Part shown: piece after piece, positions 1 to 64,000 of the stretch
How the letters are laid out: every line of letters starts with the position of its first letter
How positions within the stretch are numbered: the first letter of the stretch is position 1
Assembly: GCF_900116205.1 (NCBI RefSeq)
Contig: NZ_FOZS01000001.1
Span: 310,001-374,000 of the forward strand
Reading direction: 5' to 3'
Origin: Halostagnicola kamekurae
Lineage (GTDB): Archaea > Halobacteriota > Halobacteria > Halobacteriales > Natrialbaceae
DNA: 64,000 bases
Notes under the pieces: model-generated
Told to the model about the DNA's origin: nothing
Seen by the model: only the letters and a program-made list of their open reading frames with translations
Database searches by the model: none
Program-made: the position numbers and the translations under genes

Positions 1-748
1 GGCGGGTGACTTCGACGAGGACGTTCGTCGACCCGTCTTTCGCGCGGTAGTCGAGCGAGTGTCCCGTCGTCACCTCGATCTCGGGGACCACGTCGTAATC
101 CGCGTCGACGAGGATTTTCGCGGCGATGAACTCGCCCATCGAGGCGCTCATGCGAACGCGGTCGACGTGATCGCTGGTGCCGAGTTTCCCCGCCATGACG
201 TGTCGGTACTCATCGAGCGTGCCGGTGGTGAAGAACTCCTCGAAAAAGCCCATCGCGTCGCGTCGACCGGCGTCGGGAAAACCCGCCGCGTGCTCGCGGA
301 AGAACGCCCGCGTGGACTCCCGTCCATCCTTGGACATGAACACGGGGAGGAAGAACCACGAGAGATGCGGATACGCCTCGAGCCACGGGTCCTCCTCGTA
401 CAGCGTCTCGAGGAGTTCCCGCTGTGCCCACCGCGAGACGTGATAGGGGACCTCGCCCCAGCCGAACTTGTCGGTTCGCCACAGCGCCGACGGCGTCTCG
501 GTGTTGCCCATCCAGTAGGCCTCCCCGTCGTTTCGGGCGAACAGCGCGATATCGCCGTTTGCCATCTCGAAGCGGTGGGTGTCCCAGCCGCCGTTGATGT
601 CGAATTTGGGGGTAACAGCTCGAGCGCCGATGTTGTTCCGAAGCGGTTGCAAAATCTCTCGACGGACCCGTTGCTCGCTCCAGTGAGCGGGCGAATAACG
701 GAAGCGAAGCGGCCGTGCCACGCCGTACAGTAGGTGCTGGTCTCGCAT
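1..748 (-). CDS. DUF5784-like haloarchaeal protein, C-terminus cut by window edge
   Basis: The reverse strand is open from an ATG at 748 down to base 1, about 249 codons with no stop. Landmarks read in one frame: ARPLRFRYSPAHW near the N-terminus, AYWMGNTETPSALW near residue 80, MAGKLGTSDHVDRVRMSAS near residue 185, and EIEVTTGHSLDYRA towards the cut end. I recall this pattern from a haloarchaeal family of unknown function (DUF5784). No signal peptide or membrane segment is seen. A GTG at 721, just before ARPLRFRYS, is an alternative start and agrees better with family N-termini as I remember them. Function unknown; the end lies outside the window. Confidence 0.75.
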   Translation of the reverse strand, partial: MRDQHLLYGVARPLRFRYSPAHWSEQRVRREILQPLRNNIGARAVTPKFDINGGWDTHRFEMANGDIALFARNDGEAYWMGNTETPSALWRTDKFGWGEVPYHVSRWAQRELLETLYEEDPWLEAYPHLSWFFLPVFMSKDGRESTRAFFREHAAGFPDAGRRDAMGFFEEFFTTGTLDEYRHVMAGKLGTSDHVDRVRMSASMGEFIAAKILVDADYDVVPEIEVTTGHSLDYRAKDGSTNVLVEVTR

Positions 749-866
749 ACGTCTTCCCTTCTGGCTCTCCTCTCATTTTCTGTGAGGTACTGCGTTTCCT
801 ACGTGTCTCCGGCCGATTTAACCGTTACCTTGATAAGAGAGAACTACCTACATGGGTATAGTTACC

Positions 867-1040
867 ATGTCAATGGGTGCCTATGACGAAGACGAGCACG
901 AGCGACGTGAAAAACAAGCTTCCAAAGTCGATACCGACTTCGACGACGAGCGGACGATCCACCATGGAACCGTCGAGTACGATTCCGGAGATTCCGCCGA
1001 GGAACTCCTGAACAAGTTCGAGGAGATCAAATCGGACTAG
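867..1040 (+). CDS. Small acidic protein, DUF5786-like
   Basis: A 57-residue, very acidic soluble protein beginning MSMGAYDEDEHERRE and ending EELLNKFEEIKSD. It looks like a conserved haloarchaeal small protein (DUF5786 as I recall) of unknown function. The C-terminal stretch is predicted helical and the middle contains a VEYDSGDSAEELL segment typical of the family. An in-frame ATG at 852 would add five residues; TATA-like sequences at 816-822 and 831-838 would suit the upstream and downstream start respectively, so the start is not certain. It stands alone, with the zinc-ribbon-like gene about 120 nt downstream. Confidence 0.75.
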   Translation: MSMGAYDEDEHERREKQASKVDTDFDDERTIHHGTVEYDSGDSAEELLNKFEEIKSD

Positions 1041-1158
1041 TGGCGACCGGCTCCTTTTCCGCCGCAATCTACCGCCGTACCGGCGGGACTACCGAGTCCG
1101 AACGGGGGAACGACTTTGACAGTTCCGTACCGAGTGTTCGCTATGAGCGCTGATTTCT

Positions 1159-1413
1159 ATGGGTACTGATTCGTGTGACGGCTGCGGGCGTCCGGTCTCC
1201 GTCGCGGGCGGCGTCGCCAACATCTGGACGTTCGGCGAAAACGACGGCAGCGACGGGACGGCGATGACCCTCGAGCTCGCGGACGGCTCGAGTCACCTGC
1301 TTTGCTACGCGTGTCTCGAGGCGTTGCCCGACGAGCCGACGGTCGAGGACGTGGAGAACTTGGAGCCGACCGACGATGGCTCTGTCGTTCGCTCAGTCCG
1401 GTCGGATCGCTGA
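1159..1413 (+). CDS. Small CxxC protein, probable zinc-binding (haloarchaeal)
   Basis: An 84-residue protein with a CDGC motif at residues 6-9 and a LLCYAC motif near residues 48-53, giving two Cys pairs that could hold one zinc. The segment between them (GGVANIWTFGE, then TAMTLELADGSSHLL) looks like a small beta-rich fold. I recognise this layout from haloarchaeal conserved hypothetical proteins (a DUF7561-type family by memory). No membrane segment or signal peptide. The last 20 residues are acidic and probably disordered. Function unknown; the next feature is a tRNA-like gene on the opposite strand. Confidence 0.7.
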   Translation: MGTDSCDGCGRPVSVAGGVANIWTFGENDGSDGTAMTLELADGSSHLLCYACLEALPDEPTVEDVENLEPTDDGSVVRSVRSDR

Positions 1414-1493
1414 TCGTCGATCCGAATCGGGTTCGTCGCCTCGAGTGGTCTCGAGCGACGACTGCTGCGAGAACGGAAGCGATTCGTCGAGAA

Positions 1494-1580
1494 CGGAAGG
1501 GGTGGGATTCGAACGCCACGAGGCCAGAGGGCCTCCGCGGGCCAGGGGCCCACGGTGCTCTTCCGCTGAGCGACCCTTCC
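1494..1580 (-). tRNA. tRNA-like gene, isotype unresolved, long variable arm
   Basis: On the reverse strand 87 nt fold as a cloverleaf. The acceptor is GGAAGGG/CCCTTCC (seven perfect pairs, 1574-1580 with 1495-1501), with G as discriminator. The D arm is GCTC-AGCGGAA-GAGC. A seven-pair anticodon stem CCGTGGG/CCCGCGG holds loop CCCCTGG. A variable-arm hairpin GAGGCC-CTCT-GGCCTC follows. The T arm is GTGG(C)G-TTCGAAT-CCCAC with one bulged C. The loop lacks U at position 33; read literally the anticodon is CCU (Arg, AGG), which I do not trust. Class-I D arm plus class-II variable arm is unusual. It may be a divergent, suppressor-like or decaying tRNA. Confidence 0.5.
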
Positions 1581-1750
1581 ACGTTCAGGATCGATGGGAT
1601 GTTTCGTATTTGTAATCGAGCGCCTACCGGGTGGTAGGCGGCGATTTCGGCAGCCGATCGGGGATCGTCGACCGTCCGTCGCCGGTCTCGAGATTCACCG
1701 ACGGCGACGGTCCGGTGGTTTTAGGATCGAGCCCCGCCGTGGTTCGAACG

Positions 1751-3643
1751 GTGAACACCGAGCGGATCTTCGAGGAGTTTCCCGCGCCGAGCTATCGCGG
1801 TGCGCAGGAGTCGGCCCTCCGTGACATTCGCGACGCGTTCGAGGCCGGCAACGACGTGGTGCTCGTGCGCGCGCCCACGGGCAGCGGCAAGTCCCTGCTG
1901 GCTCGAGCGATCGCCGGCTGTGCCCAGACGATAGAGGAGGCGGACCCGAGCGAGCCGTCGGGGGCCTACTACACGACGCCGCAGGTGTCGCAACTCGACG
2001 ACGTCGCGGCCGACGACCTGCTCTCGGATCTGAACGTGATCCGCGGGAAGTCGAACTACAACTGTATTCTCCCTCACGAGCGCGATACGCCGGTGAATCA
2101 GGCCCCCTGCGTTCGCGAGCGCGGGTACGACTGCTCGGTCAAACATCGCTGTCCGTACTTCTCGGATCGGGCGATCGCGTCGAACCGCGAAATCGCGGCG
2201 ATGACGCTCGCGTACTTCATGCAAACCGCGGGGAGCGAGGTCTTCCGGACCCGCGACGTGGTCGTCGTCGACGAGGCCCACGGGCTGGCCGAGTGGGCCG
2301 AAATGTACGCGACGATCCGACTCGGCCCCCGATCGGTCCCCATTTGGGAGGACCTTCGCGTCCCCGATGTCGACGGCGTCGACCGCGCCGCTCGATACGC
2401 CGAAAACCTCTCCCAGACGTGTACCCGACGGAAAGACGAACTGCTCTCCCAGGAGTCGCTCACGCCCGCGGACGTTCGCGAGCGCGACCGGCTCCAGGAA
2501 CTCATCGGCGAACTCGAGTGGTTCGTTTCGGACTACCGCGACCCGGAGAGTCCGACGACCTGGCTGATCGATCAGGAGCCGCCGGCTGACACGGACCAAC
2601 CTAGCGGCGGCAATGGGAGCGACGGCGAGGACGCCGAACTCGGCGGTCCGATGACGATCAAACCGATGAATCCCGAGCGGTACCTCAGACACACCGTCTG
2701 GGATCGGGGCAACAAGTTCGCGCTCCTCTCGGCCACGATTCTCAACAAGGACGCGTTCTGCCGGCAGGTCGGGCTGAATCCGGAGAACGTCGCCCTCGTG
2801 GACGTCGAGCACACATTCCCGGTCGAAAACCGCCCGCTGTACGACGTGACCCAGGGGAAGATGACCTACGACCAGCGCGACGACACGCTCCCCGAGATCG
2901 CCCGAACCATCGTCCGAATCATGCAGGAACACCCCGACGAGAAGGGGCTTGTCCACGCCCACTCCTACGCGATTCAGGAGCGATTGGCCGACCTGCTTCG
3001 GGATTTCGGTGTCGGCGGACGGATTCGAACGCACACGAGAGACGGCCGGGACGCCGACTTGGAGGAGTGGAAGGCGAGCGACGACCCGGACGTGTTCCTC
3101 TCGGTCAAGATGGAGGAAGCGCTCGACCTCAAAGGCGACCTCTGTCGCTTTCAGGTGCTCTGTAAAGCGCCGTTTCTCAACACCGGCGATTCGCGCGTCG
3201 CCCACCGCCTCGAGGAGGGCCAGTGGGCCTGGTACTATCGGACGGCGCTGCGGACCATCATCCAGGGCTGTGGTCGGGTCGTCCGCGCGCCCGACGACTA
3301 CGGCGCGACGTACCTGGCGGACTCGAGCCTGCTGGACCTCTTCGACCGCGCGCGAACGGACATGCCCGACTGGTTCGAAGCACAGGTCGACCGGATGGAC
3401 GCGCCCTCGCTTCCTTCCTTCGACCCGCAGGCCGCGGTCGCCGGAACCGGCGGCGCGAACCGCTCGTCGTCCGGCCGTTCATCCGCCGGCCGTTCGCCGT
3501 CCACGTCGGCTTCTGGCTCGCGGACCGGTGATCGGTCCCAGTCCGGATCCGAGAGTCGCTCCTCGAGCGATCGCAACCGCTCGTCCACGCGCGAATCCTC
3601 GCGCTCGAGCCCGCTAGCGGACGTCTGGGACACGGACGGCTAA
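1751..3643 (+). CDS. XPD/DinG-type superfamily 2 DNA helicase
   Basis: A 630-residue ATP-dependent helicase. Walker A APTGSGKS is at residues 41-48 and the DEAH box at 174-177. Between them four cysteines (about 105, 120, 128, 134) sit where XPD and DinG hold a [4Fe-4S] cluster. The C-terminal motif QGCGRVVRAPDD is the arginine-finger motif VI. The family unwinds DNA 5' to 3' in repair. The GTG start gives MNTERIFEEFPAPSYRGAQ, the N-terminus I expect for haloarchaeal members; the longer upstream reading runs through the intergenic region. The last roughly 60 residues are Ser/Arg-rich low complexity, odd for an acidic proteome. Monocistronic. Confidence 0.88.
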   Translation: MNTERIFEEFPAPSYRGAQESALRDIRDAFEAGNDVVLVRAPTGSGKSLLARAIAGCAQTIEEADPSEPSGAYYTTPQVSQLDDVAADDLLSDLNVIRGKSNYNCILPHERDTPVNQAPCVRERGYDCSVKHRCPYFSDRAIASNREIAAMTLAYFMQTAGSEVFRTRDVVVVDEAHGLAEWAEMYATIRLGPRSVPIWEDLRVPDVDGVDRAARYAENLSQTCTRRKDELLSQESLTPADVRERDRLQELIGELEWFVSDYRDPESPTTWLIDQEPPADTDQPSGGNGSDGEDAELGGPMTIKPMNPERYLRHTVWDRGNKFALLSATILNKDAFCRQVGLNPENVALVDVEHTFPVENRPLYDVTQGKMTYDQRDDTLPEIARTIVRIMQEHPDEKGLVHAHSYAIQERLADLLRDFGVGGRIRTHTRDGRDADLEEWKASDDPDVFLSVKMEEALDLKGDLCRFQVLCKAPFLNTGDSRVAHRLEEGQWAWYYRTALRTIIQGCGRVVRAPDDYGATYLADSSLLDLFDRARTDMPDWFEAQVDRMDAPSLPSFDPQAAVAGTGGANRSSSGRSSAGRSPSTSASGSRTGDRSQSGSESRSSSDRNRSSTRESSRSSPLADVWDTDG

Positions 3644-3762
3644 CGGTCGGTTCGTATCTTCTGTGAGGACGAATAGAGCACGATCGAAGAACCGTCTCGA
3701 GGGTGAAGACTGGACAAAATGGCTCGGAACGAACGCCGTAACGTGTCAAGCAACGACCGCTG

Positions 3763-3852
3763 TTACCCGAACAGGTACATCGCCGGCATCGCGATCATCG
3801 ACGTTCCCATCAACAACGCGAACACGAGCGCGATGATCTGGTTTCTGGTCAT
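3763..3852 (-). CDS. 29-residue single-span membrane peptide
   Basis: A very short ORF starting MTRNQIIALVFALLMGTS and ending AMYLFG. It is a short polar basic N-terminus followed by one hydrophobic helix of about 22 residues. I recall similarly short haloarchaeal proteins starting M-x-RNQIIALVFALLM, so I believe it is real despite its length. It would insert in the cytoplasmic membrane; role unknown. It lies alone between the convergent helicase and taw2 genes. The evidence is only pattern recall plus an intact start, helix and stop. Confidence 0.6.
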   Translation of the reverse strand: MTRNQIIALVFALLMGTSMIAMPAMYLFG

Positions 3853-3960
3853 GCTACGTCGATTTCGCTCGGACCGGCATGAATGTCACGGCTACCTCTG
3901 GCACAGCAGCGTGCGTTGCCGAGCGACGCACCTCTCATCGCCGCTCGAGCGACGGGTCCG

Positions 3961-5115
3961 TCACTCCACCACGGCGTCGACGACGACGTGCTCGACGCCC
4001 GCGCTGTGACTCTTGACCCGACGGCGCTCGAGATCGCCGAGCATTCGATCCGCGTCGTCGACGGCCGTCTCGAGTCGCTCGATCGGGCGATCCCACAGCA
4101 GCGACTCCGGCGTCGCCTCGTGGTAGTGGACCGTCCCGCCGGGGGCGAGCGCCTCGAGCGCCGCGGGGAGAAACTCGTGAGCTTCGTCGGTCCGAGCCTC
4201 CTGTTCGTCCCCCACGTCAGACTCGGAAACGCCGTAGTAGCCCATCACGACGCGGTCGACCTCGAGATCAGCCGCGAGGTCCCGACAGTCGCTCATGTAG
4301 GCCTCGAGATCGTTCTGGACGTCGTTCAACATCGCGTTCTCGAGCAGGTAGCGAAACGCGGTCGGATTGCGTTCGGTCGCGATCACCCGCGCGCCGGCGC
4401 GAGCCATCGGCAGCGTGAAGTATCCGATGCCGGCGAACATGTCGAAGACGCGCTCGCCGGCGGAGACCACCTCGCCCATTCGAACCCGCTCGGCCTGGTT
4501 TCCCGGCGAGAACATCACTTCCGCCGGGTCGAGTCCGTACCGCGTTCCGTCTTCGGTGTGGATCGTCTCGGTGTCCCGGTGGCCCGCCAGCAGTCGCGTT
4601 CGCGGCGTCCGGTAGGTTCCCGCCGTCCCGTCGTTCGCGATGCCCTCGTCCGCGAGGACGGTGTCGGCCTCGCCGTGGATCTCGAGCAGTTCCTCCGCCA
4701 GCGCCGTCTCGTCGGGGCAGTTCTCCGGAACCGTCACGAGGATCACCGAGCCGACGACGGCCCACGACCCCGGCACGGCCTCGCGGTCCGCCTCGCTCCA
4801 GCCCCGTTCGGCGAGTCGCCGCTCGAGGTCGGGGCTCCGGTAGTCGGGATCGAGCTGTCGGATCACCTCGTGCACCGCCGTCTCGGCGGGCTGGGCGGAA
4901 ACCGGCAGGGCGACCGTCTCGGCGTCGTACTCGCGAACCCGCCGCTCGTCGTCGTAGACGCCTTCCGCTCGCAAGGATTCGATCGCCGTCTCCGTTCGCG
5001 GCTTCTCGACGACGACCGCCAGCGGCGAGTCGGTTCCGGGCTCGAGACTCGGACTGGTTTCGGCCGGACCCTCGTCTCCGGAACTCGAACCCGTTTCGTC
5101 TGGCCGCTCAGTCAT
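3961..5115 (-). CDS. taw2: Trm5/Taw2-family tRNA modification enzyme (probably Taw2)
   Basis: A 384-residue class I SAM-dependent enzyme. The N-terminal third is a family-specific domain; the Rossmann core has motif I as FDMFAGIGYFTLPMARAG near residue 240, preceded by VMFSPGNQAERVRMGEVV, the tRNA guanosine-37 (Trm5/Taw2) signature. The Trm5 Asn-Leu-Pro catalytic motif is replaced by MGYYG, which favours Taw2, the aminocarboxypropyl transferase of wyosine synthesis in tRNA-Phe. The first 25 residues are acidic filler. Its start overlaps the end of nmd3 by 8 nt, so the two are co-transcribed, nmd3 first. Trm5b is the alternative. Confidence 0.82.
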   Translation of the reverse strand: MTERPDETGSSSGDEGPAETSPSLEPGTDSPLAVVVEKPRTETAIESLRAEGVYDDERRVREYDAETVALPVSAQPAETAVHEVIRQLDPDYRSPDLERRLAERGWSEADREAVPGSWAVVGSVILVTVPENCPDETALAEELLEIHGEADTVLADEGIANDGTAGTYRTPRTRLLAGHRDTETIHTEDGTRYGLDPAEVMFSPGNQAERVRMGEVVSAGERVFDMFAGIGYFTLPMARAGARVIATERNPTAFRYLLENAMLNDVQNDLEAYMSDCRDLAADLEVDRVVMGYYGVSESDVGDEQEARTDEAHEFLPAALEALAPGGTVHYHEATPESLLWDRPIERLETAVDDADRMLGDLERRRVKSHSAGVEHVVVDAVVE

Positions 5116-6277
5116 CGCTCTCGTCCGGCAACACGTGCAATCCGGCGCGGCTCTTCAGGACGGGAACCGTCTCGGCGTCGGGATCGAAGTAGTCCGGCCG
5201 GGCGACCGTTTTGGCCTGGTACGTTTCCGGATCGAGCACCTGTACCGCGTTCTCGTCTTCGACGGTGACGACCGTCGTCTCGACGCCATCCTCGAGTTCG
5301 CCGAGCTTTCGAGCGTCGGGGGAGTTCCCCTCCTCGTAGTCGGCTTCGTAGTGTTCGCCCGTCGTAACGCGCGTTCCTTTCAGGTTCCCGCGGGCGCTGC
5401 GGACGAGGATCGGCCCGTCGTCGTCCGCGTCGTCCTCGAGTTCGATGACGTCTCCCGGTCGGTACGGCGGCAGGCGGACGGCGAAGGTCACGCGGTAGAC
5501 CTCGTTGCCGTCTTCGTCCTCGGTGACCAGCGTCTCGGCGTCGTTGACGGTTCCGCCGAACTCCTCGACCATCTTGTTCGAGATCTTCTTGCCGATCTTG
5601 TTGGTCGAGACCTTCACGTTCAGCCCGTCGGGCGTCTCGCTCAGTTCGGTAATGAAGGCGTTGCGGTCGCCCGTCGCCTCCATCTCGGCGACGATGTCGT
5701 TCGCGATCGCCTTGGCGCGGTCGATCTCCTCGGGGACCGGCGTCCGGTCCTCGGCGCGGATCTGGACGATGCTCGCGTAGTAGTCGCCGGCGATCCGGCC
5801 ACAGCGGGTACAGGTCTGTCGAGCGATCCTGACGGGGACGGTGACCTGCTCCTCGACGGGTTCCCCGCGGACGACGCCGGTGAAATAACAGTGCATCCGG
5901 ATCGTGTTCTCGTCGACCTGTTCGGGCTCGACCTGCCAGGCGACGTCCTCGGCGTCGACGTGGACGCCGAGCGCGTCGCTCACCTCTTCGATCGCGACGT
6001 CGGTGTAGTCGTCCGCGCCGACGTCGACCCAGCGCTGGCCCCGGTGGACCGCTCCGCACCGGGCACAGACCCGGACGTCGACCTGCTGTGGCGCGTCGAC
6101 GAACTCGAAGTCGTCGAAGTAACACGCCCGACAGAGGTCGGTCTCGCCGGCGGCCGGTTCGCGAACGCCCCGCTCGTCAGCGTCCCCGCTCGGGGCCGCG
6201 GATTCGGTCGCGTCGCTCCCGGATCGATCCGCGATCGGATCCCCACAGCGGGGACAGAACGCACGCGAGTCTGCCAT
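5108..6277 (-). CDS. nmd3: NMD3-family ribosome biogenesis protein
   Basis: A 389-residue NMD3-like protein. It carries pairs of CxxC motifs: FCPRCG at residues 5-10, CRACYF and CARCGAVHRG in the first 90 residues, and CTRCGRIAGDYYASIVQIRA near residue 160. The family has N-terminal zinc fingers and acts in 60S/50S subunit maturation; the archaeal role is less defined. Start: ATG at 6277 gives MADSRAFCPRCG; an upstream GTG at 6286 falls inside an inverted repeat next to the promoter and is less likely. A TATA-like GTTTAACTC (reverse strand, about 6300-6308) lies about 25 nt upstream of the ATG. First gene of the nmd3-taw2 operon. Confidence 0.87.
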   Translation of the reverse strand: MADSRAFCPRCGDPIADRSGSDATESAAPSGDADERGVREPAAGETDLCRACYFDDFEFVDAPQQVDVRVCARCGAVHRGQRWVDVGADDYTDVAIEEVSDALGVHVDAEDVAWQVEPEQVDENTIRMHCYFTGVVRGEPVEEQVTVPVRIARQTCTRCGRIAGDYYASIVQIRAEDRTPVPEEIDRAKAIANDIVAEMEATGDRNAFITELSETPDGLNVKVSTNKIGKKISNKMVEEFGGTVNDAETLVTEDEDGNEVYRVTFAVRLPPYRPGDVIELEDDADDDGPILVRSARGNLKGTRVTTGEHYEADYEEGNSPDARKLGELEDGVETTVVTVEDENAVQVLDPETYQAKTVARPDYFDPDAETVPVLKSRAGLHVLPDESDD

Positions 6278-6769
6278 TGACCCCACTTTGGGGTTGAGCG
6301 AGTTAAACGGCGCGTTCTCGCAGTTCGGTCAAAAACCATCTGCCGATGAAGTCCTTGAGAACTCTACGCGAAAGAGGGGGGTCGCCAGCACGGGCGTCGA
6401 TTCGTTCGTCAGTCGGTGTTCGTTCGTCACTCGGTTCCACACGAAACGGTGGGCTCGAGTTGGTATCCCACTCGAGTGACGTCCCGGCCTGCTGTTCGCT
6501 CCGTCTGCATCCGGCTGTCCTCCCTCGGCTGATTTCGATTGATTCACGACCGCTCTCGATCGACCGACGCCAGTATCGACACACCTCTCCCTCGATAACC
6601 GGTGGAACTCGCTCCCCGTCACGTCTGCCACGCGTCGGACGCCGGTCGATTCGCCGCGTCAGACGAACTCCCGTCCGCGGGTCTCGATGCGAAACGAGGG
6701 GGTTTTCATATGTCTCTGTGACCCGCCGGTTTGGGGGCACTTATTTCCCCTCGAGCCATACATCCCCGC
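6278..6769. other. Intergenic region between nmd3 and htpX
   Basis: About 490 bases with no gene I can support. Near the left edge is the nmd3 promoter with the inverted repeat ACCCCA-ctt-TGGGGT (6280-6285 and 6289-6294). Near the right edge is the htpX TATA-like CACTTATTT. Open frames in the middle are Arg/Ser-rich and lack any recognisable motif, so I treat them as non-coding. Confidence 0.5.
6738..6746 (+). promoter_or_regulatory. TATA box of htpX
   Basis: CACTTATTT lies 24 nt upstream of the htpX ATG at 6770, the spacing expected for a haloarchaeal leaderless transcript. Confidence 0.5.
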
Positions 6770-7681
6770 ATGGACTGGCAACCGGACTGGGGGCTTCGCG
6801 CGCGAATGGGGCTTACAATGTTCCTCCTTTTTGCGGTGTATCTGTTCTTCATCGCCGGACTCACGACCGTGTTCGGTGGGGGTGCTTCGAGTCTCCTGCT
6901 GGTCGCGCTGCTGTTTGGAAGCTTCTCGCTGATCCAGTTTTTCTACAGCGACAAACTCGCGCTGTGGAGCATGGGTGCCTCGGAGGTAGAACGGGAGGAG
7001 TACCCGCAGTTACACGCCGCGGTGGACCGGCTCTCCCAGCAGGCCGACCTGCCGAAACCGAAGGTAGCGGTCGTCGACTCGAAGGTTCCCAACGCCTTCG
7101 CGACCGGCCGCTCGCCGAGCAACGCTGTCGTCGCGGTGACGACCGGACTCATGAACACGCTGGATCAGGAGGAACTCGACGGCGTCCTCGCCCACGAACT
7201 CGCTCACGTCAAGAACCGCGACGTCGCCGTGATGACCATCGCTTCCTTCCTCTCGACCATCGCCTTCCTCATCGTCCGCTTCGGCGGTCAGATGATGCTC
7301 TTTACCGGCGGCGGGCGGGGCCACGGCGACGACGCGCGGGGCGCGGCGGGGCTCCTCGTCGCCATCCTGATCTCGCTGCTCGTCTGGATCGTCAGCTACC
7401 TCCTCATCCGTGCGCTCTCGCGCTATCGCGAGTTCGCCGCCGACCGCGGCGCGGCCGCCATCACCGGCAACCCCGGCGCGCTCGCGTCCGCGCTCATGAA
7501 GATCTCGGGCGAGGTCGACAAGGTCCCCGACGAGGATCTCCGCGAGGAGGCCGAGATGAACGCCTTCTTCATCATCCCGCTGAAGTCCGGCATCGTCGGC
7601 CGACTGTTCAGCACCCACCCCTCGACGGAACGGCGGATCGAACAGCTTCGGGATCTCGAGCGCGAGACGGCGACGGCGTGA
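6770..7681 (+). CDS. htpX: HtpX-like membrane zinc metalloprotease (M48)
   Basis: A 303-residue integral membrane protease. Two N-terminal helices (residues 15-33 and 40-58) are followed by the zinc motif HELAH at 142-146, a further hydrophobic pair around 150-220, and YREFAADRGAA, whose Glu is the third zinc ligand. HtpX degrades misfolded membrane proteins at the cytoplasmic face. The ATG at 6770 gives MDWQPDWGLRARMG; a longer reading from 6731 would start upstream of the TATA-like box and is rejected. The pspAB gene follows 90 nt downstream; this pair belongs to the membrane-stress (Psp-associated) repertoire. Confidence 0.9.
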   Translation: MDWQPDWGLRARMGLTMFLLFAVYLFFIAGLTTVFGGGASSLLLVALLFGSFSLIQFFYSDKLALWSMGASEVEREEYPQLHAAVDRLSQQADLPKPKVAVVDSKVPNAFATGRSPSNAVVAVTTGLMNTLDQEELDGVLAHELAHVKNRDVAVMTIASFLSTIAFLIVRFGGQMMLFTGGGRGHGDDARGAAGLLVAILISLLVWIVSYLLIRALSRYREFAADRGAAAITGNPGALASALMKISGEVDKVPDEDLREEAEMNAFFIIPLKSGIVGRLFSTHPSTERRIEQLRDLERETATA

Positions 7682-7771
7682 TTTATGAGATTATTCCACG
7701 GACACGAGCGTTCCCGACCGAACCCGGCCCAAATGGATGACTTCTAAGGTAGTTCCCGCGACACTACTGAT

Positions 7772-8392
7772 ATGGGACTGCTGGATGGACTTCGGTCCGT
7801 ACTCGGACTGCGCGCCGAGTCCGACGCCAAGCGAGACGCCGATCCCGACGACCTCTTCGGGATGAGCACGGCTTACTTCACCATGGAGGCCGAACTGGGC
7901 TACGACTCGGCCGAGGTCGGCGCGCTCTGTTTTTCCGGCGTCGACTCGAGCACCTTCCGCGAGGCCGTCTCGGAGGTCGAGGCGATCCTCGAGGCGGGCC
8001 GCGAGGAGACGGGAACCGAGTTCGAGATCGCCGAGGACGACCACGGCTACAGGTGGGTGATTCTCGAGGAGGACGATCCCGAAGACCTCGTCACGAGCAT
8101 GCACTTCGCGGCGGACACGTTCATCGAGCACGGCTACGGGTCGCGACTGCTCGCCGCCGTCTTCGCCTACGAGGGTACCGCCGCGAGCGATGGCGACGGG
8201 CCCGTCTACTGGATCTACTCGTTTCGCCGCGGTCGATTCTACCCGTTCGCACCGCGGCCCGGTCACGAACGCGACTCGAGCGCCGAGTTCAAACTCGAGT
8301 CGGTGCTCGACGGCGAACTCGAGATCGAGACCGAGAAGGATCACTGGTATCCGCTCTGGCCGAGTTCGTCCGGAACGCACCCCTGGGAGTAG
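7772..8392 (+). CDS. pspAB: PspA-associated protein PspAB
   Basis: A 206-residue soluble, acidic protein starting MGLLDGLRSVLGLRAESD. The landmarks DLFGMSTAYFTMEAELGYDS, GALCFSGVDS and SMHFAADTFIEHGYGSRLLA match the PspAB family, which associates by gene neighbourhood with HtpX and PspA in archaea and actinobacteria. No membrane helix or catalytic motif is evident; it is thought to assist the membrane-stress response. It starts 90 nt after htpX on the same strand and is probably co-expressed with it. Confidence 0.87.
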   Translation: MGLLDGLRSVLGLRAESDAKRDADPDDLFGMSTAYFTMEAELGYDSAEVGALCFSGVDSSTFREAVSEVEAILEAGREETGTEFEIAEDDHGYRWVILEEDDPEDLVTSMHFAADTFIEHGYGSRLLAAVFAYEGTAASDGDGPVYWIYSFRRGRFYPFAPRPGHERDSSAEFKLESVLDGELEIETEKDHWYPLWPSSSGTHPWE

Positions 8393-8481
8393 GCGGCCGC
8401 AGGTGTTTCGTCCGCCGAATCGATCGATTCGCTCGAGACGTGTCGTACCTATTATGTCCCGCGAGCGGCTACACTGGCCCA

Positions 8482-9804
8482 GTGAGCGATTGGAACCAGT
8501 TCAGGCACGATCACGAGAACTCGGGTCGCCTGACGGGCTCGATCGACGAGGAGCCCGAGCGTCCCGAGCCGACCTGGGACGCCGGGGTCGACGGGTCGGT
8601 CGACGCGCCGCCGGTGCTCGACCGCGATACCGTCTACGTCGGCTCGAGCGCGGGTACCGTGTACGCGTTCGACAGATACGATGGCCGGCGCCGCTGGCGG
8701 TTCGAAACCGAACTGACGCTCGCGTCGTCGCTCGTGGTCACCGACGACTCCCTGTTGGTCGTCGCGACCGACGGCACCGTGTTCGCGCTTGAGCCCGAAA
8801 CGGGCACACTCCGGTGGCAAGGGACGGTTTCCGGTCGCGTCGAATCTCCGCCGACGCTCTCGCGCGGCGTCCTCTTCATCGGCCACGGCGAGGGCGTTTC
8901 GGCGCTCGAGGCGACGACCGGGGAACCGCTGTGGACACACGAAACTGAGGCCGGTGTCGTCGGTGCGCCCGCCACATTGGCCGGGACCGACTTCGAGCAC
9001 GTCTACGTGGGCACGTCCCGGAACCGAGTCGGCGCGCTCGAGGCGGAGACGGGCGAGGAGGTCTGGGCGGCCCCGACCAAGGGTTCGGTCGTCGGCGGGC
9101 CGACGGCCGTCCCCGGCACCGAGGCCCCGAGAGACGCTGGGGCGGCGAGGATCGGCGACGACCGAATCGGCGTCGCCGATCGCGATCCGTCCGCTCTCGA
9201 TCCGAGCGACGATCCGAAGAGTGACGGCCCCGAGATCGATTCGCCAACCGAATCAGGCCTCGAGTTCGGCGGGACCGATATCGAACCGGACGAACGGACG
9301 GAACCGCTCGCAGTCGAGGGCGACATCGATGCGGGCGAGGGCGACCGCGTCTACGTCGCCGACGATGGTGGCCTCCTGCTGGCGTTGAACGCCCGAACCG
9401 GCCAGTCGTGGTTCACCTACCAGATCAGCGACCCGTTCACGACCGCGCCGACCGTCACCGACGACAGCGTCTTCGTCGGGGCCGCGGACGGCTACCTCCA
9501 CGTCACCGATACGATGTTCGGCAAGCGGAAACTCCGCGGCTGGCTCTTCTCGAAGAAAGGCGTCAATCTCGACGGCATCGCCCGCGCAGAGCCGGCTCTC
9601 GTCGGCGATACGCTCTGTCTCGGCGACTCGAGCGGTTCCCTGTACGGGATCGACGCTGACGATCCGGACTTCGGCTGGCACTACCCGCTCGAGGCTGGCG
9701 TCTCGAGCGGGCCTGCGATATCGGACGGCTCGCTCTACGTCGTGACCGACGATACCCGACTCCACTGTCTCTCCTGGCGGGACGAAACGAGCGGTTGGGA
9801 TTGA
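8482..9804 (+). CDS. PQQ-type beta-propeller repeat protein
   Basis: A 440-residue protein built from repeats of the type VYVGSSAGTVYAFDRYDGRRRW: VFALEPETGTLRWQG, VSALEATTGEPLWTH, VGALEAETGEEVWAA, LLALNARTGQSWFTY, LYGIDADDPDFGWHY. These are the blade motifs of a PQQ/quinoprotein-like beta-propeller. No signal peptide, lipobox or Tat motif is seen, so a cytoplasmic location is likely. Residues about 220-285 are a long acidic insertion between blades. The GTG start at 8482 gives MSDWNQFRHDHENSG; the much longer upstream reading overlaps pspAB and is rejected. No catalytic residues are identifiable; it may act in protein assembly or ligand binding. Confidence 0.82.
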   Translation: MSDWNQFRHDHENSGRLTGSIDEEPERPEPTWDAGVDGSVDAPPVLDRDTVYVGSSAGTVYAFDRYDGRRRWRFETELTLASSLVVTDDSLLVVATDGTVFALEPETGTLRWQGTVSGRVESPPTLSRGVLFIGHGEGVSALEATTGEPLWTHETEAGVVGAPATLAGTDFEHVYVGTSRNRVGALEAETGEEVWAAPTKGSVVGGPTAVPGTEAPRDAGAARIGDDRIGVADRDPSALDPSDDPKSDGPEIDSPTESGLEFGGTDIEPDERTEPLAVEGDIDAGEGDRVYVADDGGLLLALNARTGQSWFTYQISDPFTTAPTVTDDSVFVGAADGYLHVTDTMFGKRKLRGWLFSKKGVNLDGIARAEPALVGDTLCLGDSSGSLYGIDADDPDFGWHYPLEAGVSSGPAISDGSLYVVTDDTRLHCLSWRDETSGWD

Positions 9805-9928
9805 GACGCCGTCCGCGACGGTCGACTCGCCCGTCGCGACTCCCTCTTTACGGTTATACTCACCGGCGCGATCATATCGACCGCCGCTCCGCCTTGCACT
9901 TTCACTTTCACTCTCCTGTTAACGAGGG

Positions 9929-9934
9929 TTTATA
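9929..9934 (+). promoter_or_regulatory. TATA box of radA
   Basis: TTTATA ends 25 nt upstream of the radA ATG at 9959, so the mRNA should be leaderless or nearly so. No competing Shine-Dalgarno is seen. Confidence 0.65.
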
Positions 9935-9958
9935 CAGGTGCCGGAGCAACGACCGTGT

Positions 9959-10990
9959 ATGGCAGACGTAGACCTCGAAACGCTCCCCGGCGTTGGACCG
10001 GCAACCGCAGACAAACTCTACGATGCAGGTTTCGACTCCTTCCAGAGTCTGGCCGTCGCCTCTCCCTCCGAGCTCTCGAACACGGCCGACGTGGGCGAAT
10101 CCACGGCGAGCGACATCGTCCGCGCGGCCCGCGACGAAGCCGACATCGGCGGCTTCGAAACCGGTTCGACCGTCCTCGAGCGCCGAAACGAGATCGGCAA
10201 GCTCAGCTGGCACATCGACGAGGTCGACGACTTACTCGGCGGCGGGATCGAGACCCAGTCAATCACCGAAGTGTACGGCGAGTTCGGTGCCGGCAAGTCC
10301 CAGGTCACCCACCAGATGGCCGTCAACGTGCAACTCCCGAAGGAAGTCGGCGGTCTCCACGGGAGCGTCATCTTCGTGGACTCCGAGGACACGTTCCGTC
10401 CAGAGCGGATCGACGACATGGTTCGTGGCCTCCCGGACGAGGCGATCGAGGCGGCCCTTGAAGACCGCGAGATTGAGGGCTCGGCCGACGACGAAGCGGC
10501 GCTCGACGCCCTCGTCGAGGACGTCCTCGAGAAGATCCACGTCGCGAAGGCGTTCAACTCGAACCACCAGATGCTGCTGGCCGAGAAGGCAAAGGAACTC
10601 GCGAGCGAGCAGGAAGACTCCGAGTACCCGGTTCGACTGCTCTGTGTCGACTCGCTGACCGCCCACTTCCGCGCGGAGTACGTCGGCCGTGGCAACCTCG
10701 CCGACCGACAGCAGAAACTCAACAAGCACCTCCACGACCTCGACAAGGTCGGCAACCTCTACAATGCCGCCGTCATCGTCACCAACCAGGTCGCCTCGAA
10801 CCCCGATTCGTTCTTCGGCGACCCGACCCAGCCGATCGGCGGCAACATCCTCGGCCACAAGTCCACCTTCCGCATCTACCTCCGCAAGTCCAAAGCCGAC
10901 AAGCGGATCGTCCGACTGGTCGACGCCCCGAACCTCGCCGACGGCGAGGGCGTCATGCGCGTTCAGGACGCGGGACTGAAGCCGGAGTAA
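9959..10990 (+). CDS. radA: DNA repair and recombination protein RadA
   Basis: A 343-residue archaeal RecA/Rad51 homologue that forms filaments on single-stranded DNA and carries out strand exchange. The N-terminal helix-hairpin-helix domain ([18 protein letters not shown], residues 7-24) is followed by Walker A GEFGAGKS at 107-114, Walker B LLCVDS with the [14 protein letters not shown] segment, and loop [19 protein letters not shown]. Length is normal. The ATG at 9959 is chosen over one 21 nt upstream because it gives the family N-terminus and fits the TATA spacing. Monocistronic; convergent with the next gene. Confidence 0.97.
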
Positions 10991-10993
10991 GAT

Positions 10994-11392
10994 TCAGGAC
11001 CCACCGAGCGCCTCGAGGGCCGCCCGCCGTTTTTCGACCACCGATTCGATCCGTTCTTTCTTGTCCTCGGGATCCTCGAGTCCGCGCAACCAGTACAGCG
11101 AACTGTAGAATGCCACCAGTTTGCCGATCTCGGATTCGGTCAGGAGCCCGAGATCGCCCGCGGCGGACTCGTAGATCACGGGCGTTTCGACGCTGGTCGT
11201 CACCCGCTCGTAGCCCCCGTCGCCGACGATTTCGTCGACGTGTTCGTACGCCCGAATCTCCTCTCTGAACGCCTGGCGAAGCCGTCTCGTCGCGTCGCGC
11301 TCGCGTTTCCAGTAGAGCAGATACGAGCCGGCTGCTGTGGCTATCGCACCGATGAGTGCGCCGAGGACGAATCCGACGGCCGTTTCGACCAT
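10994..11392 (-). CDS. N-terminally anchored membrane protein, unknown function
   Basis: A 132-residue protein. Residues 5-27 (VGFVLGALIGAIATAAGSYLLYW) are a single membrane helix, followed by a basic KRERDATRR stretch, so the roughly 100-residue helical remainder faces the cytoplasm. The rest, with Arg/Glu-rich heptads and ESEIGKLVAFYSSLYWLRGLED, looks coiled. I do not recognise a characterised family. It converges on radA with only 3 nt between stops and is followed (by coordinate) by sufU on the same strand, about 110 nt away. Confidence 0.7.
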   Translation of the reverse strand: MVETAVGFVLGALIGAIATAAGSYLLYWKRERDATRRLRQAFREEIRAYEHVDEIVGDGGYERVTTSVETPVIYESAAGDLGLLTESEIGKLVAFYSSLYWLRGLEDPEDKKERIESVVEKRRAALEALGGS

Positions 11393-11501
11393 AACGGACG
11401 AACGGGCGTCTCGAGGGTAAGTGGCTGGGTTGCACCTCGGGAGAAAGCGACCGATTCGGATTCTCTATTCGACGATCGATCCGGAAAGTCCCTCCGACAA
11501 A

Positions 11502-11918
11502 TCAGTCTTCGGTCGAGGTCTTCGATTTGTCCAGTTCGCCGCGGTGGATCTTCGCCCCATCCTGTGCGACCTTTTCGGCGAGGACGGCGCACTTGACCCG
11601 CATCGGCGAGATATCGACGCCGAGCATGTCGATGATATCGTTGCGATCCATCTCGAGCAGTTCGTCGACCGTTTTTCCCGTGAGCTTTCCGGAGAGCATG
11701 CTCGCGGAGGCCTGACTGATCGCACAGCCGTCGCCCGAGAAGGCGACGCGCTCGATCGTCCCCTCGTCGTCGAGTTTGACATCCATGCGGATCTCGTCGC
11801 CGCACATCGGGTTCTCTCCGACGTGCGTGAAGGTCGGATCCTCGAGTTCCCCGTAGTTTCGGGGACTCTTGTAGTGGTCGAGGATCTGCTGTCGATACAT
11901 ATCCGAGCCCATTCCCAT
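11502..11918 (-). CDS. sufU: SufU/IscU-type iron-sulfur scaffold or sulfur acceptor
   Basis: A 138-residue NifU-N domain protein. The ligand set of the SufU group is present: Cys39 and Asp41 in ENPMCGDEI, Cys65 in SGDGCAISQASASML, and Cys110 in MRVKCAVLAEK. SufU takes persulfide sulfur from the cysteine desulfurase SufS and supports Fe-S cluster assembly. The sufS gene lies upstream on the same strand, separated by a small membrane protein gene, which is unusual. The acidic Thr/Ser C-terminal tail (KSKTSTED) is typical of haloarchaeal copies. The ATG at 11918 is kept; Met7 is a weaker alternative. Confidence 0.9.
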   Translation of the reverse strand: MGMGSDMYRQQILDHYKSPRNYGELEDPTFTHVGENPMCGDEIRMDVKLDDEGTIERVAFSGDGCAISQASASMLSGKLTGKTVDELLEMDRNDIIDMLGVDISPMRVKCAVLAEKVAQDGAKIHRGELDKSKTSTED

Positions 11919-12076
11919 AACTGGATCCGAATACGGCTGTGCGCTGTAAAAGGATTCCGGGGCCGCACTCGACGCTGTCGGTTCGATTGGCTCTGATTCG
12001 ACGCGTTGGCACTCGAGCGCTACTCGCGGCTTGTGGTGGCGCTCGAGTTTGCGGCGAGTAGAAAACGGTTGATGGT

Positions 12077-12337
12077 CTATGCTGTGTCCGAACCCTGATC
12101 TGGGTCGATCGGCGGGTTCAGATAGCAGGCGTCGGCGAAGACCATCGCGCCGACGGCTGCAGCGGGTAGCAGTGCGTACTGTACTGGAATACCCAGTACG
12201 GACGCGGCGACCAGCGCAACCGCGAACGCACTCGGGATGATCCCGAGTGCGAGGTCGTATCGGGTCGCCGCGGTGAGAACGTCGACCAGGGTCTCGAACG
12301 GATCCCGTTCGGGAACGTCCTGTGCTTTCTCGTACAT
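12077..12337 (-). CDS. Two-helix small membrane protein between sufS and sufU
   Basis: An 86-residue protein starting MYEKAQDVPERDPFETLVDVL. A soluble N-terminal amphipathic segment of about 30 residues is followed by two hydrophobic helices (GIIPSAFAVALVAASVLGI and YALLPAAAVGAMVFADACY) and a short acidic tail. I do not recognise a characterised family, though small haloarchaeal membrane proteins of this build are common. It lies 167 nt downstream of sufS and 158 nt upstream of sufU on the same strand. An upstream ATG at 12403 would add 22 non-conserved-looking residues. Confidence 0.65.
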   Translation of the reverse strand: MYEKAQDVPERDPFETLVDVLTAATRYDLALGIIPSAFAVALVAASVLGIPVQYALLPAAAVGAMVFADACYLNPPIDPDQGSDTA

Positions 12338-12504
12338 TGTCCTCACCTCGGCGATATCGGATAGGCGATTGAAAGTGAAAAATCCAATGCGAGAGGAAAT
12401 CACATACGGAACGACCGTTCGCCGAGACTACCCGTAGCGCTCTTTCCGGTCGCGTTCGTTCACTCGAGACACCGTCGACGCTCTCCTCGCACGCCGCTGT
12501 TCGC

Positions 12505-13749
12505 TTACGCGAACAACTGCCGCGCGTCGTCGATCGCCGCGACCAACTTGTCGACTTCCTCGCGCGTGTTGTAGACGTAGAACGACGCTCGAGCCGAGGC
12601 CGCGACGCCCAGTTTGTCGTGTAACGGCTGGGTACAGTGATCGCCGGCCCGGATCGCGACCGCGTGGTCGTTCATGATCGAGGCGAGGTCGTGGGCGTGG
12701 ACCGACTCGAGGTTGAACCCGACGAGGCCGCTTCGATCCGGGCCCGGCTCTGGACCGTAGATTTCGACGTCCCCTTCGGCCTCGAGCCGTTCGTAGGCGT
12801 ACTCGGCCAACTCCTCTTCGTGGGACTGGATGCGTTCCATTCCGATCTCCTCGAGGTAGTCGATCGCGGCCTCGAGGCCGACTGCCTCGGCGATCTGTGG
12901 CGTTCCGGGCTCGAACTTCCAGGGGAGGTCCGCCCAGGTCGAATCCTCGAAGGTGACCTTGCGGATCATCCCGCCGCCGTAGAGGTACGGCTCCATCTCC
13001 TCGAGCAGGTGTTGCTTTCCGTAGAGGACGCCGATGCCGGTCGGCCCGGCCATCTTGTGCCCGGAGAACGCGTAGAAGTCGGCGTCGATGGCTTCCACGT
13101 CCACGGGGCGATTCGGGACCGCCTGCGCGCCGTCGATAAACGAGAGCGCGTCGTGTTCGTGGGCGAGTTCGGTCAGCTCGGCGACCGGGTTGACGGTGCC
13201 CAGCGTGTTTGAGACGTGGACCGCGCTGAGGATCGCGGTGTCGTCGGTGATGCACTCACGGGCGTGGTCCATGTCGAGGCGGCCGTCCTCGTCGATTCGG
13301 ATGTACTTCACGTCCGCGCCCGTCTGGTTGGCGATCTGCTGCCAGGTCACCAGCGAGGCGTGGTGTTCCATCTCGGTGAGCACGACTTCGTCGCCGGGAC
13401 CGAGCTCGTTCAGGCCCCACGAGTAGGCGACGAGGTTCTCGCTTTCGGTCGTGTTTTTCGTGAAGATGACCTCCTCGCGGCCGCCCGCGCCGATGAATTC
13501 GGCGACGCGATCGTGGGCTCGTTCGTAGGCCTCCGACGCCTCTTGACTGAGGTGGTGGATGCCCCGATGGACGTTCGAGTTCGTGTACCGATAGTAGTCG
13601 CTCATCGCGTCGACGACCGGATCGGGCGTCTGGGTCGTCGCGGCGTTGTCGAGGTAGACCACCTGCTGGTCGTCGAACTCCCGCTCGAGAATCGGGAAGT
13701 CCGACCGAATGCGCTCGACATCGAGCGCGCCGACGTTTTGTTGACTCAT
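12505..13749 (-). CDS. sufS: SufS-type cysteine desulfurase
   Basis: A 414-residue class V aminotransferase-fold PLP enzyme that removes sulfur from L-cysteine as persulfide. PLP Lys is K232 in FSGHKMAGPTGIG; His129 and Asp206 (FIDGAQA) sit at the expected positions; the active-site cysteine is C372 in RAGDHCTQPLH, in the SufS-type short loop. ATG 13749 gives MSQQNVGALDVERIRSDFPIL; the longer upstream reading adds 15 residues with no conservation I know. Likely partner is SufU, two genes downstream on the same strand. Divergent from the ABC transporter at 13972. Confidence 0.95.
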   Translation of the reverse strand: MSQQNVGALDVERIRSDFPILEREFDDQQVVYLDNAATTQTPDPVVDAMSDYYRYTNSNVHRGIHHLSQEASEAYERAHDRVAEFIGAGGREEVIFTKNTTESENLVAYSWGLNELGPGDEVVLTEMEHHASLVTWQQIANQTGADVKYIRIDEDGRLDMDHARECITDDTAILSAVHVSNTLGTVNPVAELTELAHEHDALSFIDGAQAVPNRPVDVEAIDADFYAFSGHKMAGPTGIGVLYGKQHLLEEMEPYLYGGGMIRKVTFEDSTWADLPWKFEPGTPQIAEAVGLEAAIDYLEEIGMERIQSHEEELAEYAYERLEAEGDVEIYGPEPGPDRSGLVGFNLESVHAHDLASIMNDHAVAIRAGDHCTQPLHDKLGVAASARASFYVYNTREEVDKLVAAIDDARQLFA

Positions 13750-13941
13750 TAGTGGATTGGAGGGACCGAAGACAAAACACTCCTTCGGTCCCATCCGTTT
13801 CTGCAGGCACTCGTGACGGAGCGCTGTGCGATCCGAATCGTTCTCGTGGGGGGAGTCGTGATTCCCTTATCCATCTCCGTGCTAGTGTGGAAACTGAGCG
13901 CTCGTCTGACTGTCTCTCTAACTGAAACCCCGGCCGTCGAA

Positions 13942-13948
13942 CTATAAC
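13942..13948 (+). promoter_or_regulatory. TATA box of the ABC exporter operon
   Basis: CTATAAC ends 24 nt upstream of the ATG at 13972, the usual spacing for a leaderless start. Confidence 0.6.
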
Positions 13949-13971
13949 AGCCACTGTGGTAGGGGCTCACG

Positions 13972-14967
13972 ATGGCTGCGATACGCACGTCCGGCTTGAC
14001 CAAGCGGTACGGTGACCTGACCGCAGTCGACGACCTTGACCTCGAGGTCCGCGAGGGGGAGGTGTTCGGCTTTCTGGGACCCAACGGCGCGGGTAAGTCG
14101 ACGACGATCAACACCCTGTTGGATTTCACGCGACCGACTTCGGGATCGGCGACGGTGCTCGGCCACGATTCACACGAGGGCGCCGACGAGATCAGTCCCC
14201 GTGTCGGCGTCCTCCCGGAGGGATTCGATTGCTACCCGCGACTGACCGGTCGACGGCACGTAGAGTTCGCGATCGAGACGAAAGACGCCGCCGACGATCC
14301 CGACGAACTCTTAGAACGCGTCGGACTGGCCCCCGACGACCGAAGTCGTCGAGCGGGCGAGTATTCGACGGGAATGCGCCAGCGGCTCGCGACAGCGATG
14401 GCGCTCGTCGGCGATCCGGACCTGTTGATCATGGACGAACCATCCTCGGGGCTCGATCCACACGGCATCCGCGAGATGCAAGACCTCGTCCGCAGCGAGG
14501 CCGACTCCGGAACGACCGTCTTCTTCTCGAGTCACATCTTGGAACACGTCGAGGCGGTCTGTGATCGAATCGGGGTGTTGAACGACGGCACCCTCGTCGC
14601 CGTCGACACGATCGAGGGACTGCGCGAGTCGATCGGCGGCGACGCGACGATGCGATTGGCGCTCGACACGCCTACCGAGCGCGCACGGGAGGTCGCCGCG
14701 TCGATCGAGGGGGTGGCTTCGGCGGCCGTCTCCGGGCAGACGCTCGAGTGTTCCGTCGTCGATCCGGCGGCGAAGGCGACCGTCATCGTCGAACTCGAAC
14801 GAGCGGGCGCGACGATTCGCGACGTTCGGATCGAGGAGGTCTCGCTCGAGTCGCTGTTTACGACGTTGACGAACGCCGGGAGCGAGCGGGAGGACCACCC
14901 CGGACCGAACCCAGAAACTAAGACTGATTCCGCGCTGGAGAACCCCGACAGCGAGGTGGCAGAATGA
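13972..14967 (+). CDS. ABC-2 type exporter ATP-binding protein
   Basis: A 331-residue ABC ATPase. Walker A GPNGAGKS at 36-43, signature STGMRQR at 132-138 (a variant of LSGGQ), Walker B LLIMDEP at 151-157 and the switch His in SSHILEH near 188 are all present, so it should hydrolyse ATP. Residues beyond 215 form the C-terminal extension typical of CcmA/NatA-like exporters (ABC-2 type). It overlaps the downstream permease gene by 4 nt (ATGA), so translation is coupled. The substrate cannot be told from sequence; drugs, lipids and sodium are all possible. Confidence 0.92.
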   Translation: MAAIRTSGLTKRYGDLTAVDDLDLEVREGEVFGFLGPNGAGKSTTINTLLDFTRPTSGSATVLGHDSHEGADEISPRVGVLPEGFDCYPRLTGRRHVEFAIETKDAADDPDELLERVGLAPDDRSRRAGEYSTGMRQRLATAMALVGDPDLLIMDEPSSGLDPHGIREMQDLVRSEADSGTTVFFSSHILEHVEAVCDRIGVLNDGTLVAVDTIEGLRESIGGDATMRLALDTPTERAREVAASIEGVASAAVSGQTLECSVVDPAAKATVIVELERAGATIRDVRIEEVSLESLFTTLTNAGSEREDHPGPNPETKTDSALENPDSEVAE

Positions 14968-15845
14968 CTGCTCACATCGGGACCGTCGCTCGAAAGGACT
15001 TCGCCGACGCCGGCCGTTCGAAGCTGCTCTGGGTCCTGATCGGCCTGCTCGTCGTCATCGTCGCCGTCGGCTACGTGGCGATCTGGTCGACCGTCGACAA
15101 CGTTTCCGGCGCCGAAGTTCTGGGATTTCTCGGCTTTCCGCTACAGGTGGTGCTTCCGGTCGCCGCGCTCATCGTCGGCTACATGGCCGTCGTCGGTGAA
15201 CGGCGGTCCGGAAGCATCAAGCTCCTGCTCGGCTTGCCACCGAACCGGACCGACGTCGTCTTCGGCAAGTTGCTCGGCCGAACCGCCGTCGTCGTCGTGG
15301 CGGTCGCACTCGCGTTCGGCGTCGCGCTCGTCCTCAGTCTGGCGCTTTTCGGCTCGGTCCCGCTCGTCGACTGGCTCGCTTTCGGCGCACTCACGATCCT
15401 GTTCGGAGTTACCTTCGTGGGGGTCGCAGTCGGCGTCTCCGCGAGCGTCTCGTCTCGAGGGCGTTCGATGGCCCTCGTCGTCGGCGTCTACATGGTGCTC
15501 GTCGCCCTCTGGGAACTCCTCACCGCGGGCTCGTACTACCTCCTCTACGACGAGGGACCGCCCCTCGAGCCGGAAACCTGGTATCTGCTCCTCGATCAGT
15601 TCAACCCGATATTCGCGTACACGAATCTGGCGAGTTCCGTCGTCGAAGGCGACATCTTCCCCTTCCAGTTCCAGTACGGCCTCGAGTCGATCGAGGCCTA
15701 CCAACTGACGCCGGCCGAACGCTACGCCGGCTCGGGCGACGCTCCGTTCTTCCTCCAGGAGTGGTTCGGGCTCGTCGTCCTCGTCGTCTGGCTCGTCGTG
15801 CCCGTCGCTATCGGGTACTATCGCTTCCAGCGGGCGGAGTTGTAA
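14964..15845 (+). CDS. ABC-2 type permease
   Basis: A 293-residue membrane protein with about six helices: near residues 20-43, 55-80, 105-128, 135-160, 172-190 and 265-288 (VVLVVWLVVPVAIGYYRF). The cytoplasmic N-terminus MTAHIGTVARKDFADAGRS is the coupling helix region typical of ABC-2 permeases. A long extracellular loop (about 190-255) is rich in acidic and aromatic residues. It partners the ATPase encoded immediately upstream through a 4-nt overlap. The pair forms an efflux system of unknown substrate. Confidence 0.9.
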   Translation: MTAHIGTVARKDFADAGRSKLLWVLIGLLVVIVAVGYVAIWSTVDNVSGAEVLGFLGFPLQVVLPVAALIVGYMAVVGERRSGSIKLLLGLPPNRTDVVFGKLLGRTAVVVVAVALAFGVALVLSLALFGSVPLVDWLAFGALTILFGVTFVGVAVGVSASVSSRGRSMALVVGVYMVLVALWELLTAGSYYLLYDEGPPLEPETWYLLLDQFNPIFAYTNLASSVVEGDIFPFQFQYGLESIEAYQLTPAERYAGSGDAPFFLQEWFGLVVLVVWLVVPVAIGYYRFQRAEL

Positions 15846-15882
15846 CGCTCAACTATCCTCTCGGACCTACCGACGTCCGCAC

Positions 15883-16191
15883 CTACATCCGCAACAACTG
15901 CGCGTGGACCGTCTCGCCGACCTCGAGCACGTTCGCCTCGTCGACGATCCCCTCGTCGACCGCCAGATCGACCGCTCTTTCGCCGACGATGTTGGCGACG
16001 GTCGCTCGAGCGAGGCTGTTTGCGACCTCCTGTTCGCCAGCGTCGTCGCCGCCGTAAAACTCCTCAGTGACCGTCAGCGAGAACTCACCGCTCTCGAACG
16101 TCTCCCCGAGCACCGCTCGGTCGCAGACGGCGACGAGCAACCCCTCCGGCGTTTCGCGTTCCGCGACGATCATGTCTCTCTCAGATCCCAT
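15883..16191 (-). CDS. DUF424-family protein
   Basis: A 102-residue soluble protein starting MGSERDMIVAERETPEGLLVAV, with CDRAVLGETFESGEFSLTV and FYGGDDAGEQEVANSLARATVANIVGERAV. This is the pattern of archaeal DUF424 (COG2412), a small conserved family of unknown function. Met7 at 16173 is a plausible alternative start closer to the family N-terminus. It follows the TPR gene by 11 nt on the same strand, so the two are probably one operon. Confidence 0.82.
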   Translation of the reverse strand: MGSERDMIVAERETPEGLLVAVCDRAVLGETFESGEFSLTVTEEFYGGDDAGEQEVANSLARATVANIVGERAVDLAVDEGIVDEANVLEVGETVHAQLLRM

Positions 16192-16202
16192 CGGTGTTCA
16201 CG

Positions 16203-16964
16203 CTACTCCTGTAGCTGCTGGCGCTCTTCGACGAGCCGCTCTTCGGCGTTCTCGCGCATTTCGTTCGCCTCCTCGGCGATCTCCTCGGCCTCGTCGTACT
16301 CGCCGAGCTCCTCGAGAATCCGCGCTTTCTCCTCGAGCACCTGCGCGTTTCGAAGCCCGAGTCGGATCGCGTTGTCGATGCAGTTGTGCGCCTCCTCGGC
16401 GAGTCCACGTTCCGCGAGGAAAAACGCTCGATTGAACCAGGCCTGGGCGAACCGCTCGTCGATTTCAACGGCGCGTTCGGCGTGTTCGAGCGCCTGTGCG
16501 GTCTCGCCGAACTCCCAGAGCGCGTAGGCGAGATTAGTCTCCGCGCTCGCGGCGTGTTCGCTCGAGTCGTCGATCCGAAGCGCCTCCTGGTGTGCGCCGA
16601 TCGCCTGATCGTACTCCTCGAGTTCGGAATGGGCTACACCCTTGTTCACCCACGCCTCCTGCTCGACGAGGTCGTCCTCAGCAAAGTTAGCCGCCCGCTC
16701 GAATGCCTCTGTCGCCTGCTCGTGGCGGTTGATCCGCATGTAGCTTAAGCCGACCTCGAGCAGTTCTTCTGCGTCGACGTCGTCGCTCCCGATATTTCGC
16801 TCGTCGAGCAGGTCCGTCACGGCCCGCGAGTCGACCGGGTCGACCTTCGTCGGATCGACCCCGAGTTCCGGGGGATCGAGATCGAACTCCTCGTACGACT
16901 GATCGAGCCCCTCACCCTCGGAGAACTGGTGTTCGGGATCGCGTTCGTCCTCTCGTTCGGTCAT
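16203..16964 (-). CDS. Tetratricopeptide repeat protein
   Basis: A 253-residue protein with an acidic N-terminal 70 residues, then about four to five TPR-like helical pairs: ELLEVGLSYMRINRHEQATEA, EAWVNKGVAHSELEEYDQAI, ETNLAYALWEFGETAQALEHA, QAWFNRAFFLAERGLAEEA. TPR proteins are protein-interaction scaffolds; the partner is unknown. The C-terminal 30 residues are Glu/Gln-rich. ATG 16964 gives MTEREDERDPEHQFSE; another ATG lies 6 nt upstream, and the longer reading overlaps the divergent thpR gene. It precedes DUF424 in the same orientation. Confidence 0.85.
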   Translation of the reverse strand: MTEREDERDPEHQFSEGEGLDQSYEEFDLDPPELGVDPTKVDPVDSRAVTDLLDERNIGSDDVDAEELLEVGLSYMRINRHEQATEAFERAANFAEDDLVEQEAWVNKGVAHSELEEYDQAIGAHQEALRIDDSSEHAASAETNLAYALWEFGETAQALEHAERAVEIDERFAQAWFNRAFFLAERGLAEEAHNCIDNAIRLGLRNAQVLEEKARILEELGEYDEAEEIAEEANEMRENAEERLVEERQQLQE

Positions 16965-17113
16965 TGGCATTTTTTGGCGGCGAGGACTGTTAAGACCTGC
17001 GACCCGAGCCAGTCGACCGTCCACGGCCGTTCTCGGGTGACGCGACCAGAGCACACTCTCGAGCGTCTCGACTCTCCCGTCCGTTGAATACCGTCGCGCT
17101 CGAATCACCGCCC

Positions 17114-17671
17114 ATGCGACTGTTCGTCAGCGTCGACCTCCCCGACGAACTCGCGGAACCGATCGCAGACATCCAGACGACGCTCGAGGACGCCAGCGGG
17201 CTGAACTTCGTCGACCCCACGCAGGCCCACCTGACGCTCAAATTCCTCGGCGAGGTTACCGAGGATCGAGTGCCGGCACTCGAGTCCGAACTCGAGGCCG
17301 CCGTCGCGGATGCGGACCTGGACCCGTTTTCGGTCCGGTTCGCCGGCCTCGGCGTCTTCCCGGACCTCGAGTACATCAGCGTCGTCTGGCTCGGCGTCGA
17401 AACGGGCGGCGAGCAACTCCGACAGTTACACGAGGCGATCGAAGCCAGAACGACGGCGATGGGGTTCGACCCGGAGTCACACGACTTTACCCCACACGTC
17501 ACGCTCGCACGGATGGAACACGCCGGCGGAAAGGACCTCGTTCAGCGCGTCGTCCGCAACCGAGCGCCGACCGTCGGTAAGATGCGCGTCGAATCGATTC
17601 GATTGACCGAGAGCACGCTCGAGACGGACGGTCCCGTGTATTCGACGGTGCGACGAATACCGCTGCGGTAA
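17114..17671 (+). CDS. thpR: RNA 2',3'-cyclic phosphodiesterase (2H family)
   Basis: A 185-residue 2H-superfamily enzyme. The two catalytic HxT motifs are present: HLT at residues 39-41 (AHLTLKFLGEV) and HVT at 128-130 (TPHVTLARME), with the N-terminal MRLFVSVDLPDEL strand typical of LigT/ThpR. It opens 2',3'-cyclic phosphate RNA ends and can show tRNA ligase activity in vitro. Length is normal. The ATG at 17114 is chosen over one 30 nt upstream because the family starts at MRLF. Divergent from the TPR gene. Confidence 0.92.
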   Translation: MRLFVSVDLPDELAEPIADIQTTLEDASGLNFVDPTQAHLTLKFLGEVTEDRVPALESELEAAVADADLDPFSVRFAGLGVFPDLEYISVVWLGVETGGEQLRQLHEAIEARTTAMGFDPESHDFTPHVTLARMEHAGGKDLVQRVVRNRAPTVGKMRVESIRLTESTLETDGPVYSTVRRIPLR

Positions 17672-17779
17672 TCGTCCCGTCTGCTCGCGGCCTTCTCTCA
17701 CTATCGCGACCGCTTTCGCTCTGAACGTGCGCGGTAGCGCAAGCGCGTCTTTGATTACCGTCGCCGATTTAGGTCGCGT

Positions 17780-18541
17780 ATGGATCCGGCGGTCTTACGA
17801 GAGGACATGGTCGACGGGCTCGAATCCCCGGCCAAAGGAATCCTTACCGACGGCGATGTCGGCGTCGCGATGCGTGACGTCGCTCGCCACGAGTTTTTCG
17901 ACGACGAGCGACTAGCCTACGCCGATCGAGACAGCGACTGCCTCGGAACGCGCGTCCTCGCACCCAGCGTCGTCGCTCGCCTGCTGCAGTTCCTTTCGCC
18001 AAATCCCGACGACGACGTTTTGATCGTCGGTGCTGGTGTCGGCTACACGGCAGCCGTCGCCGCCGAACTCGTCGGCGAGGCGAACGTCCACGCCATCGAC
18101 ATCGCCAGACCGATCGTCTACGAGGCCCGACAGAACCTCGAGAACGCCGGCTACGGCGGCATCCTCGTCGACTGCGCCGACGGCGCGGCCGGGCTTCCGG
18201 CGTACGCGCCGTTCGATCGCATCCTCCTCGAGGCGGCCGCACAGTCCCCGCCGGAGGCGCTCGTCCGCCAGCTAACCGACGACGGCCGGCTGGTGTACCC
18301 GCAGGGTGCCAATCCGCAGCGACTGACGGCGGTTGCATCGGACGGCACCCCGACAGCGGTCGACCGCGCGGTCGTCTCGTTCGACCCGCTGTTGGTCGAG
18401 GGTGAGCAGTCCGGAGCCGTCGAACGGAACCGGACCGCTCGAGAGGACCGCGAACACGCGGTCCGACACGCACAATCGCGGCGGGGCTGGGAACAGGAGT
18501 GGATCGAGTGGGAGGGGACGATCAGTTCTCGGTCACGATGA
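17780..18541 (+). CDS. Protein-L-isoaspartate O-methyltransferase-like protein
   Basis: A 253-residue SAM methyltransferase of the PIMT group. Motif I VLIVGAGVGYTAAVAA lies at about 80-95, with FFDDERLAYADRDSDCLG upstream (the PIMT substrate region), VHAIDIARPIVYEA (motif II) and FDRILLEAAA (the post-I region). PIMT repairs isoaspartate damage in proteins. The canonical G-S/T-x-Q-P-T substrate motif is not clear: the corresponding stretch reads DCLGTRVLAPSVV, so this may be a haloarchaeal paralogue with another target. The C-terminal 40 residues are charged and extended. Its end overlaps the convergent gene by 20 nt. Confidence 0.78.
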   Translation: MDPAVLREDMVDGLESPAKGILTDGDVGVAMRDVARHEFFDDERLAYADRDSDCLGTRVLAPSVVARLLQFLSPNPDDDVLIVGAGVGYTAAVAAELVGEANVHAIDIARPIVYEARQNLENAGYGGILVDCADGAAGLPAYAPFDRILLEAAAQSPPEALVRQLTDDGRLVYPQGANPQRLTAVASDGTPTAVDRAVVSFDPLLVEGEQSGAVERNRTAREDREHAVRHAQSRRGWEQEWIEWEGTISSRSR

Positions 18542-18974
18542 TCTCGCTGTTGGCCTGCTCGTCCACGTAGTCGGTGCTCGTCGGCGGATGAACGTCGATC
18601 TCGAGCGTTCCCGGTCCCTGTCCCTGTCTGATTTCGGGCTCGAGATCGATCGTGACGGTCCCGTCGTCGTCCGTTTTCTCGTCGACGGTTTCGGGTATCG
18701 ATGCGCTCCCGCTCGAGACGATCACGGTCGCGTCCTCGACCTCGTTTCCGTCGTCGCCGATCACGGTGATGTCGACGCCAGTTTCGGCGTCGGCGGAAAT
18801 CGTCGTCGGTTCGATTTCGACGTCGACTTCGGTCTGTGAGAGGGTTCCGATGCCGCTGAGCATGTTCATCATAATCCCGAGACAGGCGACGCCGACGACG
18901 AGCGCGATGACGAGCCGAATCGGGAGCCCTTCGATCGCTCGTTCGTCCTCGTGAAAGCGCGGGTGAGATCGCAT
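18522..18974 (-). CDS. Membrane-anchored surface protein with an Ig-like domain
   Basis: A 150-residue protein. The N-terminal 19 residues are polar (FHEDERAIEGLP), followed by one long hydrophobic helix (RLVIALVVGVACLGIMMNMLSG, about 20-42), then a beta-rich extracellular domain with VDVEIEPTTISADAETGVDIT and a repeat-like VTIDLEPEIRQGQGPGT stretch. The domain resembles Ig-like or carboxypeptidase-regulatory-like folds and is acidic. The N-terminus is reminiscent of archaeal pilin-like proteins, but there is no clear prepilin peptidase site. TATA (TTTATATAC, reverse strand) lies about 25 nt upstream. Confidence 0.7.
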   Translation of the reverse strand: MRSHPRFHEDERAIEGLPIRLVIALVVGVACLGIMMNMLSGIGTLSQTEVDVEIEPTTISADAETGVDITVIGDDGNEVEDATVIVSSGSASIPETVDEKTDDDGTVTIDLEPEIRQGQGPGTLEIDVHPPTSTDYVDEQANSEIIVTEN

Positions 18975-18995
18975 ACCCGGTTTGGTCGCGTTTCA

Positions 18996-19005
18996 GTATA
19001 TAAAC
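18996..19005 (-). promoter_or_regulatory. TATA box of the surface-protein gene
   Basis: GTTTATATAC on the reverse strand ends about 22 nt upstream of the ATG at 18974, a good match to haloarchaeal TATA and leaderless spacing. Confidence 0.6.
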
Positions 19006-19144
19006 TCACGTCCGAAGCCCGTGTTCAGGGAATGCCGTTCTCGGGGTGCTCGCCCGTTCGATCGCCCCGTTTCGTATCGGTTCTCGAGCAGTCCGTGTTC
19101 GAGAGAAAAACCAGCCTCCTCGTGACGTAGCGTCAGTAGAAAGC

Positions 19145-19221
19145 GCTCGAGGCGGGATTTGAACCACGGTCGTTTCGCTCACTGCGTTCGCTTCACTCTC
19201 TGGTTCGAGTCCCTGTTTGGG
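19145..19221. repeat. tRNA-Asp fold-back element, type A copy 1
   Basis: Begins with a variant of the tRNA-Asp 3' end (CTCGAGGCGGGATTTGAACC, as + strand) and ends with an inverted T-arm copy. Left arm GGGATTTGAACCA (19154-19166), right arm TGGTTCGAGTCCC (19201-19213), two positions changed. The spacer is close to that of copy 2 at 19856. Confidence 0.75.
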
Positions 19222-19288
19222 TCGTTTCCGCTCACGGAGACGAGCACACGCTACGCGGTGCTCGTCGGGATTGGTCGCGAAAGAAGAC

Positions 19289-19370
19289 GCCCGAGGCGGG
19301 ATTTGAACCGACCCCAGACGTGCTCGCTCACGTCGTTCGCTGTGCGCGACTGGCAGGGCTCAAATCCCTT
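19289..19370. repeat. tRNA-Asp fold-back element, type B copy 1
   Basis: Starts GCCCGAGGCGGGATTTGAAC, the exact 3' end of tRNA-Asp on the reverse strand, then diverges. It closes with an imperfect inverted T-arm copy (left arm 19298-19309, right GGCTCAAATCCC 19357-19368). Nearly identical to 19701-19782. Confidence 0.75.
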
Positions 19371-19380
19371 TTACCGTTTT

Positions 19381-19435
19381 CACAACTGGATGTTCGCAAC
19401 ACAGGTGGCTGGTTGCTCACGAATTTGAGTTGTGG
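19381..19435. repeat. Fold-back element type C copy 1
   Basis: Inverted ends CACAACT and AGTTGTG enclose GCAACACAGG and CTGGTTGCTCAC segments, so it folds on itself. A second copy lies at 19793-19850. Sits directly 3' of tRNA-Asp copy 1 in that gene's own orientation. Confidence 0.65.
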
Positions 19436-19441
19436 AAAAAG

Positions 19442-19514
19442 CGCCCGAGGCGGGATTTGAACCCGCGTCACAACCGTGACAGGGTTGTATGATGGGCCAC
19501 TACACCACCCGGGC
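19442..19514 (-). tRNA. tRNA-Asp (GTC), copy 1
   Basis: A standard 73-nt cloverleaf on the reverse strand. Acceptor GCCCGGG pairs with CTCGGGC, anticodon stem CAACC/GGTTG holds loop CTGTCAC with anticodon GTC, T arm GCGGG-TTCAAAT-CCCGC, discriminator G. CCA is not encoded. Identical in sequence to the copy at 19995-20067; no intron. Confidence 0.96.
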
Positions 19515-19700
19515 ACCCTGCATCAGTTCGTTTCCCGGTGACGGTATTAAGGCTTTCCAATCGATAGCTGCGTGGTAGAGCGAACCGGGGAGCGCTCGAG
19601 CGAGGGGGTGTCGACGCGCCCTCGAGATCTCGCGACTCGCTCCGCTCGTCGATTCGGGGTCTCGAAAACGCTCGAGGCGGGATTGTTCGCGGAAGAAGAC

Positions 19701-19782
19701 GCTCGAGACGGGATTTGAACCGACCCCAGACGTGCTCGCTCACGTCGTTCGCTGTGCGCGACTGGCAGTGCTCAAATCCCGC
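19701..19782. repeat. tRNA-Asp fold-back element, type B copy 2
   Basis: Starts GCTCGAGACGGGATTTGAAC and matches the type B element at 19289 almost throughout, including the CGACCCCAGACGTGCTCGCT stretch and the closing CTCAAATCCC. Left arm 19710-19721, right arm 19769-19780. Confidence 0.75.
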
Positions 19783-19792
19783 ATGCCGCTTC

Positions 19793-19850
19793 TACAATTC
19801 TGACGCTCGCAACACAGCAGCCTGGTTGCTCACGAGTTTGAATTGTGGAG
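19793..19850. repeat. Fold-back element type C copy 2
   Basis: Diverged copy of 19381-19435: it shares CTCGCAACACAG, CTGGTTGCTCACGA and TTTGAATTGTGGA. Its ends ACAATT and AATTGT are inverted, with base changes matched on both sides relative to copy 1. Confidence 0.6.
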
Positions 19851-19855
19851 AAAGC

Positions 19856-19931
19856 GCCCGAGACGGGATTTGAACCACGGTCGTTTCACTCACTGCGTTC
19901 GCTTCACTCTCTGGTTCAAATCCCTGTTTGG
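19856..19931. repeat. tRNA-Asp fold-back element, type A copy 2
   Basis: Starts GCCCGAGACGGGATTTGAAC (one base from the tRNA-Asp 3' end) and contains a perfect 13-base inverted repeat: GGGATTTGAACCA at 19865-19877 and TGGTTCAAATCCC at 19912-19924. The spacer is CGGTCGTTTCACTCACTGCG and onwards, close to copy 1. Confidence 0.8.
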
Positions 19932-19994
19932 GTTTTCTGTCGTTCAGTCCTCACTCGTCGCTCCGCTCCTCGATCGGAATTGAACGACAGAAAA

Positions 19995-20067
19995 CGCCCG
20001 AGGCGGGATTTGAACCCGCGTCACAACCGTGACAGGGTTGTATGATGGGCCACTACACCACCCGGGC
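19995..20067 (-). tRNA. tRNA-Asp (GTC), copy 2
   Basis: Identical to copy 1: 73 nt, GTC anticodon in loop CTGTCAC, T arm GCGGG/CCCGC, discriminator G, no encoded CCA. Transcribed leftward, so the fold-back elements at 19701-19931 are its 3' trailer. Two identical copies within 600 nt, with matching flanking repeats, indicate a local duplication. Confidence 0.96.
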
Positions 20068-20362
20068 AACCCGTACATCCGTTTTCTCGGTGGCACTCTT
20101 AAGGATTCTCACTCGAGCGCCGTATGGTACTCGTCACCGGACCCCGTCTGGTGCTCGAACCTAATTCGCATGTTACATTTCCCATAAGGGATTTAACTGA
20201 GAACGGGCTATTTGAGAGCGTGAACGGCGACACCGGTCGGGTCTGGGCGACCGGATAGCGTTACGCTTGCGTCCGACTTAGAAACGCTTAACTGCCTCCC
20301 GCCGATACGTTACTGTAGTATCTCGTGACAGCAGCTTCTTTCCCCATAGCCCAGCACAACCC

Positions 20363-20590
20363 ATGGTAGACGTAAGCCAACACGAACTCGTGCCAGAGCA
20401 CACTGTCCTCGAGGAGGAGGTCCTCGAAGAGGTGCTCGACGAGTACGACATCGATCGCACAGACCTGCCGAAAATCAAACGCAACGATCCTGCACTACCC
20501 GACGAGGCCGAGATCGGCGACGTAATCAAGATCGTTCGGGATTCCCGGACGACCGATCAGGCGGTCATTTACCGACTCGTGGTGGAATAA
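20363..20590 (+). CDS. rpoH: RNA polymerase subunit H (Rpo5)
   Basis: A 75-residue archaeal homologue of the C-terminal part of eukaryotic Rpb5. Landmarks: [38 protein letters not shown] and AVIYRLVV, all typical. It sits in the jaw of the polymerase. First gene of the operon rpoH-rpoB''-rpoB'-rpoA'-rpoA''-nusA-like; the rpoB'' ATG follows its TAA directly. A GCTTAAC element near 20285 may be a TATA, with other possible elements nearer, so the promoter is not fixed. Confidence 0.96.
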
Positions 20591-22171
20591 ATGGCAACAG
20601 AACTCAACAGATCTAAACGACGAGACATTTCGCGTGAATACTTCTCGAAGGAACGACTCGCAGAACATCACTACCGCTCGTTCAACTCCTTTCTCAACCG
20701 GGGGATGCAACGCGTCGTCGACGAGAAGGAGACGATCGAAACCGACATCGGCGACAAAGAGGGCGAAGAGCCGGTCCACGTCGAACTCGGCGACGTCCGC
20801 GTCGTCACACCCCGCGTTCGGGAAGCCGACGGGTCCGAGGAGCTGTTGTACCCACAGGAGGCACGACTCCGAAACATCACCTACTCCGCGCCCGTGTTCA
20901 TGGAGATGTCCATCGTCAAGGGCGAAGAGGGCGACCAGCGGGTCGTCGACTCCACGGAGACGAAGATCGGCCGGATGCCGGTCATGGTCGGCTCCGATAA
21001 GTGTAACATCGCGGGCTTTTCCGACCAGGAACTGATCGACATCGGCGAGGACCCGGCCGATCCCGGCGGCTACTTCATCGTCAACGGCTCCGAGCGCGTC
21101 CTCATGACCAGCGAGGACCTCGCGCCGAACAAGATCCTCGCGGAGTACGACACCAAGTACGGCGACGAGATTCAGGTCGCCAAGACGTTCTCCCAGCGTC
21201 GTGGCTACCGCGCGCTCGTGCTGTGTGAACGCACTCGAGACGGCCTGCTCGAGGTCTCGTTCCCGTCCGTTTCGGGATCGATCAACTTCGTCACGCTCGT
21301 TCGCGCGCTCGGACTCGAGTCCGACGAGGAGATCGTCCACAAGGTCTCGAACGACCCCGAGGTCGTCAAGTACATGCTCGAGAATCTGGAGGAAGCCGAG
21401 GTCCAGACCGAAGAGCAGGCGATCGAAGAGCTCGGGAAACGCGTCGCCTCCGGCCAGGGCAAGAACTACCAGCTCAAACGGGCGAACTACGTCATCGATC
21501 GGTACCTGCTCCCGCACCTCCACGAGGACGGCGTCGAGGAGGAAGACGTCCGAATCAACAAGGCACACTACCTCTGTCGGATGGCCGAGGCGTGTTTCGA
21601 ACTCGCGCTCGACCGGCGCGAATCCGACGACAAGGACCACTACGCCAACAAGCGCCTGAAGGTCAGCGGCGACCTGATGAAGGACCTGTTCCGGACGGCG
21701 CTGAACAAGCTGGCCCGGGACGTGAAGTACCAGCTCGAGCGGGCCAACATGCGGAACCGTCAGCTATCGGTCAATACCGTGGTTCGATCGGACGTGCTCA
21801 CGGAACGGCTCGAGCACCCGATCGCGACGGGCAACTGGGTTGGGGGCCGATCGGGGGTCTCCCAGTTGGTCGATCGGACCGACTTCATGGGGGTTCTGTC
21901 ACACCTTCGCCGCCTTCGTTCGCCGCTCTCGCGGTCGCAGCCCCACTTCGAGGCGCGGGACCTGCACGCGACCCAGTGGGGTCGCATCTGCCCCTCGGAG
22001 ACGCCGGAGGGGCCGAACTGTGGGCTGGTGAAGAACTTCGCACAGGCGATGGAGCTCTCCCAGAACGTCGAGGACGAACAGGAACTCAAACGCGAACTGG
22101 CGTCGATGGGAGTCGAGGGGATTCCCGGCATCGAAGGCATCGAACGAACGACGTCGCCCGCAGACGACTAA
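20591..22171 (+). CDS. rpoB2: RNA polymerase subunit B''
   Basis: A 526-residue N-terminal half of the second largest RNA polymerase subunit, encoded separately from B' as in haloarchaea and methanogens. It covers the protrusion and lobe and the start of the fork: NRGMQRVVDEKETIETDIGD near residue 37, YFIVNGSERVLMTSEDLAPN, RRLRSPLSRSQPHFEARDLH, WGRICPSETPEGPNCGLVKN near the C-terminus. It begins immediately after the rpoH stop and ends 6 nt before rpoB', so the subunits are made in step. Confidence 0.97.
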   Translation: MATELNRSKRRDISREYFSKERLAEHHYRSFNSFLNRGMQRVVDEKETIETDIGDKEGEEPVHVELGDVRVVTPRVREADGSEELLYPQEARLRNITYSAPVFMEMSIVKGEEGDQRVVDSTETKIGRMPVMVGSDKCNIAGFSDQELIDIGEDPADPGGYFIVNGSERVLMTSEDLAPNKILAEYDTKYGDEIQVAKTFSQRRGYRALVLCERTRDGLLEVSFPSVSGSINFVTLVRALGLESDEEIVHKVSNDPEVVKYMLENLEEAEVQTEEQAIEELGKRVASGQGKNYQLKRANYVIDRYLLPHLHEDGVEEEDVRINKAHYLCRMAEACFELALDRRESDDKDHYANKRLKVSGDLMKDLFRTALNKLARDVKYQLERANMRNRQLSVNTVVRSDVLTERLEHPIATGNWVGGRSGVSQLVDRTDFMGVLSHLRRLRSPLSRSQPHFEARDLHATQWGRICPSETPEGPNCGLVKNFAQAMELSQNVEDEQELKRELASMGVEGIPGIEGIERTTSPADD

Positions 22172-22177
22172 CCAATA

Positions 22178-24007
22178 ATGAGTAGCCAACAACGAGAAGC
22201 CAAGGTGTACGTAAACGGATCGCTGGTGGGGACCCACGACGATCCGCACGAACTTGCCGAACAGATCCGCGAAGCGCGACGTCTCGGCGACGTTTCGGAG
22301 ATGGTCAACGTCTCCGTCAAAGAGCGCACGCGCGAAGTGATCATCAACGCCGACGCCGGACGGGCTCGACGGCCGCTGCTGGTCGTCGAGGACGGCGAAC
22401 CGCGAATTTCCGACGATGAGATCGAAGCGCTCCGAAACGACGAACTCGAGTTCGAGGACCTCGTCGCTCACGGTTACATCGAGTTCATCGACGCGGAGGA
22501 AGAAGAGGACATCTACGTGGCGGTCGACGAGGACGATCTCAACGAACGCCACACGCACCTCGAGATCGACCCGCAGCTGATCTTCGGGATCGGTGCGGGC
22601 ATGATTCCGTACCCGGAACACAACGCCTCGCCGCGGATTACGATGGGTGCGGGGATGGTCAAGCAGTCGCTGGGGCTGCCCTCTGCGAACTACCGGATCC
22701 GCCCGGACACGCGCCAGCACCTGCTGCACTACCCGCAGCTCTCGATGGTCAAAACGCAGACGACCGAGCAGATCGGCTTCGACGAACGACCCGCGGCGCA
22801 GAACTTCGTCGTCGCCGTGATGAGCTACGAGGGGTTCAACATCGAGGACGCGCTGGTCATGAACAAAGCCAGCGTCGAGCGCGCGCTCGCCCGCTCACAT
22901 TTCTTCCGGACCTACGAGGGCGAGGAACGGCGCTACCCCGGCGGACAGGAGGATCGCTTCGAGATTCCATCCCAGGACGTCCGCGGTGCTCGCGGCGAGG
23001 AAGCTTACACGCATCTCGACGAGGACGGACTGGTCAACCCCGAAACGGACGTGGACGAAAACAGCGTCCTGCTCGGGAAGACGAGCCCGCCGCGCTTCCT
23101 CGAGGAGCCCGACGACATGGGCGGTCTCTCGCCGCAGAAACGCCGCGAAACGTCGGTCACGATGCGCTCGGGTGAGAGCGGCGTCGTCGACACGGTCACG
23201 CTGATGGAAGGCGAGGACGGCTCGAAACTCTCAAAGGTCTCAGTGCGCGACGAGCGGATCCCCGAACTCGGGGACAAGTTCGCCAGCCGCCACGGCCAGA
23301 AGGGAGTCGTCGGCCACCTCGCACCGCAGGAGGACATGCCCTTCACCGAAGCGGGCGTCGTCCCCGACCTCGTGATCAACCCGCACGCGCTGCCTTCGCG
23401 GATGACCGTCGGACACATCCTCGAGATGATCGGCGGCAAACTCGGCGCGATGGAGGGCCGTCGCGTCGACGGGACGCCGTTCCTCGGTGAGGACGAAGAC
23501 GAGCTTCGAGGCGGACTCGAGGAGTCCGGCTTCGATTCGTCGGGCAAGGAAACGATGTATTCGGGCGTCACGGGCGAGAAGATTGAGGCCGAGATTTTCG
23601 TCGGTATCATCTTCTACCAGAAGCTCTACCACATGGTCTCGAACAAACTGCACGCCCGCTCTCGCGGGCCGGTGCAGGTTCTCACTCGACAGCCGACCGA
23701 GGGTCGCGCCCGCGAGGGCGGACTCCGTATCGGGGAGATGGAGCGGGACGTCTTCATCGGCCACGGCGCGGCCATGACGCTCAAGGAGCGACTGCTCGAC
23801 GAGTCCGACCGCGAGTTCATCAACGTCTGTGGACAGTGTGGGATGAGCGCGGTCGAGAACGTCGAGCAGCGTCGGGTCTACTGCCCGAACTGCGACGAGG
23901 AGACCGACATCCACGAGATCGAGATGAGCTACGCGTTCAAGCTCCTCCTAGACGAGATGAAGGCGCTGGGTATCGCACCACGACTGGAACTAGTAGACGC
24001 CGTCTAA
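22178..24007 (+). CDS. rpoB1: RNA polymerase subunit B'
   Basis: A 609-residue C-terminal half of the beta-like subunit. The segments [34 protein letters not shown] and [21 protein letters not shown] are conserved active-centre and clamp-base elements. A zinc ribbon near the C-terminus has CGQCG and CPNC (about 555-580). It starts 6 nt after B'' and ends 1 nt before rpoA'. Together with B'' it makes the functional equivalent of bacterial beta and eukaryotic Rpb2. Length is normal for the split form. Confidence 0.97.
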
Positions 24008-24008
24008 C

Positions 24009-26972
24009 ATGCAAGACAGCACACCAAAAGACATCGGATCGATAAACTTCGGGCTCATGGAGCCCGAGGAGTATCGGGAGATGAGCGCGACGAAGATCAT
24101 CACCGCGGACACCTACGACGACGACGGGTTCCCCATCGACATGGGGCTGATGGACCCGCGACTGGGCGTCATCGACCCCGGTCTCGAGTGCAAGACCTGC
24201 GGGAAACACTCCGGGTCCTGTAACGGCCACTTCGGCCACATCGAACTGGCCGCACCGGTCATCCACGTCGGCTTTACGAAACTCATCCGACGCCTCCTTC
24301 GGGGCACCTGCCGGGAGTGTTCGAAGCTCCTGTTGACCGAGGACGAACGCGACGAGTTCCGCGACGACATCACCGAGTCGCGGAAACTCGGCCGCGACCT
24401 GAACGACGTCACCAAGGCGGCGATTCGGCAGGCGCGAAAGAAGGATCGGTGTCCACATTGCGGCGAAATCCAGTACGACATCGACCACGAGAAACCGACG
24501 ACCTACTACGAGGTCCAGCAGGTTCTCACCAGCGAGTTCTCCCAGCGCATCGCCGGCGCGATGCAGGGCGACGAGGAGGAAGGCGTCGATCGGACGACGC
24601 CGGACGAACTCGCCGAGAAGACCGACATCGAGATCACTCGAGTCAACGAGATCCTCTCGGGATCGTTCCGCCCGCGCGAGAGTCAGCGCAAGGCCATCGA
24701 GAAGGCCCTGGACATCGACCTCACCGAGGAGGACACGAACAAGCTGATGCCGAGTGACATCCGGGACTGGTTCGAGGCGATTCCCGACGAGGACATCGAG
24801 GTGCTCGGCATCGACGCCGAGCGCTCGCGTCCAGAGTGGATGATCCTCACCGTCCTGCCGGTGCCGCCGGTGACGGCGCGGCCGTCGATCACGCTCGACA
24901 ACGGCCAGCGCAGCGAGGACGACCTCACCCACAAGCTCGTGGACATCATCCGAATCAACCAGCGGTTCATGGAGAACCGCGAGGCCGGCGCGCCACAGCT
25001 GATCATCGAGGACCTCTGGGAGCTGCTCCAGTACCACGTCACGACGTTCATGGACAACGAGATTTCGGGGACGCCACCGGCCCGCCACCGCTCGGGTCGA
25101 CCGCTCAAAACCCTCAGTCAGCGGTTGAAGGGCAAGGAGGGGCGATTCCGCGGCTCGCTATCGGGCAAACGTGTGAACTTCTCCGCCCGAACTGTCATCT
25201 CGCCCGACCCGACTCTCTCGCTCAACGAGGTCGGCGTGCCGGATCGAGTCGCCTCGGAGATGACCCAGACGATGCTCGTCACCGAGCGAAACGTCGAGGA
25301 GGCACGGCGGTACGTCGCGAACGGGCCGAACACGCATCCCGGCGCGAACTACGTTCGCCGACCCGACGGTCGCCGGCTGAAGGTCACGGAGAAAAACTGT
25401 GAGGCGCTCGCGGGTATGACCGAGGACTCCGACGCCGAGGGCATTCAGACGATCGGTCCCGGCTGGGAGGTCAACCGGCACCTCATCGACGGCGACATCA
25501 TCATCTTCAACCGTCAGCCGTCGCTCCACCGGATGTCGATTATGGCCCACGAGGTCGTGGTCATGCCGTACAAGACGTTCCGACTGAACACCGTCGTCTG
25601 TCCGCCGTACAACGCCGACTTCGACGGCGACGAGATGAACATGCACGCGTTACAGAACGAGGAGGCTCGAGCGGAGGCTCGCGTCCTCATGCGCGTGCAA
25701 GAACAAATCCTCTCGCCGCGCTTCGGCGAGAACATCATCGGCGCGATTCAGGACCACATCTCGGGAACGTACCTGCTCACACACGACAACCCGCGGTTCA
25801 ACGAGACGCAGGCGCTCGACCTGCTCCGCGCGACGCGGATCGACGAACTGCCCGAACCCAGCGGGGTCGACGACGAGGGAGAGCCGTTCTGGACAGGCCG
25901 GGACGTCTTCTCTGAACTCCTGCCGAACGACCTCGATCTCGCGTTCACCGGAACGATCGGCGAGGACGTAACCATCGAGGACGGACAGCTCGTCGAGGGT
26001 ACCATCGCCGAGGACGAGGTCGGCGAGTTCGGCGGCGAAATCGTCGACACCATCACGAAACAGTACGGAAACACCCGCGCTCGCGTCTTCATAAACGAGA
26101 TCTCGACGCTGGCGATGCGTGCGATCATGCACTTCGGGTTCTCGATCGGGATCGACGACGAAACGATTCCGTCGGAGGCCCAGGATCGCATCGACGAGAC
26201 CATCATGGACGCCAACGACCGCGTCGAGGAACTCATCGACGCCTACGAGGCGGACGAACTCGAGAGTCTGCCCGGTCGGACGATCGACGAGACCCTCGAG
26301 ATGAAGATCATGCAGACGCTCTCGCGGGCCCGTGACAACGCCGGTAACATCGCGGAGGAACACTTTAACGAGGATAATCCTGCGGTCGTCATGGCCGAAT
26401 CCGGCGCGCGTGGCTCGATGCTCAACCTGACCCAGATGGCCGGCTGTGTCGGCCAACAGGCGGTTCGGGGAGAGCGTATCAACCGCGGCTACGAAGACCG
26501 GACCCTCAGCCACTACGAGCCGAACGACCTCTCCGCGGAGGCCCACGGCTTCGTCGAAAACTCCTACACGAGTGGACTGACTCCGCGGGAATTCTTCTTC
26601 CACGCGATGGGTGGCCGCGAGGGACTGGTCGATACGGCAGTTCGGACGTCGAAGTCCGGATATCTCCAGCGCCGACTCATCAACGCGCTCTCGGAGCTCG
26701 AGGCCCAATACGACGGGACCGTTCGCGACACGAGCGATACGATCGTCCAGTTCGAGTTCGGCGAGGACGGCACCTCGCCGGTCAAGGTCGGATCTGGCGA
26801 GGACAACGCGGTGGACGTCGACGGGATCGCCGATCGCATCGTCGAGGCCGAGTTCGACGACGACGCCGAGAAGGCGGCGTTCATCGGCCCGAAACAGGAG
26901 ACGACGAACCTCTCCGAGCACGCGGACAGCCGTCGATTGCTCGACGGCGCGGAGGTGACCTCCGATGACTGA
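24009..26972 (+). CDS. rpoA1: RNA polymerase subunit A'
   Basis: A 987-residue largest-subunit N-terminal part. The N-terminal zinc site reads [20 protein letters not shown] (about 58-77); further CxxC motifs are CRECS and CPHCG. The catalytic magnesium motif [10 protein letters not shown] is present near residue 537, and RQPSLHRMS and the bridge-helix segment follow. No intein or insertion. Its end overlaps the rpoA'' start by 8 nt. It forms the clamp, active site and pore with A''. Confidence 0.98.
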
Positions 26973-28158
26973 GGTCACCTACGACGTGAGCGAGGACACG
27001 ATCGTCCTCGTCGAGGATTCGGATCTGCCCCGCCGGCTCAAGGACAACGTCTACGAGACGCTCGAGGCGCGAGAGGGGCTCACGAACGAGCAGATAAACG
27101 ACATCGTCACCGCGGTCGAGAACAAGTACGTCGATACGCGGGTCGAACCGCTCGACCCCGTCGGCACCGTCTCCGCGCAGTCGATTGGCGAACCCGGAAC
27201 GCAGCTGACGATGAACACGTTCCACTACGCGGGTGTCGCAGAGATCGACGTGACTCAGGGTCTGCCCCGGCTCATCGAACTCGTCGACGCCCGGAAGACG
27301 CCGGACACGCCGATGATGACCGTCTACCTCGAGGACGAGTACGCCACGGAGCGAGAGAAGGCCCACGAGGTCGTCTGGAAGCTCGAGGCGACCAAGATCC
27401 TCGCGCTCGGTGACGTGTCGACGAACGTCGCGGACATGCGCGTCCAGATTTCGCTGAACCAGGACACGCTCGAGGAACGGATGATCACGGCCGAAGAGGT
27501 CGCAGAAATCATCGAGGACAACCTCGGCGTGAAGGCGGTTCAGCAGGGAACGACGATCGAGTTCGGTCCCGAAGAGCCCTCCTACCGTGATCTCCTGCAA
27601 CTCGTCGAGGAGCTTCGGGATATCACGTTCAAGGGAATCGAAGAGGTCTCCCGTGTCGTCATCCGCCGCGAGGAACTCGACGACGGCAGCGAGGAGTTTA
27701 TCCTCTACACCGAGGGATCGGCCTTCGGCGACGCGCTCGCGATCGAGGGCGTCGACGCCTCGAGAACGACGTGTAACAACATCCACGAGATCCACCGCAA
27801 CCTCGGTATCGAGGCCGCACGCGAGACGATCATCGAGGAGACGAACAACACGCTCGCCGAGCAGGGTCTCGACGACGTGAACGTTCGGCACCTGATGCTC
27901 GTCGCCGACATGATGACCAACGAGGGCACGATCGAGTCGATCGGCCGGCACGGCATCTCCGGGTCGAAAGACTCCGTGCTCGCCCGCGCGGCGTTCGAGG
28001 TCACGGTCAATCACCTCCTGAACGCGGCGATCCACGGCGAGATCGACGAACTCGACGGGGTCACCGAGAACGTCATCGTCGGTAAGCCGATCAAGCTCGG
28101 CACCGGGGACGTCGACCTCCGGATGGGATCGACAGGGCCCAGTAGCAAAGCCGACTGA
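26965..28158 (+). CDS. rpoA2: RNA polymerase subunit A''
   Basis: A 397-residue C-terminal part of the largest subunit. Trigger-loop and jaw landmarks are present: [28 protein letters not shown] near 75, the [17 protein letters not shown] segment, and TSNGTI-like [29 protein letters not shown] towards the C-terminus. The ATG lies 8 nt inside the rpoA' end, and its TGA overlaps the ATG of the nusA-like gene. Length is normal. Confidence 0.97.
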
Positions 28159-28577
28159 TGGACGGCCCCCTCGAGGACGAGCCACGTCGATACCTCTCGG
28201 TCTTCGAAGACGTGACCGGGACGACGGGCGAGGACTGTCTCGTCGACGACGAAACGGTGGTAGTCGTCGTCGCGAGCGGCGAACTCGGCGAGGCGATCGG
28301 TCCCGGCGGCCGGAACGTGACGCGGTTCGAGGAGCGAATCGACAAACCGGTTCGGCTCGTCGAGGACGCGGACGACCCCGAGACCTTCGTCGCGAACGCG
28401 CTGGCACCCGCATCGGTGTACAACGTGACCGTCAGCGAGAACGACGATCGCGTCGCTTACGTCGAGGTCGCGGACGAAGACCGCGGCGTCGCGATCGGCT
28501 CGGACGGCGAGACGATCGATCGGGCGCGAACTCTGGCGGCTCGTCACTACGAGTTCGACGACGTGCAGTTGCTGTAA
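28158..28577 (+). CDS. nusA: NusA-like KH-domain transcription factor
   Basis: A 139-residue archaeal NusA-like protein made of two KH domains without the bacterial N-terminal and S1 parts. KH1 has GELGEAIGPGGRNVTRFEERIDKPVRLVE (GxxG as GPGG); KH2 has DRGVAIGSDGETIDRARTLAARH. It binds RNA and is linked to termination and antitermination. It overlaps the rpoA'' stop (ATGA), closing the polymerase operon. A 228-nt gap with a fresh promoter precedes rpsL. Confidence 0.93.
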   Translation: MDGPLEDEPRRYLSVFEDVTGTTGEDCLVDDETVVVVVASGELGEAIGPGGRNVTRFEERIDKPVRLVEDADDPETFVANALAPASVYNVTVSENDDRVAYVEVADEDRGVAIGSDGETIDRARTLAARHYEFDDVQLL

Positions 28578-28774
28578 TCGGATCTGGCACCGGTTTCCTC
28601 GTTTTCCCGCCGTGGTCGATTCCGTCGCTCGGTTCTCGAATCGCTCGAGTGCAGTCCGCGCCCGGACGAAAACTGCGTCTTCTCTATCCAGCTCGCCCCT
28701 CGAAACGCGCTCAGAATACGCGAGGGGTACGCGTCGAGCCCTCTCGAGGCGTAACGCCGACTCCAAAAGGGGAT

Positions 28775-28781
28775 GCTTAAG
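28775..28781 (+). promoter_or_regulatory. TATA box of rpsL
   Basis: GCTTAAG ends 25 nt upstream of the rpsL ATG at 28806, giving the ribosomal-protein genes their own leaderless promoter in addition to readthrough from the polymerase operon. Confidence 0.6.
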
Positions 28782-28805
28782 TGCCTCCGTCGGATACCGA
28801 CGTGC

Positions 28806-29234
28806 ATGGCAAACGGCAAATACGCCGCGCGCAAGCTCAAGAAGGACCGCCAGAATCAGCGGTGGTCCGACTCTGACTACGCGCGTCGTGCACGTGGACT
28901 TCGAGAGAAGTCGGACCCCCTCGAGGGTGCCCCGCAGGCTCGCGGGATCGTCCTCGAGAAGGTCGGTATCGAGGCGAAACAGCCAAACTCGGCGATTCGA
29001 AAGTGCGTCCGAGTCCAGCTCATCAAGAACGGCAAGCAGGTCACCGCGTTCTGTCCCGGTGACGGCGCCATCTCGTTCATCGACGAGCACGACGAAGTGA
29101 CCATCGCCGGTATCGGTGGCGCGAAGGGTCGTGCGATGGGCGACCTCTCGGGTGTCAACTACAAGGTCAACAAGGTAAACGGCGTCGCGATGAAAGAACT
29201 CGTTCGCGGAAACGCGGAGAAACCGGTGCGATAA
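28806..29234 (+). CDS. rpsL: 30S ribosomal protein S12
   Basis: A 142-residue uS12. The decoding-centre signature [16 protein letters not shown] and [16 protein letters not shown] are present, with the longer archaeal N-terminus [25 protein letters not shown] 28806 is chosen: the upstream reading from 28773 passes through the TATA box. rpsG follows 2 nt after the stop, so S12 and S7 are one transcript. Confidence 0.98.
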
Positions 29235-29236
29235 TC

Positions 29237-29845
29237 ATGGCCGCAGAAGACCAACCCGATCCGGACGCCCCCGCGGGCGGTTCCGACGTTTCGGCGCAGC
29301 TTTTCGGCACGTGGAGCGTCGCCGAGATCGAGTACGGCGATCCCTCGACCGAGCGATACATCAACGTCACGCCGGTCGCACACACCGCCGGCCGTCACGC
29401 GAGCAAGCAGTTCCAGAAGTCCCAGATCTCGATCGTCGAGCGCTTTATCAACCGGCTGATGCAGACCGAAGAGAACACGGGCAAGAAACAGCAGACGCTG
29501 AACCTCGTCCGTGACGCCTTCGACATCATCCACGACCGCACCGAGGAGAACCCGGTGCAGGTGCTCGTCTCGGCCGTCGAAAACGCCGCGCCTCGAGAGG
29601 AGACCGTCCGCCTGAAATACGGTGGCATCTCCGTTCCGAAGGCAGTCGACGTCGCGCCCCAGCGCCGCGTCGACCAGGCGCTGAAGTTCATCGCAGACGG
29701 CGTTCAGAGCAACTCCTTCAAGACCTCGACGCCCGCCGAAGAGGCGATCGCGAGCCAGCTCATCGGCGCTGCAGATTACGACGTCCAGACGTACGCGATC
29801 AGTCAGAAAGAAGAAAAAGAGCGCGTCGCGGCCGCCGCACGCTAA
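29237..29845 (+). CDS. rpsG: 30S ribosomal protein S7
   Basis: A 202-residue uS7. Landmarks: SEQFQKSQISIVERFINRLM-like KQFQKSQISIVERFIN, HDRTEENPVQVLVSAVENAAPREE, VPKAVDVAPQRRVDQALKFIADG. The acidic N-terminal 20 residues are typical of halophiles. It starts 2 nt after rpsL. A T-rich run follows the stop, and the next gene is on the opposite strand, so the transcript ends here rather than continuing to EF-2. Confidence 0.98.
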   Translation: MAAEDQPDPDAPAGGSDVSAQLFGTWSVAEIEYGDPSTERYINVTPVAHTAGRHASKQFQKSQISIVERFINRLMQTEENTGKKQQTLNLVRDAFDIIHDRTEENPVQVLVSAVENAAPREETVRLKYGGISVPKAVDVAPQRRVDQALKFIADGVQSNSFKTSTPAEEAIASQLIGAADYDVQTYAISQKEEKERVAAAAR

Positions 29846-29856
29846 CGCTCGAGACG

Positions 29857-29872
29857 TCTTTTTCGGTTTTTT
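29857..29872 (+). terminator. T-tract terminator after rpsG
   Basis: Two T runs, CTTTTTC and GTTTTTTC, begin 12 nt after the rpsG stop. Archaeal transcription ends at such tracts without a hairpin. Confidence 0.6.
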
Positions 29873-29957
29873 CACGCTGCGGAGCGACCGCGTTCGCGTT
29901 CTACCGATTCACCCTCGCCAACGCATCGGCTCCGCGTGGGGTGTTGCAGACGACGAA

Positions 29958-30713
29958 TTAGTCCGCCGCCTTCCGCTCGTCGCCGACGTAGGACCGAGTC
30001 GCGTCTACCAGCACCTGCTTGTAAGCGCTCGAGTCGGGTTCCGCGGCGAGTTCGCGAAATCGCCGTCTGAATCCCTCGAAATCAACTCCAGGCGCGTCCA
30101 TCGCGGCAGCGTGGGCGAGATCGTACAGTCGGTGATCGTCCTCAAGAAGATCGTGGCGTTCTGCCAGCGCCAGCGCGAAGGCCGCGTTCACGGCCGTAAT
30201 TTTGGGGTCGGCGCTCGGCGAGATCCGCTCGAGTCCAGGTCTCGAGGGCGTTTCCGGACGATCCGCGACAGCCGCCGCGAGCGACGACTCGAGGAAGGCG
30301 AGCAGTTTCTCGCCGGGGCCCACAGAGAGGGTGATGTCGTCGGCGTAGATGTCTTTCATGTGATTTGCGATCTGGTAGCAGTGAGCGAGTGTCCGGCGCT
30401 CGATGCGTTTGCCCCCGAGCGCGAGATAGAGTACTTCGTCGATCGACTGCGTGTGAGAGGGATGGGCCTGTTCGTGACGAGCCATGTGGGCGAACTCGTG
30501 GAGGGCGAGTTCGCTGGCCATTGCACTCGAAGCGGCCTGTCTCGAGATGTTCAGCACGTGGTGGTCGTCGTAGTGGGCGGCGAAGGTGCGTTCGTCGGGA
30601 TCGTTTCTGAGACGAACGGTGACGGGCAGTGAGAGATCGTGTTCGGTTTCGAAGCGGTCTCGGGCGCTGAGAAAGGGCGCAGCGGGACCGGATCCGTGCA
30701 CGCGGATATCCAT
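29958..30713 (-). CDS. DUF5781-like zincin-fold protein
   Basis: A 251-residue soluble protein with a HEFAH motif near residues 73-77 (ELALHEFAHMARH), an HExxH zinc-metalloprotease-like site. The downstream HTQSIDEVLYLALGGKRIERRTLAHC contains candidate further ligands. I recognise it as a conserved haloarchaeal family (DUF5781 by memory). No signal peptide or membrane helix, so cytoplasmic. It lies on the reverse strand between rpsG and EF-2, an invariant-looking place for a gene of unknown role. Whether it is an active protease is not known. Confidence 0.75.
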   Translation of the reverse strand: MDIRVHGSGPAAPFLSARDRFETEHDLSLPVTVRLRNDPDERTFAAHYDDHHVLNISRQAASSAMASELALHEFAHMARHEQAHPSHTQSIDEVLYLALGGKRIERRTLAHCYQIANHMKDIYADDITLSVGPGEKLLAFLESSLAAAVADRPETPSRPGLERISPSADPKITAVNAAFALALAERHDLLEDDHRLYDLAHAAAMDAPGVDFEGFRRRFRELAAEPDSSAYKQVLVDATRSYVGDERKAAD

Positions 30714-30945
30714 GGGTGTCTATAGCAAGGGTTGGGAGAGTATGTCTGTTTCGCCCGTTGGGTACCGGTAGGTACCGCTCGAGTTTCGGTTGGCTTTCCG
30801 ACTCGGGCCGCGTCACTTGTGGAGTTCGTGGAAGACATTCACTCACCCAAACGACAGATTCGCGTTGTCCAGCGGGTTACTGTCTCGATTTCCGACGGCA
30901 GCGAAACACTACCCTTTTGACCCCACTGGCGGTAAAGGTGGGTAT

Positions 30946-33132
30946 ATGGGCCGACGCAAGAAGATCGTACAGGAGTGTGAACGGCTGATGGACGAACCGG
31001 AGAACATCCGGAATATCGCCATCGCCGCTCACGTCGATCACGGAAAAACGACGCTTACGGACAACCTGCTGGCCGGTGCCGGCATGATTTCCGACGACAC
31101 AGCCGGTGAACAGCTCGCGATGGACACCGAGGAGGACGAACAGGAACGTGGGATCACCATCGACGCGGCCAACGTTTCGATGACCCACGAGTACGAGGAT
31201 ACCAACCACCTGATCAACCTCATCGACACGCCGGGCCACGTCGACTTCGGCGGCGACGTCACTCGAGCGATGCGTGCCGTCGACGGTGCGCTCGTCGTCG
31301 TCGACGCCGTCGAGGGCGCCATGCCACAGACCGAAACGGTTCTCCGGCAGGCGCTTCGAGAAGGCGTCAAACCGACGCTCTTTATCAACAAGGTCGACCG
31401 GCTGATTTCGGAACTACAGGAAGGCCCCGAAGAGATGCAACGGCGTCTCGTCTCGGTCATCGGCGACGTCAACGAACTTATCCGCGGGATGACCGAAGAC
31501 ATGGACGACATCGACGACTGGACGGTCTCCGTCGAGGACGGCACCGTCGGCTTCGGCTCCGCGCTGTACAAGTGGGGCGTCTCCATGCCCTCGATGCAGC
31601 GAACCGGGATGGACTTCGCCGAGATCATGGAGCTCGAGCAAAACGACAAACGACAGGAACTTCACGAGAAGACGCCCCTGTCGGACGTCGTGCTCGATAT
31701 GGTCTGTGAGCACTTCCCGAATCCCATCAAGGCACAGCCTCGTCGTATCCCGCGCGTCTGGCGTGGTGACGACGAGTCCGAACTGGCAGAACAGATGCGC
31801 CTCGTCGACGAGACCGGCGAAGTCGTCCTGATGGTTACGGATATCGGTGTGGACCCACACGCCGGTGAAATCGCTGCAGGACGTGTCTTCTCGGGTACCC
31901 TCGAGAAGGGTCAGGAACTGTACGTCTCCGGGACTGCGGGCAAGAATCGTGTCCAGTCCGTCGGCATCTACATGGGCGGCGAGCGCGAGGAGGTCGAGAA
32001 CGTCCCGGCCGGCAACATCGCTGCCGTCACCGGTCTGCGAGACGCTATCGCCGGCTCGACCGTCTCGAGCGTCGAGATGACGCCGTTCGAATCCATCGAG
32101 CACATCTCCGAGCCCGTGATCACGAAGAGCGTCGAGGCCCAGACGATGGACGACCTGCCGAAGCTGATCGAGACGCTGCGTCAGGTCTCCAAGGAGGACC
32201 CGACGATCCAGATTACGATCAACGAGGACACGGGCGAGCACCTGATCTCCGGGCAGGGCGAGCTCCACCTCGAGGTCATCACCCAGCGTATCGAGAAGAA
32301 CCAGGGCATTCCGGTCAACACCGGTGAACCGATCGTCGTCTACCGCGAGGCGATCCAGCAGGCGAGCGATCAGGTCGAAGGGATCTCACCGAACCGCCAC
32401 AACCGATTCTACATCTCCGTCGAGCCGCTCACGGAGGATCTCGTCGAGACGATCAAGATGGGCGAGGCGTCGATGGATATGCCCGAACAGGAGCGCCGCG
32501 AAGCGTTGCAGGAAGCCGGCATGGACAAGGACGACTCCCAGATCGTCGAGCACATCCACGGCTCGAACATCCTGCTCGACGCCACCAAGGGTATCCAGCA
32601 CTTAAACGAGACGATGGAGCTGTTCATCGAGGGACTCGAGGACGCACTGGACAACGGTCCGCTCGCCAACGAGCCCGTTCAGGGGACGCTCATCCGCCTC
32701 CACGACGCGAAGCTCCACGAGGACACGATCCACCGCGGCCCGGCACAGGTCATCCCGGCGACGCGAAACGCCGTCCACAAGGCGCTGATCGACGGCCAGA
32801 TCAAGATGCTCGAGCCGATGCAGGACGTCCGTATCGACGTGCCGAACGACCACATGGGCGCCGCCTCCGGCGAGATTCAGGGTCGACGCGGCCGCGTCGA
32901 CGACATGTACCAGGAGGGTGACCTCATGGTCGTCGAGGGTATCGCGCCCGTCGACGAGATGATCGGGTTCGCCTCCGACATCCGCTCTGCGACCGAGGGG
33001 CGCGCCTCTTGGAACACCGAGAACGCAGGCTTCGAGGTCATGTCTGACTCGCTCCAGCGCGAGAAGATTATGGAAATCCGGGAGCGCAAGGGCATGAAAC
33101 TCGAGCTGCCGCCGGCGATCGACTACATCTAA
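30946..33132 (+). CDS. fusA: Translation elongation factor EF-2
   Basis: A 728-residue translocase GTPase. G1 AHVDHGKT is at 28-35, G2 RGITIDAA, G3 DTPGHVDF, G4 NKVD. The diphthamide histidine is in [17 protein letters not shown] near residue 600. ATG 30946 gives [15 protein letters not shown]; the longer reading from 30790 passes through the promoter region. TATA-like and inverted elements occur just upstream (CCCAC 30922-30926, GTGGG 30938-30942). A T-tract follows the stop. Confidence 0.97.
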
Positions 33133-33150
33133 GCTGCGACCGTTCGTTCG

Positions 33151-33163
33151 CTTTTTTCTTCTC
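33151..33163 (+). terminator. T-tract terminator after EF-2
   Basis: CTTTTTTCTTCTC begins about 18 nt after the EF-2 stop, a typical archaeal T-rich terminator. Confidence 0.6.
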
Positions 33164-33391
33164 GCAAACGACGCTGCTCCGCTCGAGCGGGTAGTTTGGT
33201 ATTCGGTTCGATCACTGGCTGAAGAGCGCCTTACGATTCCAGATGGACGACGGGTGTCCACTGTCCTGAATGAACCGCTCGGAGTCGAGCCCCGTGGCTT
33301 CGCTTTGTCCGTCTGTAATCAGTAGTGAGAGCACAAACAATCGTTCTCGCCCACACAAAAACTATTCTCCTCTGCGACCAACGCTCGAGCG

Positions 33392-34771
33392 CTACTCGCG
33401 CTCGCCCGCGCCGAGTGCCGCCTCGCCGACCTTCTCGTGACCCTCGATGACTTCCTGTCCGCCCATGTAGGGTCGGAGGGCTTCGGGAATCGTCACCGTG
33501 CCGTCCTCGTTCTGGTGATACTCGAGGACCGCGACCATCACCCGCGGGAGTGCAAGCCCGGATGCGTTCAGGGTGTGGAGGTACTCGGCCGATTCGTGGC
33601 GTTCTGGCCGGTAGCGAAGCCCTGCTCGGCGGGCCTGAAACTCCTCGAAGTTCGAGGCGGAAGAGACCTCGAGCCAGCGCCCGCCTTCCGCTGGTCCGTC
33701 GTCCATGTCGTCGCCCGGTGCCCAGACTTCGATGTCGTAGGTCTTGGCCGAGGCGAAGGTGAGGTCGCCGGTGCAGAGTTCGAGGATCCGGTAGGGAAGC
33801 TCCAGTTTGCGCAGGACTTCCTCGGCCTCTCCAAGCAGGTCCTCGAGGCGCTCGTCGCTGGTCTCGGGGTCGACGAAGTTGACCAGTTCGACCTTGTTGA
33901 ACTGGTGGACGCGGACGATGCCCCGCGTTTCGGTCCCGTGTTCGCCGGCCTCGCGACGGAAGTTCGGCGAGTAAGCCTGGTGTTTGAGCGGGAGGTCGTC
34001 GTCGAGCAGGATCTCGTCTGCGTACATGTTGGTGACCGAAACCTCCGCGGTCGGGCAAAGCCAGAGGTCGTCATCGTCGCGTTCGTCCCCGTTGTCGTTG
34101 CCGAGTCGGTACGCGTCGTCGGCGAATTTCGGCAGCTGTCCGGTGCCGCGCATCGAGCGGCTGTTGACCGGCACCGGCGGGAAGATGTCGACGTAGCCCT
34201 GCTCGCGGTGGACGTCGAGCATGAACTGGATGAGCGCGTGCTCGAGGCGAGCGCCGTCGCCTTTCAGGAAGTAAAATCCCGAGCCGGTCGTCTTCGCGCC
34301 GCGAGCCTCGTCGATGATATCGAGTTCTTCGCCGAGGTCGTAGTGGGGGACGATTTCGTCCGGAAGGTCGCGTCTGTCGTCGAACCCCCAGCGCCGGCGT
34401 TCGACGTTGTCGGTCTCGTCCGCGCCGACGGGAACGCTCTCGTCGGGAATCTGTGGCACCTCGAGCAGCCGCTCCTCGAGTTCGTCCTCGAGGTCCGACG
34501 CCTCCGCTTCGACGTCCTCGATGTCGGCCTTGAGCGACTGGGAGCGCTCGATGGCCTCCTGGGCCTCGTCGTCTTTGCCCTCCTGTTTGAGTTCGCCGAT
34601 CTGAGAGCTGATCTCGTTTCGCTCGTGGCGAAGTTCGTCGCCGCGGGCTTTCAGTTCGCGCCAGCGCTCGTCGATATCGAGGATCTCGTCGAAGTCGACG
34701 TCGGCTCCCCGATTCTCGAGGGCCTCGCGTACCGCGTCGGGATTCTCTCGTAGATAGGTCCGATCGAGCAT
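33392..34771 (-). CDS. serS: Seryl-tRNA synthetase
   Basis: A 459-residue class II synthetase of the common (bacterial/eukaryal-type) SerRS. Residues 1-110 form the N-terminal tRNA-binding coiled coil (MLDRTYLRENPDAVREALENR). Catalytic motif 2 is FRREAGEHGTETRGIVRVHQ and motif 3 is the GLALPRVMVAVLEYHQ region near the C-terminus. It charges tRNA-Ser. ATG 34771 gives the family N-terminus; the longer reading adds 49 Arg-rich residues without support. Monocistronic. Confidence 0.97.
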   Translation of the reverse strand: MLDRTYLRENPDAVREALENRGADVDFDEILDIDERWRELKARGDELRHERNEISSQIGELKQEGKDDEAQEAIERSQSLKADIEDVEAEASDLEDELEERLLEVPQIPDESVPVGADETDNVERRRWGFDDRRDLPDEIVPHYDLGEELDIIDEARGAKTTGSGFYFLKGDGARLEHALIQFMLDVHREQGYVDIFPPVPVNSRSMRGTGQLPKFADDAYRLGNDNGDERDDDDLWLCPTAEVSVTNMYADEILLDDDLPLKHQAYSPNFRREAGEHGTETRGIVRVHQFNKVELVNFVDPETSDERLEDLLGEAEEVLRKLELPYRILELCTGDLTFASAKTYDIEVWAPGDDMDDGPAEGGRWLEVSSASNFEEFQARRAGLRYRPERHESAEYLHTLNASGLALPRVMVAVLEYHQNEDGTVTIPEALRPYMGGQEVIEGHEKVGEAALGAGERE

Positions 34772-34871
34772 TGAGCGGTGATTCTTCGTCGCTCGGCAAA
34801 ACCGTGTCGGAAGGTCGATTTCCGCCGCGGTCGCGATTCGCCTCGATTCGCCTCGAGTCGCGGGTAGATCG

Positions 34872-34947
34872 CGGGTGGACCGCGGGACGGATCGCGGTGG
34901 TCCACGGGAGCGGATCACCGGCAGGTCACGGGTGGACCGCGGGACGG
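34872..34947. repeat. 19-bp direct repeat upstream of the PhoU/RCK_C gene
   Basis: CGGGTGGACCGCGGGACGG occurs at 34872-34890 and again exactly at 34929-34947, within a GC-rich stretch of related degenerate repeats (34845-34980) between serS and the 35021 gene. Confidence 0.8.
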
Positions 34948-35020
34948 GTCGCTGGCGAATCGCGGGCGGCTTGCGGGCGGTGCGGGAAACCCTTTTTTGC
35001 CGGGAGCGCGCTTCTCCGCT

Positions 35021-36229
35021 ATGGATCCGTTCGAGGGCGAGGCGTCGTCGCGGCCCGTCGAGTACGAGCCGGTGAGCGTCAAAGACGTCTTGGTCGAGAT
35101 GAAAGACACCGCGGAGCTGCTGATCGATCTCTCGTACTCGGCGGTGTTACACCGAAACGAAGCGCTCGCGACGGAAGTGCTCGAGTTAGAACAGCGGATG
35201 GACGTCCTCGAGCTTCGCGCGCGGATGAGCCTGATGATGGCCGTTCGCAGCCCCGACGAGGCCGAACAGCTCGCACCAGTGCTCGGAATCGTCTCCGCGA
35301 CGGGGCTGATCAGCGACGCTGCCGGCGATATCGCGAAGATAGTCCTCGAGGACATCCGCCTCCCCGAGGCGATGCGAACTGCCCTCCCGGAGGCCCTCGA
35401 GATGCTCGTGCGGGGCGTCGTCGACCCCGATTCGGAGTACGCGGGGCGAACGCTCGCGGACATCGACCTCGAGTCCGAGACCGGCGTGCGGGTCATCGCG
35501 CTCCGGCGCGGCGACGAGTGGCTGCTCAATCCGGGACCCGAGACGCGAATCGAGGCCGACGACGTCGCGTTCTGTCGCGGCCCCGAGCCGTCGATCGGCG
35601 ACGTATTCGGTCGGCTGACGGGCGAGACGTACGATCCGCCGGTGATCGACGCGCCGACGATCGACGACTTAGAGCGCGCCGTGGACACGATCGTCCACAT
35701 GAAGAACCTCTCGGAGCTGGCGGTCGATCTAGCCTACAGCAGCGTCCTCTTCGACAGCGAAGCGCTCGCCGAGGAGGTCCGCAACCTCGAGGTCGAGGTC
35801 GACGCCATGGAGTCGCGGTTCGAGGCCTGGACCCTTCAGGCCGCCGCCGACGCCGACGACCCCGTCTCGCTGCGAGGGTTGATCCACCTCGGTAGCGCGA
35901 CGGAGGTCATCAGCGACGCCGCGGTCGACATCAGTGAAGGCGTCCTCAGGGATATCGACGTTCATCCGGTCGTCCACCTGGCGGTTCAGGAGAGCGACGA
36001 GATACTGACTCGAGTGGAACTCGAGGCGGGGAGCGACCTCGACGGCACGTCCGTTACGGCGGGCGTCCCCGACGTCGAGGCGACGATGTCGGTGATCGCG
36101 ATTCGCCGACCTGACGAAGGCTGGTTGCTCGTCGGCGACGCCGATATCGAACTCCGCGGCGGAGACGTCCTGATCTCGAAGGGGACCAGAACGGCCGCGA
36201 GCACGTTCGAGGATCTGGCGACGGCCTGA
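35021..36229 (+). CDS. Tandem PhoU-like / RCK_C (TrkA-C) regulatory protein
   Basis: A 402-residue soluble protein with an internal duplication: PhoU-like helical domain about 18-115, RCK_C about 135-200 (LADIDLESETGVRVIALRRGDEWLLNP), then the same again at about 212-310 and 325-398 (VIAIRRPDEGWLLVGDADIELRGGDVL). RCK_C domains bind ligands and regulate ion channels and transporters. It has no transmembrane part of its own. Two MgtE-like membrane genes lie convergently downstream, and it may regulate them. ATG 35021 gives MDPFEGEASSRPVEYEPVSV. Confidence 0.85.
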   Translation: MDPFEGEASSRPVEYEPVSVKDVLVEMKDTAELLIDLSYSAVLHRNEALATEVLELEQRMDVLELRARMSLMMAVRSPDEAEQLAPVLGIVSATGLISDAAGDIAKIVLEDIRLPEAMRTALPEALEMLVRGVVDPDSEYAGRTLADIDLESETGVRVIALRRGDEWLLNPGPETRIEADDVAFCRGPEPSIGDVFGRLTGETYDPPVIDAPTIDDLERAVDTIVHMKNLSELAVDLAYSSVLFDSEALAEEVRNLEVEVDAMESRFEAWTLQAAADADDPVSLRGLIHLGSATEVISDAAVDISEGVLRDIDVHPVVHLAVQESDEILTRVELEAGSDLDGTSVTAGVPDVEATMSVIAIRRPDEGWLLVGDADIELRGGDVLISKGTRTAASTFEDLATA

Positions 36230-36275
36230 TTTCGGGCGCGTACGGCAGGCTTTCGGCGGCGCCGCTCGAGTCCGG

Positions 36276-36854
36276 TTACGGCGACAGCACGACGGAGGAG
36301 ATGCCGATGAAGATGAGCATTCCGAAGACGTCGACGACGTTCGTGACGACCGGAATCGTCGTGTCGTCGGGATCGATTCCGAGGCGAAACGAGGCGTACG
36401 TCGCGGCGAAGCTACAGACGATCGCGACGACGGCGATCGCGAGGCCGCTCGAGAGCGAGATGGCGAGCAACACGCCCAGCGCCATCTCGGAGTCGATCAC
36501 CCGTCCGATGAGCCACGCGCCGACTGCGAGCGTGGTAAACACCGTCGAGCCGAGTGCGATCACCGCCAGCACGTTCGCCCACAGCTCGCGGTCTCGCGGG
36601 TCGAACTCCGCAGTTCCCAGGTGCAGCCGCGTCGAGAGCCGGGAACTCAAGATCGCGCCGAGGTTACCGCCCATGCCGACCATCGTCGGCACCATCACGG
36701 CGAGTACCCCGTACTCGTCGAGCAGCCCCCGGGCGTCCTCGAGCGTGATACCCGCGATCAGCACGATCACGGTCAGCAGGACCAACAGCGGAAACATGTT
36801 CCTGACGATGCGGTGGACGTCCCACGACTCGAGTGCAGTCCTCGAGGACTCCAT
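36276..36854 (-). CDS. MgtE-type magnesium transporter membrane half 2
   Basis: A 192-residue protein with five hydrophobic segments (residues about 21-40, 50-70, 93-118, 128-158, 168-190). MVPTMVGMGGNLGAILSSRLSTRLHLG is the MgtE pore signature. The cytoplasmic MgtE N domain and CBS domains are absent, so this is only the channel part. It overlaps the preceding gene by an ATGA, so the two halves are translated together. Probably forms a hetero-oligomeric divalent cation transporter; specificity for magnesium is inferred from the family. Confidence 0.87.
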   Translation of the reverse strand: MESSRTALESWDVHRIVRNMFPLLVLLTVIVLIAGITLEDARGLLDEYGVLAVMVPTMVGMGGNLGAILSSRLSTRLHLGTAEFDPRDRELWANVLAVIALGSTVFTTLAVGAWLIGRVIDSEMALGVLLAISLSSGLAIAVVAIVCSFAATYASFRLGIDPDDTTIPVVTNVVDVFGMLIFIGISSVVLSP

Positions 36855-37423
36855 CAGGCGATCACCTCGACGACGGCGATCGCGAACAGCAAGAACAGCA
36901 TGCCGAAGACGTCGCCGAGCGTGGTGACGATCGGTCCCACGAGGTTGTCGGGATCGTAGCCGTGCGTGTACCCGACGAATATCAGCGCCAGCAGCCCGAA
37001 TATCATGACGAACGAGGTTAGCACGCCCGAAATGAGCATGATCCCGACGAACTCGAGGAGGGTCGCGGCCTCCCAGTTCAAGAGCGCGAGCGCGAGCCAG
37101 GTGACGACGCCGATTACGACCGAGATTCCGATCCCGTTGACGAACGAGGCGATGACGGCGTTGACCAGTCTGTCGTTCCAGTCGAAGCGCGGTTCGATCA
37201 GCCCCTGGTGGAGCCCACTCGAGATGCGGCCGCCGAGCGCGCCGTAGACGTTCCCCCGCGTGGCCAGAAAGACGGGGACCATCACGAGCAGTCCCGGAAA
37301 CCGCTCGGCCTGTTCGACCATGCTATCGAGGACCAGTCCGGCGAACAGGCCGCCGGCGAGGGCGACGAACAGAACGGGGAGCGATTCACGGTAAATCGAC
37401 CAGACGTCGCCGCGGACACTCAT
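36854..37423 (-). CDS. MgtE-type magnesium transporter membrane half 1
   Basis: A 189-residue membrane protein, the first gene of the pair. [34 protein letters not shown] is the MgtE signature near residues 45-78. Helices follow at about 85-110, 120-150 and 160-187. Like its partner it lacks N and CBS domains. The single-chain bacterial MgtE works as a homodimer; here two distinct half-like chains are co-translated through a 1-nt register overlap. Upstream lies rpl39e on the other strand. Confidence 0.87.
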
Positions 37424-37553
37424 AGTTCGGAGTCACGTAGTATCCTGTTAAACCTACCGAGGAGGGCGCTGCGAGTGGTGCTCGTGATCACGATTTCGAC
37501 ATCTGCCGCGCTCTGGAATCGTGGAATTGTACCGAGACGACGGATGGACAAGA

Positions 37554-37560
37554 TTTTAAG
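37554..37560 (+). promoter_or_regulatory. TATA box of rpl39e-rpl31e-eif6
   Basis: TTTTAAG ends 26 nt upstream of the rpl39e ATG at 37586; a strong match in position and sequence. Confidence 0.65.
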
Positions 37561-37585
37561 CCAGCGCGGGCTACATCGGCCCACT

Positions 37586-37738
37586 ATGGGTAAAAAATCG
37601 AAGGGCAAGAAAAAACGTCTCGCCAAACTCGAGAACCAGAACAGTCGCGTTCCGTCCTGGGTCATGCTCAAGACCGACATGAACGTCCAGCGAAACCCCA
37701 AGCGGCGCAACTGGCGGCGTAGCGATACCGACGAGTAA
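37586..37738 (+). CDS. rpl39e: 50S ribosomal protein L39e
   Basis: A 50-residue, basic protein lining the exit tunnel: [20 protein letters not shown] then [24 protein letters not shown]. Very basic for this proteome, as expected of L39e. ATG 37586 fits the TATA spacing; longer readings run into the divergent mgtE promoter. First gene of rpl39e-rpl31e-eif6, with 8 nt to the next ORF. Confidence 0.97.
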
Positions 37739-37746
37739 GGATATCT

Positions 37747-38025
37747 ATGAGTGCAACTGATTTCGACGAACGTGTCGTTACCGTCCCGCTGCGCGACGTC
37801 AAGAAGGGCGCGAACCACGAAGCCGCCGGTCGCGCGATGACCATCGTCCGCGAACACCTCGCGAAACACTTCGCGGTCGACGAGGACGCCGTTCGACTCG
37901 ACCCCTCGATCAACGAGGCCGTCTGGGCCGACGGTCGGGCGAACCCGCCGCGAAAGCTTCGCGTTCGGGCCGCTCGGTTCGACGAGGACGGCGAGGTCGT
38001 CGTCGAGGCCGAGGTCGCCGAGTAA
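37747..38025 (+). CDS. rpl31e: 50S ribosomal protein L31e
   Basis: A 92-residue L31e, located at the tunnel exit. Landmarks: [35 protein letters not shown], then [21 protein letters not shown]. The acidic C-terminus ([10 protein letters not shown]) is typical of halophiles. eif6 begins with a TTG 1 nt after the stop. Confidence 0.97.
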
Positions 38026-38026
38026 C

Positions 38027-38692
38027 TTGCGACGCGCTTCCTTCACCGGATCGTCTTACATCGGCGTCTTCGCCCGCGCGACCGACTCGTGTCTGCTCGT
38101 CCGGCCCGACGCCGACGACGACACCGTCGACGGGCTCGCGGACGAACTCGAGGTCGATCCGGTACGGACGACCGTCGGCGGTGCCTCGACGGTCGGGGCG
38201 CTCGCGACGGGCAACGAAAACGGTCTGCTCGTCAGCACGCGCGTTCTCGAGTACGAACGCGAGGAACTCGAGGACGCCGTCGACGTTCCCGTCGCGGAGC
38301 TTCCGGGGAGTATCAACGCCGCCGGCAACGTCGTGCTGACAAACGATTACGGCGCGTACGTGCATCCGGACCTCTCGCGCGATGCGATTCGGGTCGTCAA
38401 AGACACCCTCGAGGTGCCGGTCGAACGCGGCGACCTCGCGGGCGTTCGGACGGTCGGCACCGCGGGCGTCGCGAACAACACGGGCGTGCTCTGTCACCCG
38501 AAGGCGACGGACGCGGAACTCGACTCACTCGAGGAGGCACTCGACGTCCGAGCGGACGTCGGGACGATCAACTACGGCGCGCCGCTGGTCGGTTCGGGGC
38601 TGCTCGCCAACGACTCGGGCTACGCCGTCGGCGAGGATACGACGGGCCCCGAACTCGGTCGGATCGAAGACGCGCTCGGCTACATCGATTGA
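38027..38692 (+). CDS. eif6: Translation initiation factor 6 (ribosome anti-association factor)
   Basis: A 221-residue IF6, a five-bladed alpha/beta propeller that binds the 50S and prevents joining to the 30S. Repeated blades are visible: [77 protein letters not shown]. The start is TTG at 38027, 1 nt after rpl31e; family members begin at this position and no ATG or GTG fits, so a rare TTG start is well supported. Translation is probably coupled to L31e. Confidence 0.95.
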
Positions 38693-38781
38693 TCTGCTCT
38701 CCCGACTGATTGACTGACCGGCTCGATCGATTGGGCGGATCTATCGAGGATCGATTACCGGTTTCATCGGTCGACTGCCGG

Positions 38782-39093
38782 TTATCGTTTCTCGAACTCG
38801 TGTCGGATCACCTCGCTTTTCGGATCCCACTCGAAGTGCTCGTGAGCGCGCTCGAGCATCGATCTGTAGGCCTCGAGATCTTCGAACCCTTCTGCCTGTG
38901 CGTCTTCATCGGTTAGATCGCCGAGCGTTCGGTCGGTGACCGCGACGACTTCGAACGTCGTCCCGTCGATGGTGAACGTGTCGCCGGCCTCGGCGTACTG
39001 GTTCCCGCGGTGGATCTGCGTGACTTTCCCCTCGAGTGCTCGCTCGCGCATTCGGGGACTCGGCAGGAGTTCGTCGGGGTCGAGTTCGCTCAT
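38782..39093 (-). CDS. ASCH-domain protein
   Basis: A 103-residue protein: MSELDPDELLPSPRMRERALEGKVTQIHRGNQYAEAGDTFTIDGTTFEVVAV, with a beta-barrel pattern and the KVTQIHRGNQYAEAGD element of ASCH domains (PUA-like, proposed RNA binding). The C-terminal half is a helix-rich extension ending EVIRHEFEKR. No operon partner. With the AEC gene it separates eif6 from rpl18ae. Confidence 0.8.
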   Translation of the reverse strand: MSELDPDELLPSPRMRERALEGKVTQIHRGNQYAEAGDTFTIDGTTFEVVAVTDRTLGDLTDEDAQAEGFEDLEAYRSMLERAHEHFEWDPKSEVIRHEFEKR

Positions 39094-39163
39094 AGTTCGC
39101 GTTCGCTCTCCGACGGGAAAACTGTCCGGCCGGTCGATTCTTCGGCTGTGCTCGCAATCGGCG

Positions 39164-40072
39164 TTAGCTGACCAGCGTGATCAGCACGAACAGGCTCGCG
39201 ATGGAGACGAGCGTCGTCACGAACACGTTCAGCGAGGCGAACTGTTCGTCGCCGCCGAGTTCGTTCGCGAAGACGAACGTCGAGACGGCCGTCGGCGTCC
39301 CGAACATGACGACCGTCGCGGTGAACGTCGCCTCGTCGACCGAAAGCACCGAGAAGACCAGCCACGCGAGCAGCGGCATGCAGACGATTTTGAGGGCAAC
39401 GACCGAGCCGGACGCGCCGAAATCGATCTCGGGCAGGTCGATCTCGAGGGACGCCCCGACACACAGTAACGCGAGCGGAAGCGCGAACGCGCCGACGATA
39501 TCGAGGACGCTCACGGCGAGTGGGGGGACGGTGGCCGAGGAGGAACCGACGCCGAGTCCCGCGAGCAACGCGAGAAGCACCGGATTCGTGAACAGGCCGG
39601 CAAACTCCCGGACGATCCGCGTCTCCGACCCGGTGACCGACACGAGGATGAGGACCGTAAGCGGCACCTGCGTCAGCGAGACGATCCCGAGGACGACGCT
39701 GGCGATAGCTGCCACGTCGGCGTCGAAGGTCGCGACCACGAGCGGCAGTCCGAGATACCCCAGGTTGGAGTGATACGACTGGACGATCGCGACGCTCTGG
39801 CGCGGCCTCGAGTCGCGGTTCCGGTGGACGAGCCAGGCGAGCCCGACTGTCGCGAACAGGACGAACAGCGAGCCGACGAGCAGCGTCGCCGAGAGCAGGT
39901 CGCCGATCGCCCGGTCGTACGTCGAGATGAAGATCAGCGCCGGGAGCGCGACGTAGTAGGCGACGGCGTTCAGCCGCGCGGTCCTGCCCGTATCGAGGAC
40001 GCCGCTGGTCCGCAAGCCGGTTCCGACCAGCAACAATGCGAGCAGTCCCAGCAGCCGTCCGACGACTTCCAT
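39164..40072 (-). CDS. AEC-family transporter (auxin-efflux-carrier type)
   Basis: A 302-residue protein with about ten hydrophobic helices in two fivefold halves (first half: LLGLLALLLVGTGLRTSG through LVHRNRD; second: NPVLLALLAGLGVG through VTTLVSIASLFVLITLVS). The polar-bearing motif NLGYLGLPLVVATF in the first half is typical of the family. AEC members export or take up small organic anions; substrate unknown. ATG 40072 gives MEVVGRLLGLLALLL. Confidence 0.85.
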   Translation of the reverse strand: MEVVGRLLGLLALLLVGTGLRTSGVLDTGRTARLNAVAYYVALPALIFISTYDRAIGDLLSATLLVGSLFVLFATVGLAWLVHRNRDSRPRQSVAIVQSYHSNLGYLGLPLVVATFDADVAAIASVVLGIVSLTQVPLTVLILVSVTGSETRIVREFAGLFTNPVLLALLAGLGVGSSSATVPPLAVSVLDIVGAFALPLALLCVGASLEIDLPEIDFGASGSVVALKIVCMPLLAWLVFSVLSVDEATFTATVVMFGTPTAVSTFVFANELGGDEQFASLNVFVTTLVSIASLFVLITLVS

Positions 40073-40208
40073 GCTCCGGCACAAATCGCGGGCGGCCTTT
40101 TAGCGTTCGGGTTGGCGAAACCGCGGGGCGAACGCACGCGAACTGTGCTCCCATACGAGTCGGTCGCACGTCTTCTCGGTCGGACCAGTCACCGAATGGG
40201 AAGGCAAG

Positions 40209-40235
40209 GTTCTTCCGACTCCCCGACGGAAGAAC
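40209..40235 (+). promoter_or_regulatory. Inverted repeat just upstream of rpl18ae
   Basis: Perfect nine-base arms GTTCTTCCG (40209-40217) and CGGAAGAAC (40227-40235) flank a nine-base loop ACTCCCCGA, ending 4 nt before the ATG. It could be a DNA operator overlapping the start site or an mRNA hairpin at the start codon. No TATA is obvious at the expected distance. Confidence 0.6.
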
Positions 40236-40239
40236 GTGC

Positions 40240-40416
40240 ATGAGTGAATTCAACGTCAGCGGTCGATTCAAGAACCGGGATGGCTACGCGTCGTTCGAGA
40301 CGACGATCGACGCCGAGAACGAGAACGTCGCCCGCGAGCACGTCCTCTCCCAGATCGGGAGCCGACACGGCGTCAAGCGCACGGGTATCGAACTCGAGGA
40401 GGTATCCCAGCGATGA
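40240..40416 (+). CDS. rpl18ae: 50S ribosomal protein L18Ae (LX)
   Basis: A 58-residue eL20/LX protein: MSEFNVSGRFKNRDGYASFE, then ENVAREHVLSQIGSRHGVKRTGIELEEV. Short form, as usual in archaea. A 9-bp inverted repeat ends 4 nt before its ATG. It overlaps pfdA by an ATGA, so it begins the operon rpl18ae-pfdA-ftsY. Confidence 0.95.
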   Translation: MSEFNVSGRFKNRDGYASFETTIDAENENVAREHVLSQIGSRHGVKRTGIELEEVSQR

Positions 40417-40871
40417 GTAGTCAACAGGAACTCCAGCAGCTCTCCCAGCAGATTCAGGAGCTCGACGAGCAGATCGAAGCCCTCGAGGCGAACGTCGAGT
40501 CGATTCAACAGGAGAAGACCGAAGTCGACGAGGCCATCGAAGCCGTCGAGACACTCGAGACGGACTCGGTCGTGCAGGTTCCACTCGGCGGCGGCGCGTA
40601 CGTCCGCGCGACGGTCGAAGACATCGACGAAGTGATCGTCGAACTCGGCGCTGACTACGCGGCCGAGTTCGAGCAGGAGGGCGCCGTCGACACGCTCGAG
40701 AACAAAAAGGAGAACCTCGACGACGAGATCGACGAGGTCAACGCGCAGATCTCCGAACTCGAAGCCGAGAGCACGCAGCTCGAACAGCAGGCTCAGCAGA
40801 TGCAACAGCAAGCGATGCAACAGCAGATGCAGCAGATGCAGGGTCAGCAGGGTCAAGGTCCTGACGAATAA
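40413..40871 (+). CDS. pfdA: Prefoldin subunit alpha
   Basis: A 152-residue prefoldin alpha. Two long coiled-coil arms (about 3-50 and 90-135) flank a beta-hairpin region (VVQVPLGGGAYVRATVED), the family architecture. It binds non-native proteins as an alpha2-beta4 hexamer. The C-terminus is a Gln/Met-rich low complexity run (QQAMQQQMQQMQ), longer than in most archaea. It overlaps rpl18ae by 4 nt; ftsY follows after 14 nt. Confidence 0.95.
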   Translation: MSSQQELQQLSQQIQELDEQIEALEANVESIQQEKTEVDEAIEAVETLETDSVVQVPLGGGAYVRATVEDIDEVIVELGADYAAEFEQEGAVDTLENKKENLDDEIDEVNAQISELEAESTQLEQQAQQMQQQAMQQQMQQMQGQQGQGPDE

Positions 40872-40885
40872 GCCGCCTACGACCC

Positions 40886-42283
40886 ATGTTCGATAACCTG
40901 AAAGAGAAACTCGGGAGCTTCCGGAAAGACGCCGAAGCGGCCGCCGAGGAGAACGCCGAGACGGTCGAGGACTCCGACGCGGCTGCGGAGCCGGACGAGT
41001 CCGACGAGTCGCTCGAGGCGGCCGACGACGCATCCGGCGAGTCCGACGACGCGTCCCCGCCGCTCGAGACGGACGAGGAGAGCGAGCGCGTCGACGCGGA
41101 GGCGACCCCGGGATCACGAACAGATACCGCCGAAGCGGCCGCGGGCGACGCGTCGACCGATCGATCGCCCGAGGGAGGGTCACAGCCCGAGGCCGTCGCC
41201 GATTCCGCGAGCGCGCCAGATGGCGCCTCGCCGAGCGAATCGGCGTCGACGGCGGTCGAACGCTCGTCTCCGTCGGGGACGGGTGGCGTGACGGCTGGAA
41301 CGGCCGCCGACGACCCGGCGACGGCGGAGGCTGACGCGGCGGCTGTCGAGGAGTCCGACGACGACGAACCGGACGAAGACGAGGAGAGCAACTCGACCGG
41401 CTTCGGTCGCAAGGCCAAGTCGCTCGTCCGCGGGAAGTTCGTCATCGAGGAGGACGACCTCGAGGAGCCGTTACAGGAACTCGAACTGGCGCTGCTCTCG
41501 AGCGACGTCGAGATGGGCGTCGCAGAGGAGATCCTCGACAACATCCGCGACGAACTGGTCGGCGAGACGCGGACGTTTACGACCTCGACGGGCGACGTCG
41601 TCGAGGAAGCCCTGCGCGATGCGATCTACGACGTCATCAGCGTCGGCCAGTTCGATTTCGACGAGCGCATCGCCGTCGAGGACAAACCGCTCGTCATCAT
41701 CTTCACCGGCGTCAACGGCGTCGGCAAGACGACGTCGATCGCGAAACTCGACCGATACCTCGAGGAGCGGGGCTTCTCGAGCGTGATGGCAAACGGCGAC
41801 ACCTATCGTGCGGGTGCCAACGAGCAGATCCGCGAACACGCCGAGGCCCGCGACACCAAACTGATCGCCCACGATCAGGGCGGCGACCCCGCCGCGGTGT
41901 TGTACGACGCGGTGGAGTACGCCGAAGCACACGACATCGACGTCGTCCTCGGCGATACGGCGGGTCGGCTCCACACCGACGAGGGGCTGATGGACCAACT
42001 CGAGAAGATCGACCGCGTCGTCGGTCCCGACATGACCCTGTTCGTCGACGAGGCCGTCGCCGGACAGGACGCGGTCAACCGCGCTCGAGAGTTCAACGAT
42101 GCCGCCGAAATCGACGGGGCGATCCTGACGAAAGCCGACGCCGACTCCAACGGCGGCGCGGCGATTTCGGTCGCCCACGTCACCGGAAAGCCGATCGTCT
42201 TCCTCGGCGTCGGCCAGGAGTACGACGACTTAGAGCGGTTCGATCCCGAGGAGATGGCGGATCGGCTGCTCGAGGACGAGTGA
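40886..42283 (+). CDS. ftsY: Signal recognition particle receptor FtsY
   Basis: A 465-residue SRP receptor GTPase. Residues 15-170 are a low-complexity Ala/Ser/Asp/Glu acidic domain, a common halophile feature. The NG domain begins near 176; Walker A GVNGVGKT at 275-282, then NGDTYRAGANEQI, DTAGRLHTDEGLMDQL, and TKADADSNGGAA. It docks the SRP-ribosome complex at the membrane. Its partner srp54 is 16 kb away in this window. A T-rich run follows the stop (CCTTTTCTTTC, about 42301-42311). Confidence 0.96.
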   Translation: MFDNLKEKLGSFRKDAEAAAEENAETVEDSDAAAEPDESDESLEAADDASGESDDASPPLETDEESERVDAEATPGSRTDTAEAAAGDASTDRSPEGGSQPEAVADSASAPDGASPSESASTAVERSSPSGTGGVTAGTAADDPATAEADAAAVEESDDDEPDEDEESNSTGFGRKAKSLVRGKFVIEEDDLEEPLQELELALLSSDVEMGVAEEILDNIRDELVGETRTFTTSTGDVVEEALRDAIYDVISVGQFDFDERIAVEDKPLVIIFTGVNGVGKTTSIAKLDRYLEERGFSSVMANGDTYRAGANEQIREHAEARDTKLIAHDQGGDPAAVLYDAVEYAEAHDIDVVLGDTAGRLHTDEGLMDQLEKIDRVVGPDMTLFVDEAVAGQDAVNRAREFNDAAEIDGAILTKADADSNGGAAISVAHVTGKPIVFLGVGQEYDDLERFDPEEMADRLLEDE

Positions 42284-42383
42284 CCGGTCTCGATCGAGTA
42301 CCTTTTCTTTCAAGTCTCGTTTTCGAATAGATCCTGCCGAATTCCCCGAAAGTTATTCGTTGATAGATAGCCATATCTATGGT

Positions 42384-42776
42384 ATGAAAACGGACCAGTC
42401 AAGCCAAATGGGGCAACTAATTTTCTTTGTATCGCTTGCTACCATGGCGTTCCTCAGTGCAATACGTCTCACTCGGTATGATTCAGTTGCGTGGGAATTG
42501 GTCGCTGTATTTGCTATCGGAACTGCTCTCCTCGTTGGACCCGTTTCGTGGACCGCCCGGAACCGGCTTCCCGCAGAGCGCCGTGAGAATCTTGTGTATC
42601 TCGCAGGTGCCATCGCGCTCCTCTGCGCTCCAGTCATACTTGGCCTTGGACTGATATTTAACAATCTGATGCTTTTTATCGATGCTGGTGCACTCGGCAG
42701 TATCGTGGGTTTTGCAGTCGCATTACTTGTCGAGCGGCTAGTCGTACCTAAGCGGCTTCATGGGTTCACTCAATAG
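42384..42776 (+). CDS. Small multi-span membrane protein, unknown function, AT-rich
   Basis: A 130-residue protein with four hydrophobic segments (about 10-30, 37-55, 68-90, 100-122), short charged loops and a cytoplasmic-looking ERLVVPKRLHG end. Base composition is visibly poorer in G+C than its neighbours and third positions are less biased, suggesting recent transfer. An inverted repeat ATAGAT-agccat-ATCTAT (42363-42380) lies immediately upstream of the ATG and could be an operator. No family recognised; the start at 42384 gives MKTDQSSQMGQLIFF. Confidence 0.6.
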   Translation: MKTDQSSQMGQLIFFVSLATMAFLSAIRLTRYDSVAWELVAVFAIGTALLVGPVSWTARNRLPAERRENLVYLAGAIALLCAPVILGLGLIFNNLMLFIDAGALGSIVGFAVALLVERLVVPKRLHGFTQ

Positions 42777-42840
42777 CTATTCTGTACTTCCGCGGCGATG
42801 ACTGGCATAGTCCCGACGGTCTCTCGCTCGAGCGCCCCAC

Positions 42841-43179
42841 CTACTCGAGCAGATCTTTCTCGACTCGACAGCCACAGGGGTACGCATTGTGACACTCCGG
42901 AACGATCTGGACGACCGCGCTGACCGGGAGTCCGCAGTGCGGACACTTGGGACGGGCTGGCGGGGCTTCGTCGGTCACCCAGACGCCCTGTTTCGTCACG
43001 AGAAGCGAGACGTCGTGGATCTCGAGGCGGACCTCGACCGCGTCGCCGCCAGTCTCGAGTAGCCGGGCGAGCGCTTCGGGATCGAACTTCCTGGCGAGTT
43101 GGTAGGACTCTCGAGGGACGCCCTGTTTCTCGAGGGTGCGGACGATGTCCACGACCAGATCGTCTGTCGAGACGGTCAT
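42841..43179 (-). CDS. Zinc-ribbon-tailed haloarchaeal protein
   Basis: A 112-residue protein. The N-terminal 65 residues (VVDIVRTLEKQGVPRESYQLARKF, then DAVEVRLEIHDVSLLVTKQGVWV) form a small alpha/beta domain somewhat like HalOD1 output domains. The C-terminal CPHCG and CHNAYPCGC give four or five cysteines that could bind zinc. No membrane segment. Divergent from the small ORF at 43303. Function unknown; the HalOD1 resemblance is weak. Confidence 0.65.
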   Translation of the reverse strand: MTVSTDDLVVDIVRTLEKQGVPRESYQLARKFDPEALARLLETGGDAVEVRLEIHDVSLLVTKQGVWVTDEAPPARPKCPHCGLPVSAVVQIVPECHNAYPCGCRVEKDLLE

Positions 43180-43274
43180 GGTCCGTGGGCCCCCTCGAGT
43201 GCGTTCGTCGTCGCTCGTGGTGCGTGCGCAGCGAGTGGCGGTAATCGAGTTCGATTCGTCTGTCGGACGGGATG

Positions 43275-43280
43275 TTTAAG
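43275..43280 (+). promoter_or_regulatory. TATA box of the 40-residue ORF
   Basis: TTTAAG ends 23 nt upstream of the ATG at 43303, matching leaderless spacing and supporting the small ORF as a real gene. Confidence 0.5.
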
Positions 43281-43302
43281 CCCGCGGAGAAGTAATCCAA
43301 TC

Positions 43303-43425
43303 ATGGCAACCGATCCTCTACCGGGTTGGAAGCCACGTCTCGGGTGCTCTTACCACCCGGGGCATTTCAATACGAGTGCCCCCTTCCGTGGAGTTTTGGC
43401 TTCCATTTGCTGCAACGATCTGTAG
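43303..43425 (+). CDS. 40-residue Cys/His-containing small protein
   Basis: A short ORF starting MATDPLPGWKPRLGCSYHPG and ending ASICCNDL. It has three cysteines (one in CSYHPGH, two in ICCND) plus two histidines, so it could bind a metal. It is not acidic, unlike most proteins here. The TATA box 23 nt upstream is its main support. I have no firm family; the DNA also has short complementary stretches, so an RNA gene is an alternative. Confidence 0.4.
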   Translation: MATDPLPGWKPRLGCSYHPGHFNTSAPFRGVLASICCNDL

Positions 43426-43828
43426 TGTCATATAACTACTGTTTCAGCCCGGGAATAATGTCTACTCGAATGAGTAGGAGGTGTCTCGAGTTGTACGATA
43501 GTGATTGATCGAGTGCTCGAGAACACCACTATTGCTGGCAACACTGATTTCCACATCCTCCCCAACCGATTCGCGCAAACGCTCCGCGCTTGCGCTCATC
43601 CCTCGCACGAGTGGTACTCGCGGATCGCTATCGCGACCCGCGAGCAAGCGCGCGCCACCGCACAGTGGCGGCTTTTCGGGATAGTGAGTGGCGGCAACTC
43701 CGTGCGCTGCCCGATCTATCGAGCCACAAGAACTCTCTATGCAGTTCGGTGGTACTTCTTTCGCTCGAGGCCGTGGTTGCAAGCGCCCGGCGTAGCTTCT
43801 TACTCCCGACTGGTGTAGACCACCTATC
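43426..43828. other. Intergenic region with a diverged dispersed repeat
   Basis: About 400 bases with no supportable gene. From about 43508 to 43670 it shares an ordered set of words with 57806-58140: ACACCACT, CACTGATTTCCACA, CTCCCCAACCGATTC, CGCTCCGCGCTTGCGCTCAT, GCCACCGC. The rest is ordinary. Confidence 0.45.
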
Positions 43829-44680
43829 ATGGCTATCGACACAGTCCTCGTCGTGGGCGCGACGGGAACGCAAGGCGGTGCCGTCGCCCGGCACCTCCTC
43901 GAGCGGGATTTCGAGGTTCTCGCGCTGACTCGAGACAAGGACAAATACGAGTCACACCACCTCGCCGAGCGGGGGGCCGAACTCGTCGAGGGGTCGCTCG
44001 CGGAGAAAAACACCATCGAGCCGCTGGTCGAGGAGGCCGACGGCGTCTTTCTGATGACCAACTACTGGGAGCACGGTTACGACGACGAGGTCGCCCAGGG
44101 GCGAAACGCGGTCGAGTTGATCGACGAAGTGGGCGTCGAGCACCTCGTCTTCTCGTCGGTCGGCGGGGCCGACCGCGACACCGGGATCTCGCACTTCGAC
44201 TCGAAGTGGGAGATCGAGGGGTTGATCGACGACCACGGTATTTCAGCGACGGTCGTCCGTCCCGTGTTCTTCGCTCAGAACTTCGAGGGCTTTCGCGACT
44301 CGATCGAAGACGGCACGCTCGCGATGGGACTCGAGCCCTCGAACCCCCTACAAATCCTCGACGTCGAGGATCTTGGCGCGTTCGTCGCGCAGGTGCTTTC
44401 CGACCCCGGCGAATACGAGGGCGAATCCTACGAACTGGCGAGCGACGAACTCCCGCTTCGCGCGATGGCGATTCGATTCGCCGACGCGCTCGAGCGACCC
44501 GTTCGCGCCCAGCACCTCTCGATCGACGACGTCGAGGAGAGCCAGGGCGAGGAGTACGCCGTGATGTTCGAGTGGTTCAACGACGCGGGCTACGAGTCGC
44601 CGATCGACGACCTCCGGGCGGAGTTCGACGTTTCGTTCAATCGCCTCGAGACCTACCTCGAGCGTGAGTGGCGCGAGTGA
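43829..44680 (+). CDS. NmrA-like NAD(P)-binding protein
   Basis: A 283-residue atypical short-chain dehydrogenase-like protein. The dinucleotide motif VLVVGATGTQGGAVARHLL lies at 5-23, followed by GSLAEKNTIEPLVEEADGVFLMTNYW, VEHLVFSSVGGADR and the substrate-side VVRPVFFAQNFEGF. The catalytic Tyr-x3-Lys of SDRs is not evident, as in the NmrA/HSCARG group, which senses NADP rather than catalysing. It precedes the siroheme reductase operon on the same strand by 270 nt; any regulatory link is only a suggestion. Confidence 0.85.
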   Translation: MAIDTVLVVGATGTQGGAVARHLLERDFEVLALTRDKDKYESHHLAERGAELVEGSLAEKNTIEPLVEEADGVFLMTNYWEHGYDDEVAQGRNAVELIDEVGVEHLVFSSVGGADRDTGISHFDSKWEIEGLIDDHGISATVVRPVFFAQNFEGFRDSIEDGTLAMGLEPSNPLQILDVEDLGAFVAQVLSDPGEYEGESYELASDELPLRAMAIRFADALERPVRAQHLSIDDVEESQGEEYAVMFEWFNDAGYESPIDDLRAEFDVSFNRLETYLEREWRE

Positions 44681-44769
44681 CCGCTGTGTGCGCTGACGGA
44701 CGTGATTTTGCAGACGACAGTCTCTCGAGTCGACACGCCGCCTCGTAACATTTACCGGAAAATAGTTCC

Positions 44770-44782
44770 TGAACCAGGTTCA
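44770..44782. promoter_or_regulatory. Palindrome upstream of the siroheme reductase operon
   Basis: TGAACC-A-GGTTCA, six-base perfect arms, lies about 145 nt upstream of the likely TATA. A candidate binding site for a dimeric regulator. A second weaker inverted repeat, ACCCT with AGGGT (44881-44899), is closer to the promoter. Confidence 0.45.
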
Positions 44783-44916
44783 AAGCCGGGCCGACACCGG
44801 TCATCACCGAACTCGTCGCGTTTCCCTCGAGGATTCAGTTCGTTCACCCGGCGACTGGATGTGGCAACATTTTCCTGATTACCCTAGCCCCGTCAGGGTT
44901 CGCCTGATTGCGGAAG

Positions 44917-44923
44917 GGTATAG
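44917..44923 (+). promoter_or_regulatory. TATA box of the siroheme reductase operon
   Basis: GGTATAG ends 28 nt upstream of the ATG at 44951. A transcript starting about 25 nt downstream would begin at or next to that ATG, so the first codon reached belongs to the short upstream ORF. Confidence 0.5.
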
Positions 44924-44950
44924 GAGTAGAGTGCTAGTCTCCGATACCCG

Positions 44951-45019
44951 ATGAGCGCGACAGTTATCTCGAGTACGGTAGCGGCTACTCGTCTTCTGAC
45001 ACGGCGGTGGTTTGCGTGA
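44951..45019 (+). CDS. 22-residue upstream ORF coupled to the siroheme reductase
   Basis: ATG at 44951 begins a 22-codon ORF (MSATVISSTV ... RRWFA) that ends in TGA at 45017-45019, overlapping the GTG start of the reductase at 45016 as GTGA. TATA spacing puts its ATG at or near the mRNA 5' end. It could be a leader peptide for translational coupling or control. It has no cysteine and no motif I know. Confidence 0.45.
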   Translation: MSATVISSTVAATRLLTRRWFA

Positions 45020-46716
45020 ACACGACAGAGCAATACAAACAGAACAAACACCCCCTCGACGTCATCGACGACGTCTACGAGTACGCCGAGGACGAACTCA
45101 CCTTCGAGGAGATCGAAGAGCGGGCGGGCGACGGTGAGTGGGAACGGCTGAAGTGGGCCGGCATGTACGCCCAGAAACAGGAGGGGTACTTCATGATCCG
45201 GACGAAGGTCCCCGGCGGCAAGCTCACGCCGGAGCAGGCCGAGGTCATCGGCGAGGTCACCGACGACCTCGCTGTCGCCCCCGAAGAGTACGGTGGCGAA
45301 GAGCAGAACGAACTCTGGGGCGACGCCTACCTCGACATCACGACTCGACAGGACATCCAGAAACACTGGATTCGCGTCGAGGACGTCCCGGAGATGTGGG
45401 ACCGGTACGAAGAGGTTGGCCTGACGACGGTGCAGGGCTGTGGCGACGGCGCTCGAAACGTCCTCGGCTGCCCCGCGGCCGGACTCGACGATCACGAGTG
45501 CTTCAACGCACAGCCGGTCATCGACGCGGTCTCGGACTACTTCACCGGGAACCGCGAGTACGCCAACCTCCCGCGGAAGTTCAAGATGACGATCACCGGC
45601 TGTGCACACGACTGCGCGCAGTCCCAGATCAACGATATCGGACTCGTCCCCGCGAAAAAGGAGATCGACGGCGAGTACCTCTACGGATTCCACGCCCGCG
45701 TCGGCGGCGGTCTCTCCGACGGTCCGCGGATGGGTTCGGAACTCGATGTCTTCATCCAACCCGAAGACGCCGTCGAGTTCTGCCGCGCCGTCGCCCAGAC
45801 GTTCAAGGAGATCGGCGACCGCAACAACCGCGGCGTCTGCCGCATGCGGTATCTCGTCCAACAGCTCGGTCCGGAGAAGTTCGAAGAAGCCATCCGCGAC
45901 CGCTGTACGATCGACCTGTCCGACGCCGGCGAGAACCTGACCGTCGGCTACAAGGGCGACCACGTCGGCGTCCACGACCAGAAACAGGACGGTCTGAAGT
46001 ACGTCGGCTTCAACGTGATCGCCGGCCGCATGGGCGGCGACGAGTTCGCCGAAGCCGCCCGCGCCGCGGAGAAGTACGGCACTGAGGACGCCTCCGTCCG
46101 CCTCGCGACCGACCAGAACTTCCTCATCACGCACATCCCCGAGGAGAACGTCGATGACCTGCTCGCAGAGCCGTTCGCCGCGGACTACCAGCCGGATCCC
46201 GGCCCGTTCTCCCGGGGCGCGGTCGGCTGTACGGGCAACGAGTTCTGTAACTACGCGATCATCGAGACCAAAAAGCGCACCAAGCGCTGGGCTCGAGAAC
46301 TCGACGACCGTATCAATACGCCCGACGACCTCGATGTCGTCCGGATGCACATGTCCGGCTGCTCGGCCTCCTGTGCACAGCCACAGATCGCGGATATCGG
46401 TTTCCGCGGCGAGACCGTCAAACTCGAGGACGACGACTCACCCAACGAAGAAGGCGACAACCTCGTCGAAGGGATGGACTTCGGTCTCGGCGGCTCGCTC
46501 GGCGAGGACAACGAGTTCCTCGACTGGATCGAGCATGCAGTGCCGGCCGACTCGGTGATTCCGGCGCTCGAGCGGCTGTTCGACGCGTACGCCGACGAAA
46601 AGTACGACGACGAGCAGTTCTACGCCTGGTGTCGCCGCGTCGACAACGAGCGGCTGCGCTCGATCATGCAACAGGCCGACGCTCCCGTTGCAGGAGGTGT
46701 TGCCCATGGGGACTGA
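45016..46716 (+). CDS. Siroheme nitrite/sulfite reductase
   Basis: A 566-residue siroheme-[4Fe-4S] reductase of the ferredoxin-type NirA/aSiR family, made of two homologous halves. The catalytic cysteines are C405 and C411 (GCTGNEFC) and C449 and C453 (SGCSASC). The first half has TTRQDIQKHWIR, GCGDGARNVLGC (C142, C152), TGCAHDC (C196, C200) and PAKKE, supplying the basic substrate-binding residues. It reduces nitrite or sulfite by six electrons; sequence alone does not choose. GTG 45016 gives MNTTEQYKQNKHPLDV; GTG 45007 is an alternative. The next gene overlaps it by 11 nt. Confidence 0.9.
   Translation: MNTTEQYKQNKHPLDVIDDVYEYAEDELTFEEIEERAGDGEWERLKWAGMYAQKQEGYFMIRTKVPGGKLTPEQAEVIGEVTDDLAVAPEEYGGEEQNELWGDAYLDITTRQDIQKHWIRVEDVPEMWDRYEEVGLTTVQGCGDGARNVLGCPAAGLDDHECFNAQPVIDAVSDYFTGNREYANLPRKFKMTITGCAHDCAQSQINDIGLVPAKKEIDGEYLYGFHARVGGGLSDGPRMGSELDVFIQPEDAVEFCRAVAQTFKEIGDRNNRGVCRMRYLVQQLGPEKFEEAIRDRCTIDLSDAGENLTVGYKGDHVGVHDQKQDGLKYVGFNVIAGRMGGDEFAEAARAAEKYGTEDASVRLATDQNFLITHIPEENVDDLLAEPFAADYQPDPGPFSRGAVGCTGNEFCNYAIIETKKRTKRWARELDDRINTPDDLDVVRMHMSGCSASCAQPQIADIGFRGETVKLEDDDSPNEEGDNLVEGMDFGLGGSLGEDNEFLDWIEHAVPADSVIPALERLFDAYADEKYDDEQFYAWCRRVDNERLRSIMQQADAPVAGGVAHGD
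46693..46699 (+). promoter_or_regulatory. Strong Shine-Dalgarno fixing the FrhB-like start
   Basis: GGAGGTG ends 6 nt before the ATG at 46706. Strong SDs are rare in this window; it settles the start inside the end of the reductase gene. Confidence 0.7.
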
Positions 46717-48301
46717 TGGCGAGGACGAGCGAACGTTCCCGACCGTTCCCGAATCAAGCGGCGACGACGATGACGACGTTATCGTCCCCGAGACCAGCGG
46801 CCACGCGCCGCGGTCGCGAGCCGATACCGACAACGCCCGAGAGGGTGCGATTCAGCCCGCGAGCGGCGATTCCGACCCCGCTGGTGGAAGCTGCTCGCCA
46901 AACACCTGTACCTGCGGCGAGAAGACGCAGGAAAAGACCGTCGCAACTGACGGAGCGGGCGTCGCGAACGTCGACGAGATGGGCGAACTCGGCGACCTCG
47001 AGTTCACCGAACCCGCGGAGGGGATCAGCCAGGACGTCGACAACGGCGCGCCCGACGAGCGGGTCGGGGTTCCTGACGGCGTCGACCTCGAGACCCCCGA
47101 GTACTCGATCCGGTCGGAGATGAACGACATCGACACGCCGGACGACAAGACCTGGTTCATGGAACTTGACGAAGCCGTCATTGACGACGGCCGCTGTATC
47201 CAGTGTGGGACCTGTGTCGCCGCCTGTCCGTCCGACTCCATCGGAATCGGCGACGACGGCAAGCCAGAACTCGTCAAGATGTGTACCGGCTGTTCGCTCT
47301 GTTGGGACTTCTGCCCGCGCGGCGGACTGCGCTACGAGCGCCAGTGGAAGATCACCGGCGGCGACGACAACGTCAAGGGCGCCGGCGACCCGATCACGGA
47401 GTTCTCCGCGCGGGTCGACGAGGACTGGACGAAAGACGCCCAGGACGGCGGCGTCGTCACGACGGTCCTCTCGCACCTCCTCGAGGCGGGCGAGATCGAC
47501 GGCGCGCTCGTCGCGACCGAAAGCGAGGAGGAACCGTGGAAGGCCGAGAGCTATCTCGCGACCAGTCACGAGGACCTGATCGAGAACGCCGGAACCATCT
47601 ACAACCAGACGATGGCGCTCGGCAACCTGAATCTCGACCAGTGGGAGCACAAGCTCCCCGACAAACCGTTCGACGACATCAGTCTCGCGCTCGTCGGAAC
47701 GCCGTGTGAAATCGAGGGCATCCGCGCCCTACAGGACTTCGAGTGGGACTACCAGGCCCAGAACGAGGGCGTTCGCGCGATCGATTACACGATCGCGTTG
47801 ATGTGTACGAAGAACTTCAACTACTACAGCCTCATGGGCGAGCAGCTAGAGGAGCAGCGAGACATCTCGCTCGACGAGGTCGGCAAAATGGACGTCCTCC
47901 ACGGGAAGCTCATGGTCTACGACAACGACGGAGAGATGATTCTCGACGAGGACATCGAGAACTTCCACGACGCCGCACTCAAAGGCTGTGACGAGTGTGC
48001 GGACTTCACCGGCTTCTGTGCCGACCTCACCGTCGGCTCGGTCGGTTCCTCCGACGAGTACTCGAGTGTCATCGTCCGAACCGAACAGGGTATGAAAGCC
48101 TGGGAGATCACCGAACCCGACCTGGACTACCACGACCTAGAGGACAAGTCCGCGGTCGGCAAACTACAGGGCTGGGACAAGAAGAAGGCCTTCGAAAGTC
48201 TCGAACGGCCGTTCGATCCCGACGCACCTCGGTTCATCGACTACACGGACCACGCGGAGAACTACGGCACCGAGTTGAACCCGCACGACTACGGTCACTA
48301 A
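46706..48301 (+). CDS. FrhB/FpoF-type F420H2 dehydrogenase-like iron-sulfur protein
   Basis: A 531-residue protein. Residues 1-140 are acidic and disordered with a small cysteine cluster at 63-70 (CSPNTCTC). A two-cluster ferredoxin follows: CIQCGTCVAAC (C164, C167, C170, C174) and CTGCSLCWDFC (C193, C196, C199, C203). The rest is the FrhB domain (LVGTPCEIEGIRALQDF; KGCDECADFTGFCADLTVGSVGSSD), the FAD/F420H2-oxidising part of Frh, FpoF and Fsr. It overlaps the siroheme reductase gene by 11 nt with a strong SD, so it is probably that enzyme's electron donor. Confidence 0.87.
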   Translation: MGTDGEDERTFPTVPESSGDDDDDVIVPETSGHAPRSRADTDNAREGAIQPASGDSDPAGGSCSPNTCTCGEKTQEKTVATDGAGVANVDEMGELGDLEFTEPAEGISQDVDNGAPDERVGVPDGVDLETPEYSIRSEMNDIDTPDDKTWFMELDEAVIDDGRCIQCGTCVAACPSDSIGIGDDGKPELVKMCTGCSLCWDFCPRGGLRYERQWKITGGDDNVKGAGDPITEFSARVDEDWTKDAQDGGVVTTVLSHLLEAGEIDGALVATESEEEPWKAESYLATSHEDLIENAGTIYNQTMALGNLNLDQWEHKLPDKPFDDISLALVGTPCEIEGIRALQDFEWDYQAQNEGVRAIDYTIALMCTKNFNYYSLMGEQLEEQRDISLDEVGKMDVLHGKLMVYDNDGEMILDEDIENFHDAALKGCDECADFTGFCADLTVGSVGSSDEYSSVIVRTEQGMKAWEITEPDLDYHDLEDKSAVGKLQGWDKKKAFESLERPFDPDAPRFIDYTDHAENYGTELNPHDYGH

Positions 48302-48410
48302 CCGGTCCGCTCCCGTTCGATTTCCTTGTTTTTGCGGCATTCTTCCTGTCCACGCTGACTGGTCCAATCCCGTGCAGTGGACTTATCGACGGACGGGCGG
48401 AAGTGAGAGT

Positions 48411-49010
48411 ATGGCGTCTACAATTCGAATCGCGACGCTCGCTGACGCCGACGCGATTCGCGACATCTACGCCCCGTTCTGCGAGGGGTCGGCGGTTACG
48501 TTCGAGGAATCGGTCCCCACCGAAGCCGAGGTGGCAGCGCGCATCGAGTCGACGCTCGAGACCTACCCGTGGCTCGTCTGCGAGCGCGACGACGAAGTCG
48601 TCGGCTACGCCTACGCGAGCGCGCTGCGCCCGCGTCGGGCCTACGAGTGGGTCGTCGAACTCTCGGTCTACGTCGCCGACGGTGCTCGTGGCGATGGGAT
48701 CGGCCGCGGGCTGTACGCGTCGCTGTTCGCAATTCTCGAGCGCCAGGGCGTCTGTGATGCTTACGCCGTGACGACGCTGCCAAACCCGGAGACGGTCCGG
48801 TTTCACGAACGCCTCGGCTTCGAGCGGTTAGTCGACTTTCCGCGGGTCGGATACACGCAGGGCGAGTGGCACGACGTGCGTTGGTGGCGACGGCCGATTG
48901 CGACGAAACCCGAGTCCCCGCCCCGTCCAACCCCGCTTCCAGACGTTCGCGACTCGCCCGACTGGGCGGAACTGGTCGTGACGGGTGAAACGCACCTCGA
49001 GTCGGCATAA
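48411..49010 (+). CDS. GNAT acetyltransferase, PAT/MSX-acetyltransferase-like
   Basis: A 199-residue GNAT. IRIATLADADAIRDIYAPFC, WVVELSVYVADGARGDGIGRGLYASLF (acetyl-CoA loop, Q/RxxGxG/A as ARGDGIG) and PNPETVRFHERLGFERLVDFPRVGYTQGEWHDVRWWRR match the phosphinothricin/methionine-sulfoximine acetyltransferase group. Natural substrate is probably an amine such as an amino acid analogue. ATG 48411 chosen. It is 109 nt after the FrhB-like gene and 76 nt before thiE; co-transcription uncertain. Confidence 0.87.
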   Translation: MASTIRIATLADADAIRDIYAPFCEGSAVTFEESVPTEAEVAARIESTLETYPWLVCERDDEVVGYAYASALRPRRAYEWVVELSVYVADGARGDGIGRGLYASLFAILERQGVCDAYAVTTLPNPETVRFHERLGFERLVDFPRVGYTQGEWHDVRWWRRPIATKPESPPRPTPLPDVRDSPDWAELVVTGETHLESA

Positions 49011-49086
49011 TGGCCCCGGCCTGGCGTGTGCGCGCGAGCGGCGTTTCGTCCAAAGCGATTTATCCGACCACCTCGTGATATCGCCC

Positions 49087-49782
49087 ATGAATCCATCGAC
49101 GTGGCGAACCTACCTCGTCACTCAGTCGTCGCTGTCGGAGGGCAGACCGACCCCCGAGATCGTCCGGGCTGCGATCGACGGCGGGATCGACGCCGTCCAG
49201 CTCCGAGACAAAGGTCTCGAGGCGCGGGATCGATACGAGATCGGCCTCGAGTGCAGGGAACTCACCGACGCGGCGGGCATCGATCTGATCGTCAACGACC
49301 GGGTCGACCTCGCGCGGGCGATCGACGCCGACGGCGTGCACCTCGGCCAGTCGGATCTCCCGGTCGCGGTCGCTCGAGACCTGCTCGGACCCGACGCGAT
49401 CGTCGGCTGTTCGGCGTCGACGGTTGCGGAGGCGACGCGGGCCGAGGCCGACGGCGCGGATTACCTCGGCGTCGGCGCGATCTACGGGACGTCTTCGAAG
49501 GACGTCGAGAAGTCGAAAGACGGCGTCGGCCCCGATCGGATTCGCGACGTCGTCGACGCGGTGTCGATACCGGTCGTCGGAATCGGCGGCATAACCGCCG
49601 AAAACGCGGGGCCGGTCGTGCGGTCGGGCGCGACGGGCGTCGCGGTCATCAGCCAGATCACGGCGGCCGCCGATCCGCGCGCGGCGACCGAATCGCTCGC
49701 CGAAGCCGTCGAGTCGGCCCGGACGAACGACGGGCCACCGGGAAACGGACCGGCGGCCGTCGACAGGGGTGGTGCTCGATGA
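49087..49782 (+). CDS. thiE: Thiamine phosphate synthase
   Basis: A 231-residue TIM-barrel enzyme joining HMP-PP and thiazole phosphate. Conserved segments: YLVTQ, VQLRDKGLEARD (diphosphate-binding Arg/Lys), LIVNDRVDLARAIDADGVHLGQSDLP, LGVGAIYGTSSKDV and VVGIGGITAENAGPVVRSGATGVAVIS. The ATG is 49087. It overlaps thiM by ATGA. The C-terminal 20 residues (GPPGNGPAAVDRGGAR) are unstructured. Confidence 0.94.
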   Translation: MNPSTWRTYLVTQSSLSEGRPTPEIVRAAIDGGIDAVQLRDKGLEARDRYEIGLECRELTDAAGIDLIVNDRVDLARAIDADGVHLGQSDLPVAVARDLLGPDAIVGCSASTVAEATRAEADGADYLGVGAIYGTSSKDVEKSKDGVGPDRIRDVVDAVSIPVVGIGGITAENAGPVVRSGATGVAVISQITAAADPRAATESLAEAVESARTNDGPPGNGPAAVDRGGAR

Positions 49783-50612
49783 CCGAACTCGGTACCGCGA
49801 CGAGTGCGGACCTCGAGCGCGCACTCGAGCAGCTCCGAGAGGCGGAACCGCTCGTCCAGGCGTTGACGAATCAGGTGACGATGAACGACGTTGCGAACCT
49901 CATCCTCCACTGGGGCGCGCTGCCGGTCATGGCCGATTCGCCCGGCGACGCGGGCGAGATGGCCCAGATAGCGGGTGGGGTTCTCATCAACGCCGGGCAG
50001 ATCGAGGAGTACAAAGTCGAGGCGATGGTCGAGGCCGGACGGGCGGCGAACGACCGCGGAGTCCCCGTCGTCCTCGATCCGGTCGGCGTCGGGTCGACAC
50101 CATCCCGAAAGGGCGTCGCCGAGCGGCTCCTCTCGGAAGTCGACTTCGCCGCGATCAAGGGTAACTACGGCGAGATCAGCGCGCTCTCGGGTGTCGAGGC
50201 GGACGTCAAGGGCGTCGAATCGATCGGCGACTACGACGACATCGACGAGACGGCTCGCTCGCTCGCGGATTCGACGGGCGCGGTCGTCGTCGCCTCCGGC
50301 GTCGAAGACGTCGTCGTGGACGCCGATAACGCGGTCTCCGTCTCGGCCGGTCACGAGATGATGGGCGAAGTCGTCGGCACCGGCTGTATGCTCGGCGCGA
50401 CCCTCGCCGCGTTCTGTGGCGCACTCGAGGACGACCGCGCCGGAGCGCTTTTCGGGACGCTCGCGTTCGGACTCGCCGGCGAACGCGCGACCGATCTGTC
50501 GTACAACGGTCCCGCGAGCTACAAAACGAACTTCCTCGATACCGTCGCCGAATTCTCCCCCGCGACCGTCGATGAGATCGACCTCGAGGGCCGGGTGACC
50601 CGACTCGAGTGA
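49779..50612 (+). CDS. thiM: Hydroxyethylthiazole kinase
   Basis: A 277-residue ribokinase-fold enzyme that phosphorylates the thiazole alcohol for salvage. PLVQALTNQVTMNDVANLILHWGALPVMAD, VLDPVGVGSTPSRKGVAERLL, AIKGNYGEISALSG and VVGTGCMLGATLAAF (catalytic Cys/Asp region GTGCMLG) are all conserved. ATG 49779 overlaps the thiE stop, so salvage enzyme and synthase are translated together. No thi-box RNA is seen upstream of thiE. Confidence 0.94.
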   Translation: MTELGTATSADLERALEQLREAEPLVQALTNQVTMNDVANLILHWGALPVMADSPGDAGEMAQIAGGVLINAGQIEEYKVEAMVEAGRAANDRGVPVVLDPVGVGSTPSRKGVAERLLSEVDFAAIKGNYGEISALSGVEADVKGVESIGDYDDIDETARSLADSTGAVVVASGVEDVVVDADNAVSVSAGHEMMGEVVGTGCMLGATLAAFCGALEDDRAGALFGTLAFGLAGERATDLSYNGPASYKTNFLDTVAEFSPATVDEIDLEGRVTRLE

Positions 50613-50768
50613 GAGCTCGGCGATCCGGCTCGTAGACTCGACCCGAGTGCGCGCCCTCGAGTGGCGCTCGGTCGATTCGATTCGAGTGACGCGGTTCGCG
50701 TACCCCACTTCGGTCGATCGAAGTCTCCAACAGCTATGTCCCTCGAGCGTGAACGCCACTCTGTACCA

Positions 50769-51041
50769 ATGACACGAACTGCGCTCGAAGCGGCGGCCCA
50801 GTCACTATCGGACGCGGCGGATGCGGCAGATAGCGACGAAGCCAGCGACCGACTGGAAACGCAATCGACCAAACTCGAACAGCTCGCGACGGCCGACCGC
50901 GGTCCCGACCACGGCCGACTCGCTCGACACGAACACATCCTCAACGAAATCGCCGACGAGCAAGGCGGCGCGGTCGCGGACCGCGTCGAGGACGCCCTCG
51001 ATTCGATCCACGAGTTCCGGGAGACGCTCGAAGGCGTCTGA
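50769..51041 (+). CDS. Small helical protein, DUF7553-like
   Basis: A 90-residue acidic, alpha-helical protein: MTRTALEAAAQSLSDAADAAD, QSTKLEQLATADRGPDHGRLARHEHIL, then a C-terminal helix DSIHEFRETLEGV. I recall a haloarchaeal family with the DRGPDHGRLARH core (DUF7553). No cysteines or membrane segments. ATG 50769 preferred; 50736 would add 11 residues. Convergent with the ferritin-like gene. Confidence 0.7.
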   Translation: MTRTALEAAAQSLSDAADAADSDEASDRLETQSTKLEQLATADRGPDHGRLARHEHILNEIADEQGGAVADRVEDALDSIHEFRETLEGV

Positions 51042-51072
51042 GCGGGCGAAAAACGATCGAATCGGTTTCGAA

Positions 51073-51702
51073 TTAGCAGACGGGTTTCGGGTTCGCGCCC
51101 ATCGCCTCGAGGCTCTCGACGTACTCGCCGTAGGCGGCCTCGATGGCGTCGGTCGCGGCCTCTTCTGCTCGAGCCCACTCGTCGTCGCCGTCACAGACCG
51201 TCTCGAGCAGGTCGCTCACCCGCTCGATCTGGTCGTCTAAATCGTCGCCGAAATCGCGAAACAGCTGTGCGCTCTGTGGGTCCGCGTTACCGACGAAGAA
51301 GCCGACGACCTGTTCTTTCGAGCGCTTGCTCGCGAGGATGCGGCCGGCGAACGCGCCGGCGCGAGGGATGGTCGACTCGAGCCCGCGGAGGTACTCGTGA
51401 AGCGCGGGGACCTCCTCCGGTTCGTACTCTTCGAGCCGTTCGGAGACGGTTTCGTAGTGGTTTCGTTCCTCTTCGGCCGTGGTTTCGAACGCCTCGCGGG
51501 CCCGATCGTTCGACTCGTCTCCCGCCCACTCCTCGAAGGTCTGCCACGCGGCGTACTCGGCGTCGGCGGTCGCCTCGAGAACGGGTTCCGTGTCGATGTC
51601 GCCGTCCGTGCTCGCGTACAGCGACTTCGAGGATCCCAGTCGGGACAGGGCGGTCTGATTGTGCTCGCGAACGCGGTCGAGGACTGTCTCGGCATCCGTC
51701 AT
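51073..51702 (-). CDS. Ferritin-like / rubrerythrin-family protein
   Basis: A 209-residue four-helix-bundle protein. Helix segments EATADAEYAAWQTFEEWAGDE, AREAFETTAEEERNHYETVSERLEEY and QSAQLFRDFGDDLDDQIERVSDLLETV carry Glu and Glu-x-x-x-His positions fitting a di-iron ferritin-like site, though not all canonical ligands are clear. No rubredoxin domain. May act in peroxide or iron handling. Cytoplasmic. Confidence 0.75.
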   Translation of the reverse strand: MTDAETVLDRVREHNQTALSRLGSSKSLYASTDGDIDTEPVLEATADAEYAAWQTFEEWAGDESNDRAREAFETTAEEERNHYETVSERLEEYEPEEVPALHEYLRGLESTIPRAGAFAGRILASKRSKEQVVGFFVGNADPQSAQLFRDFGDDLDDQIERVSDLLETVCDGDDEWARAEEAATDAIEAAYGEYVESLEAMGANPKPVC

Positions 51703-51878
51703 GGCTCCCGTTTCGACCGGCGGCGAGTTAGGTGTGTCGTGTCGATTCCGCGCAGGCCCCGCAGACGTCGCCGTCGTTTTGCGGTCCCTACCGTCCGGTA
51801 CGCACCCCCTTCCGTTGGCTTCACGGACAGTAACGACGCGATAACAATCACTTCATCCGGACTGTTCTCGATCGGACA

Positions 51879-53093
51879 ATGAAACGACGAACCTATCTCG
51901 TGACGGCGGCCGGTGCGGTCGCGCTCGCAGGCTGTGCGGGTTCGGATACCGACTCGGACGACGAAAACGAGGACGATCCGAACGACGATACGCCCGAAGA
52001 CCACGGCGGCGACGGCCCCGACGACGAGACCGGAACCTTCGACGACTTCGAGGACCTCGAGTACTGGTTCACGAAGCAGGGAACCATGTCCGCCGACGAA
52101 GACCGATCGGCCGTCGGTTCCCAGTCGGTCAAACTCGAGGCGTCCATGTCCGACAGGGGCGTGATGATCTCGCGCACGTTCGACTCCCCGCAGGACTTCT
52201 CCGAGATGGTTCCCGGTATGGCGGTCGCCTCGGAGGTCGAGTTGAACCCGATTATCCAGCTGTCGGACGACAGCGGTGACCGGATCGAGTACCGCGGACG
52301 CGTCGATCCCGACCTGCCGTTGATTCGGTACAACTTCGGCGTCAGCAAGATCGTCGGCGACCCGACCCTCTCCGAGATCACCTCCATTCAGATCACGACC
52401 TGGACGGGCACCGAGAAGGAGCGAACGTTCTGGTGTGACGACCTCTACTTCGTCCCGCGCCTCGAGACGGGGACGGTGCTGGTGCAGTTCGATTACGGGT
52501 ACGAGACGACTTACACCGAGGGGTACTCGGTCCTCGAGGAGTACGACGTTCCGGCGACGGCGTTCGTCAACACCGATTACGTCGGGAACGACGATCGAAT
52601 GGATCTGGGACAGCTCGAGGAACTCCACGACGACGGCTGGACCATCGCCAGCCAGTCGGCGACGACCGCCGACCTGACCGAATCCGACGATCCCGCCGCC
52701 CAGATTCAGTCGGGCGTCGAGTGGCTCGAGGAGAACGGATTCGAAGACGGCGCGGATTACTTCGCGTACCCGCTCGGCCGCTTCGACGAAGCCGCCGTCG
52801 ACGCCGTCGAGAGCCATCACGATCTCGGGTTCGCGAACGGGTACGGCGTCGGCGGCGAGATTACCAACACGCAGCTCTGTCCGCGCGTCGGCAACCCCGA
52901 CGTGGACGACGCCGAACAGTTGCTCGAGCGAACCGCCGAGATGAACGGCCTCACGACCATCTACTACACCGAACTCGACGACGACCGTCTCGATTCGTTC
53001 GAAGAGACGATGGCAACGCTCAGCGAGATGGAATCGGACGGCGACCTCGAGGTCGTTCTTCCGAGCGACGTCGAAGAAAAATACGTGTTCTAA
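51879..53093 (+). CDS. Polysaccharide-deacetylase-like lipoprotein with altered metal site
   Basis: A 404-residue secreted lipoprotein. The N-terminus MKRRTYLVTAAGAVALAGC has a twin-arginine and lipobox (LAGC); an acidic tether follows to residue 50. Residues 55-180 resemble a jelly-roll beta domain; residues 195-395 are NodB-like. The FDDG motif is FDYG, the HxxxH pair becomes SQSATTAD, and FAYPLGRFDE marks motif 3. With three metal-binding positions changed, catalysis is doubtful. It probably acts on surface glycans as a binding protein. Monocistronic. Confidence 0.83.
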   Translation: MKRRTYLVTAAGAVALAGCAGSDTDSDDENEDDPNDDTPEDHGGDGPDDETGTFDDFEDLEYWFTKQGTMSADEDRSAVGSQSVKLEASMSDRGVMISRTFDSPQDFSEMVPGMAVASEVELNPIIQLSDDSGDRIEYRGRVDPDLPLIRYNFGVSKIVGDPTLSEITSIQITTWTGTEKERTFWCDDLYFVPRLETGTVLVQFDYGYETTYTEGYSVLEEYDVPATAFVNTDYVGNDDRMDLGQLEELHDDGWTIASQSATTADLTESDDPAAQIQSGVEWLEENGFEDGADYFAYPLGRFDEAAVDAVESHHDLGFANGYGVGGEITNTQLCPRVGNPDVDDAEQLLERTAEMNGLTTIYYTELDDDRLDSFEETMATLSEMESDGDLEVVLPSDVEEKYVF

Positions 53094-53189
53094 CTCGGCT
53101 GTGGTGCGGGCCGACTTAGTTGTCGGCTTTGCCCGTTCCGCGGGTCGGCTCCGCCTCCCCGCTCCATCTCGAGGCCTCGTTCCCGTTGG

Positions 53190-54053
53190 TCACTCGGCCT
53201 CGCCCGTCTCTACCGGCGCGTTGACGAGATTACCCCACTCGGTCCAGGATCCGTCGTAGTTGACGGCGTCCTCGTAGCCGAGCAGTTCGTGCAGTGCGAA
53301 CCAGGCGACGGACGATCGCTCGCCGATTCGGCAGTAGGCGACGGTCGTCTCGTCGCCGTCGATGCCCTTCTCGGCGTACAGTTCCTCGAGTTCCTCCTGG
53401 CTCTTGAACAGGCCGTCGTCGTCGGTGACCGCCGCCCAGGAGATGTTCTGGGCGCCGGGGACGTGGCCGCCGCGCTGGGCCGTCTCCTGGAGTCCTGGCG
53501 GCGCGAGGATGTCCCCGCGGAACTCCTCGGGCGAGCGAACGTCGACGAGCGGAACGCCGCGTTCGATCGCGTTCTCGACGTCTTCGCGGTAGGCGCGAAT
53601 GCTCTCGCGCGGGCCGGCCGCGTCGTACTCGACGGCCGAGAAGTCCGGCTCCTCGTCGGTCGTCGGATAGTCGTTCTCGAGCCAGTACTCGCGGCCGCCG
53701 TCGAGCAGATAGACCTCGTCGTGGCCGTAGTACTTGAACTGCCAGTAGGTGTAGGCGGCGAACCAGTTCGAGTTGTCCCCATAGAGGACGACGGTCGAGT
53801 CCTCGGAGATGCCGTGACTGCCCAGCAGGTCCTCGAAGTCTTCCTTCTCGAGGATGTCCCGTCGCGTCTGGTCCTGGAGCTGAGTCTCCCAGTTGAACCC
53901 GATCGCGCCCGGCGCGTGGGCGTCGTCGTACGCTTCCGTGTCGACGTCGACTTCGACCAGTCGCAGGTCGGAATCGTCGCTTTCGAACTGGTCGAGTCGG
54001 TCCTCGACCCAGTCAGCCGTTACGAGTACGTCGTTGGCGTATTCTGTTGCCAT
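53190..54053 (-). CDS. Thiosulfate sulfurtransferase (tandem rhodanese) 1
   Basis: A 287-residue two-domain rhodanese. First domain: LVEVDVDTEAYDDAHAPGAIGFNWETQLQD; second: LVDVRSPEEFRGDILAPPG, ending in the active loop VAYCRIGERSSVAW with catalytic Cys. The YGDNSNWFAAYTYWQFKYYGHDEVYLLDGG interface is typical. It moves sulfane sulfur from thiosulfate to acceptors. ATG 54053 gives MATEYANDVLVTADWVEDRL. Divergent from the second rhodanese. Confidence 0.93.
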   Translation of the reverse strand: MATEYANDVLVTADWVEDRLDQFESDDSDLRLVEVDVDTEAYDDAHAPGAIGFNWETQLQDQTRRDILEKEDFEDLLGSHGISEDSTVVLYGDNSNWFAAYTYWQFKYYGHDEVYLLDGGREYWLENDYPTTDEEPDFSAVEYDAAGPRESIRAYREDVENAIERGVPLVDVRSPEEFRGDILAPPGLQETAQRGGHVPGAQNISWAAVTDDDGLFKSQEELEELYAEKGIDGDETTVAYCRIGERSSVAWFALHELLGYEDAVNYDGSWTEWGNLVNAPVETGEAE

Positions 54054-54334
54054 ACACGCCCGTAGGGACCTGACCCACATAGTTCCCCTTCTAACCGGAT
54101 AATGCAGTCACCGCTTCATTTTACAGGATGATTTTGCCGGATTAGAGCGCGACGAACGATCGCGTACGGTTGAAACGGCCACATTCGGCGCTTTCAGCCC
54201 CTTACTTAAATCCAGTCGGACAGACGAGGGCTCGCCCGTCCACTGATGCGGATATATTTGCCACAACCTCGGCACCGACGAGAGCGGTGCCGGAACCGGT
54301 GGCCTCTCGAGGCTGCGTCGAGATGGTCTCCTCA
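54054..54334. promoter_or_regulatory. Divergent promoter region between the two rhodaneses
   Basis: About 280 bases. Candidate TATA elements for the right-hand gene are CTTACTTAAATC near 54202 and GATATATTT near 54249; the second would place a start near 54280 and favour the GTG at 54287 over the ATGs downstream. For the left gene the AT-rich stretch around 54110-54140 is a candidate. No inverted repeat stands out. Confidence 0.4.
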
Positions 54335-55129
54335 ATGGACGACGCCTACGTCGTTTCGCCGGAGTGGACCGAAGCACACCTTGAGGATCCGTCCGTTCGA
54401 CTCGTCGACGTGCGAGACGCCTGGGAGTTCGACGCCATCGGACACGTTCCGGGTGCCGTCAACGTTCCGTTCGACAGTTATCGCGACGAGGACAGCGACG
54501 AACCGGGAACGCTCCCCGGCGCGACGGCGTTCGCCGACCTCCTCGAGGCCGCCGGCATCGAACCCGACGACACCATCGTCGTTTACGACGACATGCACGG
54601 CGTGTTCGCCGCCCGGTTCGTGCTGACCGCGCGGGTCTACGGCCACGAGGACGTTCGGCTCTTAGACGGCGACTTCAGCGCGTGGAACCGCGAGCGAGAG
54701 ACGACGAGCGACGAGCGCGAATTCGAGCCCTCGAGCTACGACCCCGAGCCGCTTTCCGCCGAGGAGAGCCCGCTGATCGACCTCGAAGGAGTCGAGGCCG
54801 CGCTCGAGCGCGATGCGATCTTCGTCGACACCCGCGAGCGAGACGAGTACGAGGAGGCTCGCCTGCCCGGCGCGGTTCGCTTCGACTGGCGCGAGGTCGT
54901 CGACGACGAGACGCGCCGACTCAAGCCCGAGGCCGAACTCGAGGAGCTACTCGCCGAGCACGGCATCACGCCCGACCGGGAGATTATCCTCTACTGTAAC
55001 ACGGCGCGGCGGATCAGCCACACCTACGTCGTCCTCCGGGCGCTGGGCTACGAGAACATCGGGTTCTACGAGGGGAGCCTCACCGAGTGGATCGCCGCGG
55101 ACGGCGCGCTCGAGTCCGGCAGCGAGTAG
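54335..55129 (+). CDS. Thiosulfate sulfurtransferase (tandem rhodanese) 2
   Basis: A 264-residue tandem rhodanese. N domain VRLVDVRDAWEFDAIGHVPGAVNVPFD; the interdomain YDDMHGVFAARFVLTARVYGHEDVRLLDGDFSAW; C domain FVDTRERDEYEEARLPGAVRFDW with active loop LYCNTARRISHTYV containing the catalytic Cys. Starts at 54287 (GTG), 54323 (ATG) and 54335 (ATG, MDDAYVVSPEW) are all possible; I use the last. Divergent paralogue of 53190-54053, with different loop residues, suggesting different acceptors. Confidence 0.92.
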   Translation: MDDAYVVSPEWTEAHLEDPSVRLVDVRDAWEFDAIGHVPGAVNVPFDSYRDEDSDEPGTLPGATAFADLLEAAGIEPDDTIVVYDDMHGVFAARFVLTARVYGHEDVRLLDGDFSAWNRERETTSDEREFEPSSYDPEPLSAEESPLIDLEGVEAALERDAIFVDTRERDEYEEARLPGAVRFDWREVVDDETRRLKPEAELEELLAEHGITPDREIILYCNTARRISHTYVVLRALGYENIGFYEGSLTEWIAADGALESGSE

Positions 55130-55241
55130 CGCTTGTGAATGAGTAGCGTTTGCGGGCTACTCGAGGTACATGACTGGCGATGGGCCTGCGTGTGCAGGCC
55201 GAGGGCGTTTTTCTGGGAGACGCTTTGGGTTACTCGAACCA

Positions 55242-55442
55242 ATGTCTACGACTGATACCCGAGCGGAGACGCTCAAGAAAGCGAGCACCGTAACGACAGT
55301 GATCGACGCGATGGTCGAATTCGCGAAGGGACGTCGGGTCGGCGGCCTCGTACTGCTGGGCGCTGCCGCTCTCTCCTCGCGCGTTCCGGGAGTCGGAACG
55401 GCGGCTTCGATCTTGCTCCGTGCGTCTCGCCGATTCCGCTGA
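55242..55442 (+). CDS. Small one-span membrane protein
   Basis: A 66-residue protein: MSTTDTRAETLKKASTVTTV, then an amphipathic helix, a hydrophobic GGLVLLGAAALSSRVPGVGTAASILL segment and a basic RASRRFR end. The N-terminus is polar and the C-terminus arginine-rich, so the C-terminus should face the cytoplasm. No family I can name. Start ATG 55242; about 110 nt downstream of the rhodanese. Confidence 0.6.
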   Translation: MSTTDTRAETLKKASTVTTVIDAMVEFAKGRRVGGLVLLGAAALSSRVPGVGTAASILLRASRRFR

Positions 55443-55545
55443 GTGCTGAGACACGTATCACCGGCCGTCACCCGTCAGAACGGACGATGCGGTCGCTGTC
55501 GTTTTCTACCGATTCATCACAGCGAAACCGCGTGATCTGGAATCG

Positions 55546-57006
55546 CTATAGCCCGCTCACGTCCCGCCAGTCCGGCGTCGTCGAGTAGGGCCTCGAGGCA
55601 ACCTCGTCGAACGCCGCGAGCACGACCTCGTTCAACGCGGGGTGGACGTGGACCGTCTCGGCGATATCGGCCACCGTCCCGTCGCCGCGCTGGACGGCGA
55701 CGGCGACCTCGTGGATCAGCGTCGAGGCCTGCGGGCCGACGATGTGACAGCCCAGTATCGTCCCGTCTGAATCCGCGAGCACCTTGACGAATCCATCGTC
55801 GGACGCGAGGACCGTCCCCATCGGTGCGGTGCCGTAGGGGGCCGTCGCCGCCTCGTACTCCCGGTCGTCCTCGGCGAGTTCGGACGCCGTTTTCCCGAGG
55901 CTCGCGACCTGCGGCGACGTGAAAATCGCGTGGGGGACGCCCGTATAGTCGACCGCCCGCTGGTCGTCGTCCAGCACGTTCGCAGAGACGAGTTCCGCCT
56001 CGTAATCGGCGACGTGTTTGAACGGGAACTGCCCGACGACGTCGCCGAGCGCCCAGATCCCGTCGACGTCTGTCTCGAGCGTCTCGTCGACAGAGAGCGA
56101 GCCGTCGTCGGCCGCCTCGAGGCCCGTCTCCTCGAGGTCGAGCGTGTCCGTGTTCGGTCGCCGGCCGGCCGCGACGAGGAGGTCGTCGGCCTCGAGTTCT
56201 TCCGACGCGTCCTCTTCATCCCCGCTTTCCGCCGATTCGACGGTCACGGAGACGCCCCCGTTTCGACTCGAGACGGCCGTCGCCTCGAAGCCCGTATAGA
56301 GGTCGCAGTATTCCTCGAGCGAGTCCGTGACGACCGCGCTCACGTCGTCGTCTTCTCTCGGGACGAGCCGATCGCTTCGCCCGACGATCGAGACCTCGGC
56401 GCCGAGCGCCCCGAAGAAGTAGCCGAGTTCGGCTCCGATGTAGCCGCCGCCGACGATCACGAGGCGGTCGGGCCGTTCGTCGAGATACAGCGCGTCGTCG
56501 CTGGTCAGATACTCGAGGTTCTCGAGTCCGTCGATCGGCGGTGCCGTCGGTCTCGAGCCGACGGCGACGATCACGTCCTCGCCCCGGATTCGCCGTCCGT
56601 CGGCGTCGGCACCGCCGTCCTCGCGTTCGGGATCGACGAGTTCGACCGTCCGCTCGTCGACGAACCGTCCCGCCGCGTCGTAGAGCGTGACCCGCTCGTT
56701 CGCCTCGAGGCTCTCGCGCTGCCGGTCCGCCTTCTCGAAGACGGTTTCGTGGATCGCGTCGGTGATTTCGCCGTACGCGACTCCGTCGAGTTCGGCGTTG
56801 ATCCCGAACCGATCCGCGCGCTGGATCTCCGCGATGACGTCCGCGCGGTGGATGAGTCCCTTCGAGGGCACGCAGCCGCGAGTGATGCAGGCCCCGCCGA
56901 GCGGCCCGGGTTCGAGGACGGCCGCCTCGAGCCCCGTTTCGGCCCCTGCCGTCGCGACCTGCGAGCCCGACCCGCCCCCGAGGACGACGATGTCGTAGTC
57001 TTCCAT
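55546..57006 (-). CDS. Dihydrolipoamide-dehydrogenase-like flavin disulfide reductase
   Basis: A 486-residue pyridine-nucleotide-disulfide oxidoreductase. FAD motif DIVVLGGGSGSQVATAG at 4-20, redox disulfide GGACITRGCVPSK near 40-52, NAD motif LVIVGGGYIGAELGYFF, and the C-terminal His-Glu pair in HVHPALNEVVLAAF. Family members reoxidise dihydrolipoamide or other disulfides. No 2-oxoacid dehydrogenase genes are near, so the natural substrate is open. ATG 57006 gives MEDYDIVVLG. 71 nt after the HicB-like gene on the same strand. Confidence 0.9.
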   Translation of the reverse strand: MEDYDIVVLGGGSGSQVATAGAETGLEAAVLEPGPLGGACITRGCVPSKGLIHRADVIAEIQRADRFGINAELDGVAYGEITDAIHETVFEKADRQRESLEANERVTLYDAAGRFVDERTVELVDPEREDGGADADGRRIRGEDVIVAVGSRPTAPPIDGLENLEYLTSDDALYLDERPDRLVIVGGGYIGAELGYFFGALGAEVSIVGRSDRLVPREDDDVSAVVTDSLEEYCDLYTGFEATAVSSRNGGVSVTVESAESGDEEDASEELEADDLLVAAGRRPNTDTLDLEETGLEAADDGSLSVDETLETDVDGIWALGDVVGQFPFKHVADYEAELVSANVLDDDQRAVDYTGVPHAIFTSPQVASLGKTASELAEDDREYEAATAPYGTAPMGTVLASDDGFVKVLADSDGTILGCHIVGPQASTLIHEVAVAVQRGDGTVADIAETVHVHPALNEVVLAAFDEVASRPYSTTPDWRDVSGL

Positions 57007-57077
57007 ACGCGGCTCTCGACCACGGGGACGGCCAAATAACTGGCACCTGCTTACTGTCTCGAGGCGTATTTCTGGGC

Positions 57078-57287
57078 TTAGAGCCAACTGTCGCCGTCGT
57101 CGTCCTGTGAGCCCTCGTGGTAGGTCTCGAGCGTCGCTGCGAGGTTCTCGAGGGCGGCTTCTTCGGTCTGTCCCTGGCTCGAGACCCCGGTTTCCGTGTC
57201 CTCCGCGATGTAGAGTTCGTTCTCGACGGTCACGGTGATCGAGTCGTCGTCCGCGAGGTCGCTCGCGTCTCGTGCGTCGTTGGTCAT
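57078..57287 (-). CDS. HicB-like antitoxin-family protein without HicA
   Basis: A 69-residue protein: an acidic lead, then ITVTVENELYIAEDTETGVSSQGQTEEAALENLAATLETYHE, the beta-beta-alpha partial RNase-H-like HicB fold. HicB normally neutralises the adjacent toxin HicA; no HicA-like small basic ORF is found next to it on either side. No DNA-binding domain is attached. Such orphan HicB proteins are common in haloarchaea. ATG 57287. Confidence 0.75.
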   Translation of the reverse strand: MTNDARDASDLADDDSITVTVENELYIAEDTETGVSSQGQTEEAALENLAATLETYHEGSQDDDGDSWL

Positions 57288-57454
57288 ACGCGATGCTATC
57301 GGCGGTGGCGTCAAATATCTGCTGACAGCGGGTTCGTACTCGAGTGGTGATTCCTCAACCTTCACAAACAGTTGACTTCGATGGTGGGTGATATACGACA
57401 GTTCGCATGGTATTCCTTTCTCTTCAGACTGAATTATCCGTTCGCTTCACGTGC

Positions 57455-57640
57455 CTATCCCTCAGACGTGACGAAGAGGACGACGAGTGCCAGTCCAAAA
57501 GATGTCGCCGACAGCGGTTTCCAGTTCCCTGTCTTTCCTACGTGATAGGTGGCTGCACAAACTGCTAAAATTCCTACCAGAGACATAGCTATTTCCACTT
57601 TCTCGTCAACGACGAGTTTCGGTACTGAACCCCCAGTCAT
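57455..57640 (-). CDS. Small two-helix membrane protein in AT-rich DNA
   Basis: A 61-residue protein with two hydrophobic helices (EIAMSLVGILAVCAATYHVG and LSATSFGLALVVLFVTS). Base composition is much lower in G+C than the surroundings, as is the flank to 57720, suggesting foreign origin. No family recognised. ATG 57640; AT-rich TATA-like sequence lies just upstream on the reverse strand. Confidence 0.5.
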   Translation of the reverse strand: MTGGSVPKLVVDEKVEIAMSLVGILAVCAATYHVGKTGNWKPLSATSFGLALVVLFVTSEG

Positions 57641-58249
57641 GAGAGGACATATTAGAATATTTGATTTTAATCGTTATGATTTCTCAGCTGCTTGCGACAA
57701 GTTCTTCACCTGTACTTATCGTTCGTCGAGTAGTCGTGGAGTAGCAATGTGGACTGTTCTATGATATCTCTGTTGCTGTGTTGTTCCCAACTATCGTCAC
57801 ATTCAGTTTCTCTCTCGAGTCCGATGACAACGAGTACACCACTCGCACCGACGACACTGACTTCCACACCGTTCACGGGTCACTTCGTTCCCCGTTCACA
57901 ACTCAAGATTCTCACATCGTGCAAATCTCGCTCTCCCCAACCGATTCACTCACTCACAGGCTCACGACTTCGTCGCTCGCTGTTCTGCGACGCGTTGCGT
58001 CGCGCTCCGCTCGCTCATCCCCTGGAAGAGGCTTCACGACTTCCAAGCCATTCGGTCACTGCGTGACCGAAGACCTCGAACATCGTTGGATCGACCCTCG
58101 CGTTGCTCGGTGCGATCCAGCGTGCGCCACCGCCGGTGGATCGCCGGCTAGTTGATTCGGTGGAAGCTAATCCGGTGGAAAGCTGATTCGATGGAACACT
58201 GACCACCACAGAAAAAGGCTTTAACGCCGCCGTCTCGTACACCGAGCAA
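57641..58249. other. Long intergenic region with a diverged dispersed repeat
   Basis: About 600 bases. The left 100 are AT-rich. From about 57806 to 58140 there are GC-rich palindromic words (GCGACGCGTTGCGTCGC at about 57987) and the same ordered words as at 43508-43670. The right end holds the srp54 promoter. I see no gene; open frames here have no recognisable domain. Confidence 0.45.
58219..58225 (+). promoter_or_regulatory. TATA box of srp54
   Basis: CTTTAAC ends 25 nt upstream of the srp54 ATG at 58250, standard leaderless spacing. Confidence 0.65.
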
Positions 58250-59644
58250 ATGGTACTCGACGATCTCGGGAGTTCCCTTCGGGGCACCCTCGATAAACTC
58301 CGCGGGAAGTCACGGATCAGCGAAGAGGACGTCGAGGAGATCGTCAAGGAGATCCAGCGATCGCTGCTCTCCGCCGACGTCGACGTCTCGCTCGTCATGG
58401 AGCTGTCGGACAACATCGAGCGGCGGGCGCTCGAGGAAGAGCCACCCGCCGGGACGCCGGCGCGCGATTTCGTCCTCCGCATCGTCTACGAAGAACTGGT
58501 CGATCTCATCGGCGAGTCGACCGACCTCCCGCTCGAGGAGCAGACGATCCTGCTCGCGGGGCTGCAGGGGTCGGGGAAGACGACCTCCGCGGCGAAGATG
58601 GCGTGGTGGTTCTCGACGAAGGGGCTCCGTCCCGCTGTCATCCAGACGGACACCTTCCGGCCCGGCGCGTACGAACAGGCCGAGCAGATGAGCGAGCGCG
58701 CGGAGGTCGAGTTCTACGGCGACCCCGACGGCGAGGACCCCGTCCAGATCGCCAGAGACGGGCTCGAGGCGACCAGCGACGCGGACGTCCACATCGTGGA
58801 CACGGCGGGTCGCCACGCGCTCGAGGACGACCTGATCGACGAGATCGAGCAGATCGAGGGCGTCGTCGAGCCGGATCGATCCCTGCTCGTGCTGGACGCG
58901 GCGATCGGTCAGGGCGCGAAAGACCAGGCCCAGCAGTTCGACGAGTCGATCGGCATCGACGGCGTCGTCATCACGAAACTCGACGGGACGGCGAAAGGTG
59001 GCGGGGCGCTGACGGCGGTCGACCAGACCGATTCCTCGATCGCGTTCCTCGGTACCGGCGAGGAGGTACAGGACGTCGAACGGTTCGAACCCGACGGCTT
59101 CATCTCGCGGCTGCTCGGGATGGGCGATCTCGGCCAGCTCGCCGAACGCGTCGAGCGCGCGATGTCCCAGACCGAGGACGAAGAGGAAGACTGGGATCCC
59201 GAGGACATGCTGCAGGGCTCGTTCACCCTGAACGACATGCAAAAGCAGATGCAGGCGATGAACAACATGGGACCGCTGGATCAGGTCATGGACATGATCC
59301 CCGGCTTCGGCGGCGGGATCAAAGACCAGCTGCCCGACGACGCGATGGACGTCACCCAAGAGCGCATGCGGACCTTCGAGGTCATCATGGACTCGATGAC
59401 CGACGCCGAAAAGGAGTATCCGAAGGCCATCGGCGCGAGTCAGGTCCAGCGGATCGCCCGCGGCTCGGGGACGGACGAAGAGCAGGTTCGAGAGCTGCTC
59501 GAGCAGTTCAAGATGATGGAGCGGACGATCAAGCAGTTCCAGGGCATGGGATCGGAAAAGGAGATGCAGCGGATGATGCAACAGATGCAACAGGGCGGTG
59601 GCGGCGGAGGCGGCGGCATGGGCGGTATGGGCCCGTTCGGATAA
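58250..59644 (+). CDS. srp54: Signal recognition particle protein SRP54
   Basis: A 464-residue GTPase that binds signal sequences and 7S RNA. N domain 1-95; Walker A GLQGSGKT at 104-111, [40 protein letters not shown]; the methionine-rich M domain runs from about 295 ([24 protein letters not shown]) and ends in a Gly-rich tail ([16 protein letters not shown]). Its receptor ftsY lies upstream at 40886. The SRP RNA is not in this window. Confidence 0.97.
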
Positions 59645-59752
59645 CCGCGAGCTGACCCGAGTATCGAGCGAACCGAGAACGGAGCGCTCGAGTTGTTCGC
59701 TCGTAATCACGTCGGCCATCAGTTTCATACCACCGTAGACGCGTGGGCCAGT

Positions 59753-60703
59753 ATGAATCGACGTCAGTATCTCTCGACCGCGGGCGGTCTCGCCGTCGTC
59801 TCTTCTCTCGCCGGCTGTCTCGGCGATGTCCTCGGCTCCGAGGATGGCGAACAGCTTCCGGATGACCACCGCGACGAAGCGCGCGCTATCAACCGCGCGG
59901 TCGGCAAGTTGAACAAGGCCGCAATCTCGATCGAAGGCGCCGAAAGCGGCCTCGAGAACCCGACCGAAGCCGACTTCTCGGCCGACGAACCCCGATCGTT
60001 TATCGATGCGGCTCGAAGCGAACTCGAGTCGGTCGAGGACTCGGCCATCGCCGCGGAACTGGCCAGCTACGCCGACGTCCTCGAGGCGATGATCGCCGTC
60101 CTCGAGACCCTCACGGACGACTCGCTCGCGGCGGACGTCGAGGCAATTTCCGGTGAAATGGCGGGCGGCGACACGTCGACTGTCGAGGACACCCTCGAGA
60201 CCCATCGCGAGTCGATCGACGGGGCTCGCGAGAATTACGACGGCGCGGTTGCGACCCTCGAGAACCTCGACCGAGACCGACTCGAGGAACACTCGGTCGT
60301 CGATCTCGACCGCGTCGAGTCGGGAATCGAAACGATCGGTAACGTGCTCGGCTCCGTCGAGTCGATACTGTCGGGCTACGACTCGATGCTCGCCGGCCAC
60401 GAATCGCTCGGGGAGGGCGAGGAACGCTTCGACGGGGGCGAGTACGAACGCGCGGCGACGGCCTTCGAGAGCGCGGCAGATTCGTTCGGCGACGCGACGG
60501 AGACGTTCGCCGGCGAGGCGTCGGACGCGCCGTCCGGCCTCGCGGAGTACGCCGAGACCGCCCACTGTCAGAGCGGTCACCTCGAGACCGCCGCGACGGA
60601 GTTCGCCGAGGGCGCGACCGCTGCCGATAACGCCAATATCGCTGACGCACAACAATCCCAAAGCGACGGCGAAGACGCCCTCGAGGCCGCCGAGAACTGC
60701 TAA
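59753..60703 (+). CDS. Acidic helical lipoprotein, unknown function
   Basis: A 316-residue protein. N-terminus MNRRQYLSTAGGLAVVSSLAGC has a twin-arginine-like start and lipobox SLAGC, so it should be exported and lipid-anchored. The mature part is acidic and almost all helical (repeated ES, LE and AD heptads; ENLDRDRLEEHSVVDLDRVESGIETIGNVLGSVE). No enzymatic motif. Conserved Cys only near the C-terminus (AHCQSG and ENC). Function unknown. Confidence 0.75.
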   Translation: MNRRQYLSTAGGLAVVSSLAGCLGDVLGSEDGEQLPDDHRDEARAINRAVGKLNKAAISIEGAESGLENPTEADFSADEPRSFIDAARSELESVEDSAIAAELASYADVLEAMIAVLETLTDDSLAADVEAISGEMAGGDTSTVEDTLETHRESIDGARENYDGAVATLENLDRDRLEEHSVVDLDRVESGIETIGNVLGSVESILSGYDSMLAGHESLGEGEERFDGGEYERAATAFESAADSFGDATETFAGEASDAPSGLAEYAETAHCQSGHLETAATEFAEGATAADNANIADAQQSQSDGEDALEAAENC

Positions 60704-60733
60704 CGCCGCTGAATTAACAGAAGACTGCGACGA

Positions 60734-61159
60734 TCAGCCGTCGACCGGCCGCCCGTCTTCGGTCGGCGGCGCGACGTGATCGACGTACTCCTCGAGCGTC
60801 GGTTCGTCGACGCGCACGCGGACCGCGATTTCGCCGAGTTCGTCGGGTTCGCCGACGGAGAAGTTCACCCTGTTTTCGAACGCTGCCTGCTTTTTCAGCG
60901 CGAAGCTGAAGGTCTGTCCCTCCCGATTCGAGAAGAACTCGCCGCGGGCGGTGTCGAGGATCTCTTGTCGGTGCAGGAGCTCCGAAAACTGCTCCATCGA
61001 GTGCGCTTCGCCCCTGATCTCGCCGAGGCTCTCCTCTAGGTCGGCGTTCGGGAAGACGTTCCGCACGGCGTCGGCGACTCGAGCGGTGACCTCGGTGTCG
61101 TAGACCGGTGCTGTGATCTCGATGTCGATGCGATAGATTTCGGTTTGCGTTGCGCTCAT
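60734..61159 (-). CDS. UPF0201-family RNA-binding-like protein
   Basis: A 141-residue protein: IDIEITAPVYDTEVTARVADAVRNVFPNADLEE, then HSMEQFSELLHRQEILDTARGEFFSN and TFSFALKKQAAFENRVNFS. It matches the archaeal UPF0201 family, with an RNA-binding-like alpha/beta fold. It overlaps the UPF0200 gene by 4 nt (ATGA), a conserved pairing in archaea as I recall, suggesting joint function. Confidence 0.85.
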   Translation of the reverse strand: MSATQTEIYRIDIEITAPVYDTEVTARVADAVRNVFPNADLEESLGEIRGEAHSMEQFSELLHRQEILDTARGEFFSNREGQTFSFALKKQAAFENRVNFSVGEPDELGEIAVRVRVDEPTLEEYVDHVAPPTEDGRPVDG

Positions 61160-61722
61160 GAATTGTGCACCCGTCGTTCGCCGTCTCGGATGATGGTTCG
61201 GATTCGATCGTGAAACGCCTCGAGCGAGTCGGTGTTTTCGACGACCACGTCCGCTCGCTCCATCGCGTCGTCCATGCCGAAACCGCGCTCGCGCTCGTCG
61301 CGCGCCGCGAGCCCTTCGCCGCCGTCGTCCTCGTCTGCGTCGCGACCGCGCGCGTCGATTCGCTCCGCGCGGAGGTCGAAGGGAGCTTCGATACTGACCA
61401 GCGTGAACTCAGCGCCGAACCGCTCTTCGAACGCGTCGACCTCGACGCCCGACCGGATGCCATCGACGAGGACGGCCTCGTGGTCCTCGAGGCGGTCCTC
61501 GATCATCGGCAGCGACCGCTGGGCGATCGCCGCCGGGCCGTTCTCCTCGCGAAGCGCTTGCGCGACGGTGCCGTGATCTTTCGCGGGATCGAGTCCGCGG
61601 TCGGCGGTCTCCTGACGGACGACGTCGCCCATCGTCACGACAGGAATTCCCTCCTCGCGTGCGACGGTGGCTGCCTCGCCCTTGCCGCTGCCGGGCAATC
61701 CCACCGTTCCGATGACGTGCAT
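61156..61722 (-). CDS. UPF0200-family P-loop kinase-like protein
   Basis: A 188-residue nucleoside-kinase-like protein with P-loop GLPGSGKGEAA at 8-18, then PVVTMGDVVRQETADRGLDP and VLVDGIRSGVEVDAFEERFG. The fold is related to dephospho-CoA and adenylate kinases; the substrate is unknown. First of the UPF0200-UPF0201 pair. ATG 61722 gives MHVIGTVGLPGSG. Confidence 0.87.
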   Translation of the reverse strand: MHVIGTVGLPGSGKGEAATVAREEGIPVVTMGDVVRQETADRGLDPAKDHGTVAQALREENGPAAIAQRSLPMIEDRLEDHEAVLVDGIRSGVEVDAFEERFGAEFTLVSIEAPFDLRAERIDARGRDADEDDGGEGLAARDERERGFGMDDAMERADVVVENTDSLEAFHDRIRTIIRDGERRVHNS

Positions 61723-61953
61723 CGGGGAGAGATACAGGCGAAGGCCGCATAAGGGCTGTGTCTCGTCGGCCGGACTACAGTGACTCGGTGGGGACCGTCT
61801 CGAGCGGTTCCTCCGTCAGTCTCGATCACCCGTGACTCGAGGATTCCTGACAGCGACCGAGCCACCGCCTCCGGTCGTCGCGTCGCGCTATCGGGTCCGC
61901 GGCTGAGGGAAATCCCAACTGCTTATGGCCTTTGGGGGGTGAACCGTACTCGA

Positions 61954-62028
61954 GGGCACATAGCTCAGTCTGGATAGAGCGTCGGACTTCTAATCCGACG
62001 GTCGTGGGTTCGAATCCCATTGTGCCCG
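61954..62028 (+). tRNA. tRNA-Arg (TCT)
   Basis: A 75-nt cloverleaf: acceptor GGGCACA/TGTGCCC, D arm GCTCAGTCTGGATAGAGC, anticodon stem TCGGA/TCCGA with loop CTTCTAA (anticodon TCT, reading AGA), T arm GTGGG-TTCGAAT-CCCAT, discriminator G. No intron and no encoded CCA. Followed by a fold-back element copying its T arm. Confidence 0.95.
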
Positions 62029-62514
62029 TGAGAAGACGCCGAGCACCGGCGAAGCGCGTCGAACGGACCACGATGGGTTCGAATCAGAGAGCACCTCGCT
62101 GCGACCGTGGTTCGAATCCCATCGTATCTTCTATAAAACAATAGCTCAGGCGTTCTCCCTGTTCGTCAGCCTCGAATTGGTTGGCATAGACGTCCGGGAG
62201 GGTTCGTTTCGGTTTCATTCAGAAATTCGGATTTCTCGAGCTACGTACAATCCCCTTCGTCTGCTAGCGTTTTCTATCGCTCACCACAGCGTTCCGAATC
62301 GAACGATTCTGTCCCTGTTACGGAAGAACGACCTCGAGACTCCCCCGACGGTGAGCACGCGCGAGAGTTTTTAATAGAAAACGAAGAAGGCTTCCACAGA
62401 ACTGGTCGAACCGGGCGGATCGCGAGCCAGCGCCGACAGTGGATCTCGAGCGCCTTCGCGATCGACAATCGCATCTACTCTCGCAATACCGTCCGTTCAC
62501 AGGCTGTTCCACCA
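62029..62514. other. Intergenic region between tRNA-Arg and the pilin gene
   Basis: About 490 bases. It holds the fold-back element at 62071-62124 and a TATA-like TTTTTAATA near 62368 that may drive the pilin gene with a roughly 115-nt leader. No protein gene is supported. Confidence 0.45.
62071..62124 (+). repeat. tRNA-Arg T-arm fold-back element
   Basis: Left arm CGATGGGTTCGAA (62071-62083) and right arm TTCGAATCCCATCG (62111-62124) are inverted copies with one extra T, and both copy the tRNA-Arg T arm. The internal AGAGAG and CGACCGTGGTTC words match the tRNA-Asp type A elements. Confidence 0.7.
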
Positions 62515-62991
62515 ATGGATCTGAACGCACTTACACTCGAGCGAGCGGAATCGGCGGACGAACGCGCGGTGAGCCCCGTCATCGGCATCGTCCTCATGGT
62601 CGGGATCACCGTGATTATGGCCGCGATTATCGGCGGACTCGTCATGGGACTGGTCCCCGACCAGCCGTCACAGCCGACGGTCACCCTCGAGTTTCAAGAA
62701 CACAACGAGACGGTGACGATCGCCCACGCCGGCGGTGACGACTTCGACGCCGCGGGGGTAACGATCACCGGGAACGGGATGACCGGTGAGATTTCCGCAA
62801 CGACGGGCGACGACAGCGGCGGCGTCGAGAGCAACTCGTGGGATAACTCGACCTCGACCGGCGATTCGATCACGCTCGCTGAAGACTCAGACGGGGGGCT
62901 CGATTCGGACGGCGGCGAAATACAGGTCGTCTGGAACGCGAACGACCGGAGCACCATTCTGGACCGATTCGAGTACGGTGGGGCGGACTGA
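62515..62991 (+). CDS. Archaeal type IV pilin
   Basis: A 158-residue pilin. The N-terminus ERAVSPVIGIVLMVGITVIMAAIIG is the class III signal and hydrophobic spine of archaeal pilins (DUF1628), with prepilin peptidase cutting before the spine. The rest is a beta-rich acidic extracellular domain (VTLEFQEHNETVTIAHAGGDDFDAAGVTITG). It would be assembled into adhesion pili; no pilus-motor genes are near. ATG 62515 gives MDLNALTLERAESADERAV. Confidence 0.87.
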   Translation: MDLNALTLERAESADERAVSPVIGIVLMVGITVIMAAIIGGLVMGLVPDQPSQPTVTLEFQEHNETVTIAHAGGDDFDAAGVTITGNGMTGEISATTGDDSGGVESNSWDNSTSTGDSITLAEDSDGGLDSDGGEIQVVWNANDRSTILDRFEYGGAD

Positions 62992-63099
62992 GCTAGGCGG
63001 ATCTCGACCGGGTCCCGCCACGGACAGCTGCGGCTCGGTCGCTCGAGGTGATGTTCCCCGCTCGATTTTATTAGTGTACTCGTGGTCCGTCTCGATGCA

Positions 63100-63873
63100 A
63101 TGTCACCAATGCTCGAAGACCGCGTTGCGGTAATCACCGGCGCATCGAGTGGGAACGGCCGAGCGATGGCTCGGCGATTCGCGAGCGAAGGGGCTGACAT
63201 CGTGATCGCGGATATTCAGGAGGAACCGCGGGAGGGCGGCGAACCCACGCACGAGCTGATCGACACCGAAACGGACGCCAGCGCGACCTACGTCGAGTGC
63301 GACGTCACGAGTCGGTCGGACCTTGAGGACGCCGTCGACGCCGCCGAGGAGTACGGCGGGGTGGACATCATGGTGAACAACGCGGGGATCTTCCACGAGG
63401 ACGAGTTCCTCGAGATCGACGAGGAGACCTACGACCGGATGATGGACATCAACGTCAAGGGAACTTTCTTCGGGGCGCAGGCTGCAGCCAAACGAATGGT
63501 CGACGCCGACGGCGGGTCGATCATCAACCTCTCGTCGGTCGCGGGACTCGAGGGGTCGGCCGATTACATCACCTACTGTGGAACCAAGGGTGCAATTCGA
63601 CTGTTGACCTACGCGATGGCGTCGAACCTCGGCCCGGAGGGGATTCGCGTCAACGCTATCCATCCCGGCCTGATCGAGACGACGATGACCACGGAGGACG
63701 TCGAGATCATGGGGACCGATGCAGAAGAGGGGTTCGTGCAGGCGATTCCCTCGAGGCGCGCGGGCCAACCCGAGGACGTCGCCGACGCCGCGTTGTACCT
63801 CGCGAGCGACCTCTCCGATTACGTCACCGGCGAATCGCTCGTCGTCGACGGCGGGATGACGAACACGCAGTAG
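63100..63873 (+). CDS. Short-chain dehydrogenase/reductase
   Basis: A 257-residue classical SDR. Cofactor motif TGASSGNGRA near 14-23 (TGxxxGxG), NNAG near 92, catalytic Ser in NLSSVAG, and the Tyr-x3-Lys in YCGTKGA. Asp in VIADIQ at the end of strand 2 favours NAD over NADP. The C-terminal ESLVVDGGMTNTQ is typical of FabG-like members. Substrate unknown. ATG 63100 or 63109. Confidence 0.9.
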   Translation: MSPMLEDRVAVITGASSGNGRAMARRFASEGADIVIADIQEEPREGGEPTHELIDTETDASATYVECDVTSRSDLEDAVDAAEEYGGVDIMVNNAGIFHEDEFLEIDEETYDRMMDINVKGTFFGAQAAAKRMVDADGGSIINLSSVAGLEGSADYITYCGTKGAIRLLTYAMASNLGPEGIRVNAIHPGLIETTMTTEDVEIMGTDAEEGFVQAIPSRRAGQPEDVADAALYLASDLSDYVTGESLVVDGGMTNTQ

Positions 63874-63951
63874 CTCGAGTAGTCCGCTCGGAACCGCTCG
63901 GCGCAAAAACTTCGATGAAAAAGCTGCGATTCACTCCGTTCGTCGCAGTCG

Positions 63952-64000
63952 CTATTCTTCGAAGACGAATGTCCCGTTCTCTTGAACGACCTCGCCGTCG
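63952..64000 (-). CDS. C-terminal end of a gene cut by the window edge
   Basis: On the reverse strand 15 codons and a stop: DGEVVQENGTFVFEE. The frame is open to the edge and ends in TAG at 63952. Too short to name. Convergent with the SDR. Confidence 0.4.
   Translation of the reverse strand, partial: DGEVVQENGTFVFEE

Follow-up and report, generated by a model that had tools for sequence, protein, structure and literature searches.

A pair of overlapping genes in the haloarchaeon Halostagnicola kamekurae, found in the 64,000-nucleotide stretch of DNA analyzed here (the window), is likely to encode a cytoplasmic two-subunit F420H2-dependent assimilatory sulfite reductase, the putative haloarchaeal aFsr, as judged from protein sequence, predicted fold and gene context. 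The first gene encodes a siroheme reductase (alpha) and the second an FrhB/FpoF-type protein with a ferredoxin part (beta). In the proposed mechanism, beta would oxidize F420H2 at its FAD and pass the electrons singly through three [4Fe-4S] clusters, one beside the FAD and two in the ferredoxin part. Beta would dock on alpha at the site used by free ferredoxin in NirA/SirA enzymes, and alpha would accept the electrons via its siroheme-coupled [4Fe-4S] cluster for the six-electron reduction of sulfite to sulfide, which in turn would be available for making cysteine and Fe-S clusters. The genome encodes NpdG/Fno, which would use NADPH to regenerate F420H2.

Organization and Distribution of the Gene Pair

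The alpha and beta reading frames overlap by 11 nt, and a Shine-Dalgarno sequence for beta is embedded in the end of alpha (Table 1). The earlier, sequence-only reading of the window had described this overlap, the strength of the Shine-Dalgarno sequence and the fusion of a double [4Fe-4S] ferredoxin to an FrhB/FpoF domain, all of which were confirmed, the first two from the DNA sequence and the last by the Pfam domains and motifs of beta. It had also proposed that adjacency be sought among haloarchaeal genomes. In a sample of 391 Halobacteria genomes, within which related genomes are not independent, 118 orthologs of alpha (at least 72% identity) and 118 of beta (at least 70% identity) were found, and each lies next to its partner, with both genes on one strand; one of the 118 pairs fell outside the automatic cut-off owing to an overlap of 83 nt and is included in the count. 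An overlap of 8 or 11 nt, together with a Shine-Dalgarno sequence, was retained in nearly all of ∼80 named loci. The complete adjacency and the retained overlap indicate that the arrangement did not arise by chance.

Table 1. Features of the alpha-beta pair and of the nearby sulfurtransferase genes, in window coordinates
Feature	Position	Strand	Remarks
aFsr-alpha, NirA/SirA-type siroheme-[4Fe-4S] sulfite reductase (putative)	45016..46716	+	566 aa; GTG start, TGA stop
Lys188-Phe-Lys190, substrate pocket of alpha (NLPRKFK)	45577..45585	+	Lys190, sulfite-type mark; Asn in nasA-linked nitrite reductases
Siroheme-linked [4Fe-4S] ligands of alpha, Cys405-x5-Cys411 ... Cys449-x3-Cys453	46228..46374	+	Canonical motif
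Shine-Dalgarno GGAGGTG for beta, within 3' end of alpha	46693..46699	+	From sequence; GGAGG/GGTG-type motif in most named loci
aFsr-beta, two ferredoxin [4Fe-4S] motifs and FrhB/FpoF-type FAD/F420 domain	46706..48301	+	531 aa; ATG start, TAA stop
Cys63-x4-Cys68-x-Cys70 (CSPNTCTC), N-terminal extension of beta	46892..46915	+	Type A-specific
Two ferredoxin motifs CxxCxxCxxxCP of beta, Cys164/167/170/174 and Cys193/196/199/203	47195..47317	+	Invariant in 80/80 homologs
QDGGVVT (246-252) of beta, conserved FrhB-family stretch	47441..47461	+	Aligns with Fsr and FrhB
Third [4Fe-4S] site of beta, by FAD, PC334-x32-C367-x60-C428-x2-C431	47705..47998	+	Invariant in 80/80 homologs; pattern as in Fsr
Thiosulfate/mercaptopyruvate sulfurtransferase-like gene, loop CRIGERS	53190..54080	-	Possible sulfite source
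Second rhodanese, divergently transcribed, loop YCNTARRIS	54170..55129	+	Stand-alone homolog of type B fused domain, 55% identity

The pair is present in about 30% of the sampled genomes, and occurs in Haloferax mediterranei on plasmid pHME505 (E6P09_RS15580/15575). The same beta was found in Haloterrigena, Halogeometricum, Halorhabdus, and Halalkalicoccus, in species other than those on which the original description was based (PMC3448663). A diverged second pair (type B, as distinct from type A of the window) occurs in at least 30 places, with alpha and beta adjacent there too. In a tree of 101 reductases, types A and B are sisters (support 0.999) and lie apart from the stand-alone haloarchaeal types C1 and C2, which is consistent with a single acquisition of the FrhB-type partner. 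A search for conserved metabolic neighbors of the pair returned mostly ftsY/prefoldin/eIF6-type genes instead, and the idea that the A/B enzymes and the stand-alone sulfite-type C2 exclude one another was reduced to a modest negative association (17/14/50/11, p = 0.012, uncorrected for kinship).

The strict pairing also bears on whether the two proteins act together. NirA/SirA enzymes are normally fed by ferredoxin, and alpha and beta might be co-expressed yet act separately, with alpha fed by ferredoxin and beta an F420H2 oxidase for another acceptor; this is very improbable, as each ortholog is always accompanied by the other in the 118 genomes, and the alphas of types A and B group in a single clade with the beta-less paralogs outside it.

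The Siroheme Reductase Subunit

Alpha contains two copies each of the NIR_SIR (E = 6e-53) and NIR_SIR_ferr domains, and no Fer4 domain was detected in it by the Pfam search. Its best family matches are ferredoxin-nitrite reductase/NirA, and its best sequence matches are the tobacco and spinach nitrite reductases and Mycobacterium tuberculosis NirA. The same three enzymes were recovered in the fold search, where the top TM-score was that of M. tuberculosis NirA 1zj8 (0.82/0.85). Methanogen Fsr and DsrAB gave weak matches that cover only half of alpha, a pattern that places it with the fused-duplicate assimilatory type rather than with the Dsr-like type of Fsr. The four siroheme-cluster ligands follow the canonical CX5CXnCX3C motif (PMC10229431). 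Three additional cysteines in the N-terminal half (Cys152, Cys196, and Cys200) were considered as specific to F420-partnered enzymes and were rejected, being found in 26 of 30 stand-alone C1 paralogs.

The FrhB-type Subunit

Beta is built, in order, from a ferredoxin dicluster (Fer4), FrhB_FdhB_N, and FrhB_FdhB_C (E = 2.7e-33). Its closest solved relatives by sequence are the F420H2-oxidase half of Fsr and the F420-reducing CODH component of Ethanoperedens (8riu), and the best fold matches are these two and FrhB, with TM-scores of 0.79–0.82 over FrhB. The 12 relay cysteines, which are predicted to bind three [4Fe-4S] clusters, are invariant in all 80 homologs, and the QDGGVVT stretch is taken here to be a FAD-site motif. 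The PCxnCxnCxxC ligands of the third cluster of the FrhB family, beside the FAD, are present in beta; the equivalent pattern in Fsr is PCX40CX54CX2C (PMC10229431).

Residues 1–199 of beta are modeled poorly by AlphaFold2 (mean pLDDT 61.6), and the ferredoxin part is consequently described from its sequence motifs. Beta begins with an acidic N-terminal extension of ∼150 residues that the sequence-only reading had not mentioned. This extension, which is poorly predicted and presumably disordered, carries a CxxxxCxC motif; a match to C-x(2-6)-C-x-C was found in the extension in most type A sequences and in none of 28 type B sequences.

Link to F420

In 13 loci, not all of them necessarily from different strains, the pair is found among cetZ, cofC, cofG, and cofH, which form an F420 biosynthesis locus; one of the 13 (L166) has cofH alone within the stretch read. 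This linkage, which may represent one inherited arrangement, is found in other loci, and the pair lies elsewhere in the window's genome. That genome encodes CofG, CofE, and the F420:NADP oxidoreductase NpdG, and beta is its only FrhB-family protein. Candidates for the F420 pocket were placed by motif similarity only: the GSVGS loop (compare FrhB Ser209-Val210) is kept in type A, and the GK-turn lysine at position 401, a proposed contact to the F420 phosphate, is present in 42 of 52 type A sequences and is mostly replaced by another residue in type B.

From homology and gene context, we infer that the pair uses F420. Plant HCAR, a member of the FrhB family that takes electrons from ferredoxin, is a fold match of beta and has the same fold without F420, and membership of the family is therefore no proof of F420 use. 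Beta could then be an adaptor fed by ferredoxin or another donor, and alpha-beta a sulfite reductase that runs on ferredoxin and carries an additional redox module. The absence of the proposed F420-phosphate lysine from most type B sequences would fit such an adaptor, as would the low-potential ferredoxin that haloarchaea use in their central metabolism and in assimilating nitrate (PMC8305020). It is nevertheless quite unlikely, given that the closest sequence relatives of beta use F420, that cof genes are linked to the pair in 13 loci, and that the beta-less NirA-type paralogs (type C) presumably run on ferredoxin already, which makes a second ferredoxin module hard to explain.

Sulfite or Nitrite as Substrate

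The position of tobacco nitrite reductase Asn226 is occupied by lysine in all type A and type B enzymes (Lys190 in the window's alpha) and by asparagine in all 30 readable type C1 enzymes and the nasA-linked Halobaculum enzyme. Bacterial relatives whose genes adjoin those of CysH, Sat, or CysC also have lysine there, as do three archaeal f11-family enzymes, of which two have CysH encoded nearby. A second marker, Cys142, is present in 51/51 type A and 17/28 type B sequences and is glycine in C1; its equivalent in M. tuberculosis NirA, a sulfite reductase, presumably forms a Cys-Tyr bond. With both the lysine and Cys142, alpha has a sulfite-type active site. Because the only other siroheme reductase of the genome is a C1 enzyme of nitrite type, alpha-beta is probably the genome's sulfite reductase. 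The residue markers and the separate nitrite-type paralog together favor sulfite over nitrite.

The same electron path could have nitrite as its physiological substrate, which would make the pair an F420H2-dependent nitrite reductase. The RefSeq product name is "ferredoxin--nitrite reductase"; the F420H2-dependent activity of ANME2c FsrII is limited to nitrite (PMC9295563), nitrite is the preferred in vitro substrate of MtFsr (PMC10229431), and Natrinema J7-2, which has two such genes, grows on nitrite and not on nitrate (PMC3402447). A primary role in nitrite reduction is unlikely, however, in view of Lys190 and Cys142, as opposed to the Asn and Gly of the nasA-linked paralog, the retention of a separate nitrite-type paralog in the genome, and the fused rhodanese of sister clade B. 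Moreover, among the loci examined by annotation or ORF calling, including the window, none has a nas gene next to the pair. Nitrite reduction is likely as a side activity of alpha-beta, by analogy with siroheme reductases, which often reduce both, and with the in vitro preference of MtFsr.

Source of Sulfite and the Rhodanese-fused Type B

An earlier study reported no classical route of sulfate reduction in the haloarchaea known at the time, and suggested that a sulfurtransferase makes sulfite from thiosulfate and that sulfite reductase acts next (PMC3402447). CysH (PAPS reductase) was rejected as a phylogenetic partner of the pair, as the Pfam family is too broad and clear CysH-like scores (E < 1e-30) were obtained in about 10 of the 391 genomes. 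In the window, two sulfurtransferase-like genes lie 5–7 kb downstream of the pair (Table 1). Sulfurtransferase genes of this kind occur close to the pair in just 12 loci; the association is therefore weak, and the fusion of a rhodanese in type B provides the better argument.

The type B alpha is ∼800 residues long, with an N-terminal rhodanese fused to the reductase. The rhodanese loop YCNTARRLS/Y is present in 27 of 28 sequences, the segment of the 28th ending before the loop. A tentative proposal, which we hold to be somewhat doubtful, is that type B constitutes a distinct second form of aFsr, an F420H2-driven machine for converting thiosulfate to sulfide, in which the rhodanese would free sulfite and pass it to the siroheme site; type A would use separate rhodaneses, such as those downstream of the pair in the window.

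Comparison with Known Systems

The arrangement was predicted in haloarchaea, and named aFsr, by Susanti and Mukhopadhyay in 2012 on the basis of Haloterrigena, Halogeometricum, Halorhabdus, and Halalkalicoccus (PMC3448663). The pair of the window shares the aSir/NirA-type alpha, the Fsr-N/FpoF-type beta, and the adjacent genes, and does not differ in kind. The aFsr is still called putative (PMC9295563), and no biochemical test of it was found in the searchable open-licence literature. The two-subunit haloarchaeal aFsr is thus an already known prediction that is strengthened here.

The sequence-only reading had regarded the pair as a split analogue of F420-dependent sulfite reductase. In one respect this holds, as beta is homologous to the N-terminal half of methanogen Fsr (PDB codes 7np8 and 7npa), with which it has in common two N-terminal ferredoxin clusters, the FrhB domain with a third cluster, and FAD. 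Fsr, however, is a single chain whose Dsr-like reductase half contains an inserted ferredoxin domain, whereas the pair comprises two open reading frames and alpha is a NirA/SirA-type fused duplicate without this insert. Since alpha is not of the Dsr-like type, the pair is an analogue of Fsr and not a split Fsr by descent. The electron path that had been put forward, from F420H2 through a FAD/Fe-S protein to a siroheme reductase, is consistent with sequence, fold, strict pairing, and cof linkage, which point to such a function. As to the substrate, left as nitrite or sulfite, the residue markers argue for sulfite rather than nitrite.

FsrII (FNiR) of ANME-2c is likewise an F420H2-driven siroheme reductase, as predicted for the pair, but is single-chain, Dsr-like, and nitrite-specific with F420H2 (PMC9295563). 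M. tuberculosis NirA (PDB code 1zj8) shares the fold of alpha but is fed by ferredoxin and has no FrhB partner; the bacterial NirA/SirA members compared have the lysine and cysteine found at positions 190 and 142 of alpha. The nasA-linked haloarchaeal ferredoxin-nitrite reductase belongs to the same superfamily as alpha (∼39% identity), from which it differs in having Asn in place of Lys190 and Gly in place of Cys142, in lacking an FrhB partner, and in adjoining nasA.

The present analysis extends the aFsr prediction by showing how the pair is distributed, that its genes are strictly paired, that it is linked to cof genes in some loci, that alpha has sulfite-type residue markers, and that there is a sister type in which a rhodanese is fused to the reductase. 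In the open-licence literature searched, no mention of this fusion or of the cof linkage was found, which is no proof of novelty. The data suggest that the RefSeq label is wrong for this clade, and that a NirA-type reductase gained FrhB-type electron input separately from methanogen Fsr. In halophilic archaea, only a single F420-dependent reaction has been reported and the role of F420 is enigmatic (PMC8305020); the alpha-beta pair provides a specific candidate role for F420 in these organisms.

Additional cysteines and related loci of the putative haloarchaeal aFsr

The NirA-type enzymes of haloarchaea carry three cysteines in their N-terminal half that are the pseudo-symmetric counterparts of the catalytic-cluster ligands 411, 449, and 453; in the α subunit (the siroheme reductase) of aFsr, a putative two-subunit F420-dependent sulfite reductase, they are Cys152, Cys196, and Cys200. 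These cysteines might hold a second cluster in such enzymes; their counterparts have been lost from the window genome's own nitrite-type paralog. The acidic N-terminal extension of the FrhB-like β subunit of type A (the pair as in the window) is presumably disordered apart from conserved cysteines of a CxxxxCxC-type motif, possibly a metal site.

Features of aFsr and related loci
Feature	Location	Strand	Remark
β cysteine motif, type A	window 46892-46915		conserved in homologs
Nitrite-type paralog	L043:8579-10339
Sulfurtransferase gene 1	window 53190-54080	-	divergent from gene 2
Sulfurtransferase gene 2	window 54170-55129	+	divergent from gene 1
Type-B aFsr	L044:3989-7654		others include L046, L047, L051
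Orphan FrhB-like copy	L049:4801-6084		69% identity
Orphan FrhB-like copy	L131, Halopiger xanaduensis pHALXA01 435163-436305		69% identity
aFsr-α	L071:9639-11353		two overlapping ORFs

In type B, the diverged sister pair, an N-terminal rhodanese-sulfite reductase fusion (RefSeq 'rhodanese-like domain-containing protein') precedes an FrhB-like gene of ~415 aa, and the rhodanese part shares 55% identity with sulfurtransferase 2. No reductase gene was found adjoining the two orphan FrhB-like copies, of which that of H. xanaduensis is absent from the PLSDB gene table. The aFsr-α at L071 reads as two ORFs, owing to a frameshift or to an error in sequencing.

RefSeq labels aFsr-α at L126 (Haloferax mediterranei pHME505) and L130 'ferredoxin--nitrite reductase'; residues and context argue for sulfite as the probable substrate, against this label.
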